This document shows positions 1 to 28,588 of a stretch of 28,588 bases of DNA, piece by piece (the stretch's first letter is position 1; each line of letters starts with the position of its first letter). A program made the translations under genes and the position numbers. This DNA comes from a virus, in the IMG/VR virus record IMGVR_UViG_3300033064_001951, positions 1 to 28,588 of that record. The stretch is one strand, 5' to 3'. Below the pieces are notes generated by a model. It made no database searches. It was not told the DNA's origin and saw only the letters and a list, made by a program, of their open reading frames with translations.

Positions 1-140
1 AGCCGACGCAGCCGACGCAGCAGCCGACGCAGCCGACGCAGCAGCCGACGCAGCCGACGCAGCAGCCCGCGCAGCCGACGCAGCAGCCCGCGCAGCAGCC
101 TACGCAGCAGCCCGCGCAGCAGCCGACGCAGCCGACGTAT
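1..140 (+). repeat. Short tandem repeat encoding an Ala-rich helix
   Basis: Units of 9 bases (gccgacgca) and 12 bases (gcagccgacgca, with cgc or tac replacing gac in later units) alternate across the first 140 bases. All unit lengths are multiples of three, so copy-number changes keep the reading frame. Confidence 0.85.
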
Positions 141-205
141 ATGATACGATGTTATCTGCAATTCTTCGACACGGGCTTGAGCTATTGGCACCGAAGGTCA
201 TATAA
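2..205 (+). CDS. Alanine-rich repeat protein, C-terminal part (5' end outside the window)
   Basis: An open frame enters from the window edge and stops at TAA 203-205. The first ~46 residues are almost pure Ala with a polar or aromatic residue every third or fourth position (A-D-A, A-R-A, A-Y-A), followed by a normal-looking tail, VYDTMLSAILRHGLELLAPK. This frame was chosen over the other two because the base changes between repeat units give Asp, Arg and Tyr at one fixed position, as in known phage Ala/Arg/Asp/Tyr repeat proteins (often labelled 'putative immunity protein'). The frame reading Pro-Thr-Gln continues to 254 but ends in an unconvincing tail. The repeat should form a long alpha helix. 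Function unknown. Confidence 0.6.
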   Translation, partial: ADAADAAADAADAAADAADAAARAADAAARAAAYAAARAAADAADVYDTMLSAILRHGLELLAPKVI

Positions 206-213
206 ACACACAC

Positions 214-233
214 GGCGGGGCTACGGCTCCGCC
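214..233 (+). terminator. Stable hairpin with TACG tetraloop after the Ala-rich gene
   Basis: GGCGGGGC (214-221) and GCTCCGCC (226-233) form an 8-bp stem with one G-T pair, closed by C(TACG)G, a UNCG-class extra-stable tetraloop. It lies between the stop at 205 and the next start at 254. There is no T-run, so it may be an mRNA-end or processing hairpin rather than a true intrinsic terminator. Confidence 0.45.
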
Positions 234-253
234 ATACTAACAGGGGTTAAGTG

Positions 254-682
254 ATGAAGATAACGAGAGATGCATACGAAAAGATGCTGAGAGATGCGTT
301 TGGCTCAATAGCCAACCATAGAGACTTGAACGCAAGGCATCAGGCTACTAATATCGTGGACAATTTTCTGATTGACATGGATATTCCGATACCTGAGAAA
401 TCTATCTTGCCTGGCGTGACTGATGGGACGTGGGAAGTGGTTAAATATTTGAATGGGGACGAATGGATCATCCATTCCGGGGATAAGGCCTGCCCAATAG
501 CGCAGAAGATATATTCCGAACCTGACGCCAAGGCAATGGCTGGCTCAAAGAAGCTGGTGGAGTTGGTAGTGGCGGATCTGCGACATTGCGGCGTAGTATA
601 TGCTGATAGCTCAGTAATGGCTATCATTGCCCAGCTCAAGAAGATGGACGTTGATGTGAGCGAATTCGAGGGTGATGAGTGA
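254..682 (+). CDS. Hypothetical phage protein (142 aa)
   Basis: Start ATG 254 is preceded by AGGGG at 242-246 with good spacing; an in-frame GTG at 251 is the alternative. The C-terminal half has the pattern AKAMAGSKKLVELVVADLRH, resembling the 'aaAPELleal' helix found in many small phage proteins of unknown function. It is acidic and soluble, with no signal peptide. The stop overlaps the next start by one base (TGATG), indicating translational coupling. Confidence 0.7.
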   Translation: MKITRDAYEKMLRDAFGSIANHRDLNARHQATNIVDNFLIDMDIPIPEKSILPGVTDGTWEVVKYLNGDEWIIHSGDKACPIAQKIYSEPDAKAMAGSKKLVELVVADLRHCGVVYADSSVMAIIAQLKKMDVDVSEFEGDE

Positions 683-846
683 TGAATGAGCCAACAGCAC
701 ACGGTGCCGGGAAGATAGGTTGGAAGTGTGGTTTTGACGTTGTTGTTGAGGAATGGGATCTCCAAGATTTGTTATTGCTCTTTGGCATCCCTGAGTGGTC
801 TGTTGATGCGGAACTCTTTATGATGAACTGGCGGGGTGATGAGTGA
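682..846 (+). CDS. Small hypothetical protein (54 aa)
   Basis: ATG 682 overlaps the preceding stop, and TGA 844-846 overlaps the next ATG at 846. The product is acidic and hydrophobic, with a DLQDLLLLFGIPEW segment and the end NWRGDE. No family recognised. Support comes from its exact fit between two coupled genes and from sensible amino-acid composition. Confidence 0.55.
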   Translation: MNEPTAHGAGKIGWKCGFDVVVEEWDLQDLLLLFGIPEWSVDAELFMMNWRGDE

Positions 847-992
847 TGAAAACGAGAGGCTTACTTTACTACCTGGCCCGTCTCCTGGGCGATGTCAATG
901 CTGTCAAGAGCGGGTCGACCAAGAAGATGGGGAAGCGCGTGGTGAACAAGGTTGTAGGCAAAAAGGTTGTGCGAAAGCTCTGGTGGAGGTAA
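846..992 (+). CDS. Small basic phage protein, MKTRGLLYYLARLLGD type (48 aa)
   Basis: ATG 846 overlaps the preceding stop. The N-terminus MKTRGLLYYLARLLGDVNAV followed by a Lys/Arg-rich tail (GKRVVNKVVGKKVVRKLWWR) matches a recurrent small phage/bacterial protein pattern (xRxLYxLARxLGDxNAxxKG...KRxxRR). Amphipathic and basic. Function unknown; nucleic-acid or membrane binding would fit the composition. A longer overlapping frame from 836 is a shadow. Confidence 0.65.
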   Translation: MKTRGLLYYLARLLGDVNAVKSGSTKKMGKRVVNKVVGKKVVRKLWWR

Positions 993-994
993 CT

Positions 995-1177
995 ATGTGG
1001 TACATCCTGGGAGCGATAGTGTTGACCGTTTACGTGTTTATTTACGCTTGCTGCAAGGTAGCCAGCGATGCCGACGACTTCAGTGAGCGGGTGATGTATA
1101 AGATGATCATCAACGAGGCTCTGCATAGACTCTGCGATGATTGGGAGGCTAAGGGAGCGAGGATCAAAGGGAGGTGA
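995..1177 (+). CDS. Small membrane protein (60 aa)
   Basis: ATG 995 lies just after a strong GGTGGAGGT Shine-Dalgarno at 982-990. Residues ~3-20 (YILGAIVLTVYVFIYACC) form one transmembrane helix at the extreme N-terminus, followed by a ~40-residue charged cytoplasmic tail ending in RIKGR. An upstream in-frame GTG at 836 would overlap the well-supported gene at 846-992, so it was rejected as the start. Function unknown. Confidence 0.6.
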   Translation: MWYILGAIVLTVYVFIYACCKVASDADDFSERVMYKMIINEALHRLCDDWEAKGARIKGR

Positions 1178-1181
1178 TGAT

Positions 1182-1424
1182 ATGAATATCGAGTTGACTG
1201 GCTTTAATGGGCATGGGTGGCGCGTGTGCTACACTTGTCCGTGTGAGCATGAAGGGGAATGCTGGTTTGAATACGAGCGAAAAGAGGGCTATCTTCATTT
1301 CGGCACAGGACATGTAGTAACCGCAATGCAAGCCGTTATTACAGAACAAGAATACACTGTGGGAGCTGGGTGGTACTATGTGACTATCAGACCGCAGGAA
1401 TGTATTGACAAGCATGGCAAGTGA
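1182..1424 (+). CDS. Hypothetical protein (80 aa)
   Basis: Start ATG 1182 has a consensus GGGAGGTGAT Shine-Dalgarno immediately upstream. The product contains CYTCPCEHEGECWF (clustered cysteines at residues ~16-27) and a later WYYVTIRPQEC segment. The cysteines could bind metal, but they do not form a standard zinc-ribbon spacing. No family recognised. Confidence 0.6.
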   Translation: MNIELTGFNGHGWRVCYTCPCEHEGECWFEYERKEGYLHFGTGHVVTAMQAVITEQEYTVGAGWYYVTIRPQECIDKHGK

Positions 1425-1473
1425 TGCAGCCGATAACGCACACTGGGTTTATCCTTGACGGAGGAGGTGGCGA

Positions 1474-2289
1474 ATGACCAACCAAACTTTCCAAGATGTA
1501 AACATTCCAAGAATTGCACGCCAGCAGACTTTCTTTCTTAACGGCAAGATCGAGAAATCTATTGAGTGTCTGAAAGCGTATTGTCCAGAAGAAGGATATT
1601 ATTTATGTCATTCTTTTGGGAAAGACAGTTGCGTTCTCTATGCTTTAGCATTAATGGCTGGCGTAAAGTGCGATAGTCATTTTCACAGATCTACGGTAGA
1701 TCCTCCGGAGCTTTTATCTTTTGGCAGGGAGTTTTATTCAGACGTTACTATTGAAAAGCCGCCTGATTCGATGTTCAAGCTGATACGCAGGCAGGGGATT
1801 CCGCCAACCCGTAGAATGCGATACTGTTGTAGGATCTTCAAAGAGGAATACGGTGTTGGTCGAATTGTATTGACAGGGGTTCGTGCGCAGGAATCGAGAA
1901 CGCGGGCAGACAGGCAGATGGTAAGCCAATGTCCGAGAATGTCTAAGATTATTGTGAATCCTATTGTGGATTGGACGGAAATAGATGTGTGGGATTTCTT
2001 ATATGCTTATGAGGTTCCCTATTCTCCGTTATATGACGAGGGCTGTCGGCGACTGGGTTGTATTGGTTGTCCGGCAGCGTATTTCAGAACACGTATTGCC
2101 GAATTTGAACGATGGCCCAAATTTTTTCGAGCGTATCTTCGGTGTTTTGATCAACTGATAGAAGAAAAAGAGCGGACGTGGAAATCTGGTGAAGAGGTTA
2201 TGCGTTGGTGGATGGAAGAGTCCAGATGGAAAGCCCATGATCATAAACAATTTGAGTCTTTGCTAGACCTAACAGGCGGCGGGAAGTGA
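1474..2289 (+). CDS. PAPS reductase-like PP-loop enzyme with CC...CxxC Fe-S motif
   Basis: The 271-aa product belongs to the phosphoadenosine phosphosulfate reductase/adenine nucleotide alpha-hydrolase fold. The PP-loop SFGKDS is at residues 47-52, the TVDPPEL segment at 74-80 and GVRAQES at 135-141. Cysteines C118-C119 and C196-x-x-C199 match the CC...CxxC pattern that binds a [4Fe-4S] cluster in APS reductases and DndC-type proteins. Family members reduce activated sulfate or thiolate nucleic acids; in phages the substrate is usually unknown. A nearby methyltransferase gene begins with the identical 24 bases. Start ATG 1474 has GGAGGAGG at 1460-1467. Fold assignment is strong; the substrate is inference. 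Confidence 0.85.
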   Translation: MTNQTFQDVNIPRIARQQTFFLNGKIEKSIECLKAYCPEEGYYLCHSFGKDSCVLYALALMAGVKCDSHFHRSTVDPPELLSFGREFYSDVTIEKPPDSMFKLIRRQGIPPTRRMRYCCRIFKEEYGVGRIVLTGVRAQESRTRADRQMVSQCPRMSKIIVNPIVDWTEIDVWDFLYAYEVPYSPLYDEGCRRLGCIGCPAAYFRTRIAEFERWPKFFRAYLRCFDQLIEEKERTWKSGEEVMRWWMEESRWKAHDHKQFESLLDLTGGGK

Positions 2290-2334
2290 GGGAGATGTCA
2301 CGAATTTTGTCCTTGACGGGGGAGGTGATTGAGG

Positions 2335-2577
2335 GTGACAGACGTTTGGTGGGAAAAAGCCTGGCAGGAAACATGGCGTCCTTTGCTGTTTACAGACGGA
2401 AAACTTGACGAGGCAAAGATAGAGAACGAGATGCACGATCTGGTGTTCGTTCTACGCCAGGTAAGCGAGGTGTACGAGCACATTACGGGGGGAAAGTTGT
2501 CGAAGGAGATGTATTTTGCTGACACTATTATAGCAGAGCATAATAGTGTGATAGATAAGGCTGTTGATTCCCATTGA
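2335..2577 (+). CDS. Conserved phage protein of unknown function (80 aa)
   Basis: GTG 2335 is preferred over TTG 2329 because the GGGGGAGGTG Shine-Dalgarno ends at 2327. The pattern TDVWWEKAWQ...ENEMHDL...LRQVSEVYEHITGGKLSK...ADTII matches a protein seen in many phages, with no known function. Mostly helical and acidic. Its last codons overlap the -35 box of a strong promoter, so it closes one transcription unit. Confidence 0.75.
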   Translation: MTDVWWEKAWQETWRPLLFTDGKLDEAKIENEMHDLVFVLRQVSEVYEHITGGKLSKEMYFADTIIAEHNSVIDKAVDSH

Positions 2578-2602
2578 CTTTTGCGTCTAACTATGGTATA
2601 AT
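2574..2602 (+). promoter_or_regulatory. Strong sigma70 promoter with extended -10
   Basis: TTGACT (2574-2579), a 17-base spacer, then TATAAT (2597-2602) preceded by TGG (2594-2596), an extended -10 element. It sits at the end of the gene at 2335-2577 and points into the 147-base leader of the methyltransferase-like gene. Confidence 0.85.
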
Positions 2603-2749
2603 ATACTCGACACAGAAATTTAGATCTCTCCCCTTTGAGATCCAACTGCTGACGGGGATAAGCTCCCGAAGGCAAGCCTGAACGACTACCTGGGTGACGT
2701 ACTACATAGCGTCGCCTGGGCGGTCTGTTCGTTATGTAGAGGTAATTGT
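2603..2749 (+). ncRNA. Structured 5' leader of the methyltransferase-like gene
   Basis: Between the promoter and ATG 2750 lie several possible helices: GATCTC (2623-2628)/GAGATC (2637-2642); CGGG/CCCG near 2653-2669; and a longer imperfect hairpin built from GAAC, ACC and GTGACG pairing with CGTCGC, GGT and GTTC (about 2680-2733). Such a leader could attenuate or regulate the gene, or be a small RNA. The helices are seen by eye only; covariation is not tested. Confidence 0.4.
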
Positions 2750-3331
2750 ATGACCAACCAAACTTTCCAAGATAAAATAATACTAGATCTATGCGGTGGC
2801 ACAGGCGCGTGGAGCAAGCCATATAAGGACGCTGGCTATGATGTACGGCTCATTACCTTGCCAGAGTGTGACGTGCGCCTATATCAACCACCAGAGAATG
2901 TCTATGGAGTCCTTGCCGCGCCGCCATGCACCCATCTGGCGCGTAGCGGAGCGCGCTGGTGGAAAGCTAAAGGCAACTCAGCTCTCCTGGAAGCTATGGC
3001 TGTGGTAGATGCCTGCCTACGCATTGTAGTCGTAACACAGCCTGTGTGGTGGGCACTTGAAAACCCCATTGGAAGGATAAGCAAGTATCTTGGCAAACCA
3101 ACGCTTAAGTTTGACCCATACTTTTATGGAGATCCGTGGACGAAGCGGACCTGGGTATGGGGAAACTTTTGCCTTCCGAAAGAGAACAGAGTAAAGCCGA
3201 CTCAAGGCGACAGGACTTCCAGTATTGGGCCTACCAAGAGCTACTTTGACCGCTCAGCTCGCCGAAGTATCACACCGCCAGGTTTTGCTCAAGCGTTCTT
3301 TGAGGCTAACTCTATAGGCGGTGCGAAGTGA
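2750..3331 (+). CDS. Short C5-cytosine methyltransferase-like protein
   Basis: The 193-aa product has motif I DLCGGTGAWS (residues 13-22), the catalytic Pro-Cys motif APPC (57-60) and an ENP motif (104-106), as in DNA cytosine-5 methyltransferases. It is about half the usual length, with no room for a separate target-recognition domain. Many phages carry this compact type (pattern TKxTxxWGxF near 131-140), annotated as DNA cytosine methyltransferase or SAM-dependent methyltransferase. It may modify phage DNA or nucleotides. The first eight codons (MTNQTFQD) are identical at the DNA level to the PAPS-reductase-like gene. Start ATG 2750 has AGAGG upstream. Confidence 0.75.
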   Translation: MTNQTFQDKIILDLCGGTGAWSKPYKDAGYDVRLITLPECDVRLYQPPENVYGVLAAPPCTHLARSGARWWKAKGNSALLEAMAVVDACLRIVVVTQPVWWALENPIGRISKYLGKPTLKFDPYFYGDPWTKRTWVWGNFCLPKENRVKPTQGDRTSSIGPTKSYFDRSARRSITPPGFAQAFFEANSIGGAK

Positions 3332-4257
3332 CGCTAACTGATGTAATGCGTGGTATATATAAACAGCGAATTATCACGAAGTTACCAGAAGAACTCTTTA
3401 CTTTTTTGGTTGGGATCATACAAGAACATAACGAGGTCGGCTTCAAGGATGACTTCGATATGACCAATGGGCAGGCAATGGCGGCTGGCGGCGGAAATAA
3501 TAGGCAATCTGTCAAGAGGCGGCGTGATGCTTTGGCGAAGTTTAAGATAGATGGAACTCCTATACTCGTGGTTAAGGGCGGTAATAGGGGGAAGAACACT
3601 TGCTGTAAGTACCAAATTAACTATGATTTGATATGCCGCTACAACGGCATCTGGTCTAAGGAAAAGCAAGCACCGTCACAAAAATATAACAGTAGCCGTG
3701 ACGATGGTGATACGCGAGGCGTGACGATGGGTGACCGCGAGACGGACGCGAGGCGTGACTATCCTAAGACTAGATCAGAAGAGGTTAGAGAAGAAAATAA
3801 TAATTATGATATGGCTCCGCCTCCAGAAAACGAGGATGAGGAACGCCATGATAGAATAACTGATGCGCTCAAGAAGGCCATCGGTGGCGATCCTAATGCC
3901 ATCACTCTGGTATCCAACAACTATCAGCGCGAGGCTTTTGGTGCCTTGATGGAGTATCCAGATGAAAAGATACTCCATGTTATCCAGGTATCTGGCGAGA
4001 AGGGGAAGCTACATCAGGACAATGCGATAACGTACACAAAGAATGGCTTAGAGAAGTATGGTACTTGGTATGCCCAAGACGACGGCGGCAACGTCGGCGC
4101 GGGTCAAACCATGGGCGAGAGAGACAGGATTAAGGCGGCGGAGGTGTTGGCGCACATGAAGGAAGAACTGGCGGATCTGGAGAGTAGAACAACAGGTGAC
4201 TGGTCTGACGCCATAGCGGGGCAGAAGGTCGCCATAGCTGAAGCGGAGGTAGGATAG
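3328..4257 (+). CDS. Replication-type winged-helix protein
   Basis: 309 aa. GTG 3328 overlaps the previous stop; ATG 3346 is an alternative start. The N-terminal ~110 residues (ELFTFLVGIIQEHNE...GQAMAAGGGNNRQSVKRRRDAL...YQINYDLI) look like the winged-helix DNA-binding domain of phage replication initiators and DnaD/helicase-loader-like proteins. A charged low-complexity linker (~115-175) is followed by a helical C-terminal part. In phages this architecture usually recognises the origin or loads helicase. No catalytic motif seen. The C-terminal AIAEAEVG is shared with the next gene because of a duplicated junction. Confidence 0.55.
   Translation: MTLTDVMRGIYKQRIITKLPEELFTFLVGIIQEHNEVGFKDDFDMTNGQAMAAGGGNNRQSVKRRRDALAKFKIDGTPILVVKGGNRGKNTCCKYQINYDLICRYNGIWSKEKQAPSQKYNSSRDDGDTRGVTMGDRETDARRDYPKTRSEEVREENNNYDMAPPPENEDEERHDRITDALKKAIGGDPNAITLVSNNYQREAFGALMEYPDEKILHVIQVSGEKGKLHQDNAITYTKNGLEKYGTWYAQDDGGNVGAGQTMGERDRIKAAEVLAHMKEELADLESRTTGDWSDAIAGQKVAIAEAEVG
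4233..4255 (+). repeat. Gene-junction repeat, copy A
   Basis: The 23 bases 4233-4255 and 4533-4555 differ at one position. Each encodes the last residues of a gene (IAEAEVG) and contains the GCGGAGGT ribosome-binding site of the following gene. Copies are exactly 300 bases apart. Confidence 0.9.
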
Positions 4258-4557
4258 ATGAATGAGACGCGGACAGATGAAAGTAGAGCAAAATTGGTTA
4301 ATGCGTTTTATTACGCGCTTGGCGGGTATGCGGAACAGGAGGCCAAGAAAGACGATCAATGGCGAGATCAGAGTATTGGCGAATTATATGCACATTTGGC
4401 GCATGAACTCGAAGAGGTGCGGACGAATTTGAAGCGGAACGATCGTCTCACATATTTGCTTCATAATTGTGTAGACATGGTAGGGCTTTCGACGATCCTG
4501 CTTTCTACCGTTATGGAGATGGCCCAAATAAACATAGCCGAAGCGGAGGTAGGATGA
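4258..4557 (+). CDS. MazG-like small protein (99 aa)
   Basis: The pattern SIGELYAHLAHELEEVRTNL followed by HNCVDMVGLSTILL (residues ~41-80) resembles the E-x-x-E and D-containing helices of the MazG/dUTPase-type all-alpha NTP pyrophosphohydrolases, which in phages hydrolyse (p)ppGpp or non-canonical dNTPs. The protein is short and only one ExxE-like segment is clear, so activity is uncertain. The Shine-Dalgarno GCGGAGGT lies in the end of the previous gene. The gene is bracketed by two near-identical 23-base junctions exactly 300 bases apart. Confidence 0.5.
   Translation: MNETRTDESRAKLVNAFYYALGGYAEQEAKKDDQWRDQSIGELYAHLAHELEEVRTNLKRNDRLTYLLHNCVDMVGLSTILLSTVMEMAQINIAEAEVG
4533..4555 (+). repeat. 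Gene-junction repeat, copy B
   Basis: Second copy of the 23-base stop/ribosome-binding junction (22 of 23 bases identical to 4233-4255). It supplies the Shine-Dalgarno for the gene starting at 4558. Confidence 0.9.
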
Positions 4558-5379
4558 ATGACTAAGTTAAAGAAAGGCGATAGGGTAAACTATCATTCAG
4601 TTATTGGAGAAGGCGTTACTTCGCGGCATCATATAGTCAAATATGTTGAGTATGGCCCAAATGATTACGACTGGCCCATAGCGTGGATAACGGGAAAGGT
4701 TGGATGTGTTGCGATTTACGCATTGAGTTTAGACGAGATGGAGCCTTATGCAATGCACGATCTAATGTGCGAAATCAATAGAATTAAACGGCTAATTGCT
4801 GGCGAGTATTGTAGTGGTTATCTTGACGACTTGACGACGGAGCAACAGAGCAGACTAAATGGACAGTTAGATATACTCAAAGATGTATATACTAGCTTTA
4901 TTTCTCACACGGAAAACCTCGATTCAGACACACACGCCACTCTCTTTGTCAAGGTGTGTTCCAGGATGTATGACATTATCAGATCTGTGGAATGGGGTGG
5001 CAGTGCCAATGAGGATGGTATTGAGAAATTACAGTTAGCTTTATCAGATTATATAGTGCCGCTTTTGCGAAAGTCGGGCTGGTTTGTTGACGAATGTGAC
5101 GGTCTTCTGACATGTGTATGTTCCCATCACAAAGAAAATGAAGTACTTCTGATGAAGCGACCGCCGGATGTGATCAACGAGGAAATGCAGTTGAATTTGG
5201 CAAATGCACAACTTGTCGCAAGATTCAATAGCGACAAGATGCGGGTCGCTATTTCTGCTCTGCGGTTGTTGGAAACGAGCGATAGACTGACGGCTAAAGC
5301 TGTATCTGAAATAGCTCTTAAAGCTCTGGACGATATAGAGGCTATAGGTAACCCTGGATTGGAGGCTGGCGATGAATGA
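4558..5379 (+). CDS. Hypothetical protein with N-terminal beta domain (273 aa)
   Basis: Residues ~1-60 (LKKGDRVNYHSVIGEG...YVEYGPNDYDWPIAWITGKVGCVAIYALSL) suggest a small beta-barrel (SH3/KOW-like). The rest is helical, with an NGQLDILKDVYTSF segment and a basic-acidic C-terminus. No catalytic residues recognised. ATG 4558 follows the GGAGGT junction repeat, and the stop overlaps the next gene by 8 bases. Function unknown. Confidence 0.65.
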   Translation: MTKLKKGDRVNYHSVIGEGVTSRHHIVKYVEYGPNDYDWPIAWITGKVGCVAIYALSLDEMEPYAMHDLMCEINRIKRLIAGEYCSGYLDDLTTEQQSRLNGQLDILKDVYTSFISHTENLDSDTHATLFVKVCSRMYDIIRSVEWGGSANEDGIEKLQLALSDYIVPLLRKSGWFVDECDGLLTCVCSHHKENEVLLMKRPPDVINEEMQLNLANAQLVARFNSDKMRVAISALRLLETSDRLTAKAVSEIALKALDDIEAIGNPGLEAGDE

Positions 5380-5764
5380 GGTACTGGCAGAAGTGGCGAA
5401 GGCGCAGAGAGAGAAGACGCCGTTTTGTGAGCGGTTTATTGAGTTCTTACGTGCAAGGCTGGACCAGGCGACTATGGACGCTGTGAATTATAATATCATC
5501 GCCTGGCAGGAGCGTGAAGGTGTGCTCAAGACTGATAGGGAGTTCGAGTATTATAACCCGGACGCGAAGAAGGGCATGAGCGCGCACCGCTTCAAGAGCA
5601 ACGAGGCGAATATTATGCAGAACAAGTCTGATGTGGCTGTTCTGGAAAAGATGGCGGCGTATAAGTCTGAGTACAGCCTCGACATGGACGAGGTCGAGAT
5701 GCAGTGGTTTGAGTACGTCACTACAGGGCAGGTAGGCGATAAGGTGAATGCCCTGGTGGGGTGA
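5372..5764 (+). CDS. Hypothetical protein (130 aa)
   Basis: ATG 5372 has GGAGGCTGG upstream inside the previous gene and overlaps its end by 8 bases. Charged and largely helical (AKAQREKTPFCERFIEFLRA; later ANIMQNKSDVAVLEKMAAYK). No family recognised; no membrane segment or metal motif. Confidence 0.6.
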   Translation: MNEVLAEVAKAQREKTPFCERFIEFLRARLDQATMDAVNYNIIAWQEREGVLKTDREFEYYNPDAKKGMSAHRFKSNEANIMQNKSDVAVLEKMAAYKSEYSLDMDEVEMQWFEYVTTGQVGDKVNALVG

Positions 5765-5776
5765 AAGGAGAAGAGG

Positions 5777-6145
5777 ATGGAGCTAACATTAGCGGAGCAA
5801 TTGATGAATTCATGCAACTATTTTACCGGACTAGGGGACAAGAGTTGTCGTGCTGGTATTGAGTATTCTACGGTTCGTAACCGATCAGAGAGAACTATAT
5901 CCTGCATGAAATTAGTAGGATCCTTTATGAGTCATAATGATTTATGCACTAAGCAAGAGTTTCCTACCCTGGCTGAAGCCGAGGTAGTTGTAGCGAAAGA
6001 GCGCGCGAGAGGCGAGAAGATCGCTGCCGGTATTTGTCCTGATTGCGATGGCATACTAGAGGATCGCACGCGGCGTAGTGGCAGATTCAAAGGACATGGT
6101 AAGATAGTGTGTCCGGTTTGCGAGAAAGCTATTGTCATTATTTAG
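5777..6145 (+). CDS. Phage zinc-binding protein with C-terminal zinc ribbon (122 aa)
   Basis: The N-terminal half has C13 and C24 in CNYFTGLGDKSCRAG, plus C43 and C57, matching a common phage pattern (CxxFNGxxxxxCxAGxxYxxV). The C-terminal half is a zinc ribbon: C87-x-x-C90 (CPDC) and C112-x-x-C115 (CPVC). Proteins of this kind are frequent in phage early regions without known function; nucleic-acid binding is a reasonable guess. Strong AAGGAGAAGAGG Shine-Dalgarno before ATG 5777. Confidence 0.7.
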   Translation: MELTLAEQLMNSCNYFTGLGDKSCRAGIEYSTVRNRSERTISCMKLVGSFMSHNDLCTKQEFPTLAEAEVVVAKERARGEKIAAGICPDCDGILEDRTRRSGRFKGHGKIVCPVCEKAIVII

Positions 6146-6173
6146 CGTCGGGATCGTGAATGGAGGGAGAAGG

Positions 6174-6521
6174 ATGGAAGCTAGAAACGTAGGATGGTGG
6201 GTAATTATTCGTAAACGTCCAGGTCAGTGTCCTCACGTCGAGGACGATAGTTGTGGTGTATTATCTGACTATGAGCGTGTAGCTTGCGAAAAAGCGCATT
6301 GTCCGCTGAAGGAGGCGAGCAAGGATTTGGTGGAAGCTATTGCCAGCGGCGATGCAGCTACGCATACTTATCAGCGGCTTGAGGTGACTGCTGTCAAGAG
6401 GATCGAGGATGAGTGCGCGGGAGATCCACGAAAGGCGCGGGCTGTCGTGGCTAAGTATTTGCGGGTGTTGGGCTGTGATAGGCTGGTCGATGCGTGGCTG
6501 GCTGTTGAGAAAGTGAGGTAA
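6174..6521 (+). CDS. Hypothetical cysteine-containing protein (115 aa)
   Basis: ATG 6174 is preceded by GGAGGGAGAAGG, so an upstream TTG at 6132 that would overlap the previous gene is rejected. Four cysteines (C19, C27, C38, C43) in CPHVEDDSCG...CEKAHCPL suggest one zinc site. The rest is helical. Function unknown. The stop overlaps the next gene start region. Confidence 0.65.
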   Translation: MEARNVGWWVIIRKRPGQCPHVEDDSCGVLSDYERVACEKAHCPLKEASKDLVEAIASGDAATHTYQRLEVTAVKRIEDECAGDPRKARAVVAKYLRVLGCDRLVDAWLAVEKVR

Positions 6522-6523
6522 TG

Positions 6524-6973
6524 ATGCGATATTTGTTGATAGGATTGTGTGTGTTGTTGGTGGGATGTTATGAACCAGTTCAGCGGAATGAAACAGACGA
6601 TCAGTCAAGCCTGTTGGGATATGATGAGCTTGTTGCGGAATATGGTCCCATTTGGGTTGAACTCCATTTGCCTGAAAATATTTATGCGTATGGTGAACCC
6701 GAAGAACCGATCTCTCTATGCACCAAAGAGGCAGAGCATTCCAGGATCCTCAAGTTGCTCGTTGAGGGTTATCTGGAACTGGCGGAGCCGCGTTTTGCTA
6801 TGCGAGGTTTTAAAAGTGCTATCGAAGGTGATATGATTGCCGCATATTACGTCAGGGTTGATGGTGTGCTGATAGAAGTTACTGAATCTGGGTATGACGT
6901 GGCAAATGAGTGCTTGGACAAGCTAAAAACGGAGCGCATTGCTGAGTTGAGGAAGTATCTGGAGGTTGAATGA
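6524..6973 (+). CDS. Phage-encoded lipoprotein (149 aa)
   Basis: The N-terminus MRYLLIGLCVLLVGCYEP is a classic lipoprotein signal peptide with lipobox L-V-G-C15. After cleavage and lipidation the ~135-residue acidic domain would sit on the outer face of the cytoplasmic membrane or in the periplasm. ATG 6521 directly upstream is an alternative start. Phage lipoproteins commonly act in superinfection exclusion, receptor masking or lysogenic conversion; none of these can be shown here. No recognised domain in the mature part. Confidence 0.65.
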   Translation: MRYLLIGLCVLLVGCYEPVQRNETDDQSSLLGYDELVAEYGPIWVELHLPENIYAYGEPEEPISLCTKEAEHSRILKLLVEGYLELAEPRFAMRGFKSAIEGDMIAAYYVRVDGVLIEVTESGYDVANECLDKLKTERIAELRKYLEVE

Positions 6974-7242
6974 TGGAACGTGGATTTGTTTTTGACGAGG
7001 ATGAGTTGGAATGGCGGTGTGCCTGCGGAAGGCCGGTGACGGATCTGGAGTTCAAGGTGATTTATTATCATAGCCTGGAGGAGCTTGATGCTACAAAGAG
7101 GCAGTTCCAGACCACTGGTTGGACGATTACGTCGAGTTTGCATTGTGGCAAATGTGGCAATTTGTATGTGGATCCAGCGGATTATTGCTTGACGTTTGAC
7201 GAGGACGGATGTATCGAGATGACACTTGTGGAGGGTGACTAA
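6973..7242 (+). CDS. Zinc-ribbon-like hypothetical protein (89 aa)
   Basis: GGAGG at 6961-6965 favours ATG 6973 (ATG 6970 is also possible). Cysteines C16-x-C18 and C58-x-x-C61 form a split metal site separated by a helical segment, and the C-terminus is acidic. No family recognised. It overlaps both neighbours by one base. Confidence 0.6.
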   Translation: MERGFVFDEDELEWRCACGRPVTDLEFKVIYYHSLEELDATKRQFQTTGWTITSSLHCGKCGNLYVDPADYCLTFDEDGCIEMTLVEGD

Positions 7243-7508
7243 TGGCGGCTATTCCAACATATCCATCGTATAACCCGTGCCCGCGTTGCCAATACCGATA
7301 TATGTGTTCCACGGACTCTACCTGCAACGTTTGGTGGGATGAGCTTTACACAGACACAACTGGCGAAGAGCCGAAGGTGGCGCGGAAGGAGAAGCCACAG
7401 ATTCATATTCATTGGGAGCATCAGGAGCGCAGGGCGGTGCATAGGGACAGTCGCAGATTCATTCGGTCGATAGCACCACGACGATTACAGAGAGGGAGGA
7501 ACTCATGA
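7242..7508 (+). CDS. Small cysteine-rich protein (88 aa)
   Basis: The N-terminal motif CPRCQYRYMCSTDSTCNVWW places C13, C16, C22 and C28 in a compact cluster, probably a zinc or Fe-S knuckle. The rest is basic (RKEKPQIHIHWEH...RRFIRSIAPRRLQRGR). A basic tail plus metal knuckle suggests nucleic-acid binding, but that is inference. ATG 7242 overlaps the previous stop; the stop overlaps the amidase start. Confidence 0.55.
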   Translation: MAAIPTYPSYNPCPRCQYRYMCSTDSTCNVWWDELYTDTTGEEPKVARKEKPQIHIHWEHQERRAVHRDSRRFIRSIAPRRLQRGRNS

Positions 7509-7948
7509 GAAAAATCAAGCGGATCATCGTGCATCATACAGCCGGCGGTATTTACGAAACTATGAAATCCATCAGGCATCTGCATGTGAATGAGCGCGGG
7601 TGGTCCGACATAGGCTATCACTACGTTATTGACCGTGTGGGCAATCTGAACCTGGCGCGTCCGAACTGGCGGATCGGAGCGCATTGCCGGGGATATAACT
7701 CAACGAGTATCGGCGTCGCGGTCATGGGGAACTTTGAGCAACATCGGTTTGATAATTCAACGGGGTCGCTCCCTGAACACGTACAGGTAGCTTGTTTAAG
7801 GGCGTTACTCGCCGAACTCACGCGCCGCTATCCTGATGCTCAAATACGCAAGCACAGCGACTATGGAAACACGCTTTGTCCAGGAAAGTATCTGGCTGCG
7901 TGGCTTGACGATAACATATTCATCTTAACTGATGAGGGAGGCAAATGA
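7505..7948 (+). CDS. N-acetylmuramoyl-L-alanine amidase, PGRP/T7-lysozyme type (endolysin)
   Basis: The 147-aa product is a single amidase_2/PGRP domain with no wall-binding domain. The zinc ligands of the family are visible: H10 in IIVHHTAGG, H117 in KHSDY and C125 in NTLCPG, with Y40 in GYHYVID. T123 takes the place of Lys128 of T7 lysozyme, as in many active PGRP amidases. It cleaves the amide bond between MurNAc and L-Ala in peptidoglycan. No signal peptide, so release should need a holin; the only holin-like gene here is about 20 kb downstream. GGGAGGA precedes ATG 7505. Confidence 0.93.
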   Translation: MRKIKRIIVHHTAGGIYETMKSIRHLHVNERGWSDIGYHYVIDRVGNLNLARPNWRIGAHCRGYNSTSIGVAVMGNFEQHRFDNSTGSLPEHVQVACLRALLAELTRRYPDAQIRKHSDYGNTLCPGKYLAAWLDDNIFILTDEGGK

Positions 7949-7949
7949 C

Positions 7950-8348
7950 ATGGAGAGAGAGCAGAAGATACACTTGGTAACGAAGATGATAGAGGAATTT
8001 GCCGATACTGCGGAGATAGCTGAATTCTTGCAAATAGCAGAGCGGTTGAAGAAGCCAGACGAGCCAGACATAGCAGAGGAGCGGTGGAGGTACAATCCAG
8101 AGTCTTGTTGCGTGAATCCTGATACTGAGGGTTTGCCGGCGGCTTTATTTAAAAAAGGTTACGGAACTGATGAGCAGATGATTCTTGCGTCAAAAGCCCC
8201 TGAGATGCTGGATGTACTGGATCGCGTCAAAGGCTATATAGAGATGGGACGGAATTCTGGACATACACAAGGCCGGGTGGTCTGCTTGCCTAAGTCGTTT
8301 GTGCAGGAAATAATGGTAATCGTCAAGAGAGCGAGGGGTTTGGCATGA
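7950..8348 (+). CDS. Hypothetical phage protein with SKAPEML motif (132 aa)
   Basis: GAGGGAGG at 7934-7941 points to ATG 7950 rather than the in-frame ATG 7932 inside the amidase gene. The segment DEQMILASKAPEMLDVLDRV matches the widespread small phage protein pattern 'xLIaxAPEMLeaL'; a similar segment occurs in the gene at 18393. Function unknown. Confidence 0.65.
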   Translation: MEREQKIHLVTKMIEEFADTAEIAEFLQIAERLKKPDEPDIAEERWRYNPESCCVNPDTEGLPAALFKKGYGTDEQMILASKAPEMLDVLDRVKGYIEMGRNSGHTQGRVVCLPKSFVQEIMVIVKRARGLA

Positions 8349-8590
8349 CTATACTTGAGCACGTATTGGGCGTTCTAGCGATGCTGTGGTGCGCTGGTAT
8401 TGTATTGGTTTGGACGATCATAGTCTCTTGCGCTCGATCAGGATTGCCAAACCAGGGAGAGATAAGCGTGGTGCGGGAGAACATCTGCGACATGGAAGGC
8501 GACGAACTAAATGCGGTTGGGTGGCACGAAGAGATCGAGATCATCCAGGGTCCGCGAGAGCCACGAGGTGAGCCATGTATAAAGCAATAG
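8345..8590 (+). CDS. Small membrane protein (81 aa)
   Basis: ATG 8345 overlaps the previous stop (ATGA). Residues ~5-28 (EHVLGVLAMLWCAGIVLVWTIIVS) form one transmembrane helix, followed by an acidic soluble tail (VRENICDMEGDELNAVGWHEE). No family recognised. It overlaps the next gene by 16 bases. Confidence 0.6.
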   Translation: MTILEHVLGVLAMLWCAGIVLVWTIIVSCARSGLPNQGEISVVRENICDMEGDELNAVGWHEEIEIIQGPREPRGEPCIKQ

Positions 8591-8835
8591 GCTACGCAGC
8601 GTTCTTTCTGCTTATCGCCGTATTCAGCGTCGGGTCTACGCAGATGGCAAAGTCCCAAAGCCTACAAAGTAAGAGACGCTTGAAGTTGATAAAGGTTGAC
8701 GGCAATATTTGCCGCTTACAACTCCGCATTATGAACGGTTCTACAGAGTTTGTGATTTATCTGGTTTCTATAGCGGCAATATTTGCGTGTTATAGGGGCA
8801 ATAATTACCATGAGATTCGGAAAGGAGCGCAATGA
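8575..8835 (+). CDS. Two-helix membrane protein (86 aa)
   Basis: ATG 8575 has GAGGTGAGCC upstream. Two hydrophobic segments (residues ~4-21 and ~58-74, EFVIYLVSIAAIFACY) flank a basic loop. A spanin or holin-like role cannot be excluded given the nearby amidase, but no family is recognised. Its 3' end contains a sequence (8804-8829) repeated near 11044. Confidence 0.55.
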   Translation: MYKAIGYAAFFLLIAVFSVGSTQMAKSQSLQSKRRLKLIKVDGNICRLQLRIMNGSTEFVIYLVSIAAIFACYRGNNYHEIRKGAQ

Positions 8836-9224
8836 AATACAGTGACGGCCGAGGCAAGCAGTATGATGATAGCCCAAAAGAAATTGATGGCTATAATCTG
8901 GGTGTACTACGACAAATCATTGATAACGGGGGGGATTGGTTTACCACGCCAGCGCGGAGTGAGTTCCTTAATATTCTGTGCAGGATACTTACTTCCAAAT
9001 TTCTCAATTCACCGAAAGACGGCTATGACTCTATAGCACATGGCGAGATATACAGCTATTGGAAAATGGAGAATAGCACAAGAATGATGGAGAAATTGCC
9101 TACAAGCCTGAACGCGTATTCCATGGAATACGTCTGGGATATGTTGAGGAAGATCAATCTTGGGGAACTTAGCATACCCTTTGAGCTTGTGCAGTATATC
9201 AAAACAGTAGCGGATGTGATATAG
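8832..9224 (+). CDS. Hypothetical protein (130 aa)
   Basis: ATG 8832 follows an AAAGGAGCGC Shine-Dalgarno and overlaps the previous stop. Soluble and mostly helical; segments include DGYNLGVLRQIIDNGGDWF and SMEYVWDMLRKINLGEL. No motif recognised. Confidence 0.6.
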   Translation: MKYSDGRGKQYDDSPKEIDGYNLGVLRQIIDNGGDWFTTPARSEFLNILCRILTSKFLNSPKDGYDSIAHGEIYSYWKMENSTRMMEKLPTSLNAYSMEYVWDMLRKINLGELSIPFELVQYIKTVADVI

Positions 9225-9241
9225 TTTCAGAAAGGAGCGCA

Positions 9242-9283
9242 ATGGAACTTGATGTGATACACACAGGGGACTGTGATGACTAA
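9242..9283 (+). CDS. Possible 13-residue leader peptide
   Basis: A near-perfect CAGAAAGGAGCGC Shine-Dalgarno directs an ATG at 9242 whose frame (MELDVIHTGDCDD) ends at TAA 9281-9283, overlapping the start of the next gene. It could couple translation to that gene or be the remnant of a replaced gene. No homology claim is possible at this length. Confidence 0.35.
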   Translation: MELDVIHTGDCDD

Positions 9284-9935
9284 AGTGGAGCGGAATAAAC
9301 GTGATAATGAGATACTGTTTGCACGGTTGGATGGTATCAGCGTTGAGGTGCTCGCTGACAGGCACAATATGGGTGTTACTAATGTGAGACATATCTTGAA
9401 ACAACAGGGGCTGGGCAAAGCGAATATTATGCAGGATAGAAGAAAGAGAGTTATTTCGCTACTTGATCAAGGGCATACCAGAAAAGAGGTTGCTGTGCAG
9501 TTAGGCTTAGACATTCAGGCAGTCCATTATATAGCGGTGGGTAGCGGTCATAAGTGGAAGGAAGCGAAGTTAGCTTGTAGGCTATGTGGCAAACTGTTTA
9601 TTCAAAGCTTTCATTCGCGGGCTTACTGCTCTCCTGAGTGTTATAGCGTTGCGAATGCTACGAATTCTGCTTTACCAAAGCGACGTATGAAGGTGTGCGA
9701 ATGGTGCAAGAAGCCTTATAGGGTATGGCGACATCATGTGAAGTCACAGAGGTTTTGTAGCCCGTCTTGCGCACAACGTTGGATTCACAGACGGAAGGGT
9801 GTGCGCAATAAAGAGATCTGGTATTTGCGGGAGATTCAGGGCTTAACTTTTGTACGAATTGGTGAGATTTTTGGTGTTTCCCGCGAAACTGCAAGAGTCC
9901 AATATATTGCAGAGCATATCAGGCGGCAATTATAG
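9276..9935 (+). CDS. HTH - zinc finger - zinc finger - HTH DNA-binding protein (219 aa)
   Basis: Residues ~20-45 and ~59-85 each look like a resolvase/sigma-type helix-turn-helix. Two treble-clef-like zinc fingers follow: C101, C104, C118, C122 and C141, C144, C161, C165, each ending in a CSPxC motif. The C-terminus (~180-210, REIQGLTFVRIGEIFGVSRETAR) is a third helix-turn-helix of the sigma70 region-4/LuxR kind. This points to a DNA-binding regulator or an accessory protein of replication or packaging. The start is ATG 9276; GTG 9273 is possible. It is basic and lacks catalytic motifs. Confidence 0.7.
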   Translation: MTKVERNKRDNEILFARLDGISVEVLADRHNMGVTNVRHILKQQGLGKANIMQDRRKRVISLLDQGHTRKEVAVQLGLDIQAVHYIAVGSGHKWKEAKLACRLCGKLFIQSFHSRAYCSPECYSVANATNSALPKRRMKVCEWCKKPYRVWRHHVKSQRFCSPSCAQRWIHRRKGVRNKEIWYLREIQGLTFVRIGEIFGVSRETARVQYIAEHIRRQL

Positions 9936-10064
9936 TAAGGCAGCGACAGATTCCACAACGTCGATAGAAAGGGGGTGGATAACTGTCTGGGAGTCTAGTC
10001 ATAGCTCATTTTTGACATGAGATTCAGAACGCACATTTACGAATTATGATCGAAAGGGGATATG

Positions 10065-10397
10065 ATGAAAAAAGGCGACGTGTATTACATCGCAAAAAGC
10101 GAATATGAATCAAGAGGATCGGAAGAGATATACCATGAAATCCGAATTGATAGCGAAACGGACAAAGAGTGGGTATGCACGAGGGGAGCGGCTACTGAGT
10201 TTGGGACTATCAACAAGCGATCAAAGCGTTTCAAGGCGCGGCCTTACGATAAGGTGCAATCTGTTTTTACGAAAGCAGAGATGGAGTTATACGAGTTTGG
10301 CAGGAAGCATCGCACTAAGATTGTCAGAGTGGTCGATACTTGCCCGGTGGCTGTCTTGAAGCAGGTCGCTGAGTTGATCGGGTATGATGTGGAATGA
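10065..10397 (+). CDS. Hypothetical protein (110 aa)
   Basis: CGAAAGGGGAT precedes two consecutive ATGs at 10062 and 10065. N-terminal KKGDVYYIAKSEYES...YHEIRIDSETDKEWVC suggests a small beta domain, followed by a basic middle and a helical end (AVLKQVAELIGYDVE). No family recognised. The 129 bases before it hold no gene or convincing promoter. Confidence 0.55.
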   Translation: MKKGDVYYIAKSEYESRGSEEIYHEIRIDSETDKEWVCTRGAATEFGTINKRSKRFKARPYDKVQSVFTKAEMELYEFGRKHRTKIVRVVDTCPVAVLKQVAELIGYDVE

Positions 10398-10413
10398 TGA
10401 AAGGAGCGGTATA

Positions 10414-10692
10414 ATGCAACACACAGGCATAAAGGCAGTTGATGATATACGCCGAGCAACCGAAGTGTTGGCTAAAGAAACGCTTGACGATAGATTGGCG
10501 TCTATCATGGGTAGTCTTGGTATTGACGAGTCTCAATTCGGTACTATCATGAGTGCGTATCGAACTATAGGCGGGGCGTTAAGACAGCGAAATCCTGTTC
10601 CAGTGACTGTAGAAGAGGTTCTACAAATGGCGTTATGTGTTATTGCTGACCAGGAGAGGCACATACAGGAGCTGGAGAAAGGGGAGATATGA
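10414..10692 (+). CDS. Hypothetical helical protein (92 aa)
   Basis: GAAAGGAGCGG directs ATG 10414; an in-frame ATG at 10384 would overlap the previous gene and is rejected. Predicted mostly helical, with a terminal EEVLQMALCVIADQERHIQE helix that could form a coiled coil. Function unknown. The stop overlaps the next start by 4 bases. Confidence 0.6.
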   Translation: MQHTGIKAVDDIRRATEVLAKETLDDRLASIMGSLGIDESQFGTIMSAYRTIGGALRQRNPVPVTVEEVLQMALCVIADQERHIQELEKGEI

Positions 10693-11036
10693 TTAGATAT
10701 ACATGTTGGTGGAGAATACGAAAGACTATAGAAAATAGGGTGACCATAGAATTTTCATCTGGCTCCGTGGCTGAATTACACCTCAACGGTATAAGGCGAC
10801 TCAAAGGAAATTATTATTTTCAGTTAGGTGGAATATTGGGTGGCGGGGATTGGTATGACGGGGATCATATTGTATACTTGAAACCCTGGCTTGATATATT
10901 TCCTGCTGTTTGTACTGGGTGGTTGGCGATAATGCGTTATTGTTTTGCGCCGTGGAAATTGGTTGAGTTAGTGGGATGTATACGCTCGGCAGACAAGCAA
11001 ATCAATACTGAAGAGGCTAACACATCGTCTCGTTGA
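10689..11036 (+). CDS. Hypothetical protein (115 aa)
   Basis: ATG 10689 overlaps the previous stop, with AAAGGGGAG upstream. The N-terminal half is beta-rich (NRVTIEFSSGSVAELHLNG...GNYYFQLGG). A hydrophobic segment (~78-95, FPAVCTGWLAIMRYCFAPW) may be membrane-associated. No family recognised. Confidence 0.55.
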   Translation: MIRYTCWWRIRKTIENRVTIEFSSGSVAELHLNGIRRLKGNYYFQLGGILGGGDWYDGDHIVYLKPWLDIFPAVCTGWLAIMRYCFAPWKLVELVGCIRSADKQINTEEANTSSR

Positions 11037-11073
11037 GGGAGCCATTACCATGAGATCAGAAAGGAGCGGTATT

Positions 11074-11337
11074 ATGAAATGTCCCGTTTGTGTAAACGAA
11101 GGGCTTAAAAGCAAGGTATATCCACACTTCGGCTTCGTTGCTGCGGCGTATTATCCACCTTTCTATGACGAAGAAGGCAGGCTGCATAATCATGACGCCA
11201 ATGTGAGTGCTACGGACTACGAGTGCTCTCACGGCCATCAGTGGACTGAAACCACGCGAGGTAGTTGCTGGTGTGGTTGGAGTGGCGGGGAGGCGACGAT
11301 AGCTGTAAAAGAGCCCGAGATCCAGAAAGGAGCGTAA
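11074..11337 (+). CDS. Zinc-ribbon-like protein (87 aa)
   Basis: CAGAAAGGAGCGG sets ATG 11074. Metal ligands are likely C3 and C6 (CPVC), C51/H53/H55 and C65-x-C67. Such two-part zinc ribbons are common in small phage proteins. Function unknown. Confidence 0.6.
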   Translation: MKCPVCVNEGLKSKVYPHFGFVAAAYYPPFYDEEGRLHNHDANVSATDYECSHGHQWTETTRGSCWCGWSGGEATIAVKEPEIQKGA

Positions 11338-11338
11338 T

Positions 11339-11530
11339 GTGGCTAAATACAAGCGATTGAGAATAATAAATGATGGAGAACATGTTTTTCGTGAAGGCGA
11401 GTTCCTTGAAGACCTCGCTGAAGTCTTTTGTCCTAAGGCCGACAAACGTCTTGGGATCTTCACGCGTTGCGGGCATTGCGAGCATAGAGTAGGCGGTGGC
11501 TATACAGTGCTACACTGTGGTTATCAATAA
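11339..11530 (+). CDS. Small cysteine-containing protein (63 aa)
   Basis: GTG 11339 lies just after CAGAAAGGAGCGTAAT and almost overlaps the previous stop. Cysteines C31, C44, C47 and C60 could bind zinc. This is the last gene before the ~770-base noncoding region; the promoter at 11534 begins three bases after its stop. Confidence 0.5.
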   Translation: MAKYKRLRIINDGEHVFREGEFLEDLAEVFCPKADKRLGIFTRCGHCEHRVGGGYTVLHCGYQ

Positions 11531-11533
11531 AAC

Positions 11534-11562
11534 TTGACTTTCTTGTGGAACTGTGGTATTAT
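11534..11562 (+). promoter_or_regulatory. Sigma70 promoter with extended -10
   Basis: TTGACT (11534-11539), a 17-base spacer, then TATTAT (11557-11562) preceded by TGG. The -35, spacer length and TGG extension match the promoter at 2574. Both are followed by TTTAGATCTCT and a C-rich tract. Confidence 0.8.
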
Positions 11563-11584
11563 TTAGATCTCTACCCCTTGCCTT

Positions 11585-11610
11585 GAGCGGTCGGTGAAAG
11601 CCGGCCGTTC
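11585..11610 (+). other. 10-bp hairpin in the first noncoding transcript
   Basis: GAGCGGTCGG (11585-11594) pairs with CCGGCCGTTC (11601-11610) through 10 bp including two G-T pairs; the loop is TGAAAG. It lies about 15-40 bases into the transcript from the 11534 promoter. There is no T-run after it, so it is probably a structural or protective hairpin, not a terminator. Confidence 0.6.
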
Positions 11611-11633
11611 TGCGCGTCTATGCAAAATAAACT

Positions 11634-11663
11634 TTGACAAACGCTTGCCAGGTGTGGTAGAAT
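11634..11663 (+). promoter_or_regulatory. Second tandem sigma70 promoter
   Basis: TTGACA (11634-11639, perfect -35), an 18-base spacer, then TAGAAT (11658-11663) with TGG before it. Transcription would start near 11670, just before the structured region. Confidence 0.8.
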
Positions 11664-11669
11664 GAATAT

Positions 11670-12214
11670 AGCGATTGAATACCGAACTGGCCGCCACACA
11701 TAACCGATGGCAGAAGCACGGCGGCCAGGTTACTTTTCCAAATGGAATATTTCTTCGGGATAGCTCACGCAACAAGTGAGGCAATAGGCAGGCAGGCTGA
11801 TTGCTAGAGTAGTTGCAAAGTGAGCGATTAAGCTTTCAGTGACCATGCCGTCACTAGGAAGATACAAAAAGCAGTGGAATCCTGTCTCCCGAGGCACATA
11901 TATATCTAGTAACTTGAGCGGGCCGCGACTCCATCTCCCATAGCCGCACAACTTCGCGGCCCCCTCCCCTTCTTGTGGGGCGAGCGTACGCGACTGGATT
12001 TAAACCCAGTGGGGAAAAAACTCCAACGCCCCTACCTGAAGCCCAACAGGGCGGCCGGCGTTTAATCGCAACAGATGGCTTGCCGAACATGATGAGCATC
12101 TGCACGAAGTTTGGCTCTGGGTTGCCCGATTATATAGAGAAGACGAGAAGCATCCTGATAGTAGCAGGGGATATGCGTAACAGATGCCGCCCCCTGCGCT
12201 ATTGGGCTTTCTAA
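11670..12214 (+). ncRNA. Candidate large structured noncoding RNA (~545 nt)
   Basis: No credible gene lies here. Perfect or near-perfect inverted repeats follow each other: 11687-11695/11720-11728 (9 bp); 11763-11773/11812-11825 (11 bp with an AAA bulge); 11838-11843/11850-11855 (6 bp); 11920-11928/11954-11962 (9 bp); 11977-11982/12027-12032 (6 bp, enclosing two smaller stems); 12041-12044/12049-12052; 12072-12077/12097-12102; 12164-12170/12191-12197 (7 bp). A possible closing helix pairs 11668-11673 with 12197-12202. Size, strong promoter, phage context and an adjacent tRNA-like element resemble the GOLLD and ROOL ornate RNAs, but identity is not established. The absence of a terminator before the tRNA-like element suggests 3' processing there. 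Confidence 0.6.
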
Positions 12215-12292
12215 TGCGGAGGATCGTTTAATGGTAAGACGAGCGACTTTGGGGTCGCTTTATACGGCGTTCGATTCGCCGTTCCTCACGCA
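12215..12292 (+). tRNA. tRNA-like cloverleaf, non-canonical (Gln UUG or Pro UGG reading)
   Basis: D arm GTTT/AGAC with AATGGTA loop (12226-12240), anticodon arm AGCGA/TCGCT (12242-12259), T arm CGGCG/CGCCG with TTCGATT loop (12265-12281) and an acceptor-like pairing TGCGGAGGA/TCCTC-A-CGCA. The loop between AGCGA and TCGCT is CTTTGGGG, 8 bases instead of 7; the acceptor has a bulged A and an extra T. Read from C32 the anticodon is TTG (Gln); read one base later it is TGG (Pro). CCA is not encoded. It is either a decayed tRNA, an unusual phage tRNA or a tRNA-like 3' domain of the preceding RNA. Confidence 0.5.
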
Positions 12293-12310
12293 TTTCCCCC
12301 AGAGGTGTTT

Positions 12311-13561
12311 ATGGAAGCGCAACCTACACCTGACCTCGAAATCGCGGAGCTGCACACACAGAGACTCCCGTTGTCCGAAGTAACCGCTCACCCGCAAAAC
12401 CCCAGATCACACAGCGATAGACAGATCAAGGAACTACAGGCAAGCCTGACCGAGCATGGCTACGCCGCGGGCTCTATGACTGTGCAGCGCTCAACCATGC
12501 GGCTGGTCAAAGGACACGGCGTCTACGAGGCACTCTGCGGCATAGGCTGTGTCGAGGCAGACTTCGTGGTCATGGATATGAGCGACGACGAGGCTCTGTT
12601 GTTCCTTGCCAGGGATAACCGTATGAGCGACTTATCCTCATTCGATGTGCCTAAGCTGAAAGCGATTACGGTGGAATTGAAGAAGATTAACGTGCCATTG
12701 GAGCGCATCGGATTCAATGCGGGCGAACTCAAGTCGCTGGAATCCGACTGGGCAAAGAGCGAAGCTGATAACAGGGTGGTAGTTGAAGACGACCCGCCAG
12801 AGGTAGCTGAAGGCGAACCTATCACGCAGACTGGCGACCTGTGGCACTTGGGCAAGCATCGTGTGCTGTGTGCGGATTCGACCTGCGCTGAGGACGTCGA
12901 GCGGGTTATGGGTGGAGAGAAGGCTGATATGGTGTTTACTGACCCGCCTTATGGCATGGGAAAAGATTTCGAGAACGATGATATTTCCGATCCGCGAGAG
13001 TTCCATTCTGCATGGATGGCCAGTTGTCCATCATCTGCGGGATATTTAATATGGTATGATCCAAAGAATCTATCTGATGTTATAGTTCCCGCCGAGAAGC
13101 AATGGGGACACATGATTGACTATCTGCATTTATACAAGCCGAACGATGTGGCCTTTCCCCGACAATCATGGATTCGGATTTCCGAATCCATGATTGTGTT
13201 TGGAGTACCTGAATACATTGAGGTCAAGCCATATGCTCATGACACCTACGTCTGGAATCACGAAGGCAAGGACAAGAGCTTCTACCATCCAACAGTAAAG
13301 CCTATGACGGTTGTGTGTGATGTAATGAGCCGATTCGCGGCAGATTTGCTCTTCGACCCCTTCCTCGGCTCAGGCACGACGCTCATAGCCGCTGACCAGC
13401 TTGACAGGGTATGCTATGGAGTTGAGATAGCACCGAAGTACTGCGACGTGATAGCGAAGCGATACATCAAGCACAGGGAGTCATCCGACGATGTGTGGCT
13501 TGAGCGGGGAACTGACAGGATAACATGGGAGCAGATAAGCAGGAAGGTCAAAGTGATTTGA
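12311..13561 (+). CDS. ParB-domain / DNA N6-N4 methyltransferase fusion (416 aa)
   Basis: Residues ~18-110 form a ParB/sulfiredoxin-like domain (AHPQNPRSH at 26-34, GHGVYEAL at 69-75). The methyltransferase domain follows: catalytic DPPY at 211-214 comes before the SAM motif FDPFLGSGTT at 348-357, the order of beta-class N6-adenine or N4-cytosine enzymes, with HPTVKP at 326-331. It should methylate phage DNA against host restriction, or serve as an orphan regulator. GAGGTG at 12302-12307 favours ATG 12311 over GTG 12305. A 36-base perfect palindrome lies inside the coding sequence (residues ~284-296). Confidence 0.9.
   Translation: MEAQPTPDLEIAELHTQRLPLSEVTAHPQNPRSHSDRQIKELQASLTEHGYAAGSMTVQRSTMRLVKGHGVYEALCGIGCVEADFVVMDMSDDEALLFLARDNRMSDLSSFDVPKLKAITVELKKINVPLERIGFNAGELKSLESDWAKSEADNRVVVEDDPPEVAEGEPITQTGDLWHLGKHRVLCADSTCAEDVERVMGGEKADMVFTDPPYGMGKDFENDDISDPREFHSAWMASCPSSAGYLIWYDPKNLSDVIVPAEKQWGHMIDYLHLYKPNDVAFPRQSWIRISESMIVFGVPEYIEVKPYAHDTYVWNHEGKDKSFYHPTVKPMTVVCDVMSRFAADLLFDPFLGSGTTLIAADQLDRVCYGVEIAPKYCDVIAKRYIKHRESSDDVWLERGTDRITWEQISRKVKVI
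13162..13197 (+). repeat. Perfect 17-bp inverted repeat within the methyltransferase gene
   Basis: ACAATCATGGATTCGGA (13162-13178) is followed after TT by its exact reverse complement (13181-13197). As RNA this is a 16-bp stem with a 4-base loop. It codes for SWIRISESMIV, which fits the family, so the palindrome is embedded in a functional frame. Confidence 0.95.
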
Positions 13562-13562
13562 C

Positions 13563-13790
13563 ATGAGATTAGACGGCACATATTCAGTCCGGTTTATGGG
13601 AGTACGGTTGATGACCGTATCAATCACCACAGGTGCTATCAGAAGCGAGAACGGTCGTGCTTTGGTCGATGTTGATTACGCATATAAGGTCATCAAAGGG
13701 CGGACGCTGATCTATCGGTTGATGTCCATGTTTGCTACCACATTGGATATAGAGCTACCTGTGACGAAATGGATGAGCGATATGACGTGA
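13563..13790 (+). CDS. Hypothetical protein (75 aa)
   Basis: ATG 13563 lies one base after the methyltransferase stop. The sequence alternates basic and hydrophobic residues (MRLDGTYSVRFMGVRLMTVSIT), suggesting a small beta-sheet protein. No clear Shine-Dalgarno; translation is probably coupled. No family recognised. Confidence 0.5.
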   Translation: MRLDGTYSVRFMGVRLMTVSITTGAIRSENGRALVDVDYAYKVIKGRTLIYRLMSMFATTLDIELPVTKWMSDMT

Positions 13791-13808
13791 GAAACGGGAG
13801 AGGATAAT

Positions 13809-14093
13809 ATGAACTCAACGGTTTTATTGCTAACAGGGCTGGGTTGCGATCTAAAGGCGTTGGCTATTGCCAAAGCCGAAAAGCTGATGCTCAGTATTTG
13901 CGCCTGCACAGGGTTGTCATTAGATGAGGTGAAGCGGAAAACCAAAGGCCAGCATCTGGATACAATCCTCAAGGTGGCGGCCCGAACTGGTCGATGTATG
14001 GATTATCAAAACGCAGCGAGAATCGACGCAGTAGTGGCTGGATTGGCGCACGATACTGGACGTAGAGTTAGCGAGATAAAGGCGTTGGTCTAA
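13809..14093 (+). CDS. Hypothetical helical protein (94 aa)
   Basis: ACGGGAGAGGA lies upstream of ATG 13809. Helical, with a possible DNA-binding-like C-terminal stretch (AGLAHDTGRRVSEIKALV). No recognised family. The stop overlaps a possible next start at 14093. Confidence 0.55.
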   Translation: MNSTVLLLTGLGCDLKALAIAKAEKLMLSICACTGLSLDEVKRKTKGQHLDTILKVAARTGRCMDYQNAARIDAVVAGLAHDTGRRVSEIKALV

Positions 14094-14407
14094 TGTGGCA
14101 ACTCGGAGAGGTCAGATATTACGAACCGCTGGCTGGTGGGTGTTGCTTCTGCGATGGGAAGACGTGTAAGTTTGATTTGAGAAGTGAGACAAAATGCCAA
14201 AATTTGAGAAAGCCATACACCTTGACGCCTTCAAGCTCTACACGGAATATGGAGCGGTCACTAAAGAGTTTTTGGCACAATTTGGCACTAAATTTGGCAA
14301 ATCTGCCAGAACTGCCAAAAGGTGGGCGGAAGAACTCGACTGGAAGGAAAGAGCGAAGAAACCGGTTGAAGAAGCTATCCAGGAACTCGAAGCAGAAGAG
14401 AAGCTGA
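14093..14407 (+). CDS. Possible small gene overlapping the small terminase
   Basis: ATG 14093 overlaps the previous stop (TAATG). The first ~35 codons contain a cysteine cluster (GGCCFCDGKTCKFD) typical of small phage metal-binding proteins. From 14194 onward the frame runs inside the small-terminase gene and looks like a shadow (Arg/Lys/Ser-rich). It is either an overlapping gene or one whose original end was lost when the terminase start was joined on. Confidence 0.3.
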   Translation: MWQLGEVRYYEPLAGGCCFCDGKTCKFDLRSETKCQNLRKPYTLTPSSSTRNMERSLKSFWHNLALNLANLPELPKGGRKNSTGRKERRNRLKKLSRNSKQKRS

Positions 14408-14742
14408 ACGCACAGGAATTGATCTCCGGCTTTCTGGACTTATGTCGAACTAGAGTCGAGAGTATAGGTAAAAAAACAACCTATATCGACGCTGTATTTT
14501 CCACAGCTTTCGACAGGATACCCAGCAAGGAAAACCCGGAGCCAGAGAATTCTATAGTTGTCGAATCGATAGAAGACATGGAACGACTCGGAAACATGCA
14601 AGTAAAGATGGTAAATGCGGAGATACAACTGGCGAAACTGGCGTTGCTCCTGGTGGGTGAGCCTGATAGCCATGCGGAACACAGCGGATCGGTAAATATC
14701 ACACAGGCGATTATGGATGGAAGCTATTACAAAGAAAGCTAG
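14194..14742 (+). CDS. Terminase small subunit (182 aa)
   Basis: Position directly before the large terminase, length and an N-terminal helix-turn-helix (residues ~17-45, YTEYGAVTKEFLAQFG...SARTAKRWAEELDW) support this call. Small terminases bind phage DNA at the packaging site and recruit the large subunit. A charged helical middle (KKPVEEAIQELEAEEKLNAQ) probably drives oligomerisation. Weak Shine-Dalgarno at ATG 14194; it overlaps the large subunit by 26 bases. Confidence 0.75.
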   Translation: MPKFEKAIHLDAFKLYTEYGAVTKEFLAQFGTKFGKSARTAKRWAEELDWKERAKKPVEEAIQELEAEEKLNAQELISGFLDLCRTRVESIGKKTTYIDAVFSTAFDRIPSKENPEPENSIVVESIEDMERLGNMQVKMVNAEIQLAKLALLLVGEPDSHAEHSGSVNITQAIMDGSYYKES

Positions 14743-16129
14743 GATCATCGAGTTTTTAGAACGAGAATACTTTGTCCCTGACAGCAGGCAGCTCATAAAC
14801 TTCGCCGAGTGGGAATGGCAACGGATTATCTTGACTGAATTATTTCAGACTATGAATGGTGATAAGCGCATGTATACAGGTGCAGTAATATCCACGCCAA
14901 GACAGCAGGGGAAATCATTGATCCTACAGTGCATCGGCCTGTATATGCTGGTTTGCTGCGGGTATGGACTCAACATCTATTCTATAGCGTGTGATAAGGA
15001 TCAGGCATCGCTGGTTCCAGAGCGTGTGAAAAAAGCTATCGCCTTAAATCCCAATCTGTCAGACAATATCAAGATCACTCGTGACGTGATGAAAAATCCT
15101 GCCAACGGAAATACATGGACTATATTGACATCAGATAAAGCGTCCGCCCCTGGTATCACCGCCGATGTCCTGCTATGGGATGAATTGGCTATGCTCCCCG
15201 AACATTCTTGGAACCTGGTTTATTTGCTACTCCCTTCACAGTCTGCCAGATCCCAACCATTAATGATAATAGCTTCCACTGTAGGCGAATCGGAAGAAGG
15301 CCCGCTCAATGACTTCATGAAGATCGGCAGAGACGAAGACAAGCAGCATACCTACCTTTACGAAACTACCGAACTCAAATCGCCGCTTACCAATATGGAC
15401 CAAATCGAACGCGATAGGGAATTGATGCCTGCCCCTGTTTTTGCGCGACATTATGAGAACATGATAATAAGAGGTGCGTCGTTTATTTCAGATGAAGATA
15501 TAGCGTCTATTATCCGTCCAGTATCGGAACAGGTCAAAGGAGATGACGATAATTATATAGGCTGCGACTGGGGCCTAACCAAAGATAAATGTGCTATTGT
15601 GCGGATAAAGAAGGAATTGGAAAATAGGTACTCGTGGTCAAAATCTACTGTTTTTGTTGGTTCAAAAAACGAACCTGTGGATCTAAACGAGGCATCTGGT
15701 GTTGTTGAGGAATTCTATCAACCAGGTTATACTATGCAAGTATTGTTCGATAAATGGCAGGCAGTTGCTACTATTCAGCGATTGCAGGGAAAATGGGGAG
15801 ATAGCGTAGTAGATGGGTATGATTTTACCAACTCCAGCCGGAAAAAACTATTTAAGAATATTTTCACTATTATACGTGATCGTGAATTAGTTATTTATAG
15901 CGATATCTTACAAGATTGTTGGAAGGAAAGCTGCACTACGTGTAATCAGAATATGTTCTGTTCAGAACGGAATGAGCATGATTTTTTGCGAGAACTGCAG
16001 GGTCTTCAGTGCGATAGCGATTATAATATTACTCATGGAAGGCGCGGTGATGACATTGTTATGGGGGCAGCATTAGCATTATTGTCAGCGGCGCAGGATC
16101 ACGATCATCATATACAGGTGTTTGGCTAA
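14717..16129 (+). CDS. Terminase large subunit (470 aa)
   Basis: ATPase domain: Walker A STPRQQGKS at residues 59-67 and Walker B VLLWDE at 151-156. Nuclease domain: first metal-binding aspartate in IGCDWGLTKD (D284) and a C-terminal HGRRGDDIVMGAAL motif (D445-D446). This motor packages DNA into the prohead and cuts the concatemer. Length fits the Terminase_1/HK97-like group. ATG 14717 overlaps the small subunit; the stop overlaps the portal start. Confidence 0.93.
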   Translation: MEAITKKARIIEFLEREYFVPDSRQLINFAEWEWQRIILTELFQTMNGDKRMYTGAVISTPRQQGKSLILQCIGLYMLVCCGYGLNIYSIACDKDQASLVPERVKKAIALNPNLSDNIKITRDVMKNPANGNTWTILTSDKASAPGITADVLLWDELAMLPEHSWNLVYLLLPSQSARSQPLMIIASTVGESEEGPLNDFMKIGRDEDKQHTYLYETTELKSPLTNMDQIERDRELMPAPVFARHYENMIIRGASFISDEDIASIIRPVSEQVKGDDDNYIGCDWGLTKDKCAIVRIKKELENRYSWSKSTVFVGSKNEPVDLNEASGVVEEFYQPGYTMQVLFDKWQAVATIQRLQGKWGDSVVDGYDFTNSSRKKLFKNIFTIIRDRELVIYSDILQDCWKESCTTCNQNMFCSERNEHDFLRELQGLQCDSDYNITHGRRGDDIVMGAALALLSAAQDHDHHIQVFG

Positions 16130-17544
16130 TGAACGAAGGCATACTCAATAAACTCGGTCATGTATTATGGAAGAAAGAGACAGTCGGTTGGGAAGGACTA
16201 GACCCACGAATATGGGGTGGTGGCGCAAGTAGAGATGGCGAAGTGGGATACAAGGACTTTGCCGGGCTCAAGGGGTTGTATTATGGGACAGCATTCACTT
16301 GCATCAATTATAATGCTTCCAATATCGCCAGCATTCCGTTGAAGTTCTACGTGATGAAGCAATCAGAAGGTCAACAATTATCTATCAAGACGACCGAGAT
16401 ACCACGGAAGCGGAAGGAATATTTATTAGGCCGGGCAGATGTCCAGCGATGGATGCAGCGCAAGAAAGCCGTTGAGATCGAGGAAGTTCCCGAACATCCT
16501 GCACTTAATCTCTTAGCTGATGTGAATGCACGGGCTACTCAGCACAACCTCATCGAGAAAACCGGGCAATGGCTGGAGGCTACTGGCGATTGTTTTTGGC
16601 AGTTGGTATATGGCAATGTTGGGGGTAAGAAGCTGCCTACTGCTATATGGTTCTTGAATGCCGAGAAGATAGAGCCTGAATTTAACGACGATGGGAGCGT
16701 GAAGGAATACAAATACGGGAAGGGCAAAGACGAGAAGATAATACCTGCTGAAGAGGTGATACATTTCCTTTATCCAACATGGTTAGATGAGTTCTGGGGT
16801 TGTCCGCCGATATTCGGAGCGTCAATAGCGGCCAGAATCGAGAAGAAGATACAGGTCTACACCCATAATACTTTTGACAATATGGGCGTCCCATTGGCTG
16901 CGCTCATAAGCGAAGGCCAGCTACGCGAGGAGGATGCTAAGAAGATCATGGATCAGATAGCTAACTTATCAAAAGGTTATCGCAAGGCTAATAAGCTAAT
17001 CGCACTGGGCAACCTGGGCAAAGGGGCAAAGATAGAGAAGTTGGGGTTTAATCCTGACGAGATGGGCTTTATAGGTGGTGCTGAAAAAGCGAGAGAATGG
17101 ATCGCCAATGTCTACGGCTGGTCTATTTCCATGCTGACAGATGCAGGGTCTAATAGGGCTACTTCCAGAACTGGCGATACTCGATACTGGCGGAACACTA
17201 TGACTCCGAAGCTTAAGCGGATAGATGAAGAGTTGACTGAGAGCCTGGCCAGCAAGTATGATGATAATGGATTCTTTGCATTTGATGACGCAGTGCCTGA
17301 AGATACTGCTCAAAAGATAGCCGAGCGGACGGCTAATCTCGGTAGTGGCTTTGCTACTATAAACGATGAACGAACGGATGATAAAAGAGAGCCTGTCGAT
17401 GGTGGGGATGAACTACTTGTACCATCCAATATGATTCCATTGGCTAAATTACTCGCTGGCGATACCGATATAGACGTAGAAGATATGGCGTTGATGATAA
17501 ACGCTGCGCGTGATCGTGCGATGGAACTGCGGAGGGCAGAATGA
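16129..17544 (+). CDS. Portal protein, HK97 type (471 aa)
   Basis: It follows the large terminase directly and has the layout of Phage_portal proteins: an N-terminal AFTCINYNASNIASIPLKFY helix, HPALNLL near residue 125, TGDCFWQLVYGN, EEVIHFLYP and a late GWSISMLTDAG...TRYWRNTM segment. Twelve copies form the DNA channel at one capsid vertex. The C-terminal ~80 residues are acidic and variable. The start overlaps the terminase stop. Confidence 0.9.
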   Translation: MNEGILNKLGHVLWKKETVGWEGLDPRIWGGGASRDGEVGYKDFAGLKGLYYGTAFTCINYNASNIASIPLKFYVMKQSEGQQLSIKTTEIPRKRKEYLLGRADVQRWMQRKKAVEIEEVPEHPALNLLADVNARATQHNLIEKTGQWLEATGDCFWQLVYGNVGGKKLPTAIWFLNAEKIEPEFNDDGSVKEYKYGKGKDEKIIPAEEVIHFLYPTWLDEFWGCPPIFGASIAARIEKKIQVYTHNTFDNMGVPLAALISEGQLREEDAKKIMDQIANLSKGYRKANKLIALGNLGKGAKIEKLGFNPDEMGFIGGAEKAREWIANVYGWSISMLTDAGSNRATSRTGDTRYWRNTMTPKLKRIDEELTESLASKYDDNGFFAFDDAVPEDTAQKIAERTANLGSGFATINDERTDDKREPVDGGDELLVPSNMIPLAKLLAGDTDIDVEDMALMINAARDRAMELRRAE

Positions 17545-17777
17545 TGGTTGGCACGAGAATACCACTCAGATATGAAGTCATAGGTGATGCCGTGATGGTA
17601 TACGATTACAGGGTCAATATGTATGGCGTAGGTGCTACAGGCTCAGAAGCGTTGGGTAATTATCTCGCAGCGGTTGGTGAATACTACGAAGAGCTACAGG
17701 AGTGCGAGGGTAGCTTAGGTGAGCATCTAAAGCAACACTTGACGTATTTGCGTCAGCGATCAGGGAGGGCAGAATGA
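17544..17777 (+). CDS. Small acidic protein, HicB-like pattern (77 aa)
   Basis: GGAGGG at 17531-17536 precedes ATG 17541 and 17544. The layout GVGATGSEALGNYLAAVGEYYEELQE resembles the alpha-beta HicB-like/DUF1902-type fold (GxGxTxxEAlxxyl), common in small phage proteins and antitoxins. There is no HicA toxin partner beside it, so a toxin-antitoxin role is not supported. Confidence 0.5.
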   Translation: MVGTRIPLRYEVIGDAVMVYDYRVNMYGVGATGSEALGNYLAAVGEYYEELQECEGSLGEHLKQHLTYLRQRSGRAE

Positions 17778-18046
17778 TTGTAACGGTCAATTTTAGCGTG
17801 ATGTGGGTGCTCGTAGGGCTTGCGGTTGGTGTTCTGTTATATATTCTGACTACCGTGGGTATATCAGATAGATCAACACAAGCGCAGTGGATATGGGGTA
17901 TATTCTGGGCAGGTAGCTTGATTTTAGTGGTCGTGATATTGGGCATGAACGTAAAGGATAGTCCAGAGATATGGGGTGCAATTCTGAGCATCCCTGCAAT
18001 TTGGCTCATGGCTCATGTATCGGGTTGCATTGTTATGGCTGAATGA
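17774..18046 (+). CDS. Three-helix membrane protein (90 aa)
   Basis: GGGAGGGC precedes ATG 17774, which overlaps the previous stop. Three hydrophobic segments (about residues 8-28, 40-60 and 68-88) fill most of the protein. Size and topology would suit a holin or a superinfection-exclusion protein, but no family is recognised. It sits among small genes between the portal and Mu F-like genes. Confidence 0.55.
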   Translation: MIVTVNFSVMWVLVGLAVGVLLYILTTVGISDRSTQAQWIWGIFWAGSLILVVVILGMNVKDSPEIWGAILSIPAIWLMAHVSGCIVMAE

Positions 18047-18055
18047 GAGGGCAAA

Positions 18056-18382
18056 ATGAAGCGCATAATCTGGCTATGGAAGCACCGGCACAGCTGGGAG
18101 CAACTCAAGTATTTGTATGAGATACGTTGCAGCTTGAAGGTTATACTCAGAGAATCATATCTTGAAGAATCCAATGATATTCTTGAGCATATCCGCGAGT
18201 TCGACCAGGTTCCGCTTGCAAGGCCGTGGAAAGTAACGCCGCCAATACTAATGCGTGGGACAGAACTGCCCGCGCGCAAAGAGGGCGAGAGTAATCCGTT
18301 TTTGGAGCGACTGGACCCAGCTAAGTGCAAGGAGAGAGTGCCGCTATTGAATGGCGTACCACCACGACCGAGGCGTAACTAG
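18056..18382 (+). CDS. Hypothetical basic protein (108 aa)
   Basis: GAGGGC upstream of ATG 18056. Basic and helical at the N-terminus (RIIWLWKHRHSWEQLKYLYE); the C-terminus is proline/arginine-rich (GVPPRPRRN). No family recognised. Confidence 0.5.
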   Translation: MKRIIWLWKHRHSWEQLKYLYEIRCSLKVILRESYLEESNDILEHIREFDQVPLARPWKVTPPILMRGTELPARKEGESNPFLERLDPAKCKERVPLLNGVPPRPRRN

Positions 18383-18392
18383 GGGGCAAAAG

Positions 18393-19010
18393 ATGCCGGA
18401 AGAATTCATTATAACTAACGATGTGTTTATGAAGGTATTGCATGAGAACTTCTATCTTAGAAGCCAGGTTGCCGAACTCACTGAGCGGCTAACTGTGTTG
18501 GAGGCGGATGACGAGCCGATTATCCCGACGACTGATGACTGCGGTGAGCAAAAATGGACATACGAACAGACTGTAACAGGTCGCCGGTGGAGAATATATG
18601 AGGATAATTCAGTCGAGGAATATATAGGAGAAGTGAAGACGGAACAATATGCAAAAGATATTGTTGGCAATCATAACCAGCTCATTGTCTGCGAAGCTTC
18701 CGACGAAGAGCCATACGATATAGCCTCTGAGCGGTGGAATACCCATCCAAAATCTGGGAATGGTGTTTACGGAATAGATTGCGCAGATCTCAGACTTGTT
18801 GATAAGTTGGATGCCACAGATGAACAGATGAGGCTCATGGCCGCCGCTCCTGAGTTGGCGGACAGGGTAAGAAAACTCATGCGGGGCATTGACCACCGTA
18901 AACATCCAGGGGAATCTATATATCCCGATGGGTACATTCTGATGCTTGAACTTCTCGACAAACTAAACATTAAGCGGATCGGACAGGACGATGATACAGG
19001 CGTGAAATAG
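18393..19010 (+). CDS. Hypothetical phage protein with MAAAPEL motif (205 aa)
   Basis: TAGGGGGC places the start at ATG 18393; the in-frame ATG 18351 would overlap the previous gene. The N-terminal helix (SQVAELTERLTVLEADD) is coiled-coil-like, and the C-terminal half has DEQMRLMAAAPELADRVRKL, the widespread phage 'aAPELl' helix. The gene at 7950 has the related DEQMILASKAPEML. Function unknown. Confidence 0.65.
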   Translation: MPEEFIITNDVFMKVLHENFYLRSQVAELTERLTVLEADDEPIIPTTDDCGEQKWTYEQTVTGRRWRIYEDNSVEEYIGEVKTEQYAKDIVGNHNQLIVCEASDEEPYDIASERWNTHPKSGNGVYGIDCADLRLVDKLDATDEQMRLMAAAPELADRVRKLMRGIDHRKHPGESIYPDGYILMLELLDKLNIKRIGQDDDTGVK

Positions 19011-19041
19011 CTGATATAAACGCCATAACAATGAGTATGTG

Positions 19042-19920
19042 ATGACAGCTAACCTACATACCGCAATAATTCGCGCAGTAGCCGAAGACCTCGACCTGGA
19101 AGAACAGGATCGCGAGGCTAAGTGGCACGAGTTCGTGAAGCGCACGGAGCCGCAAGAAGAGAAGTTCAAGCCGGTACTCAGAACAGCGTTCACGAAGCAG
19201 GAGAAGAGCGTGTTGGCGAAGCTGAGGAAGACGGCTGTGCCGAAGCTCCCAGAAAGCAAGTCATGGTTCTCGTTTACTTTCAAGGCTGGCAGCGAAGAAG
19301 CTGAGGCGGCGTCTGAGGCTTACGTTGACGCAATATACACAGCATCAGCATGGCAGACGGTATTTGAGGCAGCGGCGTTGCCATTCGTGACAGAAGCGTA
19401 TAGAATAGCAGGGTCAGCGGCATATACAGAGATAGGCTTTTCAGGAGCGTTTAACGTGACGAATCCCAGGGCGAGCCAGTACCTCCAGGATAAGGTGTTC
19501 AAGTTTGCAGAAGATGTGAACGATGAAACACGCGAGAAAATACGCCGGGCGCTGGTGAAGGGCTTAGATGCTGGCGAGGGCATCCCTGATATATCGAAGC
19601 GCATTGCTGACGTGTTCGACATCAATAGAGGGTCCAGGACGGACATGATAGCCCGGACTGAGATCGTGGGAGCATCCAACAACGGCACACATGCTGGATA
19701 CGTTGAGTCAGGAATAGTCGTGACGGAGATATGGATTGACAGCCGTGATGCGCGCGTGAGAACGTCACCGCACAACCATGCTCTTGATGGGGAAGAGGTC
19801 AAGCTGGGTCAGCGGTTCAGTAACGGACTTTTGCACCCACATGATCCTGGTGGAGCGGCGGGGAACGTGATAAACTGTAGATGCAATACGAGGGCAGGAA
19901 AGCTCAAGGAGGCGGCGTGA
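19042..19920 (+). CDS. Mu F-like minor head protein (SPP1 gp7 family, 292 aa)
   Basis: The C-terminal ~130 residues carry the Phage_Mu_F signature: ARTEIVGASNNGTHAGYVES, then D-x-RVRTSPHNHALDG and the final INCRCNTRAG. These proteins associate with the portal and prohead interior in small copy number. The N-terminal half is helical, and the position after the portal fits. GTG 19039 is an alternative start. No strong Shine-Dalgarno. Confidence 0.85.
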   Translation: MTANLHTAIIRAVAEDLDLEEQDREAKWHEFVKRTEPQEEKFKPVLRTAFTKQEKSVLAKLRKTAVPKLPESKSWFSFTFKAGSEEAEAASEAYVDAIYTASAWQTVFEAAALPFVTEAYRIAGSAAYTEIGFSGAFNVTNPRASQYLQDKVFKFAEDVNDETREKIRRALVKGLDAGEGIPDISKRIADVFDINRGSRTDMIARTEIVGASNNGTHAGYVESGIVVTEIWIDSRDARVRTSPHNHALDGEEVKLGQRFSNGLLHPHDPGGAAGNVINCRCNTRAGKLKEAA

Positions 19921-19921
19921 T

Positions 19922-20092
19922 ATGGCACAGGGATTTATTACAATTACATCGGAAGATTGGACAAGGATGCACCCACTTCCATGCAGCAACCCGCCAAACA
20001 GGGATTGTAAATGCGAAGGATGTGTCGTGGAGTGGATGTATCTGAAAGATAGAAAACGTAAACAGGCGAGTCTGGCAGTGGAGGGCAAATGA
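19922..20092 (+). CDS. Small cysteine-containing protein (56 aa)
   Basis: ATG 19922 lies one base after the Mu F-like stop, with AAGGAGGCG upstream; TGA 20090-20092 overlaps the next start at 20089. Cysteines C21, C29, C31 and C34 form a compact cluster (CSNPPNRDCKCEGC), probably a zinc knuckle, followed by a basic tail. No family recognised. Confidence 0.6.
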   Translation: MAQGFITITSEDWTRMHPLPCSNPPNRDCKCEGCVVEWMYLKDRKRKQASLAVEGK

Positions 20093-20373
20093 AACGAGCG
20101 ATATTAGAATTACCTGCAACGTTTTTGCATTTTGCATTTATTGAGCATACTGACTATCACGTCAAGATCGAGCATGGCCTTCCTGATGATGCTAAATTTT
20201 GTGGCTGTCATTATGATCATAAACGCCATGTATTTCAATGTATTTACGAGAGTGAAGCATTTGCTGATATATCTGAAGGAGATAAAATGCCAATCCTTGA
20301 TGATGTAGTCGCTACGTTTGTGGCTTGCCGAATGGCGGAAACGGAAGAATCGATACCACAATATGAACCATAG
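20089..20373 (+). CDS. Hypothetical protein (94 aa)
   Basis: GGAGGGC upstream of ATG 20089; it overlaps the previous stop. Beta-rich N-terminal half with a HVKIEHGLPDDAKFCGCHYD segment and an acidic C-terminus. No family recognised. Confidence 0.55.
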   Translation: MKRAILELPATFLHFAFIEHTDYHVKIEHGLPDDAKFCGCHYDHKRHVFQCIYESEAFADISEGDKMPILDDVVATFVACRMAETEESIPQYEP

Positions 20374-20384
20374 GAGATTTTGTA

Positions 20385-20402
20385 TAGCATAGCATAGGCA
20401 AT
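20385..20402 (+). repeat. 18-base direct repeat, left copy
   Basis: TAGCATAGCATAGGCAAT. The right copy at 20735-20752 differs at one base. The pair brackets the gene at 20413-20718. Confidence 0.85.
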
Positions 20403-20412
20403 GGAGGGCATT

Positions 20413-20718
20413 GTGAAAAAGATTCAGAAAAAAGTGTGTCAGATACCAGTAGTAATATGGGAGAATATCGTTGATTTGTCCGTCGAGAATAACATCCCAA
20501 TAACAGTTACAACTAAAGCAGGGCAAACGTATACAGGAATAGTACAGAAGCCATTTGAATTGTGTCATGTTGGTGGTAGCGGCGGCATGGGCTTATTCTT
20601 GAGCAAAAAAGGCAACGAGAGCGAGTCTCACGCGTGTATACCGTATGGGTCTATTGATTCTATTTCATTTGAGACACCATCAGGGATGCTTGACGATCTG
20701 ATAGATAATTTGAACTAA
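20413..20718 (+). CDS. Hypothetical beta-rich protein (101 aa)
   Basis: GGAGGG at 20403-20408 favours GTG 20413 over the in-frame ATG 20401, which lies in the direct repeat. The product has a PITVTTKAGQTYTGIVQKPF segment and IPYGSIDSISFETP, reminiscent of Sm-like/LSm beta folds in general shape only. No assigned family. The gene is flanked by 18-base direct repeats and followed by a strong terminator, so it looks like an inserted cassette. Confidence 0.55.
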   Translation: MKKIQKKVCQIPVVIWENIVDLSVENNIPITVTTKAGQTYTGIVQKPFELCHVGGSGGMGLFLSKKGNESESHACIPYGSIDSISFETPSGMLDDLIDNLN

Positions 20719-20734
20719 ACAGAGGTGACTTAGT

Positions 20735-20752
20735 TAGCATAGCATAGACAAT
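20735..20752 (+). repeat. 18-base direct repeat, right copy
   Basis: TAGCATAGCATAGACAAT, 17 of 18 bases identical to 20385-20402. Confidence 0.85.
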
Positions 20753-20762
20753 CAAACAGAAT

Positions 20763-20815
20763 AGAAAAAGCCCCCGTCTGCAAGGTAATTTTGTCCCTTG
20801 ACGGGGGCTTTTTCT
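20763..20815. terminator. Bidirectional intrinsic terminator
   Basis: A 16-bp perfect stem: AGAAAAAGCCCCCGTC (20763-20778) pairs with GACGGGGGCTTTTTCT (20800-20815), loop 21 bases. The G+C-rich core is flanked by A5 on the left and T5 on the right, so it can act in both directions. It divides the late genes between the Mu F-like region and the protease/capsid pair. Confidence 0.9.
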
Positions 20816-20849
20816 TGTCTTGTAGACGGGGATCTCACGAGGTGATGAT

Positions 20850-21887
20850 ATGGAACTAACACAGAAAAAAAAGTTATTTGACGTATTGGATAACATGCGA
20901 GTAGCTTTTCCGGACTTTGCGGACGAACTGGGTTCGGAATATACTGACGAGACGATACTGGTCAGAAAGGCAGGGCCATCCGAAACGTTAGAAGTGCAGC
21001 CGATAGTTCAGAATGCTACCACTGGAAAGGATGAAGGCATCATAATTGGCGACATCACTACTCTGGCGGTTGACAGCTATAGAGAGGTTGTTTTGCCAGA
21101 AGGAATGAACCCGACGCGATACGCCAAAAACAATGTAGTCTTGCGCGCTCATAATTATACAGATTTCCTTCCACACGGCGAGAATGCGTGGTTGAAATTC
21201 TATCCAAAGTCTGCCCCTACAAGGGTTCGCGCTGCGACGAAATACTATTTGGACGACGACTACGGCTTGAAAGTCTACAATTACCGGGCAGCAAAACGAC
21301 CGTTAGGCTATTCTATAGGCTTTATTCCAACGCAAGAAACCTGGCGGGAGATGGAAGACTGGCAAGATGAGCTTGAAAAATGGCAGGATAGGTTTTCCAA
21401 GCATACAGGCGGGAGCGTAGCCAGGGCAGATATGCCAGTTCCTGAGTTGATTTATCTCAACTGGATATTGCTTGAATATTCTGACGTAGTTGTGCCTGCA
21501 AATCCCGATACTGTAGCTCTGTATGTAGCCAAAGGATTGATCGAGCCTGGCGAGGCCGATGAATTGATTATTGAAAGCACCAAACCTGATGCGACATCTA
21601 AAGGCGTTGATGACGCGGCCGTACTTCTGAACGCAGAGCGTATCGACGAGATGAGTGTTGTTCTTGGTGATTTAGCAACAAGGGTGAAAGATAAAGAATC
21701 TGGTGAAGCAATATCGCTGGCTGTTGCCACTGCGATGCAGGGCGAGGGGCGAGACGTTGCTACGGCCGTGAAGGCGGCAATGGAGCACGAGTCTGCACTG
21801 AACGAGATAATCATCCCTGAGATGACCGCTCTCAAGGATTTCAGTATTTCGAGTATTGTCAGGAAAATGCAGGGCAAGCTCGAATAA
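20850..21887 (+). CDS. HK97-type prohead protease, possibly fused to a scaffold domain (345 aa)
   Basis: Residues ~60-230 show the S78/U35 herpesvirus-type protease pattern: DSYREVVLPEGMNP (75-88), H101 in LRAHNY, S155 in LGYSIGFIP and EYSDVVVPANPDTVAL. His and Ser are the expected catalytic residues. The ~110-residue helical C-terminal extension, just before the capsid gene, resembles a scaffold or delta domain. It removes the capsid N-terminal delta domain during maturation. GAGGTGATGAT precedes ATG 20850. Confidence 0.85.
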   Translation: MELTQKKKLFDVLDNMRVAFPDFADELGSEYTDETILVRKAGPSETLEVQPIVQNATTGKDEGIIIGDITTLAVDSYREVVLPEGMNPTRYAKNNVVLRAHNYTDFLPHGENAWLKFYPKSAPTRVRAATKYYLDDDYGLKVYNYRAAKRPLGYSIGFIPTQETWREMEDWQDELEKWQDRFSKHTGGSVARADMPVPELIYLNWILLEYSDVVVPANPDTVALYVAKGLIEPGEADELIIESTKPDATSKGVDDAAVLLNAERIDEMSVVLGDLATRVKDKESGEAISLAVATAMQGEGRDVATAVKAAMEHESALNEIIIPEMTALKDFSISSIVRKMQGKLE

Positions 21888-21890
21888 TAA

Positions 21891-21960
21891 AAATGCTAGA
21901 CCGAGGTCATGGGAGGCATTCTTGGAAATGCTAGATGGCTGACGTGGGAGGCATTCGAGG
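21891..21960 (+). repeat. Two tandem 35-base hairpin units in the capsid-gene leader
   Basis: 21891-21925 and 21926-21960 share AAATGCTAGA at the start and GGGAGGCATTC near the end (27 of 35 bases identical). Each can form an AATGC/GCATT stem. They lie between the protease stop and the capsid gene. Confidence 0.7.
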
Positions 21961-22005
21961 CTATTAGGAACTTATTAGACATCAATATATCACGAGGTGA
22001 ATCTA

Positions 22006-23292
22006 ATGACTGAGGAAGAAATCGAAACAATGACTGCGGCTATTCAGGAAGAGATGGATCTCAGACTGAAAGCCGTCAACGACAAACTAGAGACCATATC
22101 CGGCAGCGTTACGAATACAGATGCCCAGATAAAAGCCGAATTGGAGCGACTGCAGGAAGAGCTGGAGACCGGCCTGGCAGGTATCGGCAGCAAGGGCGAC
22201 GGTTCGCCTAACGGCCCTATTGACGGCAGAAATGGCGATCCTAAGTGTGGCTATCCCAATATGGGAGAAATCTTCGTTGATGTTGCCGAACATGCGCAAA
22301 CCAATGTGATGCCTAAGAGATTACAAGAATACCGCCGAATGCAGGAAGAGTTTCACGAAAAACAGCGCGCTGCAGGAACTGGCTTCGAGGCAGACGATTC
22401 TGAACTTGGTGGCTATACACTCGCGGAAGAGTTCAAGAACGAGGTCTGGATGCGCGTACACGAAATATCTAAGGTCATCAGCAAGGTATTTATTCTGCCC
22501 CTAAAAGGTAAAGCCATAAAGATCCCCGCAATGGGTGGCTATGATCGGTCGGGCGGAACGCTCTATGGCGGCATTCAGTTCTACGACGAGGGCGAAAACG
22601 ATCCGATTCAGGATCTGCAAGGAAAATTCGAGCAGATCAACTTCGACCTCGGTATGCAGGCGGCTATGACGCACGCTTCTGATTCATTGCTGCGCTTCTC
22701 GCCTGTCACGATGGATGCGTTTATCAGGAAGATATTTGCCGATGCTCTAGCGTGGCGTATCGAGTACCTTCTTATGCGTGGCTCAGGTGCGGGTCAACCT
22801 GACGGTATCATTGGGCATGGCTGCACGATAGATCAGGCGGCGGAAACTAACCAGGAAGCCGCTACTGTATACTTTGAGAATATAGCCAATATGGATGCCT
22901 CGCTTTCCAGCGAAGTTGGTGCTGAATGGTTCTTTAATCGCAAAGTAAAGCCACAGTTACGATACATGAGCCTCGCTGTCGGTACTGGTGGTAATGTGTT
23001 GAATTGGAAAGACGAGCTTGACTTGCCGTACAATACTAACGAGCATTGTTCAGCATTGGGAACTACTGGCGACATCGTTCTTGCGAAGTGGGACCAATAC
23101 GGCGTTGCGATGCCGCAGGGATCCAACACGTCTCCGATATTCGATACGTCGATCCATTTCAAGTTCGATTATGCTCAGACGAGCTTCCGGTTCCTGTTCT
23201 ATATAGACGGACATCCAATGTGGCGGACTTATGAAACCGACCGACAGGGTGGTACTTTTGCGCCGTTCGTAACGTTGGCCACTAGATCGTAA
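22006..23292 (+). CDS. Major capsid protein, HK97 fold (428 aa)
   Basis: The N-terminal ~60 residues form a coiled-coil delta domain (KAVNDKLETISGS, ELERLQEELETGL), then a Gly/Asp-rich linker, then the Phage_capsid domain with LLMRGSGAGQPDGII and the usual PYNTNEH... and C-terminal DRQGGTFAPFVTL segments. It builds the icosahedral shell; the delta domain is probably removed by the protease encoded upstream. GAGGTG at 21995-22000 selects ATG 22006; an in-frame GTG at 21997 is less likely. Confidence 0.9.
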   Translation: MTEEEIETMTAAIQEEMDLRLKAVNDKLETISGSVTNTDAQIKAELERLQEELETGLAGIGSKGDGSPNGPIDGRNGDPKCGYPNMGEIFVDVAEHAQTNVMPKRLQEYRRMQEEFHEKQRAAGTGFEADDSELGGYTLAEEFKNEVWMRVHEISKVISKVFILPLKGKAIKIPAMGGYDRSGGTLYGGIQFYDEGENDPIQDLQGKFEQINFDLGMQAAMTHASDSLLRFSPVTMDAFIRKIFADALAWRIEYLLMRGSGAGQPDGIIGHGCTIDQAAETNQEAATVYFENIANMDASLSSEVGAEWFFNRKVKPQLRYMSLAVGTGGNVLNWKDELDLPYNTNEHCSALGTTGDIVLAKWDQYGVAMPQGSNTSPIFDTSIHFKFDYAQTSFRFLFYIDGHPMWRTYETDRQGGTFAPFVTLATRS

Positions 23293-23328
23293 TCGGTCGG
23301 TGCCACAAACCTATAAAGGATAACGATA

Positions 23329-23742
23329 ATGGCTAATCTTGATGAAACTCTTCAGTTCAACACTGTCAAACTTCCAGAAGAGGTTGATACCGCTGCCGCA
23401 ACCGAACCCGATGCTTGGGTAGATATAAGGACGAGAGGGAAGAGCCTCGCTATGGTAGTCCATGCGAATCTTACTTCGGCCAAAACGGCAGTATGCCAAT
23501 TAACTTGCGCCACTGATGCCGCTGGCACTAGCGTAGAGGATGTAACTGGAAAGACGCTTACTCTGACAGGTGGCACAAGCGTCATGGGGTCAATCTGGTT
23601 TGTGCCAACCGATCTTGATCTTGTCAATAGTAAGTTCTTTGTTGGCGTAACTATCACTACGAATGAAAATGGTGATGATATAGAAGCACATCTCGTGTCC
23701 GTGCCAGATTTCTTGCATGGTGCTATTAATCCGACAGCGTAA
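23329..23742 (+). CDS. Probable head decoration or head-associated protein (137 aa)
   Basis: It follows the capsid gene directly and has AAAGGATAACG upstream. Beta-rich, with Thr/Val-rich strands (GKTLTLTGGTSVMGSIWFVP) and no hydrophobic export signal. Composition and position suit a small virion surface protein, but no family is identified. Confidence 0.5.
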   Translation: MANLDETLQFNTVKLPEEVDTAAATEPDAWVDIRTRGKSLAMVVHANLTSAKTAVCQLTCATDAAGTSVEDVTGKTLTLTGGTSVMGSIWFVPTDLDLVNSKFFVGVTITTNENGDDIEAHLVSVPDFLHGAINPTA

Positions 23743-23763
23743 ATAAACAAGAGGGCAGACATA

Positions 23764-23952
23764 ATGGGTAACGTAGAAGCGACAAAAGTGACTTTGCTAG
23801 AGGAATGGATGGGAAAGCCTGCGGGATCGAAGCATGATCTCATCAAGGCTAAAGCAGATGACTTGATCAGACGCGGAGTCGCTGAAAAGACAAAAGCTCC
23901 AGGACGGCCCAAAGCTAAGAACAGGGCTATCCTGACAACCGAATCTGAATAA
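23764..23952 (+). CDS. Small phage structural-type protein (62 aa)
   Basis: The pattern KVTLLEEWMGKPAGSKHDLIKAKADDLIRRGVAE matches the small beta-alpha 'VxllxdxxGKxaGxxidl...A..LI.xGvA' domain found beside phage capsid genes, followed by a basic tail. It may be a head-completion or capsid-attached domain. Shine-Dalgarno GAGGGC. Confidence 0.55.
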   Translation: MGNVEATKVTLLEEWMGKPAGSKHDLIKAKADDLIRRGVAEKTKAPGRPKAKNRAILTTESE

Positions 23953-23955
23953 TCA

Positions 23956-23984
23956 CTATCGCGCGGTGTTACACCGCGCGATAG
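23956..23984 (+). terminator. Perfect 13-bp hairpin after the capsid cluster
   Basis: CTATCGCGCGGTG (23956-23968), loop TTA, CACCGCGCGATAG (23972-23984). Very G+C-rich but without a T-run on the + strand, so it could slow or end transcription or stabilise the capsid mRNA end. Confidence 0.6.
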
Positions 23985-24039
23985 AACTTAAAAGCGGAAC
24001 CACCGCTGTAAAAACGCATAAGCGTATGGAGGTACGGAA

Positions 24040-25434
24040 ATGCCTGTAACATTAGTGAGCACGCGCTGGGAAGACGGAGCGCAAGTATGGTACGAAAAAG
24101 GTAACTATGGCGATATAGCCGAGTTGCTTAAAATAGCCACAGATGTGATCACAATCGGAAGTGCTTCGCAGGATGTAGATTTCAAGATATTCCTGGGCGC
24201 TTCGGATCAACACGTCACTTTCGATGCAGGAGCAGCGACCGTTACTTTTGCTAAGACCGATGTTGCCATAGCTGGCGACTTGAGCTTTAATGCTAACGCT
24301 TCTGATATTATCGTCCTTGCTGATACCGATTCAGCGCTGGAAATCTATGACAGCACGACCAAGTTCATGGATATAGACACCCGCGTTACTGTCACAGGCG
24401 TCGCGAATATGACCCTGACGGGTATGCCGGCGACTATCGTGGCTGCTTCGGGAGTTACACACCAGTTGCTTGCTCTCGTTCCTGGCACGACTACCCTGAC
24501 AGGTGCGACAGGCGTCACCGCAATGGAAGGTCTGGGACTATCGGTAGCACAGCCGACCATCACTGACGCCGCAGCTTCTACAGTAGCTCAAGCGTCAACT
24601 GTGTATATCGCCGCCGCTCCTGTGGCTGCTGATGCGGCGACCATTACAGCGGCCTACGCTCTGCATGTAGCAGCTGGAATGTCGCTGTTTGCCGATCAGA
24701 TTTACTCAACTAATGACACAGGTATCAGGTTTGGCGGAACTTATGTACCCGACCAGAACCGGACTGACTATGCGATAGCTATTGGCGGAAGAGCGGGAGG
24801 CGTAGGTGAGCTTGATGTCACTATAGCTGCTTCTACCAACCAGAATTTTGACCCGATCCAGATGAACTTCAATATCATCGGAGCGAATTCGACGGGATCG
24901 AGTCAGTATAACGGTATCTATCAGAACGTCACTCACGACACCACAGATATGGATGCCTATAGAATAAAGGGCGCTGACTGGCTCTTTACTGTTGGCAAGG
25001 ATATTTTAGACCTTTACGGCGCGCAGAAAGAGATCGTCTTCAATGCCGCAAGCATTACCGTTGGCGGCGAATGCGCAGTACATGGCATGGTCCTGGACGG
25101 TGGTTCTAGCACCGTCACTTGCGCCGCCTACAGAGTTATCAATGCGACCTTGCGCGGATCGGGTACTCCCGCCGATGCTCATGGTATCATGATAAACGCT
25201 GAAAGTTCATTGACTGTCGCTGCAGGGTTACGGGTTCAGGGTCTTGGCATGGTGGATGCAATCCAATTAGGTAATGGCTCATATGCTGAAGCACCGATCA
25301 ACTTTGCATCATTCCCGACTGCTGCAAATGGCCCTGTCACGGCCAGCGTGGAGGCAGGGGATGGGGCGGCGTCTATAAAGATTAGAGTCGGCGGCGTCAC
25401 TAAGTATCTCCATTACTGGGATAACGCATCGTAA
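24040..25434 (+). CDS. Large beta-rich virion protein (464 aa)
   Basis: Low in Lys/Arg and rich in Ala, Thr, Val, Gly and Asp, with many repeated beta-strand segments (TVTGVANMTLTGMPATIV, TTLTGATGVTAMEGLGLS). This composition is typical of fibre, spike or decoration proteins. GGAGGTACGG precedes ATG 24040. The C-terminus (IKIRVGGVTKYLHYWDN) resembles ends of fibre-type proteins. No specific family assigned. Confidence 0.5.
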   Translation: MPVTLVSTRWEDGAQVWYEKGNYGDIAELLKIATDVITIGSASQDVDFKIFLGASDQHVTFDAGAATVTFAKTDVAIAGDLSFNANASDIIVLADTDSALEIYDSTTKFMDIDTRVTVTGVANMTLTGMPATIVAASGVTHQLLALVPGTTTLTGATGVTAMEGLGLSVAQPTITDAAASTVAQASTVYIAAAPVAADAATITAAYALHVAAGMSLFADQIYSTNDTGIRFGGTYVPDQNRTDYAIAIGGRAGGVGELDVTIAASTNQNFDPIQMNFNIIGANSTGSSQYNGIYQNVTHDTTDMDAYRIKGADWLFTVGKDILDLYGAQKEIVFNAASITVGGECAVHGMVLDGGSSTVTCAAYRVINATLRGSGTPADAHGIMINAESSLTVAAGLRVQGLGMVDAIQLGNGSYAEAPINFASFPTAANGPVTASVEAGDGAASIKIRVGGVTKYLHYWDNAS

Positions 25435-25448
25435 ACGTAACAGGCTTC

Positions 25449-25470
25449 GGGGCGTGCCTATAAACGCCCC
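25449..25470 (+). terminator. 7-bp hairpin between structural genes
   Basis: GGGGCGT (25449-25455) and ACGCCCC (25464-25470) with an 8-base loop. It sits just before the Shine-Dalgarno of the next gene. No T-run; possibly an mRNA processing or translation-control hairpin. Confidence 0.4.
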
Positions 25471-25481
25471 TGGAGGTCGAT

Positions 25482-25685
25482 ATGAAAAAACCGAGAGGAA
25501 AGCCAGTCAGGATGACCAAAGACGAGCTTGTTGTGGATGAAGACGCTGAGGATATTTTCAGCAAATTCGCGAAAGGTTGCGAAGGTGTGATAACAATCAA
25601 CACTCCCTTCGGTAAATCGCGATTCCAGAAGAACAAGACGAACCCGAAGATCAAGAAAGTAAAAACGGCTCCGGGACGTGCCTAA
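25482..25685 (+). CDS. Small basic protein (67 aa)
   Basis: GGAGGTCG upstream of ATG 25482. Very basic at both ends (KKPRGKPVRMTKDE..., KNKTNPKIKKVKTAPGRA) with an acidic middle. No family recognised; a small structural or DNA-associated protein is possible. Confidence 0.5.
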   Translation: MKKPRGKPVRMTKDELVVDEDAEDIFSKFAKGCEGVITINTPFGKSRFQKNKTNPKIKKVKTAPGRA

Positions 25686-25712
25686 CGTTCCACAACAAAA
25701 GAGGGCAAGATA

Positions 25713-26141
25713 ATGAAGCTACAATGTGGAGAACTCAGACCGATACTCGAAGGGCTAAACGTAATTCTGGAAAAGGAATTTGACGATGTAAAGGCAGCTT
25801 ACTGGCTTGGTAGAGCGCAGGCACAGATACAGACCGAATTCGCTCCGTTTGAGCAAGCCAGGATCAAGCTGGTGGAGAAACACGCTGCAAAAGACGGCGA
25901 AGGCAACCTCCCCAAACTAGAAGCGGGCGAGGCTTATGATATGGAGGATATGGAAGCCTTTATCACTGAGTACAGCGACCTCGCCAACCAGGAGGTTGAG
26001 ATCAAGTATAACCCAATCGCTATTGACCGGCTTGCGGGCATGAAAGACGTGAAGGGGTCGGATATTGCGAAGCTTGGCAGGCTGGTCAAAGATGACGACG
26101 ATCAGGAAGATAGTGTAGTGAGGATAGTTCCCGACGAGTAA
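25713..26141 (+). CDS. DUF1617-like phage protein (142 aa)
   Basis: The layout MKLQCGELRPILEGLNVILEK...AYWLGRAQAQIQTEFAPFEQAR...KHAAKDGEGN...EVEIKYNPI matches a conserved phage protein pattern (DUF1617 type), usually found near structural genes and with no proven function. Soluble and acidic. GAGGGC precedes ATG 25713. Confidence 0.6.
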   Translation: MKLQCGELRPILEGLNVILEKEFDDVKAAYWLGRAQAQIQTEFAPFEQARIKLVEKHAAKDGEGNLPKLEAGEAYDMEDMEAFITEYSDLANQEVEIKYNPIAIDRLAGMKDVKGSDIAKLGRLVKDDDDQEDSVVRIVPDE

Positions 26142-26167
26142 CCCAAGCCTTCGGGCGTTATATTATT

Positions 26168-26204
26168 GCTGGGACGTCAGTTTAGAAGCACAGGGCGTCC
26201 CAGC
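26168..26204 (+). other. 9-bp inverted repeat upstream of fibre genes
   Basis: GCTGGGACG (26168-26176) and CGTCCCAGC (26196-26204) with a 19-base loop lie between the DUF1617-like gene and the small fibre-domain gene. No T-run follows. Confidence 0.55.
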
Positions 26205-26223
26205 GCACACATAGAGGAGCATC

Positions 26224-26382
26224 ATGACAGCTTCACGAATAACAGTTATACACGCACATATCGGGACAGCGACAGAGAAGGCGGCTATGGATACCACAAC
26301 TACGCCGCCAGGGTCAACATGGATCGAGACTGATACATCAATTAAGTATAAATGGGATGGCACGACTTGGAATGTACTGTAA
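26224..26382 (+). CDS. Stand-alone fibre N-terminal domain (52 aa)
   Basis: GAGGAGCATC directs ATG 26224; the product (ASRITVIHAHIGTATEKAAM...) aligns along its whole length with the first ~55 residues of the gene at 26417 (shared RIT-IH-H-GTA, AM-TT, GST, ETDT, Y-WD-T-TW). It is a duplicated virion domain, probably the attachment part of a fibre, encoded alone. Too short for routine gene calling. Confidence 0.6.
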   Translation: MTASRITVIHAHIGTATEKAAMDTTTTPPGSTWIETDTSIKYKWDGTTWNVL

Positions 26383-26398
26383 TGTTTCAGTGAAACAT
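26382..26398 (+). other. 7-bp hairpin between the two fibre genes
   Basis: ATGTTTC (26382-26388), loop AGT, GAAACAT (26392-26398). It overlaps the last base of the upstream stop and precedes the AGAAAGG Shine-Dalgarno of the next gene. Confidence 0.45.
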
Positions 26399-26416
26399 AA
26401 AGAAAGGTAGACCGTA

Positions 26417-27265
26417 ATGGCAAACACCACACGAATCACGATGATACACCGTCATTTAGGCACGGCAGCAGAGCGTGGCGCTATGAGTACAACGGGTCTG
26501 CCTATTGGATCTACTTTTGAAGAGACAGACACCAAACTCGTTTATATCTGGGATCCCGTCACGGACACCTGGTATTTACATCCTGCCATATCCGCCACGC
26601 TGGACGACCTGACAATACTCGGCACGCTCATCTCTACGCCGTCCACAGCGCAGGTAATCAATGCCGCTGGCGATGCTATCCTGGCGAATGCGCTTCTGGT
26701 GGAGCTTAACCCTGACGCTGACTACACGCTAACCTCGGCGCCTACGATAGCCAATGGAACAGAGGGGCAGTGGCTACTGATTACTGTAGCTGCTGGTGAA
26801 GCTAATACGGTTACGGTGCAGGACCAGGGAACACTAGCAAGCACTAATATATTGCTCAAGGACAGCATAGCATTCAAAACCATAGCTGACGGCGATACCC
26901 TGGCATTGCGATTCAATGGCACTGACTGGGTTGAGATGTTCGGGCCAACATCGGCGGGTGTCACATTTGCAACCTTTACCGATGGCGACACTACACCCTC
27001 AGTGGCAGGTAACAACTATTTCAAGACCGCCAATACAGGGGCTACTACTATAACTGATTTTGGAGATCCCTCGACTAACGGGCATGAGATAACTATCGAC
27101 TTTGGCGATGCACTAACCACGATTCAGGCGAGTGCTAATATCAGGCTACAAGGTGGCGTCACGAGTCCCACTAATGATTATGGCCCGTCGGTTGCTGGCG
27201 TTAGCTTAACGCTTTACTATAACGGTACTCAATGGCGCGAAAAGAGCCGCAGCGTGAATGTATAG
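26417..27265 (+). CDS. Probable tail-fibre or spike protein (282 aa)
   Basis: Residues ~1-57 match the stand-alone domain at 26224. Residues ~72-175 (beginning STPSTAQVINAAGDAILANA, with ANTVTVQDQGTLAS and LALRFNGTDW) match residues ~43-145 of the gene at 27664. The remainder is beta-rich and ends YYNGTQWREKSRSV. Composition (high Thr/Ala/Asp/Gly, low Lys) suits a fibre. AAAGG upstream of ATG 26417. Confidence 0.6.
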   Translation: MANTTRITMIHRHLGTAAERGAMSTTGLPIGSTFEETDTKLVYIWDPVTDTWYLHPAISATLDDLTILGTLISTPSTAQVINAAGDAILANALLVELNPDADYTLTSAPTIANGTEGQWLLITVAAGEANTVTVQDQGTLASTNILLKDSIAFKTIADGDTLALRFNGTDWVEMFGPTSAGVTFATFTDGDTTPSVAGNNYFKTANTGATTITDFGDPSTNGHEITIDFGDALTTIQASANIRLQGGVTSPTNDYGPSVAGVSLTLYYNGTQWREKSRSVNV

Positions 27266-27274
27266 AGGTGCAAA

Positions 27275-27667
27275 ATGGAGATAATGATTTCGAGTATTTT
27301 AGAGGAGCTCTTAGCTGGAGTGAGTATCATTCTCGCTGGTCTGTTGGGAATAGGTATCAGGTACGTCTTTAGCAGGATAAAAAGCAACAAGCTACAGGAA
27401 TATGGCGACCTGCTGGCTACCTTAGCGGAGAAGGCAGTAAAGGCTGTGGCGCAGACTACAGGCGATACACTTAAAGAAGCAGCCATCAATGGCAAGCTGA
27501 CAGACATTCAAAAAGCAGAACTAAAGCATAGTGCTGTAGAAGCGTTGAAAGCCATCGCTCCTGACGCATCCCTGAAGTTTATGGGCAAGGTAAATTCAGA
27601 TATTGAAGAGTTGCTGAATACACTGATCGAATCTGCTGTACATGATAAAGGCGGTGGTAGCTCATGA
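27275..27667 (+). CDS. LL-H-type holin (Phage_holin_6-like, 130 aa)
   Basis: One N-terminal transmembrane helix (residues ~10-30, LLAGVSIILAGLLGIGIRYVF) is followed by a long charged amphipathic helix (LATLAEKAVKAVAQTTGDTL...KHSAVEALKAI), the layout of the LL-H holin family. It would permit release of the endolysin encoded at 7505. GAGGTG precedes ATG 27275. Its gene lies between fibre genes and overlaps the next one by 4 bases. Confidence 0.7.
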   Translation: MEIMISSILEELLAGVSIILAGLLGIGIRYVFSRIKSNKLQEYGDLLATLAEKAVKAVAQTTGDTLKEAAINGKLTDIQKAELKHSAVEALKAIAPDASLKFMGKVNSDIEELLNTLIESAVHDKGGGSS

Positions 27668-28588
27668 AGAAACTTTTGATTGTTCTTATTATATCCCTGG
27701 TCGCAGTATATTCGACAACGGCGGTCTTGGTTCAGGTGAACGATGTCCCTGCAATAATCACCGATCTGATAGTCACTCTCACGGGTATCTTCACGCCGTC
27801 CGCAGCGCAGGCGATTACCGCTGTTACCGATGCTATCCTTGCTAACGCCACTATTATCGAGGTGAATCCTGACGCCAATCACACGTTGACCTCGACTCCG
27901 CACATAGCCAATGGAACCGAGGGGCAGATAATTATCCTCACCGCCGATCCCGCTGAAGCAAATACAGTGACGTTGCAGGATCAGGGAACATTGGCGGGAA
28001 CTAATGTGTTGCTACTTAACAGCATCGCCTCTCGTGCTATCGGTGCGTCATCTTCGATAGCGTTGCGCTTCGATGGGGCAGACTGGCGAGAGATATGGTA
28101 TAACGGCTCTCTGGATATTTCCACAGATACGAATCTGACCGTTACCGCTCCCATAACGCTGACTGACGATGATATAGGTATAACAGTTGCTAAAGACCTG
28201 GTAACGACCGCTCCCATTACTGGTGGAACGAATGATATCCTTCCTGGTGCTGACGCTGACATTACGGTTGCTATTACAGTTGATAAAGACATCGTTGCTG
28301 GCGCAGGTCTTACCGGTGGAGAAGATGATGTGCTTCCTGGCGCTGATGCGGATGTGACACTGACGACTGACATTCCCGGAGCATATTATCGTGAATATGA
28401 TGATAAATGGCAATACGAAGGTACCGGCGCTGCTGATCAGCGGTATACATTACAAAGTCCAGCCAGATTATTGGTTGATGTTGACGATACCATGTACCTA
28501 ATCTCGGCTCAGACAGATTACGATTTATCTGTCGCGGCGACGTGGGACACTACGGGTGGAACTGATTATACAGTAGCGGCAAACAGGG
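27664..28588 (+). CDS. Fibre-like protein with N-terminal signal segment (partial, 3' end outside the window)
   Basis: ATG 27664 follows GGCGGTGG and overlaps the holin stop. MKKLLIVLIISLVAVYSTT is a Sec-type signal peptide or membrane anchor, unusual for a virion protein. Residues ~43-145 repeat the middle domain of the gene at 26417. Then come repeats of the tail-fibre type (ITGGTNDILPGADADITV; LTGGEDDVLPGADADVTL). The frame is open to the window end (308 codons). It may be a secreted or surface protein built from fibre modules. Confidence 0.6.
   Translation, partial: MKKLLIVLIISLVAVYSTTAVLVQVNDVPAIITDLIVTLTGIFTPSAAQAITAVTDAILANATIIEVNPDANHTLTSTPHIANGTEGQIIILTADPAEANTVTLQDQGTLAGTNVLLLNSIASRAIGASSSIALRFDGADWREIWYNGSLDISTDTNLTVTAPITLTDDDIGITVAKDLVTTAPITGGTNDILPGADADITVAITVDKDIVAGAGLTGGEDDVLPGADADVTLTTDIPGAYYREYDDKWQYEGTGAADQRYTLQSPARLLVDVDDTMYLISAQTDYDLSVAATWDTTGGTDYTVAANR

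Follow-up and report, generated by a model that had tools for sequence, protein, structure and literature searches.

A new family of small RNA hairpins, in which an invariant loop is presented on stems rebuilt from copy to copy, is well supported by the comparison of eight copies, one of which lies at positions 11916-11966 of the window, that is, the whole 28,588-base stretch of virus record IMGVR_UViG_3300033064_001951. The region around this copy (11634-12214) is a mosaic RNA leader, with the portable hairpin cassette inside and a tRNA-Pro-like element at its end. An earlier note on this DNA had proposed one large ornate noncoding RNA here. A structured phage RNA led by a promoter was confirmed, whereas a single conserved large RNA was not: no homologue of the entire 545 nt was found, and recurrence was limited to the 51-nt hairpin. 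Judged from its sequence, the window appears to carry a member of a new small hairpin family, embedded in a larger RNA that is unique so far.

The record is a fragment of a tailed phage with genes for an amidase, a ParB-like/DNA methyltransferase, the terminase, the portal and the head. The RNA region lies immediately upstream of the methyltransferase-terminase-portal series (Table 1). It holds no credible gene, as had been claimed; open reading frames within 11634-12214 reach at most 83 amino acids and have no Pfam match. No terminator-like site was found in the window between the RNA and the methyltransferase gene, so that the RNA would be the physical leader of the methyltransferase operon unless it is processed. 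Apart from this region, a phosphoadenosine phosphosulfate reductase-like gene (PHROG 424) at 1474-2289 might be an auxiliary metabolic or defence-related gene.

Table 1. Positions of the features in and around the RNA leader of the window.
Feature	Position	Strand	Remarks
First sigma70-type promoter	11534-11562	+	TTGACT-17-TATTAT, extended -10
Short upstream hairpin RNA, GAAA loop	11567-11633	+	GCGGTCGGT-GAAA-GCCGGCCGT; fold z -3.1
Second promoter	11634-11663	+	TTGACA (11634-11639), 18-nt spacer, TAGAAT (11658-11663); TG before -10 (extended -10); 11/12
Helix P1, 5' strand	11671-11684	+	GCGATTGAATACCG; pair probability 0.91-0.99 with 12056-12069, one mismatch excepted
9-bp hairpin, 24-nt loop	11687-11728	+	helix 11687-11695/11720-11728
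Conserved hairpin	11916-11966	+	stem 11920-11928/11954-11962; extension 11916-11918/11964-11966; open 25-nt loop 11929-11953
Conserved loop core, 23 nt	11930-11952	+	TCCATCTCCCATAGCCGCACAAC; predicted unpaired, p 0.75-1.0
Helix P1, 3' strand	12056-12069	+	CGGCGTTTAATCGC; closes ~400-nt domain
3' hairpin, second AACAGATG in loop	12160-12200	+	pair probabilities mostly 0.87-1.0
AATGCG, lengthening the tRNA-like acceptor stem	12213-12218	+	pairs with CGCATT 12289-12294; z -2.6
tRNA-Pro(UGG)-like element	12219-12288	+	CCA not encoded; ARAGORN; Rfam tRNA 30.7 bits (cut-off 29)
ParB-like/N6-N4 DNA methyltransferase gene	12305-13561	+	first gene past the RNA; ATG at 12311; followed by terminase and portal

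The sequence features quoted in the earlier note were all found in place when checked base by base. Among them, the sigma70 promoter ahead of the region is the second of two, and transcription is inferred from it to start near 11670. A similar tandem pair of promoters, with a hairpin RNA after each promoter, is found in two of the phages that carry the conserved hairpin (L006 and L010). In addition, the unit formed by the first promoter and the short hairpin at 11567-11633 has a look-alike in L010 at 5344-5250 on the minus strand; the L010 version ends like a terminator.

Folding of 11667-12214 gave -197 kcal/mol, lower than all of 100 dinucleotide shuffles (z -4.0), in agreement with the expectation of the earlier note. 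This region also had the lowest z among 53 tiles of the contig (-4.3, against -3.2 for the runner-up and a tile mean of -0.24). The reverse complement showed no excess (z -0.8); since the opposite strand folds ordinarily, an RNA of the plus strand is favoured. These predictions support the view that 11634-12214 encodes a structured RNA. The best-supported domain is 11667-12070 (z -5.1), in which helix P1 is predicted to close the ~400 nt at the 5' end of the leader into a self-contained fold. Both of the 9-bp helices pointed out before, with loops of 24 and 25 nt, are present. No homologue was found for the loop of the first one (11687-11728), which is absent from IMG/VR; the second one is the conserved hairpin.

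On the other hand, 12070-12214 alone did not fold significantly (z -1.3). Two pairings had been proposed in this part, namely competition of the two AACAGATG copies (12070 and 12179) for CATCTG at 12097-12102 and a pseudoknot between GCATC at 12150 and GATGC at 12183. The positions hold in both cases, but the pairings are not borne out: they fall in the weakest-folding part and have no homologue support. No homologue of the 3' hairpin was found. A possible homology of the 3' part to the related phage L003, with GCARCAGATG and ATCCTGAT in common, was not significant. A degenerate second tRNA at 11757-11890 was considered as well and rejected, as it gave no tRNA score; this segment has tRNA-like ends (TCGGGATAGCTCA ... 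GAATCCTGTCTCCCGA) with a complementary acceptor, and its interior is unrelated.

The tRNA-like neighbour described previously was found again at 12219-12288 and is an ordinary tRNA. ARAGORN did not name its isotype; the loop TTTGGGG reads UGG, which corresponds to Pro. It should be mentioned that this element is flanked by two complementary arms of 12 nt, GGGGATATGCGT (12167-12178) and ACGCATTTCCCC (12288-12299), which stop just upstream of the Shine-Dalgarno sequence of the methyltransferase gene. Their pairing would preclude the 3' hairpin as well as the extension of the acceptor stem, and might constitute a switch.

The conserved hairpin was recognized by comparison with a related phage, L003, which was found via its methyltransferase and has an identical gene order and a terminase of 74% identity. 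Its intergenic region and that of the window have ATCTCCCATAGCCGCACAA in common, placed between arms that differ but are complementary. Exact scans of IMG/VR and 84,980 species genomes showed that the loop core UCCAUCUCCCAUAGCCGCACAAC recurs in four further phage genomes and twice in one Poribacteria MAG. There are thus eight distinct copies: the window, L003, L006, L010, two in tandem in L008, and two in the Poribacteria MAG (L014 and L019); the L003 sequence is repeated identically in L004, L009 and L011. No copy was found in 50,697 GenBank phages or in PLSDB. The 17-mer at 11933-11949 is invariant in all eight copies. The loop is C-rich, with only two G residues, and contains UCUCCC.

In contrast to the fixed loop, the stem varies in sequence and is maintained in pairing. 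Over the eight copies, 70 of the 72 arm positions are paired although the mean arm identity is 41%, and all nine stem pairs vary, with at least two standard pair types per position. When the 3' arms were reshuffled among the copies, 46 positions were paired on average and 70 were reached in one of 20,000 permutations; this value is to be read with the facts that the arms were picked after the pairing had been seen, that the copies number only eight, and that L014 and L019 are paralogues sharing the same inner 5' arm. The 17-mer was also found at 14 further sites, mostly within reading frames, which served as a control and had no flanking helix. Their helix scores were 19 or less, compared with 31-39 for the hairpin copies and a 99th percentile of 20 for random sites. 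The hairpin copies are predicted to fold with the loop wholly open. A covariance model (R2), trained on four of the eight copies that it scores, gave 40-70 bits for the eight (47 for the window hairpin) and 28 or less for everything else. The covariation among homologues that the earlier note had named as a test is present in the 51-nt hairpin; the rest of the RNA in the window has no detected relative.

A scan tolerating changes at three loop positions gave no additional hairpin, which suggests that the loop itself is strongly constrained. Further matches of R2 in Poribacteria (18-27 bits) look like chance; several of them are antisense to WD40 repeats, as VRLWEM is what the loop complement encodes. 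A further match was met at 39.3 kb of the L003 phage; it is antisense within a tail-protein-like gene and was also discarded. The idea that the opposite strand codes for protein (VVRLWEME) was rejected, since the codons within the loop never vary whereas the stems do. The family appears to be undescribed in Rfam 15 (subscription literature lay outside the search). The hairpin would be a small RNA element not described before, and its loop probably holds on to a partner.

The copies occur in different settings, and the hairpin seems to be a module used in several of them. In L019, the stem is separated by 6 nt from the end of a promoter (TTGACT-17-TATAAT), and the hairpin is followed by a run of seven T, so that this locus appears to be a minimal sRNA gene consisting of promoter, hairpin and U-tract. 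The other Poribacteria copy, L014, is also followed by a T-rich tract. The promoters of L006 and L010 (10/12 and 11/12) lie 24-25 nt upstream of the hairpin on the same strand. In L010, the hairpin is located directly before the 24 bases, CCCCAGAGGTGTTTATGGAAGCGC, that also open the methyltransferase gene of the window. The two copies in L008 stand in tandem within an array of tRNAs and Y RNA-like elements, and this phage also encodes a TROVE/Ro60 protein. The copy of the window is embedded in the larger fold at a distance of ~250 nt from its promoter, which speaks against a hairpin acting in trans.

These settings bear on whether the hairpin serves as a cis-acting leader, which would influence antitermination, stability or translation of its own transcript in the late operon of methyltransferase and terminase. 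Three phages (the window, L003 and L010) have it between a promoter and the genes for methyltransferase or terminase; this location, the junction with CCCCAGAGGTGTTTATGGAAGCGC in L010, and the fact that no terminator separates the RNA of the window from the gene are all in accord with such a role. However, the T-rich tract right after both Poribacteria copies means that their transcripts would hold no gene, the L008 copies lie in an RNA array, and the downstream gene in L006 is unrelated. This explanation is regarded as unlikely. The hairpin might instead act as single-stranded DNA, at a nicking, recombination or replication site. A conserved loop on a free stem is also seen in hairpin origins, and the rare and scattered distribution would fit, but the same-strand promoters just upstream, the T-tracts just downstream in several copies, and the strand asymmetry of the fold around the hairpin make this the least probable of the explanations considered.

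Several other features were observed in the carrier genomes and in the phage L002. The array in L008 (IMGVR_UViG_3300009034_002981, 900-4400, minus strand) comprises about a dozen Y RNA-like elements, which are matches to the YrlA and nematode sbRNA models, together with tRNAs; several of the Y RNA-like stems enclose tRNA halves in swapped order, the 3' half before the 5' half. In L006 (10362-10300) and L010 (5690-5600), both on the minus strand, a large hairpin is present in the leaders of related genes for RHYAF.P.TTL... proteins. The 3' ends of its loops (CTCTCATAG and CCGTTGAG) are complementary to the bases before the Shine-Dalgarno sequence (CTATGAGAG and CTCAACG), so that control by a pseudoknot is possible. 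A noncoding motif, GGTTTAGCGGCCAGNTGNAGAGCAAGGG, is common to L002 (1606-1633, plus strand) and L006 (10365-10392, minus strand) and is found in no other IMG/VR phage. L002 also has a tRNA-Trp-like sequence at 1455-1523, with CCA and a short D-arm, which ARAGORN missed.

Rfam scans of the region, even at E values up to 5, gave only tRNA matches; group I and II introns and all remaining Rfam families were thereby dismissed. The GOLLD (RF02032) model found nothing up to E=10 in the window phage or its relatives. The same was true of the ROOL (RF03087) model, which found nothing in the control genomes either and so had no positive control. Membership in these families, which the earlier note had left undecided, is hence not upheld. 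GOLLD members are often longer than 800 nt with a conserved 3' half, and both GOLLD and ROOL assemble into RNA-only cages or oligomers. The window RNA resembles ROOL in being phage-borne, near tRNAs and of comparable length. It shares with GOLLD, a large structured RNA of phages found near tRNA (PMC12286853), the phage location beside a tRNA, but is only 400-545 nt long, and no conserved 3' region was found in it. These likenesses, together with the strong strand-specific fold, might suggest a new large ornate RNA that forms a cage or oligomer, with the conserved loop as a kissing loop. This is very unlikely: there is neither a GOLLD or ROOL score nor a homologue of the whole RNA, the hairpin alone forms an RNA gene of ~60 nt in Poribacteria, and the central 13 loop nucleotides have no near-complement elsewhere in their own phage, which argues against an ordinary kissing loop. 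The window RNA is neither a divergent GOLLD or ROOL nor, as far as the present data go, a single new class of large RNA.

Among smaller RNAs, skipping-rope (RF02924) consists of a hairpin whose large terminal loop is conserved. It is likewise a small RNA motif associated with phages; when all carriers were tested, it gave no phage match, and the best Poribacteria score was 20.8 bits against a cut-off of 36.7, away from the hairpin. Y RNA and YrlA, the RNAs of Ro60 RNPs, occur with the two hairpin copies in the L008 array, near tRNA-like parts, but the window has no Y RNA match and the hairpin, by eye, no Ro-binding stem. A closer parallel to the loop is seen in the UCCC-loop sRNAs (LhrC, RsaE and FsrA), which have a G-poor, open CUCCC/UCCC loop suited to G-rich mRNA sites and are multicopy in some genomes (PMC4132741). 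The window loop is similarly C-rich and predicted to be unpaired, with UCUCCC in a G-poor RNA. A promoter and terminator of its own are present in L019, while the window has a promoter and no terminator. It differs from these sRNAs in that at least 17 loop nucleotides are invariant, the stem sequence is not conserved, and the carriers are mostly phages.

Since the stem is exchangeable and the loop is fixed and predicted to be open, it is the loop sequence that seems to be recognized. In the model that we prefer, with a probability of about 0.38, the stem would be a scaffold and the loop would pair in trans as a single-stranded recognition sequence. Base pairing is preferred because the loop is C-rich and G-poor with UCUCCC, and because a stand-alone gene exists. 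Transcription from the second promoter would yield the noncoding leader, in which the hairpin presents its open 25-nt loop. The loop would then seize a complementary target, as the UCCC/CUCCC-loop sRNAs do at G-rich Shine-Dalgarno regions. The phage hairpin would be produced as part of the leader that precedes methyltransferase and terminase, and might be released from the mRNA via tRNA processing at 12219-12288. In Poribacteria, the L019 copy would be a stand-alone sRNA of ~60 nt terminated by its own U-tract. The L008 copies, being in an RNA array, are better explained by a free RNA than by the leader of an mRNA.

Searches for a pairing partner gave the following results. None of the phages has a second complement to the loop within one mismatch of 13 nt, and the counts of loop complements in the Poribacteria genome were barely above the control. 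Pairing to the 43 translation starts of the window phage was no better than with shuffled loops (p 0.14), and no pairing was found in E. coli rRNA. The loop was also compared with the 3' ends of tRNAs and tested for pairing with 22 tRNAs; both ideas were rejected, since shuffled loops did as well. Seed pairing to mRNAs that change does not usually keep as many as 17 loop bases invariant in unrelated genomes; a partner that is itself conserved, be it a protein or an RNA, would fit just as well.

A protein might accordingly be the partner, in which case the loop would be a binding site for a conserved host or phage protein and the hairpin a decoy or an RNP scaffold. Loops recognized by proteins are classically fixed while their stems are free, and the near-total invariance seen here conforms to this picture. 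Moreover, the two copies beside Y RNAs in L008, a phage that also has a Ro60/TROVE gene, indicate that at least one carrier invests in RNPs. However, the carriers are not known to have any RNA-binding protein in common; TROVE, the sole one tested, is present only in the L008 phage, and a single-stranded site of 20 nt is long for one protein. Taken by itself this explanation is somewhat unlikely, but a protein partner is nearly as likely as trans base pairing.

Whether by base pairing, as we prefer, or by protein binding, the fixed 23-nt open loop may tentatively be regarded as a portable recognition cassette, which can be placed on any stem and in various RNAs and with which unrelated phages and a bacterium would address one conserved cellular partner. 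The 400-nt phage leader, the Y RNA/tRNA array and the stand-alone sRNAs are the settings behind this reading. They also give reason for caution, in that an intergenic RNA of a phage may not be one ornate molecule; here, a small portable module lies within a larger fold. It is uncommon for a long loop to be conserved letter for letter on a free stem, and such conservation is a sign of one conserved partner. As phages and a bacterium have the identical loop, this partner is probably a basic component of the host, and its identity might bring to light a contact between phage and host that is new, or a class of regulatory RNA.
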